This document shows, piece by piece, positions 1-64,000 of a stretch of DNA of 64,000 nucleotides (its first letter is position 1; the number at the start of each line of letters is the position of its first letter). The DNA lies in assembly GCF_023897015.1 (NCBI RefSeq), contig NZ_JAMHFY010000006.1, forward strand, positions 1 to 64,000, in the 5' to 3' direction. Origin of the DNA: Desulfosporosinus nitroreducens. GTDB lineage: Bacteria; Bacillota; Desulfitobacteriia; Desulfitobacteriales; Desulfitobacteriaceae. The notes beneath the pieces were generated by a model. The model did no database searches, was not told the origin of the DNA, and was given only the letters and a program-made list of their open reading frames with translations. The translations under genes and the position numbers were made by a program.

Positions 1-103
1 AGGAGTGTATATGAAATATCTTGATTTTATAATGCCCCTTTTTCAAAATGTCCTTGACATGGGGACCAGTTTATTAAACGCGAAGGCCTCTTTCAGAAAC
101 AAG

Positions 104-1279
104 TTACTGAACATAAACCGTAACGGTACGCACTCCCCATGACAGTGCTTCTTGTGTGGAATCCATGTAAAGGTCGATACGATCACCTTTGATTGATCCT
201 CCGGTATCTAAAGCTCGAGCAGAACCATAACCCTCTACATACACTGATTTTCCTAAAGGAATGACTCTAGGATCGACTGCAATAATTCCTTCACTAACGG
301 ATGCCCCTGTGGCTGTTTTTCCTCCAGGCATACAATAAGCAGTTGCTTTCATGACATAAGCTCGCTTAAAACTGAAGGTACTGCCTCCCCTTGAAATTGT
401 AGTTTGAGCACCACGAGAAACGATTTGGTTAGTAGGCGGTTTAACCACTCGTTGACCGAGTATCTCACGGTCAACCTCTTTTCCATCCTCAAGTGTTAGT
501 CTGACCGTCTGCTCTTGAAGACCGTTGGATCCACGACTGACAAGTCTGTCTGGTAACCCAACTGGGTAATCTGCAGGCTGAGCAACCGTTTGAAAGGGAA
601 TTTCGCTTTTCACCGTTTCAATATGGTTTGAAACCCGCACCACGTTCAACTGGTCGTTAGGCTCTAACATATGGTCAAGAGCTAAGGAAACTTTATCCTT
701 AGTACCTAAGGTAATACCCAGCTTTTTAAGCGTATCAGCAACAGTCCGCGGAGCTAGATAAGTATCATACTTCTTGCCGTCTGCACTTACTTGAATAGGG
801 ATCGCCCTAGACACCTTAATATCCATGTCATCAGTTACTGATTCTGAACGCTCTGCATTGACTTCATCTACCTCTTTAATGTCCAGTGCATAACGTGCCG
901 ATAATTCGCTAAGAGCCTCTCCTACAGTTTCTTTAGCTGTTCGTATATTGAATATTTGCCCATCAACTGAGAGCTGAACTGGTACGCTGCTTGTTACATC
1001 TACTGTCAACTCATCTGTAACCTTAGTATCTCTTGAAGGACTTACAATATCTTCTGGATAAAACTCAATTTTCGATGAATGCTCAAGAGCCTGCCCCACC
1101 GTTCCAAAGATTGTGCTAATACGCACTTGTTCTCCATCAATGTTAGCATTGATAGTTTTTACATTGTATAGCACTGTTACGATTGCAATCAAGCAAATAG
1201 TAAATACGGCTGCGACGATTTGAGCAATACGAGATGTCCGAACTAAGGTCCATACCTGAGTTGGATTCTTCTGAAACAT
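104..1279 (-). CDS. yabE: YabE-like cell-wall protein (DUF348 repeats, G5, 3D domain)
   Basis: Predicted membrane-anchored, wall-acting protein of 391 residues, related to the YabE/Sps group whose 3D domain resembles lytic transglycosylases. One hydrophobic segment lies near residues 16-38. It is followed by about three ubiquitin-like DUF348 repeats (roughly 40-230), a G5 domain (about 230-305) and a C-terminal 3D domain with the IAVDP, DTGG and RID signature aspartates. I chose the ATG at 1279 because GGAGGG sits 6 nt upstream; an in-frame ATG at 1339 is less well supported. It follows a second G5/3D gene on the same strand, in the position of Bacillus yabE after metG and tatD. The catalytic role is inferred from the family. 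Confidence 0.9.
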   Translation of the reverse strand: MFQKNPTQVWTLVRTSRIAQIVAAVFTICLIAIVTVLYNVKTINANIDGEQVRISTIFGTVGQALEHSSKIEFYPEDIVSPSRDTKVTDELTVDVTSSVPVQLSVDGQIFNIRTAKETVGEALSELSARYALDIKEVDEVNAERSESVTDDMDIKVSRAIPIQVSADGKKYDTYLAPRTVADTLKKLGITLGTKDKVSLALDHMLEPNDQLNVVRVSNHIETVKSEIPFQTVAQPADYPVGLPDRLVSRGSNGLQEQTVRLTLEDGKEVDREILGQRVVKPPTNQIVSRGAQTTISRGGSTFSFKRAYVMKATAYCMPGGKTATGASVSEGIIAVDPRVIPLGKSVYVEGYGSARALDTGGSIKGDRIDLYMDSTQEALSWGVRTVTVYVQ

Positions 1280-1351
1280 TAAATCCCTCCAAAATGCTGA
1301 TAACAACTTCATTTTAAGGCATAAGTAGTCAGTTGTCAAAAAAATTTTCCA

Positions 1352-2281
1352 TTATATGGTACTAAGGATATGAATTTTGACTGGCTTTCGTCCCCAGTCA
1401 ATACATTGACGGAAGGTAGAGAAAAAGACATCAATCCTATTCCCGCGAATACTTCCACCTGTATCGGCGGCTATGGCATATCCATATCCCTCCACATAGA
1501 CCTGACTTCCCATAGCGATCACTTTGGGGTCAACAGCTATTAAGCCCTCTCTCGGCTTGACGCCTGTAGCAGTATTATTACCGGTATACGTATAAGCCGT
1601 CGCTTCAACAGTCAAGGTTTTACTGATATTCAATTTCGTTAAATCGACATCAACCTTAGCAGATCCCGGACTGGAATTTTGAATAATCACTTTCTTCTTT
1701 GGAATAGGTTGGGTGTTTCGAATAATTACCTCCTTCTTTGGTGCTTTGAGCTCAAAGAAGGACTGCACTTGCTGATCGACGGGTTGTCCACCAACCTTGA
1801 ACGTCTTTACGACCTCACGTCTAGTGCCCTTTTCCCCTTTTACCTGTATTTGACTCTCACCTGGGTGAAGTTTATCCGACTCTACATATTGCGTGTCAAA
1901 AGGCAGCTCTTTATCAATTATTTCGATCTTACTTGTTACCCTTGTTTCAACTTCAGGGCTTAGTGCTTCTTGATAATCCTGAGTCGAACTTCCAATACCT
2001 CGACTAATTTGTCCTTTGTTAGTTAAACCTTGAACGGCTAGACCTTCACTGCTCACTTTTCTTACAGGCGCTCCTTCTATTAGTTCATCCTTTCTTACAC
2101 TGTCTATACTTAAGGAATTAACTAATTGCAGTGACGGCTTAATTGTTCTCCCGACATCCTGATCATTTAATGACGAATACCTCGTACCAGCGACTAAAAC
2201 TGCCAAGCTTCCAAAGTACGCGCTCCATAACTTAGTTTTACGCCAATAATCGGAATAAGTAGTAATCGGCAAAGAATACAT
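1352..2281 (-). CDS. Second G5/3D-domain cell-wall protein
   Basis: A 309-residue protein with a weak N-terminal hydrophobic segment (about residues 18-36), a long linker, a G5 domain near 130-190 and a C-terminal 3D domain with VDPKVI, DTGGSI and RID motifs. The 3D domain closely resembles that of the adjacent 391-residue protein, but the DUF348 repeats are absent. The two therefore look like paralogues, one of them remodelled at its N-terminus. The start at 2281 follows a strong AAGGAGGGG ribosome site. Residues 190-208 hold two related basic stretches rich in K, V and I. The likely role is peptidoglycan cleavage or remodelling, inferred from the domain only. Confidence 0.85.
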   Translation of the reverse strand: MYSLPITTYSDYWRKTKLWSAYFGSLAVLVAGTRYSSLNDQDVGRTIKPSLQLVNSLSIDSVRKDELIEGAPVRKVSSEGLAVQGLTNKGQISRGIGSSTQDYQEALSPEVETRVTSKIEIIDKELPFDTQYVESDKLHPGESQIQVKGEKGTRREVVKTFKVGGQPVDQQVQSFFELKAPKKEVIIRNTQPIPKKKVIIQNSSPGSAKVDVDLTKLNISKTLTVEATAYTYTGNNTATGVKPREGLIAVDPKVIAMGSQVYVEGYGYAIAADTGGSIRGNRIDVFFSTFRQCIDWGRKPVKIHILSTI

Positions 2282-2315
2282 TTTACCCCTCCTTATCAAA
2301 ACCTATGAAATTCCC

Positions 2316-2351
2316 TAAAAAAAAAGAACCTTCCGCAACGAAGGTCCCTTA
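2316..2351 (-). terminator. Rho-independent terminator after tatD
   Basis: On the minus strand a GGGACCTTCG/CGGAAGGTTC-type hairpin with a 3-nt loop is followed by a run of T residues. It begins at the tatD stop codon and separates the metG-tatD unit from the two 3D genes. Confidence 0.8.
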
Positions 2352-3113
2352 AACAAGCTTAAAAACGCTTTCCGCATTGTGCATAGTGTGAAATGCTGTA
2401 TCCTCAAAGCTTAGATTTTTAATTTCTGCAAGTTTCATGACAACTTCTCGAACATAGGTTGGTTCATTACGCTTTCCACGTCGCGGCTCTGGCGTCAAAT
2501 AGGGGGAATCTGTCTCGACGAGAATCCGATCTATTGGGGCTTTCTTTGCTACTTCGACTGTATGTCGAGCATTTTTATACGTCACTGGTCCGGCAAAAGA
2601 GAGATAAAATCCTAGCTTTAAGAGAATCTCGGCCATTTCCCAAGATCCGGAATAACAATGGAATATCCCTCCATATAGAGGAGGATGGGCCTTAACAATC
2701 TCCAAGATATCATGATGAGCATCACGATCATGGATAATAATTGGTAAGCCGGCTTCATTCGCTAGTTTTATCTGTTGAATAAAGACCTCTTTTTGAACAG
2801 AGCGTGGAGACAGGTCGCGATAATAATCCAGCCCAATTTCACCCCAAGCCACTACTTTGGGTTGCTTAGCTAACTCCAGGAGTTTTTCCCAGGTTTCCGC
2901 TGTCACCCCTTCAGCATTATGTGGATGTACCCCTATCGCCGCATAGATAAAATTATAGTCTAGTGCTAACTTCACAGATCGTCCGGAGGAAGGGAGGTCG
3001 TATCCTACATTCGTCACCCGGGAAATCCCCGCCGATTTCATGCGAGTTACGACTTCTTGAAAATCGTCCGCATAGCTGGGGTCATCTATATGTGCATGCG
3101 TATCCCAAATCAT
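2349..3113 (-). CDS. tatD: TatD-family metal-dependent hydrolase
   Basis: A 254-residue TIM-barrel hydrolase of the TatD/YabD family, predicted to be a cytoplasmic metal-dependent DNase. The THAHID metal motif is at residues 5-10, the GEIGLDYYRD motif around 91-100, HDRD near 128, HCYSG near 152 and ETDSPY near 201. The ATG overlaps the metG stop codon (ATGA), so the two are translationally coupled, as in Bacillus metS-yabD. Length is typical. The exact substrate is unknown. Confidence 0.95.
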   Translation of the reverse strand: MIWDTHAHIDDPSYADDFQEVVTRMKSAGISRVTNVGYDLPSSGRSVKLALDYNFIYAAIGVHPHNAEGVTAETWEKLLELAKQPKVVAWGEIGLDYYRDLSPRSVQKEVFIQQIKLANEAGLPIIIHDRDAHHDILEIVKAHPPLYGGIFHCYSGSWEMAEILLKLGFYLSFAGPVTYKNARHTVEVAKKAPIDRILVETDSPYLTPEPRRGKRNEPTYVREVVMKLAEIKNLSFEDTAFHTMHNAESVFKLV

Positions 3114-5059
3114 TTGACCTGCGCCCCTCCAGGAAGCTTTTTATTGATGGTGATAACTTCCAACACTTCCCCTTTTGAGGCCGCTAATATCATGCCTTGT
3201 GATGTAATTCCCCTTAGTTTTGTAGGTTTTAGATTAGCCACCAGGACGATGTATTGATTTACGAGGTCATCCGGGGAATAATGCTTGGCAATACCAGAGA
3301 CAATCGTGCGTACTTCTCCTGCTACTTCAACTTCCAACTTCATCAGTTTATCTGTCTTTTCTACTTTTTCTGCGCTTAGAACTTTCCCTACACGCAAATC
3401 TATTTTAGCAAATTCATCAATGGTGATTTCTTCTTTAATTGGCTCAAATTCAAATTCCGGTGCCTGTAAACTCTCTGGGCTCTCATTTAGATTTTTGTCC
3501 ACCGTTGCCGTCTCCTCTGCTGTCAAATACTGTGCTAAATCAATTCTTGGAAAGAGAGGTTCACCTTTTTGGACCTTTATACCTGCTTCTGCTATGCCCC
3601 ATTGATCCGCTTCTTCCCATCTGATCAGCCTTTCATCTTTGCCAAGGAGCTCACAAATTTTAGAGGGCAACCCTGGCATAAACGGAGCAGTCAAAATTGC
3701 CATAATTCGAATACATTCTGCAAAGGTATAGAGAACAGTATCTAAGCGCTCTTTTTGTTCCTCATGTTTAGCCAATGCCCACGGAGATGTCTCATCGACA
3801 TATTTATTGCATCGTGCCACAAAACGCCAAATTTCTTCAAGAGCACTTGCAGGATCGCACTTTCTTAAACTTTCATCGACTGCCTTTTTAACCTCAGAAC
3901 TCAGAGCTTTCAATTCCAGCTCCAGCGCCCCATCTTGACCTGGACGAGGAATCATCCCATCTCGATACTTGACAATCATCGCTAGGCTTCGGGATACAAA
4001 ATTACCAAAATCATTAGCCAAATCACTATTTATACGTTCAACCACATTATCCTCTGAATAGGTACCATCAGTTCCTGCTTGCATCTCACGCAATAAAAAG
4101 TAACGTATGGCATCAGAGCCATATCTCTGGATCAACGCAAAAGAGTCCTGTACATTTCCACGGGATTTAGATATTTTTCCACCATCTTTAGTCAAGTACC
4201 AGCCATGACCATAGATAACCTTAGGGAGAGGAATATCGATAGCCATAAGAATAATCGGCCAAATGACCGCATGAAAACGAACAATATCTTTCCCCATAAT
4301 ATGCACATCGGCAGGCCAAAAACGTTTATAGTTCTCTCCATCAGGGTAACCCAGCGCAGAAATATAATTTATCAAAGCATCAAGCCATACATAAACAACA
4401 TGTTTTGGGTCAAACGGCACTTTAATCCCCCACTGAAACGTGGTGCGTGAAACACAGAGATCCTCTAGACCGCCTTCAATAAAACGCAGCATTTCATTAC
4501 GTCGAGAAACAGGTTGGATAAATGTTGGATGCTCTTCGATATACTTTAGCAAGGCACCTTGGTACTTTGAAAGACGGAAGAAGTAACTTTCCTCCTTCAG
4601 CAATTCCACTTCTCGGCCGCAATCAGCGTTAGGGCATTTTCCGTTAATCAACTTATTTTCCATCCAGAAGGTTTCACAAGGAGTACAATACCAGCCTGAA
4701 TACTCAGACTTATAGATGTCCCCCTGTTCGAACAGTTTAGTAAAAATTCGTTGTACAACTACTTGATGACGTTCCTCTGTTGTTCTAATAAAGTCATCAT
4801 TAGAAATATCTAAAGCTTGCCACAACTCTTTAAAGCGTTCTACTACCCCATCAACATAAATCTTAGGGTCGGTATTATTGGCTTCCGCGGTGCGGACAAT
4901 TTTCTGTGCATTTTCATCCGTCCCTGTTAAGAAGTGTACTTGATCGCCCTGCAATCTATGATAACGAGCTAAGGTATCTGCTGCAACTGTTGTGTACGCG
5001 GTTCCGATATGGGGGCTGGAATTCGGATAAAAAATTGGAGTCGTTATGTAGTATTTCAC
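3110..5059 (-). CDS. metG: Methionyl-tRNA synthetase
   Basis: A 649-residue class I synthetase that charges tRNA-Met. It has the HIGH-type motif (SPHIGTAY, residues 15-22), a zinc knuckle pair (CTPC near 127 and CPNADC near 141), a KMSKS variant (KISKS near 298) and a C-terminal OB-fold tRNA-binding domain from about residue 545. The start is GTG at 5059 with GAGAGGGAG upstream. Fused C-terminal EMAP/Trbp domains are common in Firmicutes MetRS. It lies upstream of tatD and divergent from abrB. Confidence 0.98.
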   Translation of the reverse strand: MKYYITTPIFYPNSSPHIGTAYTTVAADTLARYHRLQGDQVHFLTGTDENAQKIVRTAEANNTDPKIYVDGVVERFKELWQALDISNDDFIRTTEERHQVVVQRIFTKLFEQGDIYKSEYSGWYCTPCETFWMENKLINGKCPNADCGREVELLKEESYFFRLSKYQGALLKYIEEHPTFIQPVSRRNEMLRFIEGGLEDLCVSRTTFQWGIKVPFDPKHVVYVWLDALINYISALGYPDGENYKRFWPADVHIMGKDIVRFHAVIWPIILMAIDIPLPKVIYGHGWYLTKDGGKISKSRGNVQDSFALIQRYGSDAIRYFLLREMQAGTDGTYSEDNVVERINSDLANDFGNFVSRSLAMIVKYRDGMIPRPGQDGALELELKALSSEVKKAVDESLRKCDPASALEEIWRFVARCNKYVDETSPWALAKHEEQKERLDTVLYTFAECIRIMAILTAPFMPGLPSKICELLGKDERLIRWEEADQWGIAEAGIKVQKGEPLFPRIDLAQYLTAEETATVDKNLNESPESLQAPEFEFEPIKEEITIDEFAKIDLRVGKVLSAEKVEKTDKLMKLEVEVAGEVRTIVSGIAKHYSPDDLVNQYIVLVANLKPTKLRGITSQGMILAASKGEVLEVITINKKLPGGAQVK

Positions 5060-5198
5060 GTTTAAGTCTCCCTCTCAAATATCTTTGTAAATAAAAAATT
5101 ATATTCGTCAAGTCTGCCCATGATTAAGAATTATTATGTGAGCAAAAGTAAATTTCTTTATAGGTTAATAATACCACGAAAATGTTTTAAAAAATGGG

Positions 5199-5227
5199 TT
5201 GACTTTATATGGAACGATTGGTATCAT
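5199..5227 (+). promoter_or_regulatory. Predicted sigma-A promoter of abrB
   Basis: TTGACT at 5199-5204 and TATCAT at 5222-5227 are separated by 17 nt. The predicted transcript start is near 5234, about 40 nt before the abrB ATG, which has a purine-rich ribosome site (AAGGGAGTGGGGG). Confidence 0.6.
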
Positions 5228-5275
5228 AAGTCTGTAGTTTTGTGTCGAATGTTGTTGTAAGGGAGTGGGGGAAAA

Positions 5276-5557
5276 ATGATGAAATCAACTGGAATCGTCA
5301 GAAAAGTAGATGAACTTGGTCGTATTGTTTTACCGATAGAGCTTCGCCGCACTTTGGGTATTGACGAGAAAGACGCCTTGGAAATCTATGTAGATCAAGA
5401 AAAAATCATTCTCAAGAAGTATGAGCCTGCTTGTGTATTTTGTGGTAATGCCAGTGATATCCAACTTTTCCACGGCAAAAACGTCTGCAGAGAATGCGCT
5501 GTTGCCATGGGGGAAAATGTGGCTGCCAGTACAGAATCAAGTTCAAAAGCCGTATAA
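5276..5557 (+). CDS. abrB: AbrB-family transition-state regulator
   Basis: A 93-residue DNA-binding regulator. The N-terminal swapped-hairpin AbrB/SpoVT fold covers residues 1-50 (GIVRKVDELGRIVLPIELRR). The C-terminal half carries CVFC (about 59-62) and CREC (about 77-80), a possible zinc site common in clostridial AbrB proteins. ATG codons occur at 5276 and 5279; either could be used. It lies between metG and rsmI as in Bacillus, but on the opposite strand from both and with its own promoter and terminator. The family represses post-exponential and sporulation genes during growth; targets here are unknown. Confidence 0.93.
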   Translation: MMKSTGIVRKVDELGRIVLPIELRRTLGIDEKDALEIYVDQEKIILKKYEPACVFCGNASDIQLFHGKNVCRECAVAMGENVAASTESSSKAV

Positions 5558-5608
5558 TTTCATACTAAGTACATAGATGACTGAACTATCATTAATTCAG
5601 AATCGACT

Positions 5609-5634
5609 GAAGGCCTAAAGGCCTTCTTTTTTTA
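5609..5634 (+). terminator. Rho-independent terminator after abrB
   Basis: A GAAGGCCT/AGGCCTTC-type hairpin followed by seven T residues, about 50 nt downstream of the abrB stop codon. Confidence 0.85.
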
Positions 5635-5702
5635 TTCTGGGCAGCCCTCCAGGCTCTAAGCTGCATAACTTAATATAAGAAAATAACATGATACTCGTGA
5701 CT

Positions 5703-6548
5703 CTATTCATCTGACATTTCCCCGCCCAGCAGTGCTTGGTAAACCTCGGATTTTCTTACCCCATAACGTTTTGCCACTTCTTTCATGGCTTCTTTCTTAC
5801 TTAATCCTTGATTAACTCTTTCATTAACCTCTGAGCGCCATTCTTCGGGGCCTCCTACGGGTTTAATAGGGACATATGGCGCAATGATGATACAACACTC
5901 TCCACGGGGCTCAGACTTCTCGAATTCTTCTTTCAACTCTAAAGCAGTCCCTCTATGCACTTGCTGATGCAACTTTGTCAACTCACGCACCACAGCTGCC
6001 GGGCGATCTCCAAAGTACTCTGACATTCCTTTAAGTGTTGCTACCAATCGATGAGGTGCTTCATAAAATATTTGAGTTTGTGTAAGATTTGCCAATTGCT
6101 CGAGGCTTCGTTTCTTTGCCCCGCTTGACGATGGAAGAAATCCGTGAAAAGCAAAATGCTCGGTGGGCATTCCTGATAAAACTAAAGCTGTAAGAGCGGC
6201 ATTAGGTCCAGGTAAGACATCAACAGGAATATTTTCGATCAGACAAAGACGTATAACCTCAGTTCCTGGATCTGAAATTCCTGGTAAGCCTGCATCAGAA
6301 ATTAGTGCAATCGTTTGACCGCATTTAAGCTTTTCAACCAGTTCCAGGGATTTTTTCTTTTCATTGTGTTCGTGATAACTAATCATCCGAGTATTAATCT
6401 GGTAATGTTGCAATAGTTTCCGAGAATGGCGTGTATCCTCCGCCGCAATTAGGTCCACTTCCCGCAACGTATCCAACACCCTCAAGGTAATGTCCCCCAA
6501 ATTCCCGATCGGAGTCGCACAAATATATAATGTACCTTTCGCTAACAT
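5703..6548 (-). CDS. rsmI: 16S rRNA (cytidine-1402-2'-O)-methyltransferase
   Basis: A 281-residue SAM-dependent methyltransferase of the tetrapyrrole-methylase fold that methylates the ribose of 16S C1402. It carries the N-terminal GTLYICATPIGNLGDIT signature, AEDTRHSRKLL (about 36-46), SDAGLPGISDPG (about 84-95) and LPGPNA (about 115-120), and a C-terminal HTH-like segment ending in KRYGVRKSEVYQALL. It follows yabA, as in Bacillus (yabC). Confidence 0.96.
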   Translation of the reverse strand: MLAKGTLYICATPIGNLGDITLRVLDTLREVDLIAAEDTRHSRKLLQHYQINTRMISYHEHNEKKKSLELVEKLKCGQTIALISDAGLPGISDPGTEVIRLCLIENIPVDVLPGPNAALTALVLSGMPTEHFAFHGFLPSSSGAKKRSLEQLANLTQTQIFYEAPHRLVATLKGMSEYFGDRPAAVVRELTKLHQQVHRGTALELKEEFEKSEPRGECCIIIAPYVPIKPVGGPEEWRSEVNERVNQGLSKKEAMKEVAKRYGVRKSEVYQALLGGEMSDE

Positions 6549-6598
6549 GACTTCGACTCCTTGTATTTCAAAGTTCTCAGGGTACTCCCATGCCTAAA

Positions 6599-6904
6599 TT
6601 AATCCTTCCTCAGAAAGCCCATACAGAATAGGCAATCCCCTTCTAATGGTTGACCAAAATGAAGGTGACAGACGTGGAAACCTTCTTGATATAGACGGAC
6701 AAGATTATCATGAGCTACCCCTTGAATGTGCTCAGCATTAGCAATAACACGTTCGGTCTCTTTTTCCGGTAGAGTACACTCCCGCCTTAACTTAGTATTT
6801 TCATCCTCTAATGCTTGAACATAGGGTTTTAAGCGGCTTACTTCTTCAAGCAGGGAGCGCAATTTCTCTTCCACTTCTGTAAGGGCCTGTGTCAATTGGC
6901 TCAT
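6599..6904 (-). CDS. yabA: Replication initiation control protein YabA
   Basis: A 101-residue protein. The N-terminal leucine zipper/coiled coil covers about residues 1-60. The C-terminal zinc-binding part has HVCHLHFGQ (about 76-84) and CLFC (about 91-94). The Bacillus homologue binds DnaA and DnaN to limit re-initiation. Its ATG overlaps the ricT stop (ATGA). It is grouped with holB and ricT on the same strand, which matches its known neighbourhood. Confidence 0.94.
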
Positions 6905-7710
6905 ACTTTCTCACTCTTTTCTTTGGACTTTTCCCCTTTCCTATTGCGTTGCGGTTTCCCCTCAGATTTAGAAAGAACACTTTCTGCACGGGTATTATGT
7001 TCGTCCGTGACTTCTATTACTTTATGCCCAGCTTGAGGATTTTGCCGCGAACAATGGTCTTTATCCTCAGACCTATAGCAACCATTTTCATACTTTAGGC
7101 AACACATAAGACGCCCGCAAATTCCAGAGATTTTGGTTGGATTTAAAGAGAGCTTTTGGTCTTTAGCCATGCGAATTGAAACCGGTTCAAAATCTCCTAA
7201 GAAAGAAGTGCAACAAAGAATTCGTCCGCACGAACCAACTCCTCCGAGCATCTTAGCTTCGTCGCGCACCCCAATTTGGCGGAGCTCAATACGCGTCCTA
7301 AAAATTGCTGCTAAGTCCTTAACCAATTCTCTAAAGTCTACTCGCCCTTCTGCCGTGAAGGAAAATATTATCTTATTTCCATCAAACGTATATTCAACAT
7401 CTACCAATTTCATTGGCAAATGGTGTTCCGAAATTTTCTTTAGGCAGATTTGAAAAGCATCTTTTTCTTTAGTTCTATTCTGTTCTACAAATAATTCATC
7501 TGCCATCGTTGCCTTACGCATAACCTGCTTCAAAGGCAGAACCACTTCTTCGTCTGCAACTTGACGAGAAGGAATAACCAATTCCCCAAATTCAATACCC
7601 CTTGCTGTTTCAACGATTACCTTATCTGATACAGCAAGTGTAAGGTCTCCTGGGGAAAAATAATAAATTTTTCCTGCGTGTTTAAAGCGAACACCTACGA
7701 CCTCAATCAC
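6901..7710 (-). CDS. ricT: PSP1-domain protein RicT (YaaT)
   Basis: A 269-residue PSP1-domain protein. Cysteine-rich motifs SCGRILCC (about 160-167) and GICGRLMCC (about 196-204), with a further C near 211, match the RicT cysteines that hold Fe-S clusters in the RicAFT complex. That complex promotes RNase Y mRNA processing and phosphorelay function in Bacillus. The C-terminus from about 235 is a charged tail rich in K, E, S and R. The start is GTG at 7710, with an 8-bp overlap with the end of holB. Confidence 0.93.
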
Positions 7711-8581
7711 AGCGAGCCCCTCCTTGTTGAAATAATTCTAATGCTAACACTTCAATCACTAATCTCGGATTAGCTTGTTGTCGCAGTACATCGATCGCTT
7801 TCCCAATTGCCAAAAATTCAAACGGACGAATCGTACCATTTTTTATCCCTTCCTGAGCTTGTACCGCCATTACCTGTAAGCAAAGAAGGGCTTGGTTCTT
7901 ATCAATCGGGAAAAGAGCGAAGAGTTTTAGAAAATCTTCCTCTTCAACGACAGTACGAAATTTTCCTACCCATTCTTGGAGCCACAATACGCCATGCTGA
8001 AGAATGTCCGCAGCCAAATTCTGATTCCCCCCGCTTAAGCGAAAAGCGAGAGATGCTTCCTGCTCATCCACCTCTGCCAATCCCCTTAACCAAGTTTCTT
8101 CGGAAAGATTAGGGAAGAATACCAGCTGAGCACGGCTTTGAATTGTAGGCAATATTCCTTCTGCATTTTCAGCACATAATATAATAACGGTACGCTCCGG
8201 TGGTTCTTCGATAACTTTTAACAGTGAATTTGCTGCCGGCAATGTCAAGGTATCGGCTTGTTCAATGACAGAAACTTTATACTCACTCTCATAATGCTTA
8301 AGGTATGCCTTTTCTTGCCAGGCAAGGACTTGCTCAATTCCGATAGTTGCTTTAAGCGGTTTCAACCATGAAACATCCGGATGATTGCCGCTAAGGATCT
8401 TGCGACAGGTTGGACACTCTTGGCGCGGACCCTCTGACGCAGCGTTGGGGCAATTTAAAATCTGCGCCAAACGGAGAGCCACCTCTCGTTGATGAAGTGC
8501 ACTTCCTCCGTGAAACAGTAAGAGATGCGCCACTCGGTTTTCACGCGCTGCTTTCTCTAAAAGAGCTAACTGTAGTTTCAT
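7703..8581 (-). CDS. holB: DNA polymerase III delta' subunit
   Basis: A 292-residue clamp-loader subunit, slightly short for the family. The AAA+ region has no functional Walker A motif, which is expected for delta'. A zinc module (CPNAA...CPTC, about 44-59), an SRC-like sensor region (IQSRAQLV, about 147-154) and the VIEQAD Walker B region (about 104-109) are visible. It works with DnaX (gene at 21135-22799) to load the DnaN clamp. In Bacillus tmk, yaaQ and yaaR precede holB; here the decarboxylase gene is only 29 bp upstream. Confidence 0.9.
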   Translation of the reverse strand: MKLQLALLEKAARENRVAHLLLFHGGSALHQREVALRLAQILNCPNAASEGPRQECPTCRKILSGNHPDVSWLKPLKATIGIEQVLAWQEKAYLKHYESEYKVSVIEQADTLTLPAANSLLKVIEEPPERTVIILCAENAEGILPTIQSRAQLVFFPNLSEETWLRGLAEVDEQEASLAFRLSGGNQNLAADILQHGVLWLQEWVGKFRTVVEEEDFLKLFALFPIDKNQALLCLQVMAVQAQEGIKNGTIRPFEFLAIGKAIDVLRQQANPRLVIEVLALELFQQGGARCD

Positions 8582-8610
8582 AAGGTTGGAACAATCACCA
8601 TCTTCATCTC

Positions 8611-10053
8611 TTAATCCCCCTCAACTATCCATATTGTTTGGCTCTCGAAGCCATCCCACCCTTGCCATTGTCCTTCTTTGGAGGCAAGCAACATACATAG
8701 TGCCTCATGAGTTATTTCTTCACCCATTACAACCGCTGGAATTCCAGGAGGATAAAGAGAAATTGTTTCTCCAATAATATGACCCAAACTCTCCTTAAGT
8801 GGGATTTTACGTTTGCGGGCAAAGAAGGCATCCCGTGGAGAGAGAATGGGGTTTGGCAAGGTCAGAATTTGTCCCTGTACTCTTTCCCGTCGCTTTTTCG
8901 ATTCGCAAACGGCTAGAGAAGATGCGAAATCTCTTAAACTTTCTAACCCTTTCGTAAGCAATCGGACATCCTCAGGAGTATTTCCAATGCCTAACATAAA
9001 CAGAATGTTTTCCTCATCCCATAATTCTGGTTCAATTCCGAAATCTGCTCTAAGGTATTCCACACAGCGAGGAGCTGAAACGCCCAGTGGACGTGTATTA
9101 ATAAGAATCTTTGACCAATCCACTGCGTGAATGCCAAAAGTTCCGACATCCTTTGAACTAAGAATTCGAAAACAAGTTCCTACTTTTCTATGAAGATCAT
9201 CGACTTCTTCTTTAAGACCTTCCCAGCGCCATAATTCCAAGGCCAATTCTCCCGCTCGTTCTAATGAAGACATAAGCAAATAACTCGGGCTTGATGATTG
9301 CAGGAGCTCCAGACTTTGTTTCAGACGGGTTCGACTAATCCTTGATCCTTGAACATGTAACATAGCTGACTGAGTCAAGGAACTCAATGTCTTATGACAG
9401 CTATTTAAGACAAGATCTGCTCCAAGCTTTAAAGCACTCGTGGGAAATAGCTCGCTAAGATAATGTGACCCATGTGCCTGATCAACGAGAATCGGTGAAT
9501 TAGAACCCGAATTCATTCTTTCTGCCAATAATCCGCTTAAGTCAAAAGCCGTTCCATAATAACTTGGATACGTGACATGACAGGCAGAAACCTCATGCCA
9601 CAAAATCTTTTGCTTCTCCAAATTAATTCCTAACGAAAGATTAAAATCCGGATGGACTATTGGCATCACATAATCTGGCTTTAATCCACTCAAAACTAAA
9701 GCTGACATAACAGAACGATGGCAACTTCTTTCCACAACAACTCGTTTATCAGCAGTATCTTTTAAAGCGAGAAACATAGCTTGATTGCCAACTGTCCCAC
9801 CATTAACCAGAAAAAAGGTTTCTTCTGCTCCAAAAATCTCCGCTGCTTTTTTCAGGGCCTTAGCAATAATCCCGCTTGGAGAATGAAGCATGTCAAGGCC
9901 CGGCAGTTCGGTTAAGTCAAAACTCACAAAGTCGAAATCATTAAAAAACTCCTGTCGACCTTTATGGCCAGGAGTATGGAAAGAGCAAAATCCTTGTTTA
10001 TGATAATGGCTCAATCCTTCTCCAAGATCACCCACTGAACAATGAACCTCCAT
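8611..10053 (-). CDS. Orn/Lys/Arg decarboxylase family (YaaO-like, PLP enzyme)
   Basis: A 480-residue fold-type I PLP enzyme similar to Bacillus YaaO and SpeA. It has FHTPGHKGRQEFF (about 25-37), DVDQAHGSH-like VDQAHGSHY (about 190-198) and SCHKTLSSLTQSA (about 218-230), whose lysine should bind PLP, plus a C-terminal decarboxylase domain with YPPGIPAV near 431. The product would be agmatine or cadaverine depending on specificity, which the sequence does not settle. The speD gene at 23663 makes a polyamine role plausible. Its position between gin and holB matches yaaO. Confidence 0.9.
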   Translation of the reverse strand: MEVHCSVGDLGEGLSHYHKQGFCSFHTPGHKGRQEFFNDFDFVSFDLTELPGLDMLHSPSGIIAKALKKAAEIFGAEETFFLVNGGTVGNQAMFLALKDTADKRVVVERSCHRSVMSALVLSGLKPDYVMPIVHPDFNLSLGINLEKQKILWHEVSACHVTYPSYYGTAFDLSGLLAERMNSGSNSPILVDQAHGSHYLSELFPTSALKLGADLVLNSCHKTLSSLTQSAMLHVQGSRISRTRLKQSLELLQSSSPSYLLMSSLERAGELALELWRWEGLKEEVDDLHRKVGTCFRILSSKDVGTFGIHAVDWSKILINTRPLGVSAPRCVEYLRADFGIEPELWDEENILFMLGIGNTPEDVRLLTKGLESLRDFASSLAVCESKKRRERVQGQILTLPNPILSPRDAFFARKRKIPLKESLGHIIGETISLYPPGIPAVVMGEEITHEALCMLLASKEGQWQGWDGFESQTIWIVEGD

Positions 10054-10174
10054 TTACCCATTAATGTACGACCTATAGTTTACACATGGTATTCCTTATA
10101 GTTTAACATGAATTAGAAAAATTTTCATCCAAATGGTAATCTGTTGCAATAAACATTTAATTAATGCCTATATT

Positions 10175-10435
10175 TTAATAAAAAATACCTTTAATTAAAA
10201 ATAAGAATTCTTGGTATTCCGGGGAGTCTGGTTCCGCTGTGAAAAGTTCTTGCTGGCAATCCGAACAAAAAAACATTCCCTGTACTCTAAAGCCATCATA
10301 TAACCCCTTTTTCGGAACCTGTGTGCAACGATAACACACGGGAAGAAGCTTTCCTTCGTTCGGCACAAGCTCTTCAGCCTTGTCTGAGATTTCTGAAGGG
10401 CTTTGAGTTCGGGTATGGCTTGTCTTAATCATCAT
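10175..10435 (-). CDS. gin: Gin (CsfB)-family anti-sigma-G protein
   Basis: An 86-residue protein with a two-cysteine-pair zinc knuckle: CYRC (about 34-37) and CSDC (about 57-60), followed by a TAEPDSPEYQEFLFLIK-type tail, as in Bacillus CsfB/Gin. Gin binds and inhibits sigma-G (and can act on sigma-E) during spore development. In Bacillus csfB lies between bofA and yaaO; here it also sits next to the YaaO-like gene, on the far side of an inserted gerA operon. The N-terminal 30 residues are longer and more polar than in Bacillus. Confidence 0.82.
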   Translation of the reverse strand: MMIKTSHTRTQSPSEISDKAEELVPNEGKLLPVCYRCTQVPKKGLYDGFRVQGMFFCSDCQQELFTAEPDSPEYQEFLFLIKGIFY

Positions 10436-10461
10436 TATATTCCCCCTAGTTACTTCTCCCC

Positions 10462-11691
10462 CTAGTCTTGCCCCTCTCCCACTAAATTAGTCGCACTGCT
10501 GCTTGACATTCCGGAATGATGAATCGTGACTTTTACCTCTATAGAAACCGAAAAATCCGCAATCTCCTCCTCCCATTGATCCTTTATCGTCTTCCAATAC
10601 GCTGAATTTTTCTGTTCAATATGCCGTCCAATTCCCAGAAAATCAAGCCCTAACTCTCGTTGCTTTTTAATCGAGCTCTCGCATTCTTTCTCAATAACCT
10701 TGGCAAAGTCCTTTTCTGCCTCTTTAACTAATTCTACCCACTCCGGCCCTGACAGTTGTTTCTTTAGTCCCAGAATTTCATCAATTGCAATACTTGTCTT
10801 GATCTGATATTGTAACTCTTTTTTTTCGTTATTAGTTTTCACTTTATACTTTGTTCTGGATTCTAGCACTTGCCCTCCAAACTTTACGCTATTTTCTTCA
10901 AGATCTACGGTATTAATTAAACGATGTATAACGTCATTTTCCAACCACATATACCCTTTGGTTTCTTCGTCAGTCAGAAAGTCAGCCAAGTTATCCCCAC
11001 GCATAACCCCGGCACTTTGTATCCGTATCTCTCCTGCCTCATTTTTGGCATCCGCTTTATATTCCATATCCTCTCCGGACTTAACACTCTCAACTACTGG
11101 AAGAATCGGTGCCGTACTTTTTGTACCTAAAATTGTAAGGTAATGCCCTAACCGTACCGTCGGAAAAATTGATATTTCATCTCCACCTTCAATGTTACTT
11201 TTAATTGCCATAGCTGGTATTAGTCCAGAGCGTAACTTCAAATTTAAGATGTCTTGAGCCTTCCCTTTAGCTAAAACTAGGTACATAGATCGACGAAATT
11301 CAGCATAACGCTGAGCAAAATCCAACATATTATTAAAACCGCCAGCTTTTGCGACATCCTCACTAAATATTATAACCTTTAATGAGCCCATAAACGGTGT
11401 TCGATAGGTGACTTTAGATAACTTCTCGAAAGCTTCCCTGGAACTCGAGGCCTCTATGCTAAATGTCCGGTCCTCAATCTCTGAACCAGTTGAACTATCT
11501 TTTTTTGGCCGTGCAAATTGTTGTGTAATAAGGAAAGTACCCGGTTTTTCTCCCACATCAAACCCTATTCCTAATAAAGGAGCCAAATCCTCTACTTCCT
11601 TCTTTCCCCAGCATCCCGTCAAAAACAAGAGGCAAGCAAAAACGGTCAATATAAGAATAAATTTCTGTTCTTTGCTTCTATCGGTTTTCAT
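10462..11691 (-). CDS. Ger(x)C family spore germination lipoprotein (GerAC-like)
   Basis: A 409-residue lipoprotein. The signal peptide ends in a LTGC lipobox with the modified Cys near residue 27. Beyond it lies a GerC fold (PLLGIGFDVGE near 40, PFMGSLKVIIF near 101, and the AKGKAQDIL region), with the C-terminal domain about 220-400. The ATG at 11691 follows GAAGGT and overlaps the gerAB stop; a longer reading from 11745 would lack a signal peptide. It is the last gene of a gerAA-gerAB-gerAB-gerAC operon. With GerAA and GerAB it should form a germinant receptor in the spore inner membrane. Confidence 0.93.
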   Translation of the reverse strand: MKTDRSKEQKFILILTVFACLLFLTGCWGKKEVEDLAPLLGIGFDVGEKPGTFLITQQFARPKKDSSTGSEIEDRTFSIEASSSREAFEKLSKVTYRTPFMGSLKVIIFSEDVAKAGGFNNMLDFAQRYAEFRRSMYLVLAKGKAQDILNLKLRSGLIPAMAIKSNIEGGDEISIFPTVRLGHYLTILGTKSTAPILPVVESVKSGEDMEYKADAKNEAGEIRIQSAGVMRGDNLADFLTDEETKGYMWLENDVIHRLINTVDLEENSVKFGGQVLESRTKYKVKTNNEKKELQYQIKTSIAIDEILGLKKQLSGPEWVELVKEAEKDFAKVIEKECESSIKKQRELGLDFLGIGRHIEQKNSAYWKTIKDQWEEEIADFSVSIEVKVTIHHSGMSSSSATNLVGEGQD

Positions 11692-12782
11692 GAAATACCA
11701 GCTACCTTCTTCCAGCGCGAGATTCCCCAAAGGGTAAGTATCCATACGGATGCAAAAGGGAGAATCAAATAATTATCAACAAATCCAATTTCCATAACTA
11801 AGACAGGCCCTCTTTTAAACTTAAATGCAATCCCCATAAATACGACTCCTACTCCGAGATTCCATTTTAATCCCTTCAAATTGAAGACGGTTTCTAAGCC
11901 CCAATTCACTGTAAAAAAGAAGGCACTAACCTTTATAACCAAGGCCCCAAACCAAGCCCCCAAAAATAATGATTCAACTCCTGCAAAGGTCCGGCTTATT
12001 TCCACCATCTTCCCTAAGACAAGTAAGCCATAGACCAAACTTACAGTTTCTCCAGGTCCAAAAATTAAAATTTGTATTAAGACAACCAACGTATTCAAAA
12101 ATCCGACCCAAAAAACTGCTTGCCAAACCCCTCTCTTCAATTGGGCAAGCTCTCGTTTACCAGTAGGTAGAAAGGTAAGGATTCCCGCTATGAAAAGAAT
12201 ATATTCCATTGCAAAGGGTGCTACTTTGAGCCCACCCCAAATAATGGGTTTTATTCCCTCGCTTAAAATAGGCAAAAATTCTCCTTGTTCTATTCGCGGC
12301 ATGGAGAGTCCCATATTCAGTACCAATGCTATGACAATCAATGGAAAGATTATTTCGGAAAAGCGCGCAAATACTTCAATCCCCGATCTGATCAAGCAAA
12401 AAACCAATAAAATTCCTCCGAGGTAGAACATCCCTATGGGGGTCAGTGGCATAATTGAAGACTGATAGATATCCCCAACTTGGCCTAGCAACAGCCCCCC
12501 AAAGTAACCCGTGATTAAGATATAAACTATCCCAATGATTTTACAGATCCATTTTCCCAACAATATTTCCGAAATCTGCAGTAAGTTTTTTTGTGGATAC
12601 TGTTCCAGCAGTGAAATAACCATTAAGCTGTAAGGAATTCCAACAGCGAAGCCTGGCAGAACACTCATCCAGCCATCCCGACTGGCGACCCCTGTCACCA
12701 TCGAGGCTATGGGAAGAAATGTTGTACCCATAAGTACCGCTGCGCCTAAAACCATGAATTGATGTGAGGAGATTCTTTCCAT
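11688..12782 (-). CDS. GerAB-type spore germination permease, copy 1
   Basis: A 364-residue APC-superfamily membrane protein with about ten hydrophobic segments, the germinant-binding subunit type. The N-terminus (MERISSHQF) and overall sequence are close to the adjacent permease at 12786-13877, so the two look like a tandem duplication. The start lies 3 nt after the stop of the upstream copy, with AGAGGGGAGC as ribosome site inside that copy's 3' end. The C-terminus ends in LWGISRWKKVAGIS. Confidence 0.93.
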   Translation of the reverse strand: MERISSHQFMVLGAAVLMGTTFLPIASMVTGVASRDGWMSVLPGFAVGIPYSLMVISLLEQYPQKNLLQISEILLGKWICKIIGIVYILITGYFGGLLLGQVGDIYQSSIMPLTPIGMFYLGGILLVFCLIRSGIEVFARFSEIIFPLIVIALVLNMGLSMPRIEQGEFLPILSEGIKPIIWGGLKVAPFAMEYILFIAGILTFLPTGKRELAQLKRGVWQAVFWVGFLNTLVVLIQILIFGPGETVSLVYGLLVLGKMVEISRTFAGVESLFLGAWFGALVIKVSAFFFTVNWGLETVFNLKGLKWNLGVGVVFMGIAFKFKRGPVLVMEIGFVDNYLILPFASVWILTLWGISRWKKVAGIS

Positions 12783-12785
12783 TCG

Positions 12786-13877
12786 TCAAATGCCAGCTCC
12801 CCTCTTCCAGCGCGAGACTCCCCAAAGAATGGGTATCCAAAGAGATACAAAGGGCATAATCAGATACTCGTCAACAAGTCCAATCTCTATAATCAATGAA
12901 GGTCCCCTTACAAACCTGAAGGCGATTCCTAAAAATACGACTGCTATTGCATGTCTCCAATTAACTCCCTTCAAGCCAAAGACACTTTCTAAACCCCAAA
13001 TTACTGCGTAAAAGAGAGAACCTATTTTAATGACCGCCGCAGAAAGCCAAACACCCAAAAACAAGGATTCGACTCCAGCAACCGTCCTGCTTACTTCCAC
13101 CAATTTCCCTAAAACAAGCAGGCCATAGACTATACGAATGGTCTCGGCTGGTCCAAAAATAAGCAGTTGAATTAAGACTACGAAAGTGTCTAGGATACCC
13201 ACCAAGAAAATAATTCGCCAGACTCCAGTTTTTAGTTGACTAAGTTCTTGCTTACCGGTAGGGAGAAAAGCAATAATTCCTGCTAGAAAGAGCATATAGG
13301 TCATCACAAAGGGTATTACTTTTGTCGCTCCCAAAAAGATCGGCTTAAAACCCTCACTCAGAATAGGCAGAAGTTCCCCTTGTTCGATTCTTGGTACAGA
13401 AAGCCCAACATTTAAAAGTAATGCGATTACGATCAGTGGAAAGACTACCTCAGAAAAACGGGCAAATACTTCGATCCCAGACTTTATCAAGAACAAAACA
13501 AGAAAGATCCCGCCTAGGAAGAACACCCAGAGAGGGGTTACGGGCATAGTTGATGCCTGATAGATATCCCCGATTTGTCCCAGCAACAAGCCTCCAAGAT
13601 AAACCACAATTAATGTATAATAAAAACCTAGGCTTTTTCCTATCCACTTTCCAAAAACCGCCTCTGAAATTTGTAATAAATTTTTGCGTGGATACTGTTC
13701 TGAAAGGGAAAGTATCATCAAACTATAAGGGATCCCCACTGCAAATCCTGGTAGAACACTCATCCAGCCATCTCGTCCGCCAACTCCGGTCACTAACGAT
13801 GCTACAGGAAGAAATGTTGTACCCATAAGTACTGCCGCTCCTAGAGTTGTAAATTGATGTGGTGAAATCCTTTCCAT
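12786..13877 (-). CDS. GerAB-type spore germination permease, copy 2
   Basis: A 363-residue APC-type permease, about ten membrane segments, strongly similar along its length to its downstream neighbour (MERISPHQF start, GAAVLMGTTFLPVAS, C-terminal WGVSRWKRGAGI). The ATG at 13877 follows GGAAGGGG and lies 3 bp past the gerAA stop; an in-frame upstream Met at 13949 would overlap gerAA by 70 nt and is less likely. Two different B subunits with one A and one C suggest alternative receptor assemblies or a wider germinant range. This is inference. Confidence 0.93.
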   Translation of the reverse strand: MERISPHQFTTLGAAVLMGTTFLPVASLVTGVGGRDGWMSVLPGFAVGIPYSLMILSLSEQYPRKNLLQISEAVFGKWIGKSLGFYYTLIVVYLGGLLLGQIGDIYQASTMPVTPLWVFFLGGIFLVLFLIKSGIEVFARFSEVVFPLIVIALLLNVGLSVPRIEQGELLPILSEGFKPIFLGATKVIPFVMTYMLFLAGIIAFLPTGKQELSQLKTGVWRIIFLVGILDTFVVLIQLLIFGPAETIRIVYGLLVLGKLVEVSRTVAGVESLFLGVWLSAAVIKIGSLFYAVIWGLESVFGLKGVNWRHAIAVVFLGIAFRFVRGPSLIIEIGLVDEYLIMPFVSLWIPILWGVSRWKRGAGI

Positions 13878-13879
13878 TG

Positions 13880-15451
13880 TTACCCCTTCCCATTTGGTCG
13901 GGGTTCCTCTACGTCCATGAGTTGGGGGCGACTCTTTAACGCCCACCAAGGAGCCCGAACGAACGTATCCTGCAACAAGGCCCGAATACGCAACGGGGCT
14001 ATCGGACTAGTGTATGGCACTCCGAATGAACGAAGGCCTAGCAGGTGGATCATGATAGCATAAAGACCCACAGCTACCCCAAAAAAACCAAGAATACCTG
14101 CCAAGATCATAAGTGGGAATCGAATCAACCTGACCGCAAGACTTAGATCGTAATAAGGAATGGCGTAACTCGCTACAGCAGTCAGTCCAATGATGATAAC
14201 CATCAGTGGGCTGACAAGGCCGGCGTTCACCGCCGCATCGCCGATAATAAGCGCCCCTACAATACCAATCGTCTGTCCAATTGGTTTTGGTAAGCGAAGC
14301 CCCGCTTCCTGCAATATTTCTAAAACTACCGTCATTGTTATGGCCTCTAAGAGAGCTGGAAAGGGCACTCCCTGTCTACCTGCCGATATGCTCATCAGAA
14401 GATCTGTCGGTATAATTTCTTGATGAAACGTCGTCACTGCTATATAGACGCTAGGGGCTACAACGGCTACAAATGCTCCTACATACCTCACAAAACGAGA
14501 AAGAATTGCCGTCATGGCTCTTTGGTAGTAATCCTCATTGACATTTAAAAACTGCGTTAATATTGCTGGTACCACAAGTACTATGGGGGTTCCGTCGACA
14601 ATAATTCCTACTTTCCCTTCCAAAAGCTTTCCCGCCAAAACATCCGGGCGCTCTGTATAAGCGATTTGTGGAAAAGGCGAGTAGGGGTTATCCTCAATCA
14701 TTTCCTCGATATATCCAACGTCTATCACACTATCCATCTTGATTTTAGCTAATCTCTTTAGCACTTCGGAGACAATATCAGGACTTGCTATTTTCTCTAT
14801 ATAAGTAACCACAAGATCCGTATTAGACATGTCTCCCAGTTTTAAAGATATTATACGTAAGGAAGGGTGTTTAATCTTGCGCCGCAAAAGCGAGGTATTA
14901 ATTCGAAGGGTTTCCGCAAAACCCTCATGCGGCCCTTTGACGATTGACTCCGCTATTGGTTCATTGACGCCGCGATGAGCCCATCCCCTGGCACCAATGA
15001 CGATCGCCTCTGAAGAATCACCAAAAAAGATAACCGAATCCCCTGATAAAATTGAACTTACAGCATCTTTCATTTCGGATATTTTCTTAATCTCTACGCC
15101 AGGGAGCAGACTTTGAATTGTTATATCGATAACATTGGATAATGTCGCTTTAGCTAATTCTGGATGTCCAACCAATTCCACCATAAGAGGTTTTAAGACA
15201 AATTCGTCCAACAGATTTTTATCAACCAGTCCATCTACCACTATTAACAGACAGGGAATTCGTTCTTTCCCTTGGAGGAAAAACTCACGAAATACAATAT
15301 CGCTGCTCTTCGATAAAATTTCCTTCACCGTCTGTCCTGATAAGGGCTTTTTCAAATCCTCGTCAATTGAATACGAGGGAGACTTCCTTACCTTTCGCTC
15401 TCCTTTTGGACGAATGGTAAGTTCTTTGATCATTTTCAGCCAACTGCGCAT
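13880..15451 (-). CDS. GerAA-type spore germination protein
   Basis: A 523-residue GerA-family A subunit. The soluble N-terminal part covers about residues 1-290 and includes VVDGLVDK near 71 and RGVNEPIAE near 158. It is followed by about five membrane segments from about 290 to 470 with the PFPALLEAITM and LPKPIGQTIGIVGALIIGDAA signatures. The ATG is preceded by GGAGGG. It is the first gene of the ger operon. Recent family work describes A subunits as oligomeric ion channels in the spore inner membrane. Confidence 0.95.
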   Translation of the reverse strand: MRSWLKMIKELTIRPKGERKVRKSPSYSIDEDLKKPLSGQTVKEILSKSSDIVFREFFLQGKERIPCLLIVVDGLVDKNLLDEFVLKPLMVELVGHPELAKATLSNVIDITIQSLLPGVEIKKISEMKDAVSSILSGDSVIFFGDSSEAIVIGARGWAHRGVNEPIAESIVKGPHEGFAETLRINTSLLRRKIKHPSLRIISLKLGDMSNTDLVVTYIEKIASPDIVSEVLKRLAKIKMDSVIDVGYIEEMIEDNPYSPFPQIAYTERPDVLAGKLLEGKVGIIVDGTPIVLVVPAILTQFLNVNEDYYQRAMTAILSRFVRYVGAFVAVVAPSVYIAVTTFHQEIIPTDLLMSISAGRQGVPFPALLEAITMTVVLEILQEAGLRLPKPIGQTIGIVGALIIGDAAVNAGLVSPLMVIIIGLTAVASYAIPYYDLSLAVRLIRFPLMILAGILGFFGVAVGLYAIMIHLLGLRSFGVPYTSPIAPLRIRALLQDTFVRAPWWALKSRPQLMDVEEPRPNGKG

Positions 15452-15610
15452 ATTACTCCCTCCGATAGCTTATTTTGTCCGACAAAGAGTTGATTATGCG
15501 TCAGTCTTCAGTTCTCTTCCTTATTACGTGTAACCTAACCCCTTCCCCTTGTTGATTCACCAATTATTCTTCCGCCTTAGTTTTTAAATTTTGGCCTTTT
15601 ACTAACTCTA

Positions 15611-15653
15611 TATAAAAAAGAAACATGGGGAACTACAGTAAGTAGTCCCCCAT
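15611..15653 (-). terminator. Terminator after bofA
   Basis: On the minus strand a GGGGACTAC/GTAGTTCCCC hairpin with a 5-nt loop leads into a T-rich stretch (GTTTCTTTTTT). It lies about 80 nt downstream of bofA and before the ger operon. Confidence 0.8.
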
Positions 15654-15732
15654 ACACTCCATACACTCTCTATATCCTTTCCGTAATTATTTACTAGTTC
15701 ATAATCTAATTCTTAGGTAAAAAGCAAGACGT

Positions 15733-15987
15733 CTAAATCCCAAGCAACTGTAACACTAATAAAGCTAAAACACCAGGAAAACCCAGCAAACCTACAATTA
15801 GAATTGTAAAGAGATTAATCGGGATATCTAATCCAATGACATTTAGTATTAAGTTAAAAAGCCACAACCCAACAATTCCCCCTAAAATATGTATCAGGAC
15901 TTTGAGAATTAATCGAGGTTGTCCTAATGAAGAGCGTACAATTAACGCTAATAAAATTATAAATAGTCCTAAAAAAACAAAGGTCAT
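15733..15987 (-). CDS. bofA: Pro-sigma-K processing inhibitor BofA family
   Basis: An 84-residue membrane protein with two or three hydrophobic segments and the BofA-type middle (HILGGIVGLWLFNLI, then NLFTILIVGLLGFPGVLALL). In Bacillus BofA holds the SpoIVFB protease inactive in the forespore outer membrane. The start at 15987 has a textbook AGGAGG; the longer reading from 16053 adds 22 unrelated residues. It lies between nifJ and the ger operon; in Bacillus it directly follows recR and yaaL. Confidence 0.9.
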   Translation of the reverse strand: MTFVFLGLFIILLALIVRSSLGQPRLILKVLIHILGGIVGLWLFNLILNVIGLDIPINLFTILIVGLLGFPGVLALLVLQLLGI

Positions 15988-16097
15988 GAAAATCCTCCTT
16001 TGCCTAAAGCATAGTACATCATATGCTCTCAAGGACAAAGTAGAACCAGCCAATCATTATGTTTCCTTAGTTGCTTTAAACTCAATAGAGTTTTAAA

Positions 16098-16131
16098 GCA
16101 AAAAGAGAGCAGGGTTTTGCCTGCTCTCTTT
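16098..16131 (-). terminator. Terminator after nifJ
   Basis: On the minus strand an AAAGAGAGCAGG/CCTGCTCTCTTT hairpin with a 5-nt loop and a short T run, about 35 nt after the nifJ stop codon. Confidence 0.85.
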
Positions 16132-16166
16132 GAGTGTAATGATCTATGCTACATGTTTACTATTTC

Positions 16167-19100
16167 TTAGTCCCACTTTTGGTCAGCTAAACGCTTATAG
16201 GATTCATAACGAACCTTGGCATACTTTTCAGCGCCTACGAACAGTTCCTCGGCACTTTCCGGGAAAGTATTCAGCAAGGAAGAGTAACGAACTTCTCCCA
16301 TGATGAAGTCACGGAATGAGGCACTGGGCTCCTTGGAATCTAAGCTAAATGGATTCTTACCTTGATCAATCAAATCTGGATTATAATGATAGAGGTGCCA
16401 GTAACCAGCGTCAACCGCTTTCTTCTGCTCTTGTACACTCTTCGTCATACCAGCCTTCAGACCGTGATTGATACAAGGAGCATAAGCAATGATCAAGGAA
16501 GGTCCTTTATAAGCTTCAGCTTCTTTAATAACTTTAATCGTTTGAGCCATGTTAGAACCTAAAGCAATCTGCGCAACATAAACATAGCCATAGCTCATGG
16601 CAATCATGCCAAGGTCTTTCTTACGAATCTTCTTCCCTGCAGCAGCAAATTTAGCTACAGCTGCACGAGGAGTTGACTTGGAGGATTGTCCTCCAGTATT
16701 GGAGTATACCTCGGTATCCATAACGAAGATATTTACGTCGTCTCCAGAAGCTAGTACATGGTCTAAGCCACCAAATCCGATATCATAAGCCCAACCGTCT
16801 CCACCGAGGATCCATTGGGATTTTTTGATAAGATGATCTTTCTTAGCATTGATTTCAGCGAGGACTTTGTTATCTCCTGCGTAGCCGTTGAGAACTGCAA
16901 GGATCTTAGCTGTCGCAGCTTTAGAAGCGTCAGCATCGTCCCAACCCGCAATCCACTCTTGGAATGCTTCTTTTAACTCAACACTAATCTCCATTTCGAG
17001 GGCTTGCTTCATCAAATCAAGGAGTTTTTCGCGTTGTTGGCGAACACCCAAGTACATACCATAGCCAAACTCAGCATTGTCTTCAAATAAGGAGTTAGCC
17101 CAACTGGGTCCTTTGCCTTCTTGGTTCGTGGTATATGGCACTGATGGAGCACTGCCGCCCCAGATGGAGCTACAGCCGGTAGCATTGGAAATCATCATGC
17201 GATCACCATATAGTTGGGTAATAAGTTTAACATAGGCTGTCTCACCACACCCTGGGCACGAGCCGTTAAACTCTAATAACGGTTGTGCAAACTGGCTGCC
17301 TTTTACGGTCGTTACATCGAAGAGCTTGCTCTTGTTTTTAAGAGTAATGGCATACTCCCAGTTCTTAGTTTGTTGTTCCATCTGCTCTGCCGCTGATTTC
17401 ATAATCAGAGCCTTTTCTTTAGCTGGGCAAACTTCAACACAGTTTCCACACCCTGTGCAATCCAACGTACTCACTTGCATACGGAATTGCAAACCAGCTG
17501 CTTCTTTACCGATTGCTTTCTTACCCACAAAGGTCTCAGGAGCATTTTTTGCTTCTGCTTCATCAATTAGGAACGGTCGAATCGCTGCATGCGGACATAC
17601 ATAAGAACATTGGTTACATTGGATACAATTTTCGATCTGCCATTCTGGAACAATAACGGCAATACCGCGTTTTTCGAAACTAGCAGTTCCGACTGGGAAA
17701 GTTCCGTCTTCACGACCTGCGAACGTACTTACCGGGAGGCTGTCTCCCTCTAATGCATTCATTGGACGAAGAATGTTCTTGATGAAATCTGGTTCTTCAA
17801 CAGCCGCAGCAGCTTGTGCTTGTGCGTTGTCACCATTTTCCCAAGCAGCAGGCGCTTCAACTTTGACGAGGGAAGATACTCCAAGATCAATAGCTGCTAT
17901 ATTCATATCAACGATATTTTGACCCTTTTTACCATAGGTTTTTACAACGGAGGCTTTTAGGTAGTCGACAGCCTCTTCGACAGGAATGACGTTGGCAAGC
18001 TTAAAGAAAGCAGCTTGCATGACCATGTTAATGCGGGAACCAAGACCAATTTTGCGAGCAATTGATACAGCATCAATGATGTAGAAGTTAGCTTTGGTTT
18101 TCGCCAAGGCCTGTTTCATTGAAGCAGGGAGTTTTTCTTGCAGTTCTTCTGGAGTCCACTGACAATTCAAAACAAAATTGCCGCCTTGTTTAAGCCCTTT
18201 TAAAAGATCATATTGGTAGACATAAGTTTGGTTATGACATGCAATATAATTCGTACCAGTCACATAATAAGGGGATTTAATTTGCTTTTTACCAAAGCGC
18301 ACATGGGAAACTGTAATTCCACCGGATTTTTTACTGTCATATTGGAAATACGCTTGAGCATAAAGCTTGGTATGATCTCCAATAATCTTAATCGCTTGTT
18401 TATTAGCACCGACAGTACCATCAGCACCCAGACCCCAGAATTTGCAGGAAATTGTACCTTCTGGAGCAGTATCAATGATTTCGTCTTCTGCCAAAGATTT
18501 ATTAGTTACGTCATCCACTATACCAATGGTAAAACCATTTCTAGGGCTTTCAGACTTAAGGTTTTTGTAAACAGCCAGGACTTGAGAAGGAGTCGTATCT
18601 TTAGAACCTAAACCATAACGACCGCCGACAATCACAGGTTTCATATCGTTGGAGTAGAAAATATCCTCTATATCCAGATAAAGTGGTTCTCCATTAGCTC
18701 CTGGTTCTTTGGTACGATCAAGAACTGCAATTTTCTTAACGGATTTAGGCAATACTTTAAAGAAGTAATCGCTGGAGAACGGACGATATAAGTGAACCTT
18801 AACAACGCCGACTTTTTCTCCTCTGGCTACGAGATAATCAATAGTTTCTTCAATTGTATCACAGATCGAGCCCATGGCCACAATAACATATTCTGCATCT
18901 TCTGCACCATAATATTGGAATGGATGATATTCGCGGCCAGTAAGTTTCTTATATTCTTGCATATAATGTTCAACCATGTCTGGTATAACATCATAAAAAC
19001 GATTAGAAGCTTCTCGACCTTGGAAGTATACATCAGGATTTTGAGCCGTTCCACGAAGTACAGGACGTTCAGGATTCAAAGAAGCATCGCGGAAAGCTTG

Positions 19101-19697
19101 AACTGCATCCATATCTAAGAGTTTAGCAACCTCTTCATATTCTGGCACTTCAATTTTTTGAATTTCATGAGAAGTGCGGAATCCATCAAAGAAATGAAGG
19201 AACGGAACTCTGGATTTAACAGTCGCTAAGTGAGCAATAAAACCTAAGTCTAAAGCTTCTTGCACATTATGAGAAGAAAGTTGGGCAAATCCCGTAGCAC
19301 GTACGGACATGACGTCTTGATGATCACCAAAAATAGATAGTGCATGGGTTGCTAAAGCGCGAGCGCTCACATGGAATACACAAGGCAAAAGTTCCCCAGC
19401 AATTTTATACATGTTAGGAATCATTAAAAGTAAGCCTTGTGAAGCCGTGTATGTAGTTGTTAAAGCCCCTGCCTGCAGTGATCCATGAACTGCACCTGCG
19501 GCTCCTGCCTCAGATTGCATCTCTACGACTTTCACTGTTTGTCCAAAAACGTTTTTTCGTCCATGAGCAGCCCACTCGTCAACTAATTCGGCCATCGTCG
19601 ATGATGGAGTGATTGGGAAGATAGTAGCGACCTCAGTAAACGCATATGAAGCGTGAGCGGCCGCCTCGTTCCCATCCATAGTCTTCATTTTAGCCAT
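16167..19697 (-). CDS. nifJ: Pyruvate:ferredoxin (flavodoxin) oxidoreductase
   Basis: A 1176-residue single-chain PFOR. It converts pyruvate and CoA to acetyl-CoA and CO2 with reduction of ferredoxin, a hallmark of anaerobic metabolism. The N-terminal domain begins at MDGNEAAAHASYAF. Two 4Fe-4S motifs are at about 695-706 (CIQCNQCSYVCP) and 751-762 (CTGCGNCVEVCP). CPGCGE lies near 822. The thiamine-diphosphate site is GGDGWAYDIG (about 970-979) with the NTGGQSSKST loop following. The start has TAGGAGGAG upstream. It is an insertion relative to the Bacillus gene order between recR and bofA. Confidence 0.98.
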   Translation of the reverse strand: MAKMKTMDGNEAAAHASYAFTEVATIFPITPSSTMAELVDEWAAHGRKNVFGQTVKVVEMQSEAGAAGAVHGSLQAGALTTTYTASQGLLLMIPNMYKIAGELLPCVFHVSARALATHALSIFGDHQDVMSVRATGFAQLSSHNVQEALDLGFIAHLATVKSRVPFLHFFDGFRTSHEIQKIEVPEYEEVAKLLDMDAVQAFRDASLNPERPVLRGTAQNPDVYFQGREASNRFYDVIPDMVEHYMQEYKKLTGREYHPFQYYGAEDAEYVIVAMGSICDTIEETIDYLVARGEKVGVVKVHLYRPFSSDYFFKVLPKSVKKIAVLDRTKEPGANGEPLYLDIEDIFYSNDMKPVIVGGRYGLGSKDTTPSQVLAVYKNLKSESPRNGFTIGIVDDVTNKSLAEDEIIDTAPEGTISCKFWGLGADGTVGANKQAIKIIGDHTKLYAQAYFQYDSKKSGGITVSHVRFGKKQIKSPYYVTGTNYIACHNQTYVYQYDLLKGLKQGGNFVLNCQWTPEELQEKLPASMKQALAKTKANFYIIDAVSIARKIGLGSRINMVMQAAFFKLANVIPVEEAVDYLKASVVKTYGKKGQNIVDMNIAAIDLGVSSLVKVEAPAAWENGDNAQAQAAAAVEEPDFIKNILRPMNALEGDSLPVSTFAGREDGTFPVGTASFEKRGIAVIVPEWQIENCIQCNQCSYVCPHAAIRPFLIDEAEAKNAPETFVGKKAIGKEAAGLQFRMQVSTLDCTGCGNCVEVCPAKEKALIMKSAAEQMEQQTKNWEYAITLKNKSKLFDVTTVKGSQFAQPLLEFNGSCPGCGETAYVKLITQLYGDRMMISNATGCSSIWGGSAPSVPYTTNQEGKGPSWANSLFEDNAEFGYGMYLGVRQQREKLLDLMKQALEMEISVELKEAFQEWIAGWDDADASKAATAKILAVLNGYAGDNKVLAEINAKKDHLIKKSQWILGGDGWAYDIGFGGLDHVLASGDDVNIFVMDTEVYSNTGGQSSKSTPRAAVAKFAAAGKKIRKKDLGMIAMSYGYVYVAQIALGSNMAQTIKVIKEAEAYKGPSLIIAYAPCINHGLKAGMTKSVQEQKKAVDAGYWHLYHYNPDLIDQGKNPFSLDSKEPSASFRDFIMGEVRYSSLLNTFPESAEELFVGAEKYAKVRYESYKRLADQKWD

Positions 19698-19854
19698 AAT
19701 TTTTCTCCTCCTAATTATGTGATTAATTTAATTTTTTTAGGACTCGTAGTTAATTAATCCTACTTATGGCAATCTCGCTTTCAATTCCGTTAAGCAAGTT
19801 AAGGAAGAGAAAACCATGCCTTGAAAAGATTGAATGTTTGTAAAACTGATACAA

Positions 19855-19905
19855 AAAAAGACTGAGGGAACACATTCAGGCCTTGCCCTAAATAGTTCCC
19901 TTTGA
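19855..19905 (-). promoter_or_regulatory. Terminator-like hairpin upstream of nifJ
   Basis: AGGGAAC at 19865-19871 and GTTCCCT at 19895-19901 form an inverted repeat with a 23-nt loop. On the minus strand it is followed after CAGTC by seven T residues. It lies about 160 nt before the nifJ ATG and about 230 nt after recR, so it could end the dnaX-recR transcript or act as an attenuator in a nifJ leader. The rest of 19698-20130 is AT-rich and holds no gene I can see. Confidence 0.5.
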
Positions 19906-20014
19906 CACAGTATATCTTTTATTATTATACCGGTCAATAATAAAATCTATATCTGACAAGTTTAGTTTTTCACAAATAGCAGCTATCCCTGAACTGATAT
20001 TTTTAAATAGTAAA

Positions 20015-20055
20015 CGCCACTAATTTCCCGCTTATTAAGCAGCTGATTAGTGGCG
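20015..20055 (-). terminator. Possible terminator of the dnaX-ybaB-recR operon
   Basis: A perfect 10-bp inverted repeat CGCCACTAAT/ATTAGTGGCG with a 21-nt interior, about 75 nt downstream of the recR stop. On the minus strand it is followed by CGTTTACTATTTA, a weak T tract, so termination is uncertain. Confidence 0.45.
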
Positions 20056-20130
20056 CATTAGCCTTTAGATTAGTTTACAGACTTTAAGTGATTCTAAAAT
20101 ACACCACATTGAAAGTCTCTATTTAGTTTC

Positions 20131-20727
20131 TTATAAATCTCTTCTGCCTTCTAATGCCCGAGCAATAGTAATCTCATCAGCATATTCCAAATCTCCACCC
20201 ACAGGTAAACCGTGCGCTATTCGGGATACTCTTATTCCCATAGGCTTTAGCAAGCGTGCTAAATATAATGCCGTGGCTTCCCCTTCGACAGTAGGATTCA
20301 TTGCCATAACAACTTCTCTGATGCCGTCTAAACGTTTTAAAAGTTGCTTTATAGTCAACTGCTCTGGCCCAATGCCATCCATGGGGGAAAGCACACCGTG
20401 GAGTACATGATATACTCCTTTAAATTCCCTGGTTTTCTCCAAGGAAACTACATCTCTGGGATGTTCAACGACGCAGAGAGCGGTTTGATCTCTTTGTGTA
20501 TTATTACAAATTGCGCAGGGGTCTTGGTCCGTAAAGTTCGAACAAATTGAGCATTTCCTGATATCTCGGTTAGCTATAACAATAGCTTTTGCTAAATTCT
20601 CAGAAACTTGAGGTTGTTGAAGAAGGTAAAAGGCTAACCGTCCAGCTGTTTTAGGTCCAATCCCAGGTAAACGGGCCAAGCTGCTTATGAGATCCGCTAA
20701 AGGCTGTGGGTATTTCAAGAAATCCAT
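20131..20727 (-). CDS. recR: Recombination mediator RecR
   Basis: A 198-residue RecFOR-pathway protein that helps load RecA at gaps. It has the N-terminal helix-hairpin-helix ([17 protein letters not shown], about 19-35), a C4 zinc finger (CSIC near 58, CAIC near 70), the TOPRIM domain (CVVEHPRDV near 84) and [15 protein letters not shown] (about 141-155). It follows ybaB by 7 bp, the standard dnaX-ybaB-recR operon. Confidence 0.98.
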
Positions 20728-20734
20728 AGATCAC

Positions 20735-21082
20735 CTAGAATAATCCGGGGATTTTTAAACCACCGGTCAATTTGCCCATTTCGTTGCTAGTCATTTCTTG
20801 TGCCTTCCTTAAGCCTTCGTTTAAGGCTGCTTTTACCAGATCCTCCAGCATTTCTACATCCTCAGGGTCGACAGCTTCCGGTTTGATCTTTAACTCAACC
20901 AATTCCATCTTCCCACTCACTACTACTTGAACCATTCCTCCCCCGGAAGAAGCATCCACGGTCTTAGTCTGAAGTTCTTCTTGCATTTTTGCCATATCTT
21001 CTTGCATTTTTTGAGCCTGTTTTAACATCTGGCTCATATTACCGCCCATACCGCCGCCGCCCATTCCTTTGAAACCTGCCAT
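20735..21082 (-). CDS. ybaB: YbaB/EbfC nucleoid-associated protein
   Basis: A 115-residue DNA-binding protein of the YbaB/EbfC family. A glycine- and methionine-rich N-terminus (GMGGGGMGGNMSQMLKQAQ) leads into a coiled region, then the core VSGKMELVELKIKPEAV and a C-terminal helix. It lies between dnaX and recR, as in Bacillus (yaaK) and many other bacteria. Confidence 0.97.
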   Translation of the reverse strand: MAGFKGMGGGGMGGNMSQMLKQAQKMQEDMAKMQEELQTKTVDASSGGGMVQVVVSGKMELVELKIKPEAVDPEDVEMLEDLVKAALNEGLRKAQEMTSNEMGKLTGGLKIPGLF

Positions 21083-21134
21083 TTTTAAAACACTTCCTAT
21101 CTTTGTTTATTCTAAGCATTACTCTTAATCACTA

Positions 21135-22799
21135 TTATTCTCTAACCACCACGAGATCTGTACCGAACATGTCCTTAGCCTTGTTTATTAAAGCCTGTTC
21201 TTGATTTTTTAAGTCTCGGCTCTCAGGAGTTTCAATAGTTTGAAATTCATTTTCCATGTGATTTTGTATTATTAAGGCGGTACCAAATATTTGTTTGAGA
21301 ACTTCTTCGATGGTCTGTCTATTCTCAACTTGATTAACTTTGTCCTTGTGAAAGGAGCAACCTTCGCGGAATAGAATTATCAATGTATTGCCATTAAGTT
21401 GGGCTGGTTTTCCTTCCATCAAAAAGGCTTGAGTAGACTTTTTTATTTTTTTGACCTGATCCGTAACATCATTCCAACGTGCTTGGATACCCTCTATACT
21501 TAAGTCAAGCTTGTTATCTGTTGCAGTGTTCTTTGAGATTATAGTGTTCCCTGATTCAACAGTTTTAACTGCGGCGTTTCGTGTATTCACTCCACCCATT
21601 TTAGAACTGACAAGTGGTTTCACGTCTGGATTTTCTTTACTAATTACAGGTGCCCCTTGTATCTGTTGTTCAATGGCAGACAACCGCTTCAAAATCTCTT
21701 CCTGCCCATTAAATGTTACAAGTTGACTTTCATGAATGGTCTGGACCAATAAGAGTTCGGCAGCTAATCGAGCATTAGACGCATATTTAAGCTGGCCTTC
21801 TCCTTGTAACAGTATAGAAATCCAGCGCAGAATTCGGGAAATCCCAATTTGTCCACTCTGTTTAATCAACCAATCTTGAATATGGGGTGCCACTAAAGGA
21901 GTTTCTCCTGTTGACGCAGTTAATAACATTTGACGCAGATAATCTAAGAGTTCCCTGATAATCTGCCGGGGATCTCGTCCCTGTTGGATACCTTCAGATA
22001 AAAAGTTTAAACATTTGCCATAATCAGCAGAAGCCAATTCATCCACTAACCGGGAACTATAGGTCTCCCCAACCATCCCCAGTACCAGATACACCTCTTC
22101 CACTCCAATCGGATCATCCTGGAGAAGACATTGATCTAAGATACTTAAGGCATCTCGAAGTCCTCCCTCAGACTTCTGTGCAATCACCACTAACGCACTT
22201 GAATTAACCTGCCGCTTTAAAGACGTACATACTTCAGTCAATCGCTTTTGGATATTTTCAACTGAAATCCGATGGAATTCAAAACGTTGTACGCGTGACA
22301 AAATTGTTAAAGGTATTTTTTGTACTTCTGTCGTAGCTAAAATAAAAACTACCTGCGGAGGAGGTTCTTCCAGGGTCTTAAGCAAGGCATTGAACGCCTC
22401 TGTCGTCAACATATGTACTTCATCAATAATATAAACCTTATGTTTCCCTTGTATCGAACTCAGTTTAATATTTTCTCGCAAATCTCTGATTTCATTAATA
22501 CCGCGGTTTGAAGCAGCATCAATTTCGAAAACCTCCATGGCTGAGCCTTGATCAATACTGATACAGGAAGAGCATTGATTACAAGGTTCTTCACCATCCC
22601 GCTGTTCGCAGTTTATGGCCTTAGCTAAGATTTTTGCAGCGGTCGTTTTACCCGTACCTCTCGGGCCACTGAATAAGTAGGCATGAGCGATTTTCTCTTG
22701 TTTTAGAGCATTAAGCAAGGTCTTAGTAATATGTTCTTGTCCTACTATGTCTCTAAATAATTTCGGGCGCCATTCACGATAAAGTGCTAAATAAGCCAT
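21135..22799 (-). CDS. dnaX: DNA polymerase III gamma/tau subunit
   Basis: A 554-residue clamp-loader ATPase. Walker A GPRGTGKTTAAK lies near residue 44, a C4 zinc module near 64-79 (CEQR...CNQCSSC), the YIIDEVHML Walker B near 118, and ATTEVQKIPLTILSRVQRF near 149. Domain III follows to about 360, with a divergent tau region after it. The start at 22799 (MAYLALYREWRP) has GAGGGTG 8 nt upstream; the reading from 22880 would run into the SRP RNA terminator. First gene of dnaX-ybaB-recR. Confidence 0.97.
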   Translation of the reverse strand: MAYLALYREWRPKLFRDIVGQEHITKTLLNALKQEKIAHAYLFSGPRGTGKTTAAKILAKAINCEQRDGEEPCNQCSSCISIDQGSAMEVFEIDAASNRGINEIRDLRENIKLSSIQGKHKVYIIDEVHMLTTEAFNALLKTLEEPPPQVVFILATTEVQKIPLTILSRVQRFEFHRISVENIQKRLTEVCTSLKRQVNSSALVVIAQKSEGGLRDALSILDQCLLQDDPIGVEEVYLVLGMVGETYSSRLVDELASADYGKCLNFLSEGIQQGRDPRQIIRELLDYLRQMLLTASTGETPLVAPHIQDWLIKQSGQIGISRILRWISILLQGEGQLKYASNARLAAELLLVQTIHESQLVTFNGQEEILKRLSAIEQQIQGAPVISKENPDVKPLVSSKMGGVNTRNAAVKTVESGNTIISKNTATDNKLDLSIEGIQARWNDVTDQVKKIKKSTQAFLMEGKPAQLNGNTLIILFREGCSFHKDKVNQVENRQTIEEVLKQIFGTALIIQNHMENEFQTIETPESRDLKNQEQALINKAKDMFGTDLVVVRE

Positions 22800-22876
22800 T
22801 TTTTTCACCCTCGATAAACAGAGTGTATTATATTGTTTCTGACTGGTAAAAGTCAGTTTAAACTTTGTGATTAGTA

Positions 22877-22905
22877 CCAAAAAAGATGGTACATGACCAC
22901 CTTTA
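22877..22905 (-). terminator. Terminator after the SRP RNA gene
   Basis: On the minus strand an AAGGTGGT/ACCATCTT hairpin with a short loop is followed by TTTTTT, starting about 12 nt past the predicted 3' end of the SRP RNA and ahead of dnaX. Confidence 0.75.
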
Positions 22906-22916
22906 TCTCAAATTAA

Positions 22917-23188
22917 TAGCCGTACACCCTTGATCGAACCATCGCCTCCGAACGTTACCTTGGTCGGCAAACTCAATTCAGGCAACCTCACGGCACACAA
23001 AACGCTCTCCTTAGTGCTGCTTCCGTCAAGATCTGACACGGTTCGGAGTGTCCTGTTGCGTGAGACCAAAATCTCATCGTTGCCTTCCAAAGACAGCTTC
23101 ACAGGCGTGGACCTTTCGCGGGAATTCCACCTTGCTAGAGCGGGCTGCAAGTTACAGGGAACCGCTACCTCCCCATCTAGTACGGCTA
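22917..23188 (-). ncRNA. ffs: Signal recognition particle RNA, large bacterial type
   Basis: The 5' and 3' ends pair perfectly over 9 bp (TAGCCGTAC with GTACGGCTA). The 5' part carries GGGGAGGTAGCGGT, typical of Clostridia Alu-type SRP RNA. The domain IV tip reads ATCTTGACGGAAGCAGCACT, with the conserved GGAAGCAGCA loop that binds Ffh. The length of about 272 nt matches the long Firmicutes form with an Alu domain. It lies between tRNA-Ser and dnaX, the same place as Bacillus scr. Confidence 0.95.
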
Positions 23189-23247
23189 AATCAATTATAG
23201 CAAAATAAAAAGCCTAAGTCGAATACTTTGGCTCAAAACCTCTAAAA

Positions 23248-23339
23248 TGGCGGAGAGAGAGGGATTTGAACCCTCGACACCGGTTGCCCAATGTACCCGC
23301 TTTCCAGGCGGGCGCCTTCGACCACTCAGCCACCTCTCC
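23248..23339 (-). tRNA. tRNA-Ser (GGA)
   Basis: A 92-nt class II tRNA with a long variable arm, CCA encoded. The anticodon loop CTGGAAA gives GGA, reading UCC/UCU. Acceptor stem GGAGAGG pairs with TCTCTCC. Confidence 0.96.
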
Positions 23340-23592
23340 AATGTCCCTTAAACTAAAAAAACATATTGCTTTTCAATGAATTTAGTGAACAAGAGTGATT
23401 ATATCGCAAACAGGCAGACACGTCAATGCCTAAAGGCCTGTAAATATATGTATTATCCTATTTCCCTTGCTTATTTAATGATTAATGAATATTTTCACCC
23501 TAAATATCGTACAGTATGCTGTGTATCACATATAAGTTCGAGGTTTAAGATACGACTATTACTTACTCCATTGATTAATCTAAAGTCAAAAC
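23340..23592. other. Intergenic region upstream of speD
   Basis: An AT-rich stretch between tRNA-Ser(GGA) and the speD inverted repeat. I see no convincing gene or RNA here; it presumably carries the speD promoter. Confidence 0.4.
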
Positions 23593-23635
23593 TTAGTTAA
23601 TAGTAATTTATTGCTTATTAATTACTATTAACTAA
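23593..23635 (+). promoter_or_regulatory. 15-bp perfect inverted repeat upstream of speD
   Basis: TTAGTTAATAGTAAT at 23593-23607 and its exact complement at 23621-23635 flank a 13-nt loop. The repeat ends 27 nt before the speD ATG, with the GGAGG ribosome site in between. It could be a repressor operator or an mRNA hairpin controlling translation. No T run follows, so it is not a simple terminator. Confidence 0.6.
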
Positions 23636-23662
23636 AATTTAATAAGTTTTTGGAGGACAAAT

Positions 23663-24481
23663 ATGGAAATTAAACAACTCAAAGAACTTAAATTATACGG
23701 ATTTAATAACCTTACAAAAACTCTGAGTTTTAATATGTATGATATTTGCTATGCCAAGTCACCTGAGCATCGACAGGAATATATTCAATACATTGATGAA
23801 GAATACAATTCAGAACGTCTGGCAAGGATTCTTACAGAAGTATCTAACATCATTGGTGCACATGTTTTAAATATCGCTAAACAAGATTACGATCCACAAG
23901 GGGCTAGCGTTACTATGCTTGTTTCAGAAGAACAGGAAGATACGATTTTAGAAAAAACAACATCCTCAACAGATCTCAATGAACCCTTTCCTTCAGATGT
24001 TGTTGCCCACCTTGATAAAAGTCATATTACAGTTCATACATATCCAGAAAGCCATCCCAATAAAGGGATTAGCACCTTCAGGGCAGATATTGATGTCTCA
24101 ACTTGCGGTAAGATTTCTCCTCTGACAGCACTAAATTATCTTCTGACGAGTTTTTCTTCCGACATTGCTATCGTCGATTACCGAATTCGAGGATTTACTC
24201 GTGATCTTGAAGGAAGAAAGTTTTTTATAGATCATAAAATAAATTCCATTCAAAATTACGTAGCTAAGGAAAAAAAAGAGCTCTATCAAATGATTGATGT
24301 AAATGTCTATCAAGAAAATATTTTTCATACTAAAATGATCTTAAAAGATTTTAATCTCGATAATTATTTATTTGGCACAGCGAAAAAAGAACTTTCTCCC
24401 AACGAAAAGAAAAGAATTAAACAGCGTCTGACCAAAGAAATGGCCGAAATATTCCATGGGAGGAACATCCCTAGAGTCTAA
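23663..24481 (+). CDS. speD: S-adenosylmethionine decarboxylase, E. coli-type
   Basis: A 272-residue enzyme that makes the aminopropyl donor for spermidine synthesis. The self-cleavage site is in [18 protein letters not shown] (about 112-129); the Ser of KSH becomes the pyruvoyl group. The length and the C-terminal part match the long class 1A form found in E. coli rather than the short Bacillus/Thermotoga SpeD/SpeH form. It is on the plus strand, against its neighbours, with GGAGG before the ATG. No spermidine synthase gene is in the window. Confidence 0.95.
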
Positions 24482-24489
24482 ACTATAAA

Positions 24490-24550
24490 ATAGCGAGAAG
24501 CTATTAAAACTGGTGTGTTTAAAAGTTCTCGCCATTTTTATGAATCGGCT
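24490..24550. terminator. Hairpin downstream of speD
   Basis: GCGAGAA at 24493-24499 pairs with TTCTCGC at 24536-24542 across a 36-nt interior, followed on the plus strand by CATTTTTA. It lies between two convergent genes and could serve both. Confidence 0.55.
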
Positions 24551-24561
24551 CACTAGTCTTA

Positions 24562-25074
24562 TTAAATTTTGGAAAGTAAATTTTGTGGCTCATCAATTTC
24601 CATGGTCAAATTTTTAGGTTTAAACAAACGCTCATCTCCTAAATTCACTGCAATAGTCATTTTAGTTACTCCAAAAGCCAGGTGAGATATGAAAGTAGCT
24701 ATGGCATCTTTGGGTTTGACTGGAAAAATGGAAGTTGCACCGAGCCTCGAGGCAACTCCGTATAAAACGCCCCATTCAGCAGCACCTAAGCCAGCTCCCT
24801 TTATAAAGTGCTTGTCTTTCCCCATTAGAGTAAGCCAATATATGCAGGTGACTCCAAGTCCCATTGCAATCATATTGTCGGCAATAATACCTACGGCTTT
24901 CCCATATGGAGATAAAATATCGAGTTTTTTTAGAAAAATACCAGCTGCTGTAGTGTAACCATTACTCTTAGAAAATCCTTTTCTATTAGAAACCTGCTCA
25001 ACGACTATTTTAGCCAAATTACCACCTAAACCAGATATCACACCTAACCAAAATCTGTCTGTAATTTTCTTCAC
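24562..25074 (-). CDS. Uncharacterised small membrane protein
   Basis: A 170-residue protein whose function I do not recognise. The N-terminus is amphipathic (DRFWLGVISGLGGNLAKIVV). About three or four hydrophobic stretches follow, near 60-80, 93-112 and 122-140, and the end is polar. The pattern is that of an integral membrane protein without a signal peptide. It lies alone between speD (convergent) and tRNA-Ser(CGA), with no obvious partner. Confidence 0.7.
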   Translation of the reverse strand: MKKITDRFWLGVISGLGGNLAKIVVEQVSNRKGFSKSNGYTTAAGIFLKKLDILSPYGKAVGIIADNMIAMGLGVTCIYWLTLMGKDKHFIKGAGLGAAEWGVLYGVASRLGATSIFPVKPKDAIATFISHLAFGVTKMTIAVNLGDERLFKPKNLTMEIDEPQNLLSKI

Positions 25075-25224
25075 TTAGCTTCACCTCTCATTTTTTTCTC
25101 GTGTGTAATATTTCAGTTTAGTTTTTCCGTCCTAAACGTTTCCTATTACGTCCAAATTATGTTAGGCAAAACAACCATGTAAACAGGGTTTAAGAAAAGG
25201 AAATATATTTTTAAAGTTACGTAA

Positions 25225-25256
25225 AAGTGCCTTCGCGTTCACCCGCGAAGGCACTT
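25225..25256 (-). terminator. Terminator after tRNA-Ser(CGA)
   Basis: A perfect 13-bp inverted repeat (AAGTGCCTTCGCG and its complement) with a 6-nt loop, followed on the minus strand by TTTTAC. It lies 16 nt beyond the tRNA 3' end and probably ends the tRNA/tadA transcript. Confidence 0.8.
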
Positions 25257-25271
25257 GATTTATTTATGTAA

Positions 25272-25362
25272 TGGCGGAGGAGGTGGGATTCGAACCCACG
25301 GACGGCTCACACCGTCAAACGATTTCGAGTCGCTCTCGTTATGACCACTTCGATACTCCTCC
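25272..25362 (-). tRNA. tRNA-Ser (CGA)
   Basis: A 91-nt class II tRNA with long variable arm, CCA encoded. The anticodon loop CTCGAAA gives CGA, reading UCG. Acceptor stem GGAGGAG pairs with CTCCTCC. Confidence 0.96.
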
Positions 25363-25408
25363 GTATATAGCGTCACCCAAAACTATACTATCAGATACCG
25401 CTGAAAAT

Positions 25409-25855
25409 TCAGCGCAATCTTCTGAAAAACGATTTTAAAATGTCAGCACATTCTTCTTCTAGAACCCCGGCAACTACATCGACTCTATGGTTCCATAGAG
25501 TATAGTCTAAGACATTCATAACTGAACCTGTAGCCCCACCTTTTAAATCCATTGCCCCATAGACAAGTTGCTTTATGCGAGACTGCATGATAGCTCCTGC
25601 GCACATCGGACAAGGCTCTAACGTAACATACAAGGTGGCATCCGTCAGCCGCCAACTTCCTAATACTTTGGCTGCCCGTTGAATTACTAAGACCTCAGCA
25701 TGTGCTGTAGGGTCGTTTTTCTGTTCTCTTTCATTATGCGCTAAGGCTATTGGTTGACCATTATGAACAACTACCGCTCCAATCGGAACTTCTCCTTGTT
25801 CAAAAGCCATTTGAGCCTGTTCAAGCGCCATACGCATCCAATCTTGATGAAGCAT
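25409..25855 (-). CDS. tadA: tRNA-specific adenosine deaminase
   Basis: A 148-residue zinc deaminase that converts A34 to inosine in tRNA-Arg(ACG). It has the HAE motif (DPTAHAEVLVI, about 49-59) with the catalytic Glu, and PCPMCAGAI (about 82-90) with two zinc cysteines. Length is standard. It sits within a tRNA cluster, between tRNA-Ser(CGA) and tRNA-Arg(CCT); in Bacillus tadA also lies next to a tRNA-Ser gene between serS and the SRP RNA gene. Confidence 0.97.
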   Translation of the reverse strand: MLHQDWMRMALEQAQMAFEQGEVPIGAVVVHNGQPIALAHNEREQKNDPTAHAEVLVIQRAAKVLGSWRLTDATLYVTLEPCPMCAGAIMQSRIKQLVYGAMDLKGGATGSVMNVLDYTLWNHRVDVVAGVLEEECADILKSFFRRLR

Positions 25856-25869
25856 AATTACCTCGATTA

Positions 25870-25947
25870 TGGTGACCCCGGGAGGAGTCGAACCTCCGCA
25901 AGACAGGGTTTAGGAAACCCCCGCTCTATCCACTGAGCTACGAGGCC
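25870..25947 (-). tRNA. tRNA-Arg (CCT)
   Basis: A 78-nt tRNA with encoded CCA. The anticodon loop TTCCTAA gives CCT, reading AGG. Acceptor GGCCTCG pairs with CGGGGTC allowing G-U pairs. Confidence 0.95.
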
Positions 25948-26060
25948 ATAGTAGAACATAACAGCAACATTAATAGCCATCAAATAATGTCTAGAATGGT
26001 TTAAATAGATTAAAAAGTTCGATATACGAATCTCGGATATCGAACCACGAACATCAATAA

Positions 26061-26137
26061 TGGTGCGTTCGGAGGGATTCGAACCCCCGACATTCAGATT
26101 CGAAGTCTGACGCTCTATCCAGCTGAACTACGAACGC
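26061..26137 (-). tRNA. tRNA-Arg (TCG)
   Basis: A 77-nt tRNA with encoded CCA. The anticodon loop CTTCGAA gives TCG, reading CGA/CGG. Acceptor GCGTTCG pairs with CGAACGC. Confidence 0.95.
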
Positions 26138-26154
26138 ATAATGGTAAACTTTAA

Positions 26155-26244
26155 TGGCGGAGGGGGTGGGATTCGAACCCACGGACCCCTTGCGAAGTCA
26201 CCGGTTTTCAAGACCGGGTCCTTAAACCACTCGAACACCCCTCC
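26155..26244 (-). tRNA. tRNA-Ser (TGA)
   Basis: A 90-nt class II tRNA with long variable arm and encoded CCA. The anticodon loop CTTGAAA gives TGA, reading UCA/UCG. It is the first tRNA downstream of serS. Confidence 0.96.
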
Positions 26245-26344
26245 AAGTAAAACAACCGAATAAAAGCATATCATATATGTCCAAAAATATCAACTAGCAA
26301 TGCTTAGTATTAATTGGAAATTACATAGGATTTTTGATGATCTA

Positions 26345-27610
26345 TCAACCGATATATTCAACGCCCATATAAGGCTGCAGCACTTTAGGAACACGAACTC
26401 TGCCATCCTGATCCTGATAATTCTCCATAATAGCCGCAACTGTGCGTCCAATCGCCAATCCGCTGCCATTTAAGGTATGGACAAACTCTGGCTTATCCTT
26501 AGGTCCTCTGCGAAAACGAATATTTGCCCGGCGCGCTTGAAAGTCTTCGAAGTTACTGCAAGAAGATATTTCCCTATAGGTATTAAAGCTGGGCAACCAT
26601 ACTTCTAAATCATAGGTTTTGGCAGACGTAAAGCCGAGATCTCCTGTAGCTAATGTCATGACTCGATAAGGAAGTTCTAATTCTTGAAGAATACTTTCAG
26701 CATCCTTTGTCAGTAATTCAAGCTCCTCATAAGAATTTTCAGGCAGTGAGAACTTAACCAGTTCTACTTTGTTGAACTGGTGTTGGCGAATAAGCCCTCT
26801 CGTATCCCGCCCTGCCGAACCCGCTTCAGAGCGAAAACATGAACTGTATGCGCAGTGGCGAATTGGCAATTGACTGCCATCTAATATTTCATCACGATAA
26901 AGATTTGTCACAGGCACTTCTGCCGTAGGAATTAAAAAGTAGTCTGTTCCAACAATTTTAAAGGCATCATCCTCAAATTTGGGCAATTGACCTGTACCCA
27001 TCATAGAAGCACGATTGACCATATAGGGAGGAAGTATCTCTGTATATCCCCTAGTTGTGTGACGATCAAGCATAAATGAAATAAGAGAACGCTCCAGCTT
27101 AGCACCTAACCCTTTGTAAAAGGTAAACCGTGCTCCAGTAACCTTAGCAGCTCTGACAAAATCAAAAACATCCAACTTTTCACCGACTTCATAATGGGCT
27201 TTTGGCTCAAAATCAAAAATTCGAGGGGTTCCCCATGCACGAACTTGAACATTGGCACTTTCGTCTAAACCTACTGGCACAGAAGCGTGAGGTATGTTTG
27301 GAATTTCATAGAGTACTCTTTCCATCTCTCGTACAATGTCCGCTGATGTTTCTTCTAAGTCTTTAATGGTTTGACCAACTTCTCGCATTTCTAGAACAAG
27401 ACTTTCAGCATCTTCTCCATTTTTCTTGAGACGCCCAACTTCTTCAGAAACCGAATTTCTACGGGCCTTTAAAGTCTCAATTTCAAAAAGCAGTTTGCGC
27501 CTTTCTTCTTCTTGTTTTAAGAAGTGGTCGAGACTAATAGAAACATGACGCTTTTCTAATGCCTCTTTAACTGCTTCAGGGTTATTACGAACAAATTTGA
27601 GATCCAACAT
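26345..27610 (-). CDS. serS: Seryl-tRNA synthetase
   Basis: A 421-residue class II synthetase; it also supplies Ser-tRNA-Sec, the precursor for selenocysteine. The N-terminal coiled-coil arm covers about 30-105. Motif 2 ([17 protein letters not shown], about 262-278) and motif 3 ([18 protein letters not shown], about 383-400) are clear. The ATG at 27610 has GGGAGGGTG upstream; the longer reading to 27694 runs into a dispersed repeat. I see no T-box core in front of it. Three tRNA-Ser genes follow on the same strand. Confidence 0.97.
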
Positions 27611-27636
27611 ACTAACACCCTCCCATGCCTGTAAAA

Positions 27637-27745
27637 AGAAAACTTGGATAGCGCCAAGCGCTGGCCTAGGATGGCCGAGTGTCCCTGTAGCCATGGATGG
27701 CGAGAAGGGACCCCTTCTGGCGCTTGGCGTTCGCCTTAGTGAACT
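27637..27745 (-). repeat. Dispersed intergenic repeat, locus 1 (serS leader)
   Basis: A minus-orientation copy of the modular repeat family. It carries the GGTCCCTTCTCGCCATC head, CAGGGACACTCGGCC, GGCCAGCG, and a terminal CTTGGCGCTATCCAAGTTTT hairpin plus T run. It has no copy of the 37-bp unit. The terminal hairpin ends about 27 nt before the serS start codon; the other end abuts the pdxT stop. Confidence 0.8.
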
Positions 27746-28323
27746 TAATGTTCATCAATCATGTTTAAAAAATACTGATGAACTCTATTATCTGGAGTAA
27801 GTTCCGGATGGAACGCGCTGGCTAATAAATTTCCTTGTCTCACAAAGACAATCTTACCATTATACTCTGCTAATATACCTACATTAGGGGCCACTTCCTT
27901 AAGATAGGGTGCTCTAATAAACACAGCTCTCAGGGGATTAACTCCTAAGGCAGGTACTTGGAGATCCGTTTCAAAACTTGCTACTTGTCTTCCAAAAGCA
28001 TTTCGTTCTACTACTGTATCCATAAGGTTCAAGCGATACTGATCACTGTCTACAATAGTTTTACTAAGTAGAATCATACCTGCGCAAGTTCCGAAAATTG
28101 GCATATCCTTAGCGCCAAGCTCCTTAATTCTTTCACCCATCTCATCAATTATCAGGAGTTTACCAATGGTTGTACTTTCTCCACCTGGAATAATGAGACC
28201 CTGTATTCCATCAAGATCACTTGTTCGACGCACCTCTGTAACATCGCAGCCCAATTTTTCTAAAACCTGCCGGTGCTCGCGAAAAGCACCTTGCAGTGCC
28301 AATACGCCAACACGCTTTTTCAT
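27745..28323 (-). CDS. pdxT: Pyridoxal 5'-phosphate synthase, glutaminase subunit
   Basis: A 192-residue class I glutaminase that feeds ammonia to PdxS for PLP synthesis. It has [13 protein letters not shown] (about 43-55), nucleophile Cys in FGTCAGM (about 77-83), and His/Glu in [10 protein letters not shown] (about 167-176). ATG at 28323 is the likely start (an in-frame TTG at 28332 is possible). It directly follows pdxS, the normal pair. Confidence 0.97.
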
Positions 28324-28325
28324 TT

Positions 28326-29210
28326 TTACCAACCCCGTTCTTGCATACGCTGAGATTCGGTCAGGGTAGATATTTCAATTCCCGACATAGGTTGTCCTAG
28401 ATCTTTAGAGATTTCCGCAAGCAATTTTGCATCCTTATAATGGGTCGTTGCCATAACAATTGCTTTAGCACGTGCTTTTGGATCACCTGATTTAAAGATT
28501 CCTGAGCCTACAAATATACCATCCACTCCCAGTTGCATCATTAAAGCAGCATCAGCAGGCGTAGCTATACCCCCTGCTGCGAAGTTAACGACGGGAAGTT
28601 TACCGTGTTCCGCCACATAAAGAACCAAATCATAGGGAGCACCCATATCTTTGGCTGCTGTCATAAGCTCCTCTTGCGGCATCAATGTCAAAGCACGCAT
28701 TTCACTCATTACGGTACGCATATGACGAACTGCTTCAACTACATTACCTGTTCCAGGTTCTCCTTTGGTACGGATCATGGCGGCTCCTTCTCCGATTCGC
28801 CGTAATGCTTCACCCAGATTACGGCAACCGCAAACAAAAGGCACCTTGAAATCATGTTTATTAATATGATAAGAATCGTCTGCAGGAGTTAATACTTCAG
28901 ACTCATCAATATAATCAGCACCTAAAGCTTCTAAAATTCGAGCTTCGACAAAATGTCCGATACGTGCTTTAGCCATGACTGGAATAGACACTACTTCCAT
29001 TATGTTCTTTATAATTGAGGGATCCGCCATCCGTGCAACTCCACCTTCTGCACGAATATCCGAAGGAACACGCTCTAAAGCCATTACAGCACATGCTCCA
29101 GCCTCTTCTGCAATTATTGCCTGCTCAGGAGTGGTTACATCCATAATAACGCCACCCTTAAGCATTTCTGCAAGTCCAGTCTTTACTTTAAATGAGCCAA
29201 TATCAGTCAT
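28326..29210 (-). CDS. pdxS: Pyridoxal 5'-phosphate synthase, lyase subunit
   Basis: A 294-residue PLP synthase that condenses ribose 5-phosphate, glyceraldehyde 3-phosphate and ammonia. It has [13 protein letters not shown] (about 15-27), [10 protein letters not shown] (about 81-90, catalytic Lys), [14 protein letters not shown] (about 153-166) and [13 protein letters not shown] (about 213-225). Length is typical. AGGAGGAAC precedes the ATG. It comes downstream of gyrA and before pdxT-serS, the Bacillus yaaD-yaaE-serS order. Confidence 0.98.
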
Positions 29211-29245
29211 TATAATAGTTCCTCCTCAAGATAAATTGTTAAACA

Positions 29246-29273
29246 ATAGATTATGTATATAAACATAATCTAT
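29246..29273 (-). terminator. Inverted repeat between gyrA and pdxS
   Basis: A perfect 11-bp inverted repeat (ATAGATTATGT and its complement) with a 6-nt loop, 43 nt after gyrA and 36 nt before pdxS. On the minus strand TTGTTT follows. It may be a weak gyrA terminator or a regulatory site for pdxST. Confidence 0.5.
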
Positions 29274-29315
29274 GAATCTCAGACATGGTAACACCTTGCT
29301 CAAATTTTGTCAATT

Positions 29316-31799
29316 TTAGACTTCATCATCTGAGTCTTCGGAATTATCACCTTCCTCAATTTCTTCATCATCCTTCATCAAGACTTTTGCAATCGCTACA
29401 ACACTACTTTCACCGGTCCGCATGGCCATAACTCCTTGTGCAGATCGTCCTTGATTCGAAATGCTTGAAACAGGAATTCTAAGCATAATTCCATTATTGG
29501 TAATTACCATAAGCTCATCTTCTACTTGAACAACTTTGATTCCAACTAAAGTGCCCGTTTTAGCATTCAATTTCATGACAATAACTCCTCGGCCGCCACG
29601 TCCTTGAACACGGAATTCCTTAAGGTTAGTTCGCTTAGCAAATCCGTTTTCACTCATTGTTAAGAGTTCACCTTCGTCACCAATAACATCCATTCCAACA
29701 ACTAAATCGTTTGCTTCAAGCTTTATCCCTTTGACTCCACGCGCTGTACGTCCCATATAACGTACATCAGACTCTGGAAAACGAATGGCAATTCCATTTT
29801 TAGTAGCTAAAAGAATATCATCCAATCCTTGGGTTAACTTAACCCCGATAAGTTCATCCTCTTCATCTAAGGTTAAAGCAATTAACCCATCTCTTCGGGA
29901 TGAATCATATTCCTGCAATGCTGTCTTCTTCATGATGCCGTTTTTAGTAGCTGTGATCAAGAAGAAGTCAGGACTATACTCTTTAATTGCCATAACTGCT
30001 GTTATCATTTCATGTTGGCTTAAATTTAAGAGGTTTATAACGGCAGTTCCCTTACCAGTTCGACTCGCTTCAGGAATCTCATGAGCTTTCAGTCGATACA
30101 CTTTTCCCTGGGAAGTAAAGAAAAGAATATAGTGATGGGTGGTCGTTGTAAAGAGATGTTCAACAAAGTCTCGTTCTTTAGTAGCCATCCCATGGACCCC
30201 TTTGCCCCCTCGGTTCTGGCTCTTGTATGTATTTAGAGGCAACCGTTTGATATACCCATAATGAGTAACGGTGACAACTACGTCTTCCACCGCAATAAGA
30301 TCTTCAATATCCATTTTACTGACATCAACCGTTATCTGTGTCCGTCGAGAATCTCCAAATTTATGATTTATTTCTTCCAATTCAGCCTTAACAATTCCAA
30401 TAACCATAGCTTCTGAGGCAAGAACTGATTTAAGATAATCAATAGTCTTCATCAGTTCCTTGTATTGATTCTCCAATTTTTCTCGTTCTAATCCGGTCAG
30501 GCGCTTTAATCTCATATCTACTATGGCTTGAGCTTGTTTTTCACTTAAACCAAAACGCATTGATAGATTTTCTCTAGCCTTTGATTCATCAGATGAAGAG
30601 CGAATGGTTTCAATAACTTCATCTATATGATCAAGTGCTATTCTCAGTCCCTCAATTATATGAGCTTCTGCCTCTGCTTTATTGAGTTCAAACCTAGTTC
30701 TTCGAACAATTACATCTTTTTGATGTTCAATAAAATAATGAATCATATCCTTAAGCGTAAGAGTTTTTGGCTGTCCATTGACTAAGGCCAGCATATTTAC
30801 GCCAAAAGTATCTTCCAACTGAGTATGTTTATAGAGTTGGTTTAAAATAACCTTCGGATTGACATCCCGTCTTAGCTCTATAACAATACGCATCCCTGAC
30901 CTGTCCGATTCATCCCTAAGGTCGGTGATCCCATCAATTTTCTTATCACGAACAAGGTCAGCAATTTTTTCAATCATTCTAGCTTTATTGACCATAAATG
31001 GAATTTCTGTGATAAGGATACGAGTCTTACCTGACTTTTCCATGTTTTCAATTTGTGCTTTAGCTCTTATTTTTATTGAACCTCTTCCAGTCAGATAAGC
31101 AGATCTGATTCCTTCGTGACCCATGATCGTTGCACCTGTTGGGAAGTCTGGACCTTTTATATAATTAATTAGTTCATCAATTGATAATTCAGGATTTTCC
31201 ATTAAAGCAATTGTCGCTTGGACCACTTCTGATAAATTATGAGGTGGAATATTCGTTGCCATTCCTACTGCAATTCCTGAAGAACCGTTTACAAGCAAAT
31301 TTGGAAATTTTGAAGGCAATACTGTAGGTTCTTCTTGTTTTTCATCATAGTTAAGGCCGAAATCAACAGTATCTTTGTCGATATCTGCCAACATATAAGT
31401 CGCCAGTTTAGCCATTCGCAGTTCAGTATAACGCATAGCAGCTGCAGAGTCTCCATCAATTGAACCAAAGTTACCGTGTCCGTCAACAAGCGGATAGCGA
31501 CTTGCAAAATCTTGAGCCAAACGAACAACCGCATCATAAATTGAAGAATCCCCGTGGGGGTGGAATTTACCCATGCAATCTCCGACAAGTCGTGCCGACT
31601 TACTATAAGGCTTGTTCGGAGTCAAACCCAACTCATGAAGAGTATAAAGAATTCTGCGATGTACCGGTTTGAGCCCGTCTCGCACATCGGGCAAAGCACG
31701 GCTAACGATAACACTCATAGAGTAATCGATAAATGACTTTCGCATTTCTTCCGCAATTTCAATGGGAAGGACCTTCCCTCCCAATAGTTCATCCGCCAT
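29316..31799 (-). CDS. gyrA: DNA gyrase subunit A
   Basis: An 827-residue type II topoisomerase subunit. The catalytic Tyr is in AAAMRYTE (about 118-125). The quinolone-resistance region reads [10 protein letters not shown] (about 80-89), with Ser and Asp at the sensitive positions. The GyrA box is [10 protein letters not shown] (about 527-536), followed by a beta-pinwheel C-terminal domain and an acidic tail. It lies 14 bp after gyrB. Confidence 0.99.
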
Positions 31800-31813
31800 G
31801 AATGAGCACCCCT

Positions 31814-33760
<1,947 letters not shown>

Positions 33761-33766
33761 CTATAG

Positions 33767-33885
33767 AAAACTTGGCTAGCGCCAAGACTTTTATTCGCCG
33801 GCGTTCGCCATAGTCGCACTTATGCGCAGGCCATAACTCTAACAGAAATGTTCAAAGTTAGAGCATCACATAGATGGCAGTGGTG
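33767..33885 (-). repeat. Dispersed intergenic repeat, locus 2 (gyrB leader, degenerate)
   Basis: Minus-orientation copy. One unit (33832-33870) has a CTCTAAC/GTTAGAG stem with an enlarged loop. It is followed by an AAGTGCGACTATGGCGAACG block matching loci 1 and 3, and then by CTTGGCGCTAGCCAAGTTTT, nearly identical to the end of locus 1. The end lies about 19 nt before the gyrB start, next to the ribosome site. Confidence 0.7.
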
Positions 33886-34000
33886 TCTTATTAGCATGAA
33901 AGTTTGACTAGTACCAAAAAATACCTTCAACCTTATTATTGTACACTAAAATTTAAGATGTATCAATTTAAAGCTAATTTAAACTAAATGCTTTAATTTT

Positions 34001-34261
34001 TTAACTTTCATTTCCAATTTCGGTAAAAGAACGCCTAAATAATGTAATCGAAGAAATTGGAGAAAAATACAAATCTTTTATCGTTACAATTAAGGTTTTT
34101 TCCTTACCTTTATCTGAAATATAGTAAATATTTTTATAATGATTTTTCATTTTATCTAAAAATACTTGGTTAGTTTGACTTATTTTTGTCATATCTAAGT
34201 CTATAATTGTAACAATTTCATCTTTTTTAATCAAAACATCTCCACCAAGATGTAAATACAA
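34001..34261 (-). CDS. remB: RemB/YaaB (DUF370) extracellular matrix regulator
   Basis: An 86-residue protein starting MYLHLGGDVLI with the ending LYFSPISSITLFRR, matching Bacillus YaaB/RemB (same slot between recF and gyrB). RemA/RemB proteins affect biofilm-matrix gene expression in Bacillus; function in this organism is unknown. It starts with TTG immediately after the recF stop codon, so it is probably translationally coupled. Confidence 0.93.
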   Translation of the reverse strand: MYLHLGGDVLIKKDEIVTIIDLDMTKISQTNQVFLDKMKNHYKNIYYISDKGKEKTLIVTIKDLYFSPISSITLFRRSFTEIGNES

Positions 34262-35356
34262 CTAAGTTTCCCTCCTTATGTGCCCTTGTTCCACAAAATA
34301 AAGCGTTCCTAACTCAAGATGATTATCAGCACTTGTCATAGTTATAAGAGTTTGTATGCGTGAAGACTCTATGAACTTTATTAAATAGTCTCTCCTAAAA
34401 CGGTCCAATTCAGACAACACGTCATCAAGTAAAAGAAGGGGGTATTCCCCTTTTTCTTGACGTATTAGCTCAAGTTCAGCAAGTTTTAAGCTCAACACTA
34501 AAGACCGCTGTTGCCCTTGTGATGCATAAAGTCGTGCTGGCTTATTATTTAGGAGTATCTGTAAATCATCACGATGAGGTCCTACAAGAATCATTTGACG
34601 TTCTATCTCTTGATCTAATTTATCATTTAGTAATTTTGGAAATTCAGATATAGCTTCATTTACAGTTCTTTTACCTAAAGCATAGTAGAGGATCATCAAT
34701 TTTTCTTTTTTTGAGGACAAATTTCCATAAATGGGGTCAGCTGCATCTTGTAAGCGTTGCGTTAACTCCGCTCTATTGAGAATAATCTTTTCTCCCAATT
34801 CAATAATTTGTTCATTCCAAAGCTGTAATTGTGAGTATTTCATATGCTTGTCAGTAAAAGACTTTAATAATGCACTTTTCTGCTGAATCACTTTATTATA
34901 CGCGTTTAGAATACTTACATGTCCTGGGCGCATTTGTGCGATATGCAAGTCCAAAAATCTTCTTCTTTCCGAAGGCCCCCCTTTTATCATAACAAGGTCA
35001 TCCGGAGAAAAGAAGATTACATTTATGGTCCCAACAAAATCGGATAAACGTTGACAAGATACTTTATTTATTTTGACCATTTTCCTTTTATCTTTATAAT
35101 GACTTTCCAACAATACTTTGCGGTCATTCATTAAAAAATCCCCATAAAGATGAAATTCACTTTGATCCCAACGTAACAATTCTTGTTCACGATGTACTCG
35201 ATAGGATTTACCAGTCAATAAGTAATAAATTCCTTCAATAATATTTGTCTTACCCTGACCATTATCTCCAATTAAAATATTTGTTCCAGGCATGAATTGG
35301 ATAGTTTCATTTTCATAATTACGGAAATTCTGTAAGCGCATATTATTTATCATCAT
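34262..35356 (-). CDS. recF: DNA replication and repair protein RecF
   Basis: A 364-residue SMC-like ATPase of the RecFOR pathway. Walker A GDNGQGKTNIIEG lies near residue 32, signature SQGQQRSLVLSLKLAE near 278, and Walker B PLLLLDDVLSELD near 301. The first in-frame start is ATG at 35356; a second ATG follows at once. It lies 8 bp after dnaN; the yaaA (rlbA) gene normally found between them is absent. Confidence 0.98.
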   Translation of the reverse strand: MMINNMRLQNFRNYENETIQFMPGTNILIGDNGQGKTNIIEGIYYLLTGKSYRVHREQELLRWDQSEFHLYGDFLMNDRKVLLESHYKDKRKMVKINKVSCQRLSDFVGTINVIFFSPDDLVMIKGGPSERRRFLDLHIAQMRPGHVSILNAYNKVIQQKSALLKSFTDKHMKYSQLQLWNEQIIELGEKIILNRAELTQRLQDAADPIYGNLSSKKEKLMILYYALGKRTVNEAISEFPKLLNDKLDQEIERQMILVGPHRDDLQILLNNKPARLYASQGQQRSLVLSLKLAELELIRQEKGEYPLLLLDDVLSELDRFRRDYLIKFIESSRIQTLITMTSADNHLELGTLYFVEQGHIRRET

Positions 35357-35364
35357 AATTATTA

Positions 35365-36468
35365 TTAAGACGTTCTTACCGGTAATACCAGATAAATATA
35401 ATTCGGATTGTCTAATGGTCGCATTACACCTGGGCTAAATGGTCCAGATAATTCAAATAAAATGCGATCGCTGTCTATTACTTTTAAAGCATCAATCAAA
35501 AATTTTGCATTAAAAGCAATCCTTACATCCTTACCTTCCATTTCTATGCCTATTTGCTCAGATATTTTGCCTAATTCAGAACTTTGATCAATTCTCAACT
35601 CATTATTTTCTACATTTATCCTTATAATATTAGCACCACTTTTGTCGCGAGAAAGCAATGAAGCCCGTTCCACCGCGTCAAGAAATTCTCTAACTGATAA
35701 ATAAACTTTTGTCTCACATGTTTGAGGGATAACTTGTTTATAGTTAGGAAATTGACCCTCAATAAGTCTTGATATTAAATAAATTGAACCAAATTGAAAA
35801 ACTACCTGATTACTGCTGTAACTAATGTTCAAGACCTCATCTTCATCTCTTAACAAACGATAAATTTCTGAAAGAGTTTTCGAGGGAATAATGCCGCTGA
35901 AACGTGATTCTCCCGAATTAGTTATTTCAGAAATAATATAGGCTAATCGATGAGTATCTGTGGCCACTAGTCGAATATTCGTACCCTCAATTTGCAAGAG
36001 TATCCCATTAAAAACTGGTCTATTTTCTTCTGCAGCACAGGAGAATATGGTCTGTTTAATCATATTTTTAAAGATCATAGTAGGTAATTCAAAGGATAAG
36101 GGTTCTATAAGATCTGGAAGCAAAGGGAATTCTTCAGGATCGTACCCATGCAAAATAATTTCTGATTGGTAATAACCTATTGTTATTTGTTGATCTTTTT
36201 CTTCTAATGTGATTGTAGTATCTGGCAATTTACGCACAACTTCTGTAAAGAGTTTAGCAGGAACGATCATTGTCCCTTCCTCAGTGACTTGCGCTGGAAC
36301 GTCACAACGAATCCCCATTTCAAGATCAGTAGCTGCAAATTGTAAAGACTGATTATCGGCCTGAATTAAAATTCCTTGAAGGACCGGCAATGGGTTTTTA
36401 TTAGAAACAGCCCGTTGAACAGCATTTACACCAGAAAGCAGTGCATCTTTTGAGCAGAAGATTTTCAT
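35365..36468 (-). CDS. dnaN: DNA polymerase III beta subunit (sliding clamp)
   Basis: A 367-residue clamp with the three repeated beta-clamp domains, beginning MKIFCSKDALLSGVNAVQRA and ending in LPVRTS, the standard C-terminal binding-pocket region. AGGAGG precedes the ATG. It is separated from dnaA by about 340 bp that carry origin elements. Confidence 0.99.
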   Translation of the reverse strand: MKIFCSKDALLSGVNAVQRAVSNKNPLPVLQGILIQADNQSLQFAATDLEMGIRCDVPAQVTEEGTMIVPAKLFTEVVRKLPDTTITLEEKDQQITIGYYQSEIILHGYDPEEFPLLPDLIEPLSFELPTMIFKNMIKQTIFSCAAEENRPVFNGILLQIEGTNIRLVATDTHRLAYIISEITNSGESRFSGIIPSKTLSEIYRLLRDEDEVLNISYSSNQVVFQFGSIYLISRLIEGQFPNYKQVIPQTCETKVYLSVREFLDAVERASLLSRDKSGANIIRINVENNELRIDQSSELGKISEQIGIEMEGKDVRIAFNAKFLIDALKVIDSDRILFELSGPFSPGVMRPLDNPNYIYLVLPVRTS

Positions 36469-36619
36469 ATGAATCGAATCCTCCTATAAATTTTATCCCC
36501 GGGATAAGATTAAATAGACTTCAGAATATGAAGTAGTTTTTTTATTGATCGCTAATTTTGAGTAAGGAAATTTTAATTTGATTTTTCTATTTCTTGCTCG
36601 TTCTAAATCCGGGTTATTA

Positions 36620-36790
36620 ATAATAAGATAATAGTTAGTAGTTGTAGTAGTATCGCTTGTCAACATGTGTATAAGTAGACTGACATGTCTAAACGACTGA
36701 TAAAAGCTATGTTGAAAAAGTTGTGGACAACCGGATCAAATTATCCACGTGTCCACATTTAAAAATTTATTATTATTTTATCCACAGGTT
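36620..36790. other. oriC unwinding region between dnaA and dnaN (incC-like)
   Basis: DnaA boxes: TTATCCACA at 36778-36786, TTATCCACG at 36741-36749, TGTGGACAA at 36722-36730 and TGTGTATAA at 36666-36674. Left of the last box is a short spacer, then TAG-type trinucleotides (TAGTAGTTGTAGTAGTA, about 36639-36655), which match the DnaA-trio motif, then AT-rich DNA. Boxes, spacer, trios and AT-rich DNA run in the direction dnaA to dnaN, the same layout as the Bacillus basal unwinding system. Confidence 0.8.
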
Positions 36791-36811
36791 ATGAACAAAT
36801 ATTTTAAAGCT

Positions 36812-38170
36812 TTAATCGGATTGAATACGTTGTATTATTTCATTCACTTTTTTCTCGAGCAACGGATCATTGCTTAGGGCTTGTGTGATTTTATCGTGAG
36901 CGTGCATTACAGTCGTATGATCTCTTCCCCCAAATTCGTCTCCTATTTTAGGTAAAGAGAAATCTGTAAGCTGACGAGAAAGATACATGGCGATTTGTCT
37001 GGGAAAGGCAACGGCACGGGTTCTTTTCTTAGCTTTAAAATCAGTAGGTGATAAGTTAAAAAATCTTGCTACAGATTCTTGAATAATATCAATGGTTATT
37101 TGCTTAGTATTATTTGCTGGGATAATATCTTTTAATGCTTCTACTGCTACTTCTGCAGTTATAGGGATTAGACTAAGGGAGGCAAAAGCCATTACTCTTA
37201 TTAGTGCACCTTCGAGCTCACGTATGTTTGAACGAATTTTGTCAGCAATGTAAACCATTACTTCATTAGGAACCTGGAGGTTTTCCATCATTGCCTTTTT
37301 TCGAAGAATAGCTATGCGTGTTTCTAGATCGGGTGCCTGAATATCAGTTATTAAACCCCATTCAAAACGTGATCGTAAACGGTCTTCTAACGTTGGTATT
37401 TCTTTTGGAGGACGATCAGATGAAATAATAATTTGTTTATTAGCTTCATGAAGCGCATTGAATGTATGAAAGAACTCTTCTTGAGTTCGTTCTTTGCCAG
37501 CTAAAAACTGAATATCATCGATTAGCAGGATATCAACGTTTCGGTAATGATTGCGGAATTCTTCGGGGTTTTCGTCTCTGATGGAATCTATCAGTTCATT
37601 TGTAAATTTTTCACTAGAAACATAAATAACCTTAGTATTAGGTGATCGTTGAAGGACATGATGCCCTATTGCATGCATGAGGTGGGTTTTTCCCAGACCT
37701 ACTCCACCGTAAATAAATAGAGGATTATAGGACTTGGCCGGTGATTCAGCCACAGCTAAGGAAGCGGCATGAGCAAAACGATTACTATTACCAATAACAA
37801 AAGTGTCGAAGGTGTATTTGGTATTCAGTGAATTAGGAATAGGTTCATTATGTTTAGAAACTGCAACTGTAGGCTCAGTTGAGGATATATCATCACTATA
37901 AGTATCTCCTAAAGAAGATAAAATAAAGCGAAGACTTACAGAATGACCTAAAACGGATTGAACAGAAGACCTAATCATAGGTGCATAACGACTTTCTAAC
38001 CAATCTTTTGCAAATTCATTGGGGACACTAATGACAAGTGTATCTCCATCAATATTAAGAAGTCGTGTAGAACTCAACCAAGTTTCAAAGCTCGGCTTAG
38101 AAAGTTCATTTTTTAGTTTTTCTAGCGTTTCCTGCCACAATAATTGGAGTGAGTTCGACTGTGGTGGCAT
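36812..38170 (-). CDS. dnaA: Chromosomal replication initiator DnaA
   Basis: A 452-residue initiator. Domain I covers about 1-85. The AAA+ core has [14 protein letters not shown] (Walker A, near 153), [13 protein letters not shown] (Walker B, near 213) and an arginine-rich [12 protein letters not shown] (near 260). The domain IV DNA-binding signature is [15 protein letters not shown] (near 415). The start at 38170 (MPPQSNSLQ) follows GGGAGGT; the longer reading to 38260 covers DnaA boxes and encodes an unlikely hydrophobic leader. Confidence 0.99.
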
Positions 38171-38217
38171 TGATGGACCTCCCTTGTCTAAAAATGAAAG
38201 AAATATGACAATAAAAA

Positions 38218-38420
38218 AGTTATACACAAACTTATACACATTTGTGGATAACTTAAACAAATTACGTGTTGTGAATAACAGAAAACACGATTTGTTGTTG
38301 TCGTCAGGTATTGTAGAAATATAATATCAAGTTTCGGTAGGGTTATCAACAGGAATATCGTCTGTTTATAAAATTATTCACAGGGGATAACTTTTTTACC
38401 TATTAAGTTATCCACATTGT
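38218..38420. other. oriC DnaA-box cluster upstream of dnaA
   Basis: At least six DnaA boxes: TTATACACA at 38220-38228 and 38232-38240, TGTGGATAA at 38243-38251, TGTGAATAA at 38270-38278, TTATTCACA at 38374-38382, TTATCCACA at 38408-38416, and a near match TTATCAACA at 38343-38351. It should form the second half of a bipartite origin and also autoregulate dnaA. Gene orientation switches here from minus to plus. Confidence 0.9.
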
Positions 38421-38435
38421 GTCAAAGTCATTTGC

Positions 38436-38465
38436 TTGACAGATTAAAATTTATTAGAGTATAAT
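38436..38465 (+). promoter_or_regulatory. Predicted sigma-A promoter of rpmH
   Basis: TTGACA at 38436-38441 and TATAAT at 38460-38465 are separated by 18 nt, both perfect hexamers. It should drive rpmH and perhaps rnpA. Confidence 0.75.
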
Positions 38466-38528
38466 CTCTAAGTAAGTTTGATTGTCTTCGAATGTTTTTT
38501 CGTTTGAAATAAAGGAGGTGTCGTTAAA

Positions 38529-38663
38529 TTGAAGAGAACATATCAACCGAAGAATCGGCGTCATAAGCGTGTTCACGGTTTTTTAAGTCGGATGAGTACG
38601 CCAACGGGGCGAAATGTAATAAAGCGCCGTCGTTTAAAGGGTCGGAAGAAGTTATCAGTTTAA
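38529..38663 (+). CDS. rpmH: 50S ribosomal protein L34
   Basis: A 44-residue, very basic protein: starts [18 protein letters not shown] (TTG start read as Met) and ends [13 protein letters not shown], the canonical L34 sequence. AAAGGAGG lies 9 nt upstream of the TTG. It is the first gene to the right of the origin, followed by its own terminator and then rnpA, the normal order. Confidence 0.97.
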
Positions 38664-38692
38664 GGCCGCAATTATGTGGCCTTTTTTTTACA
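38663..38692 (+). terminator. Terminator after rpmH
   Basis: A GGCCGCA/TGTGGCC hairpin with an AT-rich loop followed by eight T residues, starting at the rpmH stop codon. Confidence 0.85.
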
Positions 38693-38697
38693 GTCTC

Positions 38698-38727
38698 AAA
38701 GTATAACTTATCGTTACATACTTTATG
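38698..38727. repeat. Inverted repeat at the head of repeat locus 3
   Basis: AAAGTAT and ATACTTT flank a 16-nt interior and lie immediately before the repeat head TGGAAGATCCCTTCTCGCC. A stronger 16-bp version stands in the same position at locus 5. Confidence 0.5.
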
Positions 38728-38730
38728 GAA

Positions 38731-38896
38731 GATCCCTTCTCGCCATCACGGTACCTAGTGCCATCCATGGCGGTGCTCTTTCTTAACCATCCTTGGTTGA
38801 GTCTTGGCTGCAGGGACACTCAGGCCGTCTATGGCCAGCGATTAAGTGTAACTATGGCGACCGCCAACGCCTGTGGCTTGACGGAAACCAAGTTTA
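38731..38896 (+). repeat. Dispersed intergenic repeat, locus 3 (rpmH-rnpA)
   Basis: Plus-orientation copy: head ATCCCTTCTCGCCATCACGG, one 37-bp unit at 38770-38807 (stem TTAACC/GGTTGA, loop ATCCTT), CTGCAGGGACACTCAGGCC, GGCCAGCG, the AAGTGTAACTATGGCGACCG block and an imperfect end hairpin before CCAAGTTTA. It fills most of the gap between rpmH and rnpA; no gene is visible in that gap. Confidence 0.85.
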
Positions 38897-39000
38897 TCTG
38901 ATAAATAAATTTTCTGAGCTGTCATACTAGCTCGTAAAACGTTTAAACTAAGGCATAGTGAGTTAGAATATGATAGAAGGTATGTAAGCCTGGAGGAGTT

Positions 39001-39342
39001 ATGCTACAAAGAAAGTTTCGCTTGCGTCAAAAATCGGGCTTCAAATCAATTTTCGAACTCGGAAAAAATTACTCTGTAAAATATGTTGCAATATATGTTT
39101 TTTACAAAGGCCCTAATCGTTTTGGTTTTATTGCCTCTAAAAAGGTAGGGAATTCTGTTCAAAGAAATCGAGCAAAGAGACTTATGAGGGAAGTCATCCG
39201 GCTTCATCTGCAGGAAATCAGGAAAGATATACAAATTATTTGTATAGCAAGAGCAAGAATCAAAGGAGTTTCCTACTCTGAAGTCGAAAGCAATATGATG
39301 AATATTTTAAAAAAAGCCAATACCTTAATAAAAAGTGAGTAA
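39001..39342 (+). CDS. rnpA: Ribonuclease P protein component
   Basis: A 113-residue basic protein with the RNR motif ([13 protein letters not shown], about 59-71), which helps the RNase P RNA cleave 5' leaders from pre-tRNAs. GGAGG lies before the ATG. The stop overlaps or abuts the yidD start. Confidence 0.97.
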
Positions 39343-39346
39343 ATTA

Positions 39347-39553
39347 ATGAGACGTATTTTAATTGGGATGATTCGTTTATACCAAGTTTTAATTTCTCCT
39401 CTAAAGGGACAAACTTGTCGCTTTTATCCAAGTTGTTCGGAATATTCTGCTCAGGCTCTATTAAAATACGGCCTAATTAAAGGAAGTTGGAAATCAATTA
39501 AACGGATATTAAAATGTCATCCGTTTCATCCAGGTGGGCACGACCCAGTTTAA
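39347..39553 (+). CDS. yidD: Membrane protein insertion efficiency factor YidD
   Basis: A 68-residue protein starting [19 protein letters not shown], with the family [15 protein letters not shown] signature near 25-39 and the ending [12 protein letters not shown]. An in-frame GTG at 39335 is an alternative start. It lies between rnpA and yidC as usual and is thought to assist insertase function. Confidence 0.95.
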
Positions 39554-39564
39554 GGAGGGCTTCT

Positions 39565-40239
39565 GTGAGTACTATTGTTGAAGGAATGACTTATTTATTA
39601 AACATACTCTATAGTATGTCTGCTGCTATAGGTCTACCGTATTATGGTGTTGCGATTATACTTTTGACGATTTTAATTAAGACCTTGATTTTTCCGCTAA
39701 CTTATAAACAAATGGCTTCAATGCGAAAAACTGTGGATTTACAACCAAAAATTAAAGCACTTCAAGAAAAACATAAAAATAATAAAGAAAAGGCGAATGC
39801 AGCCGTTATGGAGCTGTATAAAGAACATCAAGTAAATCCTTTGGGCGGCTGTCTTCCTATTATCATTCAGTTGCCGATTTTTTGGGCTTTATACAGTACA
39901 TTGTTACATTTTCCTTATGACCCAACAAATCCTTCCGCTCATTTGTTTTTAGGCTTTGACTTAACAGTTGTATATGGGTTTGCTCTCTCATATCATATAA
40001 TTTTACCGATCTTTGCTGCAGCCACAACTTATCTGCAAACTAAATTAACGAGTCCAAATGCTACCACAGATCCTACCCAAAAAACAATGTTATATATCAT
40101 GCCAGTGTTTTTTGCTTACATTAGCGTTACAGTTCCAGCCGGGTTAGCTTTATATTGGGTAACGATGAACGTTGTATCGATTTTTCAACAACTTTATATT
40201 AATAGCAGGTTAGCTAATAAAACTAAAAAAGCAATATAG
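39565..40239 (+). CDS. yidC: Membrane protein insertase YidC (SpoIIIJ/Oxa1 type)
   Basis: A 224-residue insertase with about five membrane segments. It has NPLGGCLPIIIQLPIFWALYST near 88-109. The start at 39565 (GTG, AAGGAGG 6 nt upstream) leaves no lipoprotein signal, unlike Bacillus SpoIIIJ but common in Peptococcaceae. The positively charged Arg of the hydrophilic groove is not pinned down here. It is directly upstream of jag, as is usual. Confidence 0.95.
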   Translation: MSTIVEGMTYLLNILYSMSAAIGLPYYGVAIILLTILIKTLIFPLTYKQMASMRKTVDLQPKIKALQEKHKNNKEKANAAVMELYKEHQVNPLGGCLPIIIQLPIFWALYSTLLHFPYDPTNPSAHLFLGFDLTVVYGFALSYHIILPIFAAATTYLQTKLTSPNATTDPTQKTMLYIMPVFFAYISVTVPAGLALYWVTMNVVSIFQQLYINSRLANKTKKAI

Positions 40240-40268
40240 GAACGTGTAAGGCGTGAGGAGGATCGTTC

Positions 40269-40895
40269 ATGAGGATTGCAGAGAAAACTGGGAAAACAGT
40301 TGAAGAGGCTATTAATGCTGGAATTATGGAATTAGCGGTAGATCGTGATCGAGTAAAGGTAGAGGTACTGGAGGAACCTGCCAAGAAGGGTTTTTTCGGC
40401 CTCTTTGGAACGCGTCTGGCAAGGGTACGTGTTTCTTACGAGGAAAATCCAGGTATGTTGGCAGCAGATTTTATTAAGAAAGTCTGTCAAGCTATTAAAG
40501 TCAATGCAGATACCCAGGTAAGTAAAGATGGAGAACATTGGCATATTGATATTACTGGTCCAGAACTTGGGATTCTGATAGGACGGCGGGGAGATACACT
40601 GGATGCACTTCAATATTTAACGAATTTAGCAGTAGCTAAACAACTGTCTGAAAGAGTTCGAATTATTGTTGATGTAGAAGGATATAGGTTGAGACGTGAA
40701 GAAACGTTGGTTCGTCTTGCAAAGAGATTATCGGAAAAGGTAAAGAGGACAGGCACCAGAATAGTGTTAGAGCCGATGAACCCTCATGAACGGCGGATTA
40801 TACACACTTCTTTGCAGGAAGAAGCTAGAATTTCAACCTTTAGTGAGGGCGATGATCCAAATCGAAGGGTTGTCATATCACTTAAAAGAAGCTAA
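40269..40895 (+). CDS. jag: RNA-binding protein Jag (KhpB)
   Basis: A 208-residue protein with Jag_N (1-50, ending KKGFFGLFG), a KH domain (about 55-135, GILIGRRGDTLDALQYL) and an R3H domain (about 140-205, RRIIHTSLQE). KhpB proteins bind RNA and affect division in Gram-positives. Its stop codon lies within the following terminator hairpin. Confidence 0.95.
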   Translation: MRIAEKTGKTVEEAINAGIMELAVDRDRVKVEVLEEPAKKGFFGLFGTRLARVRVSYEENPGMLAADFIKKVCQAIKVNADTQVSKDGEHWHIDITGPELGILIGRRGDTLDALQYLTNLAVAKQLSERVRIIVDVEGYRLRREETLVRLAKRLSEKVKRTGTRIVLEPMNPHERRIIHTSLQEEARISTFSEGDDPNRRVVISLKRS

Positions 40896-40925
40896 GAGGG
40901 GTAAACCCCTCTTTTTTATTTTTAA
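40894..40925 (+). terminator. Terminator after jag
   Basis: An AAGAGGGG/CCCCTCTT hairpin with loop TAAA and a T-rich tail. It should close the rnpA-yidD-yidC-jag operon. Confidence 0.88.
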
Positions 40926-41045
40926 AAGGGTATGTGACATTACATGTCAGATAAGAATATAGGAGACTTACTTTAATTTAAGTTTTATTTGAGGTTAGAA
41001 ATCTGATAGATAATGGTTATATTTTTGAAAATGGAGATGAATGCT

Positions 41046-42410
41046 TTGGAAGATACAATCGTTGCAATGGCAACGGCCATGGGGGAAGCAAGTATTCATG
41101 TTTTAAGATTGAGCGGTTCTAAAGCAGGACATATTCTCGAAAAGTGTTTTACTCCTCAGAATAGAGAACGTTGGTCTCTCAATGAAAACTTTACCTTAAA
41201 TCTCGGTAAGTTTTATGATGGATACATGGTTCTCGATGAAGTTTTAATCGGCAGAATGTTGGCTCCTTCTTCTTATACCGGCGAAGATGTTTATGAAGTC
41301 AATTGCCATGGAGGTCCATTTGTGGCTCAAAGAATTTTGCAAGCATGCATTCGTCATGGCGCACGATTAGCTGAGCCCGGAGAATTTTCTAAACGAGCAT
41401 TTTTAAACGGCAAGCTTGACTTAGTTCAAGCAGAAGCAGTTATTGATCTAATCAGTTCCCGAACTGAAACATCTGCAAATCTAGCTTTATCTCAGTTAAA
41501 TGGTGGTCTTTCGGATCAAATTACTAATTTGAGGGAAGAAATTTTAGAAATTCTGGCTTTTATTGAAGCAGGTATTGATTTTCCAGAAGATGATGTAGAA
41601 ACCTTGGATAGAACAACTCTGGAATCTCTTATTAATAAAACTCTTAAGGATATATCTCTTCTATTAGCTGGTAGTAAAACTGGTAAAATACTAAGGGACG
41701 GCTTATTAACAGTTATTGTTGGTCAGCCGAATGTTGGTAAATCAAGTTTACTTAATGCACTGCTAAATGAGGATAGAGCTATAGTTACTGATATTCCTGG
41801 AACAACAAGAGATGAAATTAGGGAATCTGTCAGTGTGGGTGGGATTCTTCTTCAATTGGTGGATACCGCTGGCATTTGTGAGAGTAATGATTTCGTAGAA
41901 CGTCTGGGAATTGAAAGAGCCAGGAAGGCATTGACAACTGCAGACTTGATATTATTGGTGGTTCAGGCCAATCTTCCTCTTACAGAAGTAGAATATCAAA
42001 TACTAAGTACATACTCAGACAAAGTTATTGTTCTTTTAAATAAGATAGATTTACTACAAGAAGAACAGCAAGCTGTTTCAATTTATGAAAAAGGGCTGTG
42101 GATCCCTTTTTCTGTAAGGGAGCATAAAGGATTTTCTGAGTTAGAAGAAGCAATTAGAGATAGGGTTTATCAAGGAGAGACTGTTCTCTCAACAGATCCG
42201 TTACTCTCTAATGTGCGACAAATTTCCTCGTTAATGAATTGTGACAATGCCTTAAAACAGTCTATGGAGAGCTTGCAGCAGGGAATGCCCTGGGATATAC
42301 TTTCTATTGATATCCGACAAGCCTTACAATATGTCTCAGAAATAACGGGTCATAATGTTCAAGAATCTCTTCTCGAGGATATTTTCTCCCGATTTTGTAT
42401 AGGAAAGTAG
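41046..42410 (+). CDS. mnmE: tRNA uridine-5-carboxymethylaminomethyl modification GTPase
   Basis: A 454-residue GTPase that, with MnmG, modifies U34 of several tRNAs. G1 is GQPNVGKSSLLNALL near 224, followed by GTTRDEI and DTAG; the C-terminus is the canonical CIGK (Cys essential). I prefer the TTG at 41046 because GGAG lies 9 nt upstream and the product then starts like other MnmE proteins (MEDTIVAMAT); ATG codons at 41013, 41031 and 41037 are alternatives. Confidence 0.96.
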   Translation: MEDTIVAMATAMGEASIHVLRLSGSKAGHILEKCFTPQNRERWSLNENFTLNLGKFYDGYMVLDEVLIGRMLAPSSYTGEDVYEVNCHGGPFVAQRILQACIRHGARLAEPGEFSKRAFLNGKLDLVQAEAVIDLISSRTETSANLALSQLNGGLSDQITNLREEILEILAFIEAGIDFPEDDVETLDRTTLESLINKTLKDISLLLAGSKTGKILRDGLLTVIVGQPNVGKSSLLNALLNEDRAIVTDIPGTTRDEIRESVSVGGILLQLVDTAGICESNDFVERLGIERARKALTTADLILLVVQANLPLTEVEYQILSTYSDKVIVLLNKIDLLQEEQQAVSIYEKGLWIPFSVREHKGFSELEEAIRDRVYQGETVLSTDPLLSNVRQISSLMNCDNALKQSMESLQQGMPWDILSIDIRQALQYVSEITGHNVQESLLEDIFSRFCIGK

Positions 42411-42418
42411 GATTTGCT

Positions 42419-44320
42419 TTGGAATACTTTGCTGGAAAATACGACGTAATAGTTGTCGGAGCCGGACATGCTGGGTGTGAGGCTGCGCTTGCTGCCGCAC
42501 GAATTGGGTGTGAGACGCTCTTGCTGACATTAAATTTAGACACTGTTGCACATATGCCTTGTAATCCTTCTCTTGGGGGACCAGCCAAAGGTCATTTGGT
42601 TCGAGAAATAGACGCTTTAGGCGGCCAAATGGGAATTATCGCAGATGAGACGTCCTTACAGGTCAAAATGCTAAATACTGGCAAGGGACCGGCTGTTCAT
42701 GCGTTGAGAATACAATCTGATAAGCAGGCCTATCAAACTCATATGCGCAATTCTTTACTTTCTCAAGAAAAATTGACTGTTATTCAAGGGTTAGTTGAAC
42801 GACTTGTCGTAGAAAATGGTGCGGTGAACGGTGTAGTGACTCACACAGGAGCACGATTTGAATCAGGCAATGTTGTCTTAACAAGTGGTACCTATTTGCG
42901 TGGAAGAATTATCATTGGTGATTCTATGTATCAAGGCGGACCTAACGGTCAGATGCCTGCAATGTCACTGTCTGATTCGCTCAAAGAGTTTGGAGTTGAA
43001 TTAGGAAGATTTAAAACAGGAACACCGCCCCGAATACATCGTCAGTCTGTTGATTATTCTAAATTTCGTATACAACCGGGTGACGAGACTCCTTGGCGTT
43101 TTTCCTTTATGCCTACAGTTAGCACTTTTTGGCAAGGGGATACTTCTAAACAAGTGGCCTGTTGGCTGGGATATACAGCTAACAAAACCCATGACATTAT
43201 ACGTGATAACCTCTATCGTGCACCTTTATATTCAGGTAAAATTGAGGGCATAGGTCCTCGTTATTGCCCTTCAATTGAGGATAAAGTGGTACGTTTTGCA
43301 GAACGAGAAGCGCATCAAATATTCTTAGAACCTGAAGGATGGCAAAGCGATGAACTTTATGTTGCGGGCCTATCAACTAGTATGCCTGAAGAGGTACAAG
43401 TTAAAATATTACAAAGTATTTCTGGGTTAGAACATGTCCAAATGTTACGGCCTGGGTATGCAATTGAGTATGATTATGTTCTGCCTCACCAACTTTCTCT
43501 TAGCTTAGAAGTTCGCCAATTAAAAGGATTATTTACAGCTGGTCAGTTAAATGGAACTTCTGGGTATGAGGAGGCGGCTGCTCAAGGTTTAATGGCTGGA
43601 ATTAATGCCGCACTGCGTGCATTAAATAGGGATCCTTTTGTCATCCGTCGTTCAGATGGTTATGTAGGGGTTCTAGTGGATGATCTAGTTACAAAAGGGG
43701 TCAAAGAGCCTTATCGACTTTTAACATCTCGAGCTGAATACAGGCTTGTTCTCAGACAAGATAATGCTGATTTAAGGCTGACTGAAAAAGGCAGATCAGT
43801 TGGACTGGTCGATGAGGAACGTTGGCAACGGTTTAATAAAAAGAAGATTAACTTTGAGAGTATCAAAGTGCTTTTGAAATCTACCTTTTTCTCTCCTTTA
43901 AGTGAAGAACTTCAAAAAGTAATGATTGAGGCAAAATCTACTCCGACACGAGGAGGAATTAGTGCTCAAGATTTAATTCGAAGGCCGGAGATTTCTCTTA
44001 AACATTTAATTATGCTCCTTCCTGAGTTAGACAGCTATGATATGGAAGTGTTGGAAGAGGCCGAGATTGAAGCAAAGTATTCTGGTTATATTGAAAAACA
44101 ATGGGCTGATATCGAAAAGTTTTCCAAGTTAGAAGAGCGAATACTGCCCATAAACCTCAATTATGAAGAAATTCGAGGCTTATCTACGGAAGGAAGACAG
44201 AGACTTATGGAAGTAAATCCTTTAAATCTGGGACAAGCATCTCGTATTACTGGAGTAAGCCCTGCAGATATTTCCGTTTTACTTGTTTCCCTAGAACAGC
44301 GGCGCAGAAGGGAGAAGTAA
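42419..44320 (+). CDS. mnmG: tRNA uridine-5-carboxymethylaminomethyl modification protein MnmG
   Basis: A 633-residue FAD enzyme, partner of MnmE. The FAD-binding motif is VVGAGHAGCEAAL (about 11-23); NPSLGGPAKGHLVREIDALG lies near 46; the family signature SRAEYRLVLRQDNADLRL is near 438; a C-terminal helical domain follows. The TTG at 42419 has AGGAAAGTAGGA upstream and gives the usual N-terminus; a TTG at 42395 is an alternative. Confidence 0.97.
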   Translation: MEYFAGKYDVIVVGAGHAGCEAALAAARIGCETLLLTLNLDTVAHMPCNPSLGGPAKGHLVREIDALGGQMGIIADETSLQVKMLNTGKGPAVHALRIQSDKQAYQTHMRNSLLSQEKLTVIQGLVERLVVENGAVNGVVTHTGARFESGNVVLTSGTYLRGRIIIGDSMYQGGPNGQMPAMSLSDSLKEFGVELGRFKTGTPPRIHRQSVDYSKFRIQPGDETPWRFSFMPTVSTFWQGDTSKQVACWLGYTANKTHDIIRDNLYRAPLYSGKIEGIGPRYCPSIEDKVVRFAEREAHQIFLEPEGWQSDELYVAGLSTSMPEEVQVKILQSISGLEHVQMLRPGYAIEYDYVLPHQLSLSLEVRQLKGLFTAGQLNGTSGYEEAAAQGLMAGINAALRALNRDPFVIRRSDGYVGVLVDDLVTKGVKEPYRLLTSRAEYRLVLRQDNADLRLTEKGRSVGLVDEERWQRFNKKKINFESIKVLLKSTFFSPLSEELQKVMIEAKSTPTRGGISAQDLIRRPEISLKHLIMLLPELDSYDMEVLEEAEIEAKYSGYIEKQWADIEKFSKLEERILPINLNYEEIRGLSTEGRQRLMEVNPLNLGQASRITGVSPADISVLLVSLEQRRRREK

Positions 44321-44323
44321 TGG

Positions 44324-45043
44324 GTGTTCAATGAGTATGCGGCCCTGATTAAAGGGTTAACCTATAGGCACATCGGGTGTGAATTAACAGAGTTACAAGT
44401 CAATCAACTTTGCCAATTTGGTGATCTCTTGCTTGAGTGGAACCAGAGACTAAATTTAACGAGGATTACCGATCCTCAAGAAGTGATTTTAAAGCACTTT
44501 ATTGATTCGATGGTTCTTGCGAAATTCATTCAAGGCATTCATTTAGCAGACTTGGGTACTGGGGCAGGGTTTCCTGGCATTCCGTTAAAAATTTTGCGTC
44601 CAGAACTGAAAGTTGTACTAATAGATTCTTTAAAGAAGAGATTAGATTTTCTTGATGTTATTATTGAAAAGTTAGATTTGAAAGACATTAATACGATTCA
44701 TGCAAGGGCGGAAGATTTTGGAAGGGATATAAAATACAGGAAATATTTTGATACAGTTAGTTCGCGTGCTGTGGCACGTTTACCAATTCTATTAGAGTAT
44801 GCTCTTCCTGTCCTTAAAATTAAGGGTCGTTTTCTAGCTGCTAAAGGACTGCAGGCAGATCAAGAATTGGCAGAGTCAGGTAAGGCTTTAGAGATTCTAG
44901 GTGGCATGTCAGAGGGAATTGAACATTTTAATTTAGGAGGCAGTGCGGAACATCGAGCTGTTATATTAATCCGAAAGGTTGGACAAACCCCTTCACAATA
45001 CCCGCGTAAGGCAGGAACTCCTTCGAAAAGTCCTATTGTTTGA
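44324..45043 (+). CDS. rsmG: 16S rRNA (guanine-527-N7)-methyltransferase
   Basis: A 239-residue SAM-dependent methyltransferase with DLGTGAGFPGIPLKILRPE (about 76-94) as the SAM site. GTG start with AAGGGAG upstream, 3 bp after mnmG. The mnmE-mnmG-rsmG order is the standard one before parAB; the noc gene of Bacillus is not present here. Confidence 0.96.
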   Translation: MFNEYAALIKGLTYRHIGCELTELQVNQLCQFGDLLLEWNQRLNLTRITDPQEVILKHFIDSMVLAKFIQGIHLADLGTGAGFPGIPLKILRPELKVVLIDSLKKRLDFLDVIIEKLDLKDINTIHARAEDFGRDIKYRKYFDTVSSRAVARLPILLEYALPVLKIKGRFLAAKGLQADQELAESGKALEILGGMSEGIEHFNLGGSAEHRAVILIRKVGQTPSQYPRKAGTPSKSPIV

Positions 45044-45166
45044 TATTTTTAGTAATCGCCATTTACTTCCTTATATGTAATAGTCTTTTTATGATGGACA
45101 GTGAAGGAAAATGACGATAGAACGTCGAATTTATGAATATAGTACATTATTAGTGGAGTTATAGGG

Positions 45167-46627
45167 GTGGGCAATTTGGAAGAATCACAAAATCATGGGC
45201 TAGGTAGAAAGAATGATGATGCAGTTTCTGCAACTGATAGTGGCAGAAGAAATCGGGGTACTGCAAAGAGACCTAGGACAGGACTAAATTTCAAAAAGAG
45301 TAAGAAGTTTTATATTTCTTTAGGACTTATTCTTACAGTATTAGTTCTTGCTGCTCTCTCAGCTCTGCTTTATACTTGGGACCACCATCTCATAGCAGAA
45401 GGTGTCTCTATTTCAGATGTAAATGTTGGTAATATGTCACAGGACCAAGCAAAAGAGACAATGGAAAAAGAAATTGAACGTTTGATGGGACAAAATGTAA
45501 CACTGAAAGTTGATCATTATTCGCAAGATCTTAGATTTGAAGATTTAGGTCTTATAGTTTCTGCTGATTCAGCATTGAAGGAAGCCTACGAAATTAGCAG
45601 GAATGGTTCAATTGCGAACAAGTTGATCAATAAATTGTCTACTTCTAAAAAAGGAGTAAACTTAACTTTAAGTCAAGAGTGGGATAACGAAAAATTATTA
45701 CAAAAGCTTAATCAAAATTTGGAGTCATTTAATAAACCAGCTGCAGATGCTTCTGTTGAGATTTCTCCTCAAAATTCGATGATTATTAAAAAGGAGCAAG
45801 TTGGACGAGTTATTGATACTGAGGATTTAGTCTCTAAAATTAAAGATATTGACGTTTTTACTAAAGCTCCAGAAATCACTGTAAAATATAAAGAGCAACT
45901 TCCTCTCTTAACTGCGGCTCAATTAGAAGATCAAAAAATTACAGGTTTATTAGCGAGTTATACAACGCGTTTTGATCCAGCGCAAACCGCTAGATCGGGA
46001 AATGTCCGACTGGCGGCACTCGCGATGGATAAGAAAATAATCAAGCCAGGGGATACCTTATCTTTTAATAAGATTGTGGGCGAAAGAACTGTAGAAGCAG
46101 GTTATAAAGATGCCTATATAATCGTTAACGGTAAGTTTGTTCCTGGATTAGCGGGAGGAATATGTCAAGTTTCCAGCACTTTGTATAACACTGGATTACT
46201 TGCAAATTTAGCCGTAACTCAAAGAAGCAATCACGATTTGGCTATTTCTTATGTTCCACTCGGACAAGATGCTACGGTGGCTTATCCAGACTTAGACTTA
46301 AAATTTAACAACAACACAGGCGGATATTTGCTCGTACGCGCTAAAATGAGTAATAATGCTGTTACTATCGAATTGTACGGAAAAGTAATTCCTGGACAGG
46401 AAGTACTCATTTCGGATACGATTGAATCTGTTATTCCCTTTGTAGAACAACGTCTTGTTGATGAGACTCTTGCTCATGGCGAATCGATTATTAAACAGGA
46501 AGGTCAGCCTGGATATATTGTTAAATCTTTTCGTACAATTAAGATGAATGGACAAGTAATTAAAACTGAGACTCTTAAAGAGAGTCGATACTCACCTTTA
46601 CCAAAAATTATTGCTGTTGGATCATAA
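45167..46627 (+). CDS. VanW-family membrane-anchored protein with G5 domain
   Basis: A 486-residue protein. A polar N-terminus is followed by one membrane segment (about 46-68), a peptidoglycan-binding-4-like domain (about 80-200), a VanW domain (about 250-410; AGGICQVSSTLYN near 328) and a C-terminal G5 domain (about 425-480). The bulk is predicted to be outside the cell, acting at the wall; the biochemical role of VanW is unknown. GTG at 45167 is used (GGAG 8 nt upstream); TTG at 45176 is possible. Confidence 0.9.
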   Translation: MGNLEESQNHGLGRKNDDAVSATDSGRRNRGTAKRPRTGLNFKKSKKFYISLGLILTVLVLAALSALLYTWDHHLIAEGVSISDVNVGNMSQDQAKETMEKEIERLMGQNVTLKVDHYSQDLRFEDLGLIVSADSALKEAYEISRNGSIANKLINKLSTSKKGVNLTLSQEWDNEKLLQKLNQNLESFNKPAADASVEISPQNSMIIKKEQVGRVIDTEDLVSKIKDIDVFTKAPEITVKYKEQLPLLTAAQLEDQKITGLLASYTTRFDPAQTARSGNVRLAALAMDKKIIKPGDTLSFNKIVGERTVEAGYKDAYIIVNGKFVPGLAGGICQVSSTLYNTGLLANLAVTQRSNHDLAISYVPLGQDATVAYPDLDLKFNNNTGGYLLVRAKMSNNAVTIELYGKVIPGQEVLISDTIESVIPFVEQRLVDETLAHGESIIKQEGQPGYIVKSFRTIKMNGQVIKTETLKESRYSPLPKIIAVGS

Positions 46628-46656
46628 ATTAAATAATAATATTTTTTATATTTTTA

Positions 46657-46684
46657 AAAAAAGCGTTAAATACGCTTTTTTTAT
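46657..46684 (+). terminator. Terminator after the VanW gene
   Basis: An AAAGCGT/ACGCTTT hairpin with loop TAAAT followed by a T run. Confidence 0.85.
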
Positions 46685-46762
46685 TGGGGGGGGTTTGATA
46701 CTATCATAGAGTATAGTAATTATTATGGTTTTAGTAATGAGTGATGAAGGAAGTGTGGGCTA

Positions 46763-47527
46763 TTGATAACTAGGGTTGTCGCTATCGCTAATCAAAAAGG
46801 TGGTGTCGCTAAGACTACAACTGCGATAAATTTGAGTGCTTGTTTGTCTGAACTAGGAAAACGCGTTCTGCTTTTAGATTTGGATCCGCAGGGAAATGCT
46901 ACTAGTGGTATGGGAGTTGCCAAGAATAAGCTAACTCGTTGCATTTATGATGTTCTTATAAATGACGTCCCTCTGGATCAAGTCATTATGAAAACTGAAC
47001 AAAAGGGCTTAAAGGTTGTTCCTGCTCGAATCGAATTAGCAGGTGCAGAAATAGAACTAGTCACACAGAATTCACGTGAGTGTAAATTGAGAAATGCTAT
47101 CGAAATTATTAAGAATGAATATGATTTTATTCTTATTGATTGCCCACCGTCATTAGGGCTTCTTACCTTGAATGCTTTAACAGCAGCTACGGATGTTATT
47201 ATTCCTATCCAATGTGAATACTACGCACTTGAGGGGTTAACTCTCTTGATGAATACATTGGATAGAGTTCGCAAGCATCTTAACCCTAAATTAAATATTT
47301 TAGGTGCCCTTCTAACAATGTTTGATGCTCGTACTAATCTTTCTATTCAGGTCGTTGATGAAGTCAAAAAATATTTTCCGCAGAAGGTGTTCCGGAATAT
47401 TGTGCCGCGAAATGTTCGCCTTAGTGAAGCTCCCAGTCATGGAAAGGCAATTAATACTTACGATTCTCGTTCTAGAGGTGCAGAAGTATATCGTGATTTA
47501 GCGAAGGAGGTCTTAGAACGTGTCTAA
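46763..47527 (+). CDS. parA: Chromosome-partitioning ATPase ParA (Soj)
   Basis: A 254-residue deviant Walker ATPase: KGGVAKTTTAINLS (about 12-25) with the signature lysine, DLDPQGNATSG (about 40-50), LIDCPPSLG (about 123-131). In Bacillus Soj also regulates DnaA. The start is TTG with GAAGGAAG upstream. It overlaps parB by 8 bp. The residue in the P loop is Ala where Gly is more usual (GGVAKT rather than GGVGKT), a tolerated variant. Confidence 0.96.
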   Translation: MITRVVAIANQKGGVAKTTTAINLSACLSELGKRVLLLDLDPQGNATSGMGVAKNKLTRCIYDVLINDVPLDQVIMKTEQKGLKVVPARIELAGAEIELVTQNSRECKLRNAIEIIKNEYDFILIDCPPSLGLLTLNALTAATDVIIPIQCEYYALEGLTLLMNTLDRVRKHLNPKLNILGALLTMFDARTNLSIQVVDEVKKYFPQKVFRNIVPRNVRLSEAPSHGKAINTYDSRSRGAEVYRDLAKEVLERV

Positions 47528-48365
47528 AAAAGGACTAGGCCGTGGACTTCAAGCTTTACTTCCTGATGAAATAGGTGACGATCCAGGCATCAAGGAAATT
47601 CCTGTTACTATTATTGATCCTAATCCCGAACAACCGAGAACAGAATTTGAACCACAAGCGTTAAATGATCTGGCAGACTCGTTGCGACTCCATGGCCTTT
47701 TACAGCCAATTTTAGTAAGGCCGGCTGGAGAACGATATTTCGTTATTGCTGGTGAACGACGTTTAAGAGCCGCCAAAATTGCCGGTCTAACTGCAATTAA
47801 ATGTATAGTCCAAGTTTGCAGTGATCAAGAAATGGCTGAACGAGCCTTGATTGAAAATATTCAACGTGCAGATTTGTCTCCAGTGGAAGAAGGCTTAGCC
47901 TATGAAAGATTAATTAATGAATATGGATTAAGTCAAGAGCAAGTTGCACAGCGTGTGGGAAAAGCACGAACAACTGTGACTAATCTTTTACGTGTAATAC
48001 AGTTACCAGAGGCAGTTCTCGACTTACTTAGAAATAATTTGATTTCTTTAGGCCATGCTAAGGTATTACTTGGAGTCAAAGATACTTCATTACAGGTATT
48101 AACAGCACAAAAGGCCGCAAAAGAACAATTGTCTGTACGAGATACCGAAAATCTTATTAATAGGCTTACAGAAAGAGTAGAAAAGGATAAACCTGCTCCT
48201 GAACGGTATCCTTTACTTCATAATGTACAAGATAAATTAAGGACCAGTTTCCAGACCAAAGTTATTGTTAAAGGAGATTATAAACGCGGTCGTATTGAGG
48301 TGCAATATTTTTCCGAAGATGAGTTAAACCGACTTTTAGAATTATGGAACATCAAAATTGAGTAA
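47520..48365 (+). CDS. parB: Chromosome-partitioning protein ParB (Spo0J)
   Basis: A 281-residue parS-binding CTPase. The N-terminal CTP domain has the GERRLRAAKIAGL motif (about 78-90) and ENIQRADLSPVEEGLAYE (about 112-129). An HTH follows (LSQEQVAQRVGKARTTVTNLLRV region, about 140-162), and a C-terminal dimer domain (about 225-281). GTG start inside parA. Two parS sites lie about 400 and 470 bp downstream. Confidence 0.97.
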   Translation: MSKKGLGRGLQALLPDEIGDDPGIKEIPVTIIDPNPEQPRTEFEPQALNDLADSLRLHGLLQPILVRPAGERYFVIAGERRLRAAKIAGLTAIKCIVQVCSDQEMAERALIENIQRADLSPVEEGLAYERLINEYGLSQEQVAQRVGKARTTVTNLLRVIQLPEAVLDLLRNNLISLGHAKVLLGVKDTSLQVLTAQKAAKEQLSVRDTENLINRLTERVEKDKPAPERYPLLHNVQDKLRTSFQTKVIVKGDYKRGRIEVQYFSEDELNRLLELWNIKIE

Positions 48366-48380
48366 TTATACGTTGTAAGG

Positions 48381-48720
48381 GCAAGACACTTGCTTAAGCG
48401 GTCTCCGTAGCCTTATGCGCCGGCATATTTATAGACAAGTGTCCCTGCAAACATAACTAGAATTAAGATGATTGAGGTTAGTATACCCCATTGATGTTAT
48501 AGGTGTCTTGATGGCGTAAATCGACCGCTGGCCATGGACCGATGTGTCCCCATAGCCATGACTCAACCTAAGATGGTTGTAATAAGAGCACCGCCGCGAC
48601 TTGAGCAAGGATGATCGAGGGTGGTACACCGCTATAGATGGAATCGGGTACCCTGAATGGCGGAAATGAACCATGGCCAAGGACTGCCGAGTGTCCCTGT
48701 AGCTAAGGACTGAGGGAAGA
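48381..48720 (-). repeat. Dispersed intergenic repeat, locus 4 (parB-DUF554), tandem array
   Basis: Minus-orientation array of about two and a half elements, with three copies of the GTGTCCC tract (near 48439, 48544 and 48690). Units lie at 48594-48631, 48556-48593 and 48452-48490. It is the only locus whose orientation opposes the surrounding genes, and it is the most diverged and the longest. No gene is visible in 48366-48892. Confidence 0.8.
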
Positions 48721-48771
48721 AATCTTATATTATGTGTTAACTATATGTTGTGCTTTCTAGCTAGTAATAAA

Positions 48772-48787
48772 TGTTCCACGTGGAACA
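48772..48787. other. parS site 1
   Basis: TGTTCCACGTGGAACA, a perfect 16-bp palindrome close to the Bacillus parS consensus; the ParB binding site. Confidence 0.95.
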
Positions 48788-48834
48788 TTTATTAATTACT
48801 TTCTTCACATAATTAAAAAGTTTTTAAGTAGAAT

Positions 48835-48850
48835 TGTTCCACGTGGAACA
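48835..48850. other. parS site 2
   Basis: A second identical 16-bp palindrome, centre-to-centre 63 bp from the first, about six helical turns, so both face the same side of the DNA. Confidence 0.95.
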
Positions 48851-48892
48851 TATGGGTGCATTTATTAGAAAGAAGGGAAGAAGGGAATATAG

Positions 48893-49591
48893 TTGTTAGG
48901 TACCGTCGTTAATACAATAGCCATATTAATTGGAGGTCTGTTAGGACTATTGTTCGGACAGACCTTACCTGATAAAATCAAAAAAACCGTGATTCAAGGA
49001 ATCGGACTTGCCGTCTTGCTGATTGGAGTAAGTATGGCTTTGCAAACTAAAAACACTTTAGTAGTTATCGCAAGCTTGGTATTAGGTGGAATAGTAGGAG
49101 AATTAATAGACATAGAACACCAGCTGCAAAAATTTGGACAAATGCTTGAGCGAAAACTATCAAAAAATGGGCAAGCAGGATTCACAAAGGCATTTGTAAC
49201 AGCAAGCCTAATATACTGTGTTGGCGCAATGGCTATTATGGGTGCATTCGAGAGCGGACTTACCGGCAACAACACAATACTTTACGCGAAGTCAATGTTA
49301 GATGGAGTAACTGCATTGGTATTTGCTTCATCAATGGGAATTGGAGTATTAGCTTCAGCAATTCCAGTGTTCATATATCAAGGGTTGTTAACTCTTTCGG
49401 CGGGACTATTGCAAGGAGTTCTATCACCACAGGTCATTACTGAAATGGGTGCTACCGGAGGGTTACTCATCGTAGGAATTGGCCTTAATATTTTAGAAAT
49501 AAAAGAGATTAAAGTGGGCAATCTATTACCAGGATTGTTTATTGCTATTCCGTTAACTGTTTTGTTTACCAGACTACATTTAGGCATGTAA
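48893..49591 (+). CDS. DUF554 family membrane protein (YdfK/YqgA-like)
   Basis: A 232-residue integral membrane protein with about six or seven hydrophobic segments and the family N-terminus (LGTVVNTIAILIGGLLGLLFG), GGIVGELIDIE near 63 and ASMGIGVLASAIPVF near 146. The start is TTG at 48893. Function is unknown in the family. It follows the parS sites. Confidence 0.85.
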   Translation: MLGTVVNTIAILIGGLLGLLFGQTLPDKIKKTVIQGIGLAVLLIGVSMALQTKNTLVVIASLVLGGIVGELIDIEHQLQKFGQMLERKLSKNGQAGFTKAFVTASLIYCVGAMAIMGAFESGLTGNNTILYAKSMLDGVTALVFASSMGIGVLASAIPVFIYQGLLTLSAGLLQGVLSPQVITEMGATGGLLIVGIGLNILEIKEIKVGNLLPGLFIAIPLTVLFTRLHLGM

Positions 49592-49814
49592 AGATAATAA
49601 GTACAAAATGGCAGTTTAGATAATGATTATATTATTTCTGAAATGCTGGTTAAGTTGAAATTGAAAGGAAGTGAATAAACCTGGTTTAAGGTAGCTAATT
49701 AGGAAGCAAGAGGCTTTCAATCTACCACTTTGTTTAGTCAACAAGGAGAAAATTGGAACATAAATAGTTCGAATTTGAAAACCAGGCAAATAATTGGCAA
49801 TGCTAGAGGGTATA

Positions 49815-50300
49815 ATGCCATTATATTGGTGGGCTGTAAGTGTCTTAGCCTTTTTATTACTTATCGTGTTTATACTATCTATTGCACTATATCGTCGAAT
49901 GAAACGTTTTGAAGGTTCATATATAAGCTTGCAGACATTTATGAATGGACAACAAATGGATGCATTATTAAATGAGTATGTTCATAAAGTTACTGAAATA
50001 GAGGAGAATGTTAATAGTTGTAATGAAAGGCTTACTCCAATTGAACTAAAATTAAGGGCCAGCATAGATCGTGCCGAATTACTGCGTTTTAGAGCCTTTG
50101 AAGATGTAGGCAGCGACTTAAGCTTTGCAGTAGCGTTCTTGAATCAAGACTGTAATGGACTAGTTATTAGCTCCATTTACAGCCGAGAGGAAGCAAGAAT
50201 ATATGCCAAACCGATTAATGGAGGACAGTCTGTCTACTCGCTTTCAGATGAAGAAAAAGAGGTTATATCAAAAGCGATGATAGGGCAACAAAAAGTCTAA
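49815..50300 (+). CDS. DUF4446 family protein
   Basis: A 161-residue protein with an N-terminal membrane segment (about 5-27), a coiled middle (about 38-85) and the conserved end RFRAFEDVGSDLSFAVAFLN followed by SIYSREEARIYAKPI. The family is common beside parAB in clostridia; function is unknown. ATG at 49815 has GAGGG 5 nt upstream; ATG at 49800 is an alternative. Confidence 0.87.
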   Translation: MPLYWWAVSVLAFLLLIVFILSIALYRRMKRFEGSYISLQTFMNGQQMDALLNEYVHKVTEIEENVNSCNERLTPIELKLRASIDRAELLRFRAFEDVGSDLSFAVAFLNQDCNGLVISSIYSREEARIYAKPINGGQSVYSLSDEEKEVISKAMIGQQKV

Positions 50301-50314
50301 AGCTTCTCTCATGC

Positions 50315-50881
50315 TTATACACGTACTTTTAAGTAAGAACGAGTTATTAGAGAACTGATATTTTCTGACAGTCGCCAGACTAAGTTGAGACGGGTATTTT
50401 GCAAAACCATATATTCCATGAATCCGCCCACATTAACAATGCCCGTCATGTGGGCTTCGCCTATTTCTGGAAGAGATTTATTAACACCTGACCCTGGCTT
50501 CAAAGGTCCATCCGCAAGTGTAATACAGCCGATAGAATCTAAACGTCCTAAACAGGCATCGACTGCAATAATGAATGGATTTGTAAAACTGTGTTGTATA
50601 TTAATTATGTTCTGCTCAAGATTAGTCGCATGTACAGGGTCATCTAATGTACCATAGACATTAAGCTGAGGTAATTTAAGGCGAGAAAGGTGTGTGCCAA
50701 TTAATGGGCCTAAAGCATCACCCGTCGAGCGATCAGTTCCGATGCACAAAATAACAGCTGGGCGTTTCTGAGTGGAAACAAATAGATCAGAAAGCCGCAT
50801 CTCTAGTCTTGCTTTAGCAGTATAATCATCTACGTGGGCCTTAATTTTCTGAGTCTCAGTAAATAATGAAAATAAACTCAC
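50315..50881 (-). CDS. yyaC: YyaC family putative sporulation protease
   Basis: A 188-residue protein of the YyaC family, related to the GPR spore protease fold. It has CIGTDRSTGDALGPLIG (about 46-62), DPVHATNLE (about 81-89) and DACLGRLDSIG (about 107-117). GTG start with GGAGG. Bacillus yyaC lies in the same parB neighbourhood and is expressed during sporulation. Orientation is opposite to its neighbours. Confidence 0.9.
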   Translation of the reverse strand: MSLFSLFTETQKIKAHVDDYTAKARLEMRLSDLFVSTQKRPAVILCIGTDRSTGDALGPLIGTHLSRLKLPQLNVYGTLDDPVHATNLEQNIINIQHSFTNPFIIAVDACLGRLDSIGCITLADGPLKPGSGVNKSLPEIGEAHMTGIVNVGGFMEYMVLQNTRLNLVWRLSENISSLITRSYLKVRV

Positions 50882-51006
50882 AAGCTACCTCCTTACCTGA
50901 AATTGATAAAAATATAGCATTCTCTAAATTATTTCCCAAAAGATATAATTTTTATGCATGAGATCTCCATTCCGGCCATAAGCATGATGGCGAGGAGGGA
51001 GTAATC

Positions 51007-52041
51007 ATGCAGTGGAAAACGACATTTCAGGTAGCTGCAACCTATGTGGGAGCAGTCATGGGAGCTGGATTTGCCTCTGGACAAGAAATTCAGCAATTTT
51101 TTGCCCGCTTTGGTTATTGGGGCTTAGCAGGAGTTGTTCTTAGTTCTGTGCTTTTTTCGCTACTAGGATGTGGCATGTTAGACTTACAGATTCGTTGGAA
51201 AATCACTTCCTACAATGACTTCTTTGACTATTTATTGGGCCCGCGTTTAGGGAGATGGGCAGACATGCTCGTAAGTGTCCTCTTATTTGTAGGAATGCTG
51301 GCAATGATATCAGGAAGTGGAGCACTTTTTTACGAGTATTTTGGCTTCTCTAGATGGTTAGGTATTCTCTTGACAGGCTGTGTCATAGCCCTGGCATTAT
51401 GGTATCGCGGAGAAGGAGTATTATGGATAAACTCAGTCCTTATACCCTTAAAGTTTATTTTTTGCTTGGGAATTGCTACAGCAGCGATTTTTATCACGAC
51501 TTCGCGAGACTGCGAACCAATCGTAATGCTAGCAAATCCTATTGTGAGTAATTGGGTGGTCTCCGCCATCTTATACGTGTCATTTAATGTAACTTTAGCC
51601 ATGGTGGTATTTGCATCGCTGGGGCGAGAAATTCAAAAGGCTGGTGCACGATTGGGAGCAATCGTAGGCGGGATAGCTCTGGGGCTGTTTGCATTCTCTA
51701 TAGGAGCATCTTTACTTCGTTTTCCAGATATATTGGGTCTTGAAATACCTATGGTTGGAATTGCAGGTAAGTTAGGAGATTGGCCAGCCTTTTTCTACGT
51801 CGTAGTCTTATGGTTAGCGATGATTACGGCAGCAGTAGGCAATGGTTTCAGCCTTATCAGCAGGGTTGTTGATTCTGGTAGGTTAAGCTATGGTAAGGCA
51901 ACGCTCATATTATTTATTCTCCTCTTACCGATAGCGGGGGTTAAATTCTCCCAAATTGTACAACTGGCATATCCTCTGTTTGGCTATTTGGGTCTTGTTT
52001 TTATGCCGACAATTCTCTATTTCTGGAGAAGAGGTTATTAA
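51007..52041 (+). CDS. YkvI-like membrane transporter homologue
   Basis: A 344-residue protein with about ten membrane segments beginning TYVGAVMGAGFASGQEIQQFF (residues near 13-33), the typical YkvI start related to APC/LeuT-fold carriers. Substrate unknown. Strong GGAGGGAG before the ATG. It stands alone between yyaC (divergent) and the TPR gene. Confidence 0.83.
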   Translation: MQWKTTFQVAATYVGAVMGAGFASGQEIQQFFARFGYWGLAGVVLSSVLFSLLGCGMLDLQIRWKITSYNDFFDYLLGPRLGRWADMLVSVLLFVGMLAMISGSGALFYEYFGFSRWLGILLTGCVIALALWYRGEGVLWINSVLIPLKFIFCLGIATAAIFITTSRDCEPIVMLANPIVSNWVVSAILYVSFNVTLAMVVFASLGREIQKAGARLGAIVGGIALGLFAFSIGASLLRFPDILGLEIPMVGIAGKLGDWPAFFYVVVLWLAMITAAVGNGFSLISRVVDSGRLSYGKATLILFILLLPIAGVKFSQIVQLAYPLFGYLGLVFMPTILYFWRRGY

Positions 52042-52181
52042 TTAACTAAAAAAGAGATTTGCTTTACAAGTATAATTTTTGCTATAGTAGATTAGGTGCA
52101 TCAGGATAATAATCAGTTGGTTACATATTGTGTTATAGAATATAATTGTTGCCAAACAGCACGATGACAAAGGGTGGGCCT

Positions 52182-52658
52182 ATGAAATCTTTATATGAAA
52201 GAGCATTAGATCATTTGGAAGCGCGAGACTATGATGAGGCTGAAACAACCCTGAAAGAATACCTTAGTAAAAATCCAACCGATGCAATGGCTTATAATAA
52301 ACTAGGTGTTGCTTTAGCCAAAAAGCTTCACCGTAATGAAGCAAAGGAATGCTTCAAAGAAGCATTGAATCACGATTCTAGGCTTGTACATGCCTTAAAT
52401 AACCTGGGTAATATTGCTCAGGAAGAGGGAAATTTAGAACAAGCAGTGGCATATTATCAGAAAGCAATTCACATTGATCCTGATTATTCGCTGCCCCATA
52501 ATAATTTAAGCGTAGTATACAAGCAACTCCACCGTTATGGAGATTTCATTCGTGAGATAAGAACAGCAAAACGATTAGAAAATAAGAAGGCTCTTAATCC
52601 TAAAGAACAAACCTTCATGAGTTGGCTTAAACAATTGTGGTCTAAGAGACGTAAGTGA
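52182..52658 (+). CDS. TPR-repeat protein
   Basis: A 158-residue soluble protein with about three tetratricopeptide repeats from 2 to 118 (AYNKLGVALAKKLHRNEA, ALNNLGNIAQEEGNLEQA, PHNNLSVVYKQLHRYGD) and a basic C-terminus. ATG at 52182 has GGGTGGG upstream. TPR proteins mediate protein contacts. It lies 100 bp upstream of selB; a functional link is possible but unproven. Confidence 0.88.
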   Translation: MKSLYERALDHLEARDYDEAETTLKEYLSKNPTDAMAYNKLGVALAKKLHRNEAKECFKEALNHDSRLVHALNNLGNIAQEEGNLEQAVAYYQKAIHIDPDYSLPHNNLSVVYKQLHRYGDFIREIRTAKRLENKKALNPKEQTFMSWLKQLWSKRRK

Positions 52659-52761
52659 ACTCGTTCAACTAAAGCAAAACATCGAGACTATGTTACCCAA
52701 GCAAAACATGGAACACCCTCATATAGAAGTGGGATTCATGAACTGGATAAGGGGAAAGAAA

Positions 52762-54657
52762 ATGGATGAACGACATTATTTAGTAGGGACCGCAGGGCAT
52801 GTGGATCATGGTAAAACACAGTTAATTCGGGCACTTTCCGGTATGGATACAGACCGTCTTAAAGAAGAAAAACAACGTGGTATCTCTATTGAACTTGGTT
52901 TTGCACATATGTTGTTGCCAAGTGGAAGGCAAGTCGGGATGATTGATGTTCCTGGGCATGAACGCTTTGTTCGTCAGATGTTGGCAGGGGCAAGCGGCAT
53001 GGACATTGTATTACTTGTCATTGCGGCTGACGAAGGGATTATGCCCCAAACTCAAGAACATTTGGATATTTTAACATTGTTGGGGATACCCCGAGGAATT
53101 GTAGTTTTGAATAAAACAGACCTTGTGGATGAAGATTGGTTTGAACTGATGGCAGAAGAGGTCCGCGAAAAACTTAAAAAAACTGCATTTAACCAGGCAC
53201 AAATATGCCGTGTTTCTGCTCAAACAGGTGAAGGTATAGATGAACTCCGAAAAACAATTGATGATTTATTATCTGAAGTAGAAAGTAAAAAATCGACTGG
53301 TCCAGTTAGAATGCCAATTGACAGGGTTTTTAGCATTCAAGGTTTTGGTACAGTTGTGACAGGAACCTTGCATAGTGGCACTATGGAATTAGGCCAAGAG
53401 CTGGCAATTGAGCCTAGCCACCTAATAGCTAAGGTGCGTTCACTGCAAGTTTATAATAATAAAGTTAGCTCTGCAGGAGCTGGACAAAGGGTAGCCGTAA
53501 ATCTTGCCGGAGTAGATGTTTCAGAAGTTGATCGAGGTTCAGTTATTGTAAAACCAAAGACATTTAAAGTAGGGAAGATTTTAGATTTAAAAATAACAAA
53601 TCTTCCTTCCGCAGAAAAGCCCTTAGTCCAAAGACAGCGAGTTCGTTTTCATCTTGGGACAACAGAAGTTTTAGGACGAATACATCTTTTGGAACAGGAA
53701 ACGATCCCCCCGGGGGAGGAGGGTTTCGCACAAATACTCCTTGAAGAACCCGTTCTTGCTGCGCCAGGCGACCGTTTTGTGTTAAGGTTTTATTCGCCTA
53801 CTCATACGATTGCAGGCGGTAAAATACTGAGCGTAGCAGAGTTTAAGTTAAAACGGTTTAAAGAAAGCGTATTGGACCAAATGAGGGTTAAAGACCAAGG
53901 GGATCCGCTTGACCTTTTAGAAAGAGAGATGAACGAACCTAGAAGCGTCGCAGATCTTGCAGTTCGCTTGCATGTAAATTCAGCTGATTTAGAAGATAAT
54001 CTAAATTCTCTAAAAGAATCAGAGCGATTGGAAATTTGGATGGAAGATGAGGTCTGTCTCTACTGGGGAAAGGCATCAGCAGAAGCTTGGAGGTCAAAAC
54101 TAATTGGCGTTGTAAGGGCGCACGAAGAGGAATACCCCTTACGGGGAGGGATCAGCAGAGAGGAATTAAAAACACGCCTCGGAATAACTTGGACACACCG
54201 ACGTTGGCAAATAATTCTAGAGCAAGGAGATGCACGTAACTTTTATCGTATTTCTGGGAGCAAAGTTAGAACAAACGAAGGAGTGCAACTTCCTCCTGAA
54301 GTTATTAAACGACTTGATGGATTACGAGCCATTTGGCAAAATGTCAAACTAATGCCTCCTGAATTAGGAACAGTGGCTGAAACATGTGGAATACCCAAGG
54401 CGGAGATACAAGAATACGCTGCTTATTTATGTGAGCAAGGAGAATGGGTCTCTATCACGGGATTCTTTTTTAGAAGTGATGACATTCAACAGGCTAAGTT
54501 AAGTTTGTTAGAGGTTTTAAAACTTAAAGGGGAAGTTGGGGTCGCTGAGGTTCGAGAGTTATGGGAAACATCTCGAAAATATACAGTCCCTTTACTAGAG
54601 CATTTTGATCAAAAACGCCTAACACAACGTAAGGGAGATAAAAGAACTCTCTATTGA
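52762..54657 (+). CDS. selB: Selenocysteine-specific elongation factor SelB
   Basis: A 631-residue translation GTPase that delivers Sec-tRNA-Sec to UGA codons at SECIS hairpins. G1 [14 protein letters not shown] (about 8-21), G3 [12 protein letters not shown] (about 57-68), G4 NKTD (about 112-115). Domains II-III reach about 345; four winged-helix repeats (about 370-631) bind SECIS mRNA. AAGGGGA precedes the ATG at 52762. selA and selD are not in the window; tRNA-Sec is 7 kb downstream. Confidence 0.96.
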
Positions 54658-54692
54658 TTAGTTATTTTGAACATAAAGAAGTAAATCATATA

Positions 54693-54735
54693 GAGTAAGC
54701 AGACTTTTGGATTTAAGGCTGCTTACTCTTTTAAA
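54693..54735 (+). terminator. Terminator after selB
   Basis: GAGTAAGCAG pairs with CTGCTTACTC across a 16-nt loop and is followed by TTTTAAATTT, 36 nt after the selB stop. Confidence 0.8.
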
Positions 54736-54830
54736 TTTATTTAGGAGCCTAGTTAAGTCCCTCAGAATAAAACCTAATATTTGCCAATTATATAGCTATT
54801 AAAATTAGCGACACTTTGTATGGTAATAGC

Positions 54831-54859
54831 TTGTCAAATGGTTCTATAATATATAGAAT
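54831..54859 (+). promoter_or_regulatory. Predicted promoter of livJ leader
   Basis: TTGTCA (54831-54836) and TAGAAT (54854-54859) with 17-nt spacing, about 240 nt upstream of livJ. A TATAAT at 54845-54850 is not correctly spaced. Confidence 0.5.
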
Positions 54860-54865
54860 ATATAA

Positions 54866-54950
54866 TTAGAGGTTTGTTATCTAACAGCCTCTGACTCAAG
54901 GGTAACCCGATCAATAGAGTTGTCATTTGATTGGGGTTTTATTAATAGTT
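54866..54950 (+). promoter_or_regulatory. Structured livJ leader with attenuator-like hairpin
   Basis: Hairpin 1 (GAGGTTTGTTA with TAACAGCCTC, 54869-54892) is followed about 20 nt later by hairpin 2 (AACCCGATCAA with TTGATTGGGGTT, about 54905-54937), then TTTATTAATAG, an intrinsic-terminator arrangement well inside the leader. I found no T-box core sequence and cannot name a known riboswitch class. The remaining 54950-55080 is purine-rich and without a gene. Confidence 0.5.
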
Positions 54951-55098
54951 ACACAAGTTAAATTCTTTGGGGGCATATCAATTTGGAGGTGAATTGAGGA
55001 AAAGAAATCAAAAGAATACACATAATTCGTTAAAGGATGGAAAAGAAAGATCGAAAAAGAAAGGTCGATAAAGGGCCTATATAGAGAGGGGTATAAAG

Positions 55099-56262
55099 AT
55101 GAGAAGAATGTTTTCAATAGCGACTGCAGCCTTATTAAGTCTTGCTCTCGTAACTGGTTGCGGAGCAACTGGCGGACAAAAGTCAGCCGAAGTTATTAAG
55201 GTTGGTGGTAACTTAGAGCTTAGTGGAGGGGCAGCTGCTTTTGGACAATATGCTGAGAAAGCTATTAAGTTAGCGTTTGATCAGCAAAATGCTAAAGGCG
55301 GAGTACTTGGAAAGCAATTGGAATACGTATCCGCGGATAATAAGTCTGACCCTGGAGAATCGACCGTAGCTGCAACTAAGCTAGCAACACAAAATAAAGT
55401 AGTTGCCATTCTTGGACCTATGACAAGTGGAAATACTTTAGCTGCCGTTCAAGTGGTCACAGATAGCAAAGTTCCCTTGATAACTCCAACAGGAACATCG
55501 GATAATGTTACATTTGAAAACGGAAAAGTAAAACCATGGATCTTCAGGGCCTGCTTTATAGACCCTTTCCAAGGTCAAGTAGCCGCAAATTTTGCAACGG
55601 ACACACTTAAAGCAAAGACCGCTGCAGTTTTTATTGACCAAAAAGGGGATTACTCCAAAGGTTTAGCTACTTCTTTCAAGGAGAATTTCGAAAAATCAGG
55701 CGGTAAAATTGTTGAAGAAGAACAGTATGTTGCTGGCAGTGATTTAGATTTCCGTGCCACCTTGGTACGTATCAAAGCTTCTAATCCAGATGTAGTCTTT
55801 GTCCCTGGATATTATCAAGAAGTCGGACTAATCGTTAAGCAAGCTCGTGAAATGGAGATGAAGCAAACATTCATGGGCGGAGATGGTTGGGGCTCCCCTC
55901 AATTAGTGGACGTTGCTGGAGCAGCAGCTCTTGAGAATACTTATTATGTCAATCACGGAGCAATGGATGATCCAGGAATGACCCAATTTATTAAAGACTT
56001 CAAAGAAAAATATAGTTCCGAACCCGATACCTTTGCGGCGTTGGGGTATGATACGGCAAACCTCTTAATTAAGGCGATCGAGAATGCTGGAGGTACAGAA
56101 TCCGAAAAGTTGAGGAGTGCTCTGGAAAACATGAAGGGCTTCCAAGGCATTAGTGGAGAATTGAATGTAGATCCAGCGACCCACAACCCAGTCAAAAGTG
56201 CCGCCATCTTGCAATTCAAAGACGGCAAGAGTGTATTTATGACAAAGGTAAATCCAAAATAA
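55099..56262 (+). CDS. livJ: Branched-chain amino-acid ABC transporter, substrate-binding lipoprotein
   Basis: A 387-residue periplasmic-binding-type lipoprotein. The signal peptide ends at VTGC (Cys 21). The family core starts IKVGGNLELSGGAAAFGQYAE. It has AILGPMTSGNTLAAVQV (about 104-120) and the YDTANLLIKAIENAGG hinge near 322. GAGAGGGG lies upstream of the ATG. It captures Leu/Ile/Val or related substrates for LivHMGF encoded downstream; actual specificity is not readable from sequence. Confidence 0.95.
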   Translation: MRRMFSIATAALLSLALVTGCGATGGQKSAEVIKVGGNLELSGGAAAFGQYAEKAIKLAFDQQNAKGGVLGKQLEYVSADNKSDPGESTVAATKLATQNKVVAILGPMTSGNTLAAVQVVTDSKVPLITPTGTSDNVTFENGKVKPWIFRACFIDPFQGQVAANFATDTLKAKTAAVFIDQKGDYSKGLATSFKENFEKSGGKIVEEEQYVAGSDLDFRATLVRIKASNPDVVFVPGYYQEVGLIVKQAREMEMKQTFMGGDGWGSPQLVDVAGAAALENTYYVNHGAMDDPGMTQFIKDFKEKYSSEPDTFAALGYDTANLLIKAIENAGGTESEKLRSALENMKGFQGISGELNVDPATHNPVKSAAILQFKDGKSVFMTKVNPK

Positions 56263-56314
56263 TAACCGAACTTTAGTAAAACTTATCTAACTATCGGATA
56301 AAGTCACAATTGTT

Positions 56315-56353
56315 ACAAAAAGGAGGGAGGACAAACCCTCCCTCCTTTTTGTA
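56315..56353 (+). terminator. Strong terminator between livJ and livH
   Basis: ACAAAAAGGAGGGAGG pairs perfectly with CCTCCCTCCTTTTTGT around a 5-nt loop, with T residues in the 3' arm. It sits about 50 nt after livJ and would leave the binding protein in excess over the membrane components if read-through is partial. Confidence 0.9.
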
Positions 56354-56445
56354 GAAAGTCAGACTCCCATGCCGCCATGTAGTACACCTGACGGATGGAG
56401 AACTACTCACTAAGATCTATATTATATAGAGTTTTCCATGAATGA

Positions 56446-56482
56446 AAAGTATAAACTGACTGTACCAGTCAGTTTATACTTT
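56446..56482. repeat. 16-bp perfect inverted repeat at head of repeat locus 5
   Basis: AAAGTATAAACTGACT (56446-56461) and its exact complement (56467-56482) around loop GTACC, ending 6 nt before the repeat head. A shorter version of the same design precedes locus 3. Confidence 0.7.
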
Positions 56483-56488
56483 CTGAAA

Positions 56489-56702
56489 GGTCCCTTCTCG
56501 CCATCAGGGCATCTATGACATCCATCCATAGGGTGTACTAACCTCGAGCATCCTTGTTCGAGTCTATGACGGTGCTCTAATCTTAACCATCCTTGGTTGA
56601 GTCATTGATGCAGGGACACTCGGCTATCTTTGGCTAACGGTCCCTTCTCGCCTTCCATGACGTCGTTACAAAACTCAAACATCTTGTTTAAGTCATGGCA
56701 GG
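56489..56702 (+). repeat. Dispersed intergenic repeat, locus 5 (livJ-livH)
   Basis: Plus-orientation copy: head GGTCCCTTCTCGCCATCA, unit A 56532-56569 (stem CTCGAGC/GTTCGAG), unit B 56570-56608 (CTTAACC/GGTTGAG), GCAGGGACACTCGGC, then a second head GGTCCCTTCTCGCC and a degenerate unit 56661-56698. It ends about 60 nt before the livH start. The stretch 56263-56763 holds this, the terminator and the inverted repeat, and no gene. Confidence 0.88.
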
Positions 56703-56763
56703 TATCTGTTAATTGCGCAAGGCATATTTTCTTAATAGTTATTCGGAGTTGGGAGTTGAAAAG

Positions 56764-57654
56764 ATGGGAAATGTAACTGAGCAAGTATTGCAACAGATAG
56801 TGAATGGTCTTTCGCTAGGAAGTATTTACGCTTTAGTTGCTCTAGGCTATACCATGGTCTACGGTATTATTAAGCTTATAAACTTCGCTCACGGCGATGT
56901 AATGATGGTCGGAGCCTATGCCGGATGGTTTGCGACAACGACATTGCATTTGTCGTTTATTCCAGCGTTACTTATAGCAATGGTTGTAAGCGCAATCCTT
57001 GGCGTGTTGATTGAACGGATCGCTTATAAACCTTTGCGCAACGCTACACGGATTGCATCATTGATTACGGCTATTGGAGTTTCGTTTTTCTTGGAATATG
57101 GGGGCATGTTAGTTGTATCTCCACAGATGCGTACTTATCCTCCTGTTTTTCCCGATACGATTTGGAATGTCGGTGGGATTATCATTAAATATGGCGATAT
57201 CGTCATGATTCTTACCTCGATCATTCTTATGATACTTTTACATGTCATTGTAAAGTATTCAAAGATAGGAAAAGCAATGCGTGCGGTATCTTTTGATAAT
57301 GAAGCAGCCTTGTTGATGGGGATTAATGTAAACAACACGATTTCAGCGACTTTTGCAATCGGATCTGCACTTGCCGCTGCAGCTGGGGTACTAATGGGGG
57401 TATACTTTAATACCATTAATCCTTTGATGGGAATTATCCCTGGACTTAAGGCGTTTGTGGCTGCAGTCCTAGGGGGTATCGGGATTATTCCTGGTGCAAT
57501 GGTCGGAGGATTCTTCTTAGGGCTTACAGAATCCTTTGTCAGCGGTCTGGGAGCTTCGACTTGGCGAGATGCAGTAGCATTTCTAATTCTAATTCTTGTT
57601 CTCATCATTAAGCCAAGCGGGCTCTTTGGTAAGAACATCCGTGAGAAAGTGTAG
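56764..57654 (+). CDS. livH: Branched-chain amino-acid ABC transporter permease LivH
   Basis: A 296-residue inner-membrane permease with about eight hydrophobic segments: NGLSLGSIYALVALGYTMVYG near 13-33, INFAHGDVMMVGAY near 39-52, LGGIGIIPGAMVGG near 239-252. ATG at 56764 follows GGGAG; the reading from 56713 adds 17 residues without a ribosome site. Confidence 0.95.
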   Translation: MGNVTEQVLQQIVNGLSLGSIYALVALGYTMVYGIIKLINFAHGDVMMVGAYAGWFATTTLHLSFIPALLIAMVVSAILGVLIERIAYKPLRNATRIASLITAIGVSFFLEYGGMLVVSPQMRTYPPVFPDTIWNVGGIIIKYGDIVMILTSIILMILLHVIVKYSKIGKAMRAVSFDNEAALLMGINVNNTISATFAIGSALAAAAGVLMGVYFNTINPLMGIIPGLKAFVAAVLGGIGIIPGAMVGGFFLGLTESFVSGLGASTWRDAVAFLILILVLIIKPSGLFGKNIREKV

Positions 57655-57663
57655 GTGACAAAC

Positions 57664-58617
57664 ATGGGTAAGCGAATTAATCGTCAAAGTGTTGTAACCT
57701 TACTGGGGGTCCTACTTGTCTATGCCATCGTTCAGGGCAGTATTCTAATGGATATTTTACCTCCTTTTATAGCTCTTACTTTGATTCAGGTTTGTATCTT
57801 TATTATTCTATCGACTAGTTTAAACTTGATTAATGGGATAACCGGTCAGTTTTCAATTGGACATGCAGGTTTTATGGCGATTGGGGCATACATGGCTGCG
57901 ATTGTCGTTGTTAAATTTCAAGGGCCGCTTATGCTGGCGCTTCTTGCCGGGGCACTGGTGTCTGCATTGGCGGGTTTTTTGATTGGTCTGCCTACGTTAC
58001 GGCTTAAGGGAGACTATCTAGCGATTGCGACCCTTGGATTTGGGGAAATTGTACGAATTATCTTTTTGAATATGGAGTATGTCGGAGGGGCTTCAGGATT
58101 TTCAGTGCCGAAAACAATTACTTGGACCTGGGCTTTTTGGCTCATGGTTATAAGTGTTATCATTATTCGGAACTTTATTTATTCTACGCACGGTCGAGCA
58201 TGCATCTCTATTCGTGAGAACGAAATCGCTGCAGATGTCATGGGTATTAATACTACTAAATATAAGATCATGGCGTTTACGATTGGGGCCTTCTTCGCTG
58301 GATTAGCGGGTGGAATTTATGCCAATTATCTATACATTATTCAACCATTAACGTTCAGTTTTCTTAAATCCTTTGATATTTTAGTTATGGTTGTACTTGG
58401 CGGCTTAGGAAGCTTAACGGGCAGCATTCTTGGGGCAGTGGTGATGACGGTTGTTTCCGCAGCATTATCTGGTTGGCCGGAATGGCGACTTGTGATTACA
58501 GCAATACTTTTGATAGTAATGATGATTTTTAGACCGAAGGGACTATTAGGAACTAAAGAATTTAGCTTAAGTTTCCTCGGAAAGAAGGGTGAGAAAAATG
58601 CCTCTTCTAAAGATTGA
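57664..58617 (+). CDS. livM: Branched-chain amino-acid ABC transporter permease LivM
   Basis: A 317-residue permease with about nine membrane segments; NLINGITGQFSIGHAGFMAIG near 55-75 and FAGLAGGIYANYL near 217-229 are family signatures. It starts 9 bp past livH and overlaps livG by 20 bp. It pairs with LivH to form the channel. Confidence 0.95.
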   Translation: MGKRINRQSVVTLLGVLLVYAIVQGSILMDILPPFIALTLIQVCIFIILSTSLNLINGITGQFSIGHAGFMAIGAYMAAIVVVKFQGPLMLALLAGALVSALAGFLIGLPTLRLKGDYLAIATLGFGEIVRIIFLNMEYVGGASGFSVPKTITWTWAFWLMVISVIIIRNFIYSTHGRACISIRENEIAADVMGINTTKYKIMAFTIGAFFAGLAGGIYANYLYIIQPLTFSFLKSFDILVMVVLGGLGSLTGSILGAVVMTVVSAALSGWPEWRLVITAILLIVMMIFRPKGLLGTKEFSLSFLGKKGEKNASSKD

Positions 58618-59365
58618 AAAACTCTCTAAGTCATTTGGTGGATTAAAAGCAGTTTCAAATCTAAATATTGAGATTAACGAAGGGGAACTAATCGGATTGA
58701 TAGGTCCGAACGGGGCCGGAAAAACTACGGCTTTTAATTTACTCACAGGAGTGTACGAACAATCAGAAGGAAAAATATTGTTTCAGGATAAGGATATGCG
58801 AGGGCTTAAACCCTATCATGTCACCCAGCGAGGAATGGCACGGACGTTTCAAAATATCCGATTATTTAGCGATTTGAGCGTCATAGATAATGTCAAGATA
58901 GCCTATCATCAACGGAGTTCATATGGAGTTTTTAGTGCGTTCCTTCGCCTGCCAAGCTATTACGCTGGTGAAGAAGAGATGCAACAAAAGGCTATGGAGT
59001 TGTTAAAGATCTTTAATCTTGACCATAAGGCAGAAGAAATTGCGAAGAATTTGCCTTATGGTGAACAACGACGCTTGGAGATTGCTCGTGCCCTGGGAAC
59101 TGAGCCTAAACTCCTATTGCTGGATGAGCCTGCTGCAGGTATGAATCCTCAAGAAACACATGACCTGATGAATCTTATTCGTTGGATACGGGAAAAGTTT
59201 AAGCTTACGATTCTGTTAATCGAGCATGATATGTCTTTAGTTATGGGTGTGTGTGAACGCATCTATGTTTTAGATTACGGAATGATTATAGCTCAAGGGG
59301 CACCAGATGAAATCAAGAGCAATCCCAAAGTCATTGAGGCTTATCTAGGGGAGGAGGTTGTCTGA
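58598..59365 (+). CDS. livG: Branched-chain amino-acid ABC transporter ATPase LivG
   Basis: A 255-residue ATPase: Walker A GPNGAGKTTAFNLLTG (about 36-51), signature YGEQRRLEIARAL (about 152-164), Walker B LLLLDEPAAGMNP (about 170-182), and an extended BCA_ABC C-terminal segment. ATG at 58598 has AAGGGTG upstream. It ends by overlapping the livF start by 1 bp. Confidence 0.96.
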   Translation: MPLLKIEKLSKSFGGLKAVSNLNIEINEGELIGLIGPNGAGKTTAFNLLTGVYEQSEGKILFQDKDMRGLKPYHVTQRGMARTFQNIRLFSDLSVIDNVKIAYHQRSSYGVFSAFLRLPSYYAGEEEMQQKAMELLKIFNLDHKAEEIAKNLPYGEQRRLEIARALGTEPKLLLLDEPAAGMNPQETHDLMNLIRWIREKFKLTILLIEHDMSLVMGVCERIYVLDYGMIIAQGAPDEIKSNPKVIEAYLGEEVV

Positions 59366-60069
59366 TGCTTGTCCTTGAAGATGTCAATGTTTACTATGGT
59401 GCCATTCATGCCCTTAAAGGGATTTCCCTCGAGGTTAATCAGGGCGAAATTGTAACCCTAATCGGCTCAAATGGTGCAGGGAAAAGTACAAGTTTAAAGA
59501 CTATTTCGGGATTGTTGCGACCAAAAGATGGCAAGGTAATGTTTAAAGGTGCAGACCTGGCCAGTATAGCTCCGCAAACTATTGTTGCCCAGGGAATATC
59601 TCAGGTTCCAGAAGGACGGCGAGTGTTTGCCAATATGACTGTTATCGAGAACTTGGAACTTGGAGCATACTTGCGTAAAGACAAAGCAGGTATTAAAGAA
59701 GATATGAAACGAGTATATGAGTTATTTCCACGTTTGCTTGAAAGGAAAAGCCAACTTTCGGGTACCTTATCTGGTGGAGAACAACAAATGCTAGCGATGG
59801 GTCGAGCCCTAATGTCCAAACCCCAGTTGCTTCTTCTCGATGAACCTTCAATGGGTTTAGCTCCAATCTTGGTAAAACAAATATTCTCAATCATAAAAGA
59901 AATTAATGCTAGCGGAACAACTATTTTACTTGTAGAACAGAATGCTCATATGGCGCTTTCTATAGCCAACCGCGCTTACGTATTAGAGACAGGTAAAATT
60001 GTGCTTTCAGGAGATGCTAAACAATTAGCGGCTAGTGAAGAAGTCCGTAAGGCCTACTTAGGAGGCTAA
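59365..60069 (+). CDS. livF: Branched-chain amino-acid ABC transporter ATPase LivF
   Basis: A 234-residue ATPase: Walker A GSNGAGKSTSLKTISG (about 33-48), signature LSGGEQQMLAMGRAL (about 134-148), Walker B LLLLDEPSMGLAP (about 154-166). It is the last gene of the liv operon; the overlap with livG indicates coupling. Confidence 0.96.
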   Translation: MLVLEDVNVYYGAIHALKGISLEVNQGEIVTLIGSNGAGKSTSLKTISGLLRPKDGKVMFKGADLASIAPQTIVAQGISQVPEGRRVFANMTVIENLELGAYLRKDKAGIKEDMKRVYELFPRLLERKSQLSGTLSGGEQQMLAMGRALMSKPQLLLLDEPSMGLAPILVKQIFSIIKEINASGTTILLVEQNAHMALSIANRAYVLETGKIVLSGDAKQLAASEEVRKAYLGG

Positions 60070-60111
60070 ATGCATATATAAAGACAAGGCAGAGAGCAGA
60101 TTTTTCAGATC

Positions 60112-60255
60112 TGCCCCATCTAGCCATCACGGCACTATGCCATCCATGGTGGTGTACTAACCTCGAACATCTTTGTTCGAGTCATGGCGGTGCTCTAATC
60201 TCAACCATCCTTGGTTGAGTTTTGGCAACAGGGGCACTTGGCCTTATGGACATGA
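60112..60255 (+). repeat. Dispersed intergenic repeat, locus 6 (livF-CBS)
   Basis: Plus-orientation copy: GCCATCACGGCACTATGCC head, unit A 60151-60187 (stem CTCGAAC/GTTCGAG, loop ATCTTT), unit B 60188-60225 (stem CTCAACC/GGTTGAG, loop ATCCTT), ACAGGGGCACTTGGCC. Both unit stems are perfect here. It ends about 100 nt before the CBS gene. A GCAGAT/ATCTGC hairpin without a T run (60096-60114) just precedes it. Confidence 0.87.
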
Positions 60256-60352
60256 CAAAAGCGGCTTCTAAGCATCTGCCGGCTACACTAGCTTGGTGCC
60301 AAAGAGTGACATTAACAAGGCTGAGATCTAAAGTGGAAAGGGGTAATTGTAC

Positions 60353-60979
60353 ATGTATGTTCGTCAATTTATGACAGCTCAAGTTTTCACAGTCACTCCG
60401 GAAAAAACTATTGCAGATACCATGGCTCTTATGCGAGAAAAGAAGATTAGCCGAATGCCGGTCGTAGAAAAGGGGAAACTTGTTGGATTAGTAACAGATG
60501 GGGATCTTCGCGAGGTCTCTCCTTCCCCGGCAACAACTTTGAGTATTTTTGAACTCAACTATCTCATAGCTAAAACCCCTATTCGTGAAGTAGCGATTAA
60601 AAAGGTTGTGACCTGTCACCCTGACACTCAAATTGAGGACGCAGCTTTGTTAATGCGAGATCACAAAATTGGAGGATTGCCTGTCGTAGATGGAGGCAAG
60701 GTAGTCGGGATTATCACGGGCTCAGATATAATGGATGCTTTTTTAGATATTATGGGATTTCGTAGCCCAGGACAGCGCGTAATGATTGAAACTAAGGATC
60801 AAGTTGGTGTTATGCTAGATCTTGCTCTATCAACCAAGGAGTTTGATGTTAATATTGGAAGTTTAGCCGTATATCATCTCAGAGATAATCAAATTCAAAT
60901 TCTTGCACGCCTCCAAGGTGATCAAGTAGCTGAAGTTGAAGCGTCCCTAGAAAAAAAGGGATACCAGATCAAAAAATAG
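60353..60979 (+). CDS. CBS-domain/ACT-domain protein (AcuB-like)
   Basis: A 208-residue protein with two CBS domains (about 5-60 and 75-130; MTAQVFTVTPEKTIADT and VTCHPDTQIEDAALLM) and a C-terminal ACT-like domain (about 138-205). Such proteins sense adenosyl ligands and, through ACT, amino acids. The position after the liv operon suggests a possible link to branched-chain amino acids. ATG at 60353 follows GGAAAGGGG. Confidence 0.88.
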   Translation: MYVRQFMTAQVFTVTPEKTIADTMALMREKKISRMPVVEKGKLVGLVTDGDLREVSPSPATTLSIFELNYLIAKTPIREVAIKKVVTCHPDTQIEDAALLMRDHKIGGLPVVDGGKVVGIITGSDIMDAFLDIMGFRSPGQRVMIETKDQVGVMLDLALSTKEFDVNIGSLAVYHLRDNQIQILARLQGDQVAEVEASLEKKGYQIKK

Positions 60980-60999
60980 AGGTTAGTGTACGACTAAAG

Positions 61000-61049
61000 A
61001 AAGCACTGAAGTGAATGTAAATTCACTCAGTGCTTTCAATTCTTCTTTA
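61000..61049 (+). terminator. Terminator after the CBS gene
   Basis: AAAGCACTGA pairs with TCAGTGCTTT, with an inner GTGAAT/ATTCAC stem separated by a one-base bulge, followed by CAATTCTTCTTT. About 20 nt after the stop codon. Confidence 0.75.
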
Positions 61050-61268
61050 TAAGCCGAGTAGATATCCCTAAAAATGAAATGATAATGATCTAAAAATCGT
61101 TAGAATTACTTAGGTAAGTTTAAATGTTGTTAAAGCGTTAATGTAAGTACTATATCTAATGAGCAGACTTGCTAATCTGCAGGGTTAAATTAGTGAATTA
61201 GCGGAGGAACTGTATTCTGCAGGAAGTTGATTCGCAGTATGAAATTTTATCTTAATGTAAAGTATGTA
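61050..61268. other. Intergenic region, no gene seen
   Basis: AT-rich DNA with a small GCAGA/TCTGC hairpin near 61163-61180. I see no coding sequence or recognisable RNA. Confidence 0.4.
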
Positions 61269-61400
61269 TTATTTTGGACTTGTATAAGCTATTAAGATGG
61301 TTTCTTGTCCTTGTTTACCATTGAACTTGTTTTCTAAGGCTTTAAGGTCTTCAATCTGGTCACTAGTTAAGTTAGAAAATAAAACATCCGATCGATTCAT
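61269..61400 (-). CDS. Putative small protein of 43 residues
   Basis: An ORF starting MNRSDVLFSNLTSDQIEDLK and ending with a hydrophobic TILIAYTSPK tail. AAGGGGG lies about 12 nt upstream of the ATG. Composition is protein-like: a predicted acidic amphipathic helix (LTSDQIEDLKALENKFN) followed by a short beta-like end. I do not recognise a function. It lies alone between the CBS gene and tRNA-Sec, antisense to neighbouring genes. Confidence 0.55.
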   Translation of the reverse strand: MNRSDVLFSNLTSDQIEDLKALENKFNGKQGQETILIAYTSPK

Positions 61401-61584
61401 GATGATTTTTAACCCCCTTTTGTTTAAGCATTAAAAGAGTTTGAATCTTCTTACACATAATTAGTGTGCACAAAATTCAGGAAATTTAAACCTATTTTAT
61501 AGCGTATTAATAAACAATATCTTTCGGTAGAGTTATTTACTTCCCAAATATATATGAATGTGATAATATTATTGACGTTAGCAG

Positions 61585-61682
61585 GGGGATGGATGGTGGC
61601 TGGTGCTGCTCCCGGACTTCAAATCCGCGTGTCGGGACGCAGAACGTTCCGAGGTGTGTTCGATTCGCACGCATCCCCGCCA
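61585..61682 (+). tRNA. selC: tRNA-Sec (TCA), selenocysteine tRNA
   Basis: A 98-nt tRNA, anticodon loop CTTCAAA giving TCA, which reads UGA. It has a long 8-bp variable arm (TCGGGACG with CGTTCCGA), T loop TTCGATT, extended acceptor GGGGATG/CATCCCC, discriminator G and encoded CCA. By eye, the eighth acceptor pair is G-G and the D stem needs G-U pairs. It matches SelB encoded at 52762. Confidence 0.9.
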
Positions 61683-61780
61683 TTAACCAAGGTCCGAATT
61701 ATTAGGAGTGTACATTTTGGTCTAATTATTGGACAGTCTTAGAAGAACTAAATCTAGTAAGGTTTTATTTGTTTATTTGG

Positions 61781-61803
61781 AGGCAGCGTGAGGCTGCCTT
61801 TTG
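61781..61803 (+). terminator. Terminator downstream of tRNA-Sec
   Basis: AGGCAGC/GCTGCCT hairpin with a short loop and TTTT, about 100 nt beyond the tRNA. Confidence 0.75.
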
Positions 61804-61850
61804 ACATAAGAATAAGAAGATAAGCGGATGATTTATTAGGGGGGGACTAT

Positions 61851-62588
61851 GTGAATCTGATTGATGTGCTTATTATAGGGTTTGTCTTGTTAGGAGCGTT
61901 GCATGGCTATCAAAGAGGCTTAATAACAAGTATTTTTAATTTTTTCATTTGGATTGCCGGCTTCTTAGTGGCATCGTGGCAATACATGGCTGCTCTTCGC
62001 TGGACAGAACATTACCTTCCGCTTCGGGAATGGATAGAGCCTGTAATTTATCGGACTCTGCTTCCCTCTGTAGAGTCTAAGGCCTTAACTTTACAACAAA
62101 AAGTACTAGGTAACATAATAGGCGTAATACCCGAAGAATGGCGCAGTATGCTCCCTTCTGCAGAATTACCTGGTGTAGAAATTCCTCAAACTATTGAACA
62201 AATGACTCATAGCCTAGCTGGAACGATTACTGACAGTATCTTAAGCCTAATAGCCTTTGGCTTTGTGTTTTATTGTGTGGTGTTAGCAATGCAGTTATTA
62301 GTATTTATTCTCCTTCGCCCATTAGGCATTTGGAGTGGGTCGTTTAATCGCGGAGGGGGACTTTTGTTTGGTGGACTAAGCTCCCTTATTGGTTTATCTG
62401 TATTGGCAGGTATATTGACACCACTGTTACAAATAGATGTGAATCATAGCTTTAGTGGGCTCGTCCTGAACTCATACCTTTACCCCTATTTGGTAGAGAC
62501 TTTTAACGCCTTAGACCAGATATTTTCGGCACAACTTAGGGAAAAGCTCCTTGAACCACTATCAATGGGTAAGGGAGTTTGGTTTTAA
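61851..62588 (+). CDS. CvpA family membrane protein
   Basis: A 245-residue protein with four or five membrane segments: NLIDVLIIGFVLLGALHGYQRG at the start (signature of CvpA), FNFFIWIAGFLVASW near 30, a soluble loop about 50-125, then SLIAFGFVFYCVVLAM near 128 and GGLSSLIGLSVLAGIL near 174. The family is linked to colicin V production in E. coli and to envelope functions elsewhere. GTG start after a G-rich ribosome site. Confidence 0.85.
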   Translation: MNLIDVLIIGFVLLGALHGYQRGLITSIFNFFIWIAGFLVASWQYMAALRWTEHYLPLREWIEPVIYRTLLPSVESKALTLQQKVLGNIIGVIPEEWRSMLPSAELPGVEIPQTIEQMTHSLAGTITDSILSLIAFGFVFYCVVLAMQLLVFILLRPLGIWSGSFNRGGGLLFGGLSSLIGLSVLAGILTPLLQIDVNHSFSGLVLNSYLYPYLVETFNALDQIFSAQLREKLLEPLSMGKGVWF

Positions 62589-62775
62589 GCGCTAATTAAT
62601 GTCTGCTTAGGAAGCGGGGATTTAGGCAGCCGTTAGTCATGGTATATTAGGAAAGCTACTTCAGGCAACTGGAGTTTAGCTGGACATACTATCGTATAAA
62701 TCAAACGAAGAAGAAGAAGACTTAGAGTATCTGGCAGCATAATCTTGCCAAGTTAATTCAGGTAGGGGTGATTCT

Positions 62776-64000
62776 CGTGGGCTTTAAAAAGGTAAAATTA
62801 GCGTGGGATGAACTAGGGATGTCGGAGCAAGAAGATCAAGCGATGATTGAATACCTCTCCTTTTTGAGTAAGGGAAAAACGGAGAGGGAATCTTGGCAGA
62901 TCATAGAAGGGTGGGCTCATCAAAGCGGGTTTATACCTCTTGATAAAGTGGATAACTTTAAGCTTGGTCAGAGGGTTCGTCTGGCTGTTCGGGGAAAAGC
63001 CGGCATTTTAGCTATTGCAGGGCTCCGACCATTAAATGAAGGATTCCGTTTAATTGCGAGCCATATTGACGCTCCCAGGTTAGATATTAAGCAACGCCCT
63101 CTCTATGAAGAAGAAGGATTAGCTTTTCTAAAAACCCATTACTATGGAGGGATCAAGAAATATCAATGGATGGCCTTGCCTCTGGCTCTTCATGGTGTTG
63201 TCATCCTGCGCGATGGGCATAAGGCTGAAATTGTGATTGGGGAAGATGAAGAAGATCCAATCTTCACAATTTCGGACTTACTCCCACACCTTTCTAAGGA
63301 TCAATATAACAAGAAATTACGCGAGGCTATAGCTGGAGAAGGACTTAATCTTTTGTTAGGACACAATCCTTCCCCGGGAGAGGGTGATGAACGGGTTAAA
63401 TCAGCGATACTCCTCTTTCTTAAGGACAAATATGGTATCGAAGAGGACGATTTTGTAAGTGCAGAGTTAGAGGTCGTACCTGCCGGAAAGGCTCGTTATG
63501 CAGGATTGGACCGCAGCTTTATTGCCGGATATGGACAAGATGATCGAATCTGTTCTTTTGCTGCTTGGAAAGCGATTGAAGAAATAAAGCAACCGGAGTG
63601 GACAACGATTGTTCTTTTTGCGGATAAAGAAGAGATTGGCAGCGATTCCAATACAGGTATGAAAGCTCGTTTCTTAGAAAACTTTATTGCGGAACTTATC
63701 ACATTGCAAAATGGAAACTACGACGGGTTAATGGTCAGGCGCTCTCTGGCTCGAGCTAAAGCACTTTCCGCGGATGTCACAGGTGGATATGATCCTAATT
63801 ACGCCGATGTTATGGATAAACGTAATTCAGCCTTTTTAGGACGAGGTTTGGTTATCAGTAAATATACTGGTTCTGGAGGGAAATATGGTACGAGTGATGC
63901 CAACCCAGAATTTGTTTCTGAAGTTCGCAGAATTTTCGATAATGCTAAGATCTCGTGGCAAACAGCCGAATTAGGGAAAGTTGATCAAGGGGGCGGTGGG
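62776..64000 (+). CDS. M18-family aminopeptidase (partial, runs off the window)
   Basis: At least 408 residues, GTG start at 62776 with AGGTAGGGG upstream, no stop before the window end. It has an SHIDAPRLDIKQRPLY stretch with the first metal His/Asp, GLDRSFIAGYGQDDRICSFA, LFADKEEIGSDSNTGM with the catalytic Glu pair, and KYTGSGGKYGTSDANPEF. These are M18 dizinc aminopeptidase features, for Asp/Glu or other N-terminal residues. The final metal His should lie beyond the edge. Confidence 0.9.

Follow-up and report, generated by a model that had tools for sequence, protein, structure and literature searches.

Background

Repetitive extragenic palindromic (REP) sequences of the GTAG- and CGTC-tagged families are described as palindromes of 20-40 bp with a terminal tag, often arranged as dimers, and the CGTC families are said to be without a dedicated transposase (PMC3733652); the main text of this source makes no mention of Desulfosporosinus, Desulfitobacterium, Dehalobacter or Firmicutes. 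REP hairpins are also reported as targets of insertion sequences, i.e. IS1397, IS621, ISPsy8 and ISPpu9/10 (PMC1525189). Among open-licence PMC papers, none was found that describes the elements reported here in its title or at the start of its abstract, and none that links Desulfitobacterium with repetitive extragenic palindromes or Dehalobacter with repeat elements and hairpins; the printed literature may still hold such a description.

We report that hairpins in a 64,000-nt stretch of Desulfosporosinus nitroreducens DNA (the whole stretch analysed, referred to as the window) are probably modules of miniature non-coding mobile cassettes inserted at hairpin tips, with stems that covary at the DNA level. 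The two cassettes, K and M54, would be miniature palindromic mobile DNA whose new feature is tip-targeted self-nesting.

The K and M54 cassettes and their hosts

Four DNA searches of the genome to which the window belongs (G000; 5.46 Mb, 95 contigs) gave 71 merged sites, which on reading are built from a small set of blocks, referred to as B, M54, K, T and E2. K is a dispersed cassette of 53-55 nt, ACGGCACCTTGCC-ATCCAT-GGCGGTGCTCTAATCTCGAAC-ATCCTT-GTTCGAGT, and M54 a second cassette of 53 nt, GGTCCCTTCTCGCC-ATCCTT-GGCTACAGGGACACTCGGCC-ATCCAT-GGCCAGC. Common to both is a plan in which an outer stem surrounds GCC-loop-GGC and is followed by a second hairpin; most loops read RTCCNT, which is ANGGAY on the opposite strand. 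Among the other blocks, B is a larger host of about 105 bp when empty (C1:164749), T a third insert, and E2 a further host element. We observe E2 as a larger dispersed palindromic element that has two tips with the loop ANGGAY and is a host for M54 (examples are L369, L344 and G000:C55:18505-18629).

Within the genus, K is present in 22 and E2 in 28 of 29 genomes. For M54 the figures are 47 of 73 genomes and 12 of 22 genera within the order; a sample taken across the phylum, with a stricter cut-off, gave 17 of 398 genomes, from 12 of 266 genera. The 65 record stretches that match an exact M54-like pattern belong to Desulfosporosinus (several species), Paradesulfitobacterium ferrireducens or Bacillota MAGs.

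In a tally of at most four commonest loops per group, which for the second loop sometimes caught stem letters, the commonest M54 loops of 15 genus groups are RTCCNT, the exceptions among those listed being CTCCGT (once) and CTCTTT (twice). Both the outer stems (GTCCC/GGGAC, GTCGC/GCGAC, GCAGC/GCTGC) and the second stems (GGCC/GGCC, GACC/GGTC, GTCC/GGAC, GATC/GATC, GTTC/GAAC) differ between groups, and the constant loop to which the initial annotation of the window had drawn attention thus recurs beside differing stems. Hairpins with an NTCCNT loop and a stem of at least 5 number 17 of 303 in own-genome loci (expected 3.1), 55 of 827 in other loci of the genus (expected 8.4), 18 of 185 in genus g14 (expected 1.9) and 4 of 119 in family f18 (expected 1.1; 0 of 36 at a stem of at least 6), all counted in loci selected for carrying the modules. 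Most loci studied are best-scoring matches and were selected as such.

Several copies elsewhere have surroundings of their own. Many loci of genus g14 (L275-L313) show a different composite host around M54, with GTGCCACAAT..CCGC..GGCC hairpins in many copies; genes for RuvA/RuvB and RNase J flank up to three of the g14 loci each, perhaps as the same gaps in sister species. In family f18 (L251, L261, L265 and L266) a further short repeat, like GCGACCGAAAGGGAGCATCAGTAGTACCCGAAGGGTG, lies beside M54. Relatives of M54 lie in a common flank at L246, L247 and L260 (two genomes of genus g3), with a possible 8-bp repeat, GGTCTTTG, on both sides; by eye, the flank at L247 runs straight into a 16S rRNA gene, and M54 relatives in such a position may be transcribed with the pre-rRNA. 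L296 (G230) has two identical M54 copies, 1349-1402 and 3080-3133, which by eye seemed to lie in the T-arm of fragments resembling tRNAs; no tRNA is predicted there by ARAGORN.

Organisation of the 60-kb locus

The hairpin locus at 60 kb sits between an ABC-transporter gene (59365-60069; Pfam ABC_tran), which ends a row of genes for branched-chain amino acid transport, and a CBS-domain gene (60347-60979). The window also has a selenocysteine tRNA gene at 61585-61678 (plus strand; Rfam RF01852) and, according to Rfam, a large SRP RNA at 22920-23185 (minus strand). The parts of the locus and the other nests in the window are listed in Table 1.

Table 1. Cassettes, hosts and hairpins in the window
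Feature	Position	Strand	Basis or remarks
Left remnant of host M54 (GCCCCATCTAGCCATC)	60113..60128	+	Read from sequence; not scored as M54 alone
Left arm of outer K (ACGGCACTATGCCATC)	60129..60144	+	Sequence and sister-genome comparison
First K hairpin, GGCAC..GCC-ATCCAT-GGT-GGTG	60131..60154	+	Helices 1 and 2 of the K alignments
Second hairpin of inner K, CTCGAAC-ATCTTT-GTTCGAG	60162..60181	+	
Right part of outer K (second "37-bp unit")	60183..60220	+	
Second hairpin of outer K, CTCAACC-ATCCTT-GGTTGAG	60200..60219	+	
Right remnant of host M54 (TTTGGCAACAGGGGCACTTGGCCT)	60221..60244	+	Match 60205-60244, E 0.0007
Nest of M54 pieces, K units 56503-56564 and 56563-56605 and a third, degraded K 56637-56699	56489..56699	+	
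Partly decayed nest of M54 and K pieces	48434..48722	-	
Host B (38692-38731, 38843-38896) holding M54 (38732 to 38840) holding one K	38692..38896	+	K match 38745-38808
B part 33763-33825 and degraded K 33830-33887 ("locus 2" of the initial annotation)	33763..33887	-	
Insert-free M54 (27659-27712) within B part	27635..27712	-	

The initial annotation had described hairpins with matched stem differences at several loci, and this observation holds in part. All four stem pairs with hexaloops that it gave for its loci 6 and 5, i.e. the two second hairpins of Table 1 and, in the copy at 56.5 kb, CTCGAGC-ATCCTT-GTTCGAG and CTTAACC-ATCCTT-GGTTGAG, occur exactly in the window sequence. The pair CTCTAAC/GTTAGAG at locus 2 (33837-33843 and 33857-33863) does not stand: these arms enclose 13 nt rather than a hexaloop, and in the K register, on the minus strand, the stem is CTTTGAAC/GTTAGAG and imperfect. 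A perfect 7-bp stem with a 6-nt loop is found at only 13 positions in the whole window, so that two within 58 bp are not due to chance; nor is the hairpin family, given the presence of K in most genomes of the genus. The ATCTTT loop of the inner K deviates from the usual RTCCNT type.

Comparison of copies shows that the locus consists of one K within another K within a remnant of M54, and that the window strain lacks 17 nt of this nest. The 3' end of the left arm of the outer K (60144) is the junction at which the sister genome G006 has 17 extra nt, between two GCCATC repeats (a loss in G000 or a gain in G006), and since these 17 nt are absent from G000 the nest looks like tandem 37-bp units. 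Such units, as proposed in the initial annotation, can indeed be seen, but they are a secondary appearance of the nest. In the left M54 remnant, GCCCC is able to pair with GGGGC at 60231-60235, and in genome G022 the same locus has a K adjoining a right half of M54 that is easier to recognise.

Between the same flanks, G006 has TCGGCACTATGCCATC and CATGGCGGTGCTCAAAACTCAACC... enclosing 55 nt that are a complete K. Among 650 trial excisions in G006, the best leftover K match came from removing exactly this 55-nt inner K; the scores are 59.2 bits for the inner K and 52.7 bits for the outer K once rejoined, which then covers model positions 2-64, and the median over the trials is 31.3. A nest of the same type is present at L143 in genome G027, with the outer stems GCGCC/GGCGC outside and ACACC/GGTGT inside; here the inner K scores 71.2 bits and 64-66 bits are left after 54-nt excisions, the best of which is displaced by 3 nt to the left of where it was expected (66.2 vs 64.1 bits). 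L122 has three successive left arms.

Orthologues of the CBS gene are present in 26 of the 29 genomes of the genus, and the 330 bp upstream were scanned in 25 of them (the 26th, G016, offers 44 bp). K is found upstream of the gene in four of the 25, i.e. G000, G006 and G011 (two units) and G022 (one), and the same four have part of M54 at this locus; neither K nor M54 was detected there in the other 21 at E 0.05. Candidate M54 remnants without K in G004, G007 and G012 and a remnant in G028, picked out by eye, have no profile match at E 0.05 and are left out of the counts. Given these differences among genomes, the nest turns over within the genus.

Hairpin tips with and without inserts

The apical loops of other hairpins hold the cassettes at a single point, AAG^GAT, which reads ATC^CTT on the complementary strand; written on one strand, AAG^GAT is the entry point of both K and M54. 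An empty E2 tip reads CAGTGTACA-AGGAT-GTACACTG, and in a filled one CAGTGCACAA and GGATGTGCACTG enclose a 53-nt M54. The distance between the arms of E2 hairpin 1 was 0 nt in 19 and 53 nt in 12 of 35 pairs, and 123, 131, 317 and 2959 nt in one each; the 123-nt case is an M54 carrying a T module (L345), which gives three nested levels from E2 tip to M54 to T. For E2 hairpin 2 the distance was 0 in 21 and 53 in 3 of 24 pairs. Looser E2 patterns, which asked only for the distances -1, 0, 52 and 53, gave -1 in 8, 0 in 20 and 53 in 15 for hairpin 1 (n=43), and 0 in 32 and 53 in 5 for hairpin 2 (n=37). The arms of the M54 inner hairpin (n=120) are 1 nt apart in 93 copies, 0 in one, 53-56 in 15 and 36-110 in 11; the 53-56-nt inserts are K-sized and the examples read are K. 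In the M54 second hairpin (n=98) the distance is 1 nt in 85 and 53-55 nt in 5, with long distances ranging from 146 to about 1500 nt, and a few arm pairs of E2 and M54 are 215 to 2959 nt apart.

Because M54 sits in the tip of a host hairpin, as in E2, its flanks themselves form a stem: among 121 flank-distinct copies (drawn from 261, E up to 1e-6) 16 have flanks that pair as a stem of at least 6, whereas 200 shuffles averaged 0.74 such copies and never exceeded 4. The B site reads GGAAGCATAAG when empty (at C1:164749) and GGAAG...GCATAAG when filled. M54 also occurs inside an M54 with a different outer stem (L272 and L273 in G373). The T module does not fit the AAG^GAT point cleanly.

Since the cassettes sit in such loops, the insertion point is marked by the constant loop, and further loops come in with every cassette that is added. 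Judged from these sequences, the nearly constant loop looks like a docking site for the next cassette and not like a sign of a conserved RNA. The direction, i.e. insertion, is inferred from the copies; excision could also give empty sites.

Stem covariation and strand symmetry

Stem pairing is kept by compensating changes. We aligned 21 of the 26 near-full own-genome K matches, five hybrid or degenerate ones being left out before aligning. In the helix of the initial annotation 91.7% of the cells are paired, and 5 cells are changed on both sides compared with 1.6 in shuffled alignments (a value reached by 7 of 500); the pairs changed on both sides (2 vs 1.2; 172 of 500) and the further pair types (203 of 500) are not significant in these 21 copies. 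For the whole of K in the same copies, 89.4% of cells are paired and 17 are changed on both sides vs 6.8 shuffled (0 of 500), with unremarkable values for pairs (6 vs 4.6; 107 of 500) and further types (110 of 500). The own-genome M54 alignment (26 of 31 matches) has 4 cells changed on both sides vs 0.3 and 2 such pairs vs 0.3 (15 of 500), with further pair types reached in 108 of 500 shuffles.

Larger alignments were fitted to the models from 52 (K) and 55 (M54) loci hand-chosen from 388, and in these related copies inflate the cell counts. With 62 distinct K copies, 92.5% of cells are paired, 12 of 16 pairs are changed on both sides vs 6.5 shuffled (0 of 500), among them 5 of the 7 pairs of the helix first annotated, and there are 66 both-side changed cells vs 23.3 and 30 further types vs 22.8 (0 of 500). 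With 62 distinct M54 copies from many genera, 95.4% of cells are paired, 8 of 13 pairs are changed on both sides vs 3.9 (0 of 500), and 57 both-side changed cells vs 12.2 and 16 further types vs 13.6 (19 of 500) were counted. A covariation test, as suggested in the initial annotation, is thus significant on 62 K copies, but by its stricter measures not on the 21 own-genome copies; the stems are paired in other copies, and compensating changes beside a near-constant loop are borne out by covariation in K, M54 and E2.

The kinds of change were read from alignments made on sequence alone, of 178 distinct M54 and 90 distinct K copies. Of the M54 pairs, the one that varies most is CG in 71, GC in 46, AT in 4 and TA in 3 copies, with 9 others listed, and K pair 46-60 is GC in 59, AT in 16, GT in 4, AC in 2 and other in 3. 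Changes in the E2 hairpins are mostly from one Watson-Crick pair to another (TA 16/CG 8, AT 21/GC 6, CG 11/AT 11).

Covarying stems would also be expected if the hairpins were RNA elements such as mRNA stabilisers, terminators or protein-binding sites, with selection on the RNA fold, and the initial annotation had taken the folding to be maintained probably as RNA. A folded RNA tolerates G-U on the folded strand, so that GT should far exceed AC among the departures from Watson-Crick pairing. The GT:AC ratio is 56:42 in K and 29:19 in M54 (sequence-only alignment), i.e. 85:61 together (E2 excluded; a slight GT excess, p = 0.057), and 3:3 in the E2 hairpins (1:2 and 2:1), which have nearly no wobble stage. 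The SRP RNA and five tRNAs of the window gave 23:1, and the Fisher p of 1.6e-4 for 85:61 vs 23:1 serves as a guide, since the cells of one family depend on each other and six single molecules make up the control. Near-parity against 23:1 in real RNAs makes the pairing look DNA-level; taken together with the E2 changes, it agrees either with pairing in DNA or with a templated correction of one arm by the other. The elements have no Rfam 15 match at the gathering threshold (the seven matches in the window are the SRP RNA and tRNAs), and both the presence of K in just 4 of 25 genomes at the locus and the cassettes that interrupt the loops speak against a conserved RNA. In favour of an RNA, the element lies on the coding strand of its neighbours in 30 of 41 same-direction gaps of the own genome (p = 0.004, crude gene calls); this 30:11 bias may reflect a terminator-like end of B or a transcript-level effect. 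On balance we consider RNA elements an unlikely explanation. The interpretation in the initial annotation is accordingly retained for the pairing and the constant loop and finds no support for the RNA level.

Dispersal and gene context

Of the 71 own-genome sites, 41 lie between same-direction, 13 between divergent and 9 between convergent ORFs, 2 at edges, and 6 inside an ORF call of at least 150 aa (crude ORF calls). No clear replichore pattern was apparent by eye in the copy lists. Genome G026 has one M54 core in 7 of its 8 top-scoring copies, and these seven occupy four different settings: two places in B, an E2 tip and another hairpin. Eight top-scoring loci of genome G014 have an identical 53-letter K core, seven with the same B-M54 at the left and one in a different M54, and six of the seven also have a common further insert at the right, which L120 lacks. 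As the copies of both genomes were selected for equal or near-equal score, the sameness of the core is by choice and the differing surroundings are the result; they suggest that single cassettes and larger composites both spread.

Dispersed, mostly intergenic palindromes are also what classical REP sequences moved by a REP-associated Y1 tyrosine transposase (RAYT) would look like. Y1 genes (PF01797) are present in 34 of the 47 M54-positive genomes of the order, but also in 15 of the 26 M54-negative ones (a hand tally in which RAYT proper is not separated), and no Y1 match was found in G050 (one contig with 24 M54 copies), G052 (20 copies), G053 (26) or G021 (12). The own-genome M54 consensus is without a GTAG tag and each cassette has two hairpins, and we regard movement of this kind as improbable. 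Neither did the flanking genes point to an enzyme: among 98 ORFs (of 128 nearest ORFs extracted for distant copies) no transposase or recombinase is included in the 25 most frequent of 151 Pfam families, the top families being housekeeping ones, e.g. RuvA/RuvB and RNase J with three members each. A candidate IS91-like transposase beside M54 at L250 and L253, suggested by a motif, was dropped; by Pfam the two L250 ORFs are a peptidase M56/M23 and a holin.

The copies might also have arisen without mobility, by slippage or tandem duplication, with stems equalised by template switching between arms in replication. The tandem look of the 37-bp units and the existence of tandem M54 arrays (L387 and L388) agree with this, and changes between Watson-Crick pairs without wobble are what templated correction predicts; template switching may explain the covariation itself. 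An origin without any mobility is nevertheless hard to reconcile with the same cassette in unrelated surroundings, with exact 53-nt filled sites and with the K-in-K nests of G006 and L143, where the outer K has its two arms, and we therefore consider it improbable. Finally, it is very improbable that the hairpins are decoys for CsrA, a reading that would draw on minus-strand loops that read ANGGA (ANGGAY with N free), on the minus-strand stem ACAAGGAUGU, which resembles the CsrA binding consensus, and on the one csrA gene in the own genome, since the ANGGA strand is mostly antisense (sense in just 11 of 41 same-direction gaps), no wobble excess is seen on one strand, csrA is near-universal in the order (41 of 47 M54-positive and 19 of 26 M54-negative genomes by hand tally, so that co-occurrence says little), and csrA was not found in G013 (98% complete), which has 14 M54 copies.

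Discussion

For mobile cassettes at hairpin tips, the arrangement of the copies suggests that a hairpin-specific DNA recombination would make the insertions, with the loop as target and the pairing kept for this purpose. A putative enzyme would act on extruded or single-stranded DNA hairpins, and movement of whole cassettes and of composite elements would spread them. The stems would covary either since DNA pairing is needed as target or substrate, or since the arms are restored by templated correction. Tentatively, we go one step further and propose self-nesting transposition: gene-free cassettes of 53-55 nt might enter the AAG^GAT loop of any such hairpin, their own included, by means of a new or unrecognised enzyme for which hairpins are both substrate and target, giving recursive growth at the tips in several Bacillota families.

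If mobile cassettes are the correct explanation, the combination of constant loop and covarying stem, which is usually a sign of RNA, becomes the footprint of a DNA insertion rule, and this counter-example comes with a simple test, the balance of G-U and A-C. The cassettes would also provide a bacterial mobile unit of very small size for which empty and filled sites are exact and the order of insertion can be read. Their wide spread without a known transposase opens the missing enzyme to direct search.

Comparison with known systems

In K and M54 alike, an outer stem encloses an inner hairpin and a second hairpin follows, and at 53-55 nt and 53 nt these cassettes differ from the single stem-loop of 20-40 bp that characterises REP sequences. 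The own-genome M54 consensus, GGTCCC...GGCCAGCG, has no GTAG; in other genera M54 often ends in GGCCGTCA or GGACGTCG, which contain CGTC. A Y1 gene in the carrying genome, as RAYT-moved elements have it, was not found in the four genomes named above. With regard to MITEs, the empty-filled pairs of E2 and B leave room for a target duplication of one G at most, the B site being incompatible with a longer one, and the cassette ends, GG... and ...GC, form no long inverted repeat. In the very small mobile repeats of cyanobacteria, tiny repeats reportedly lie within other repeats; we know of no hairpin-tip rule for them.

The repetitive hairpin-forming elements of sponge mitochondria are likewise invading hairpin repeats of intergenic DNA and, unlike K and M54, are mitochondrial (PMC2800124). 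The likeness to IS1397-type elements is insertion inside a palindrome, in the case of ISPsy8 at the symmetry axis of the predicted REP hairpin (PMC1525189). These elements encode a transposase, whereas the inserts reported here, a few arm pairs 215 to 2959 nt apart set aside, are gene-free, 53-55 nt long (in E2 and M54 inner tips mostly 53-56 nt) and themselves carry the target loop. REP sequences as described in PMC3733652 share with K and M54 the short palindromes mostly between genes, the covarying stems and some copies inside genes; what sets K and M54 apart is that they are double hairpins of 53-55 nt sitting in each other's loops.
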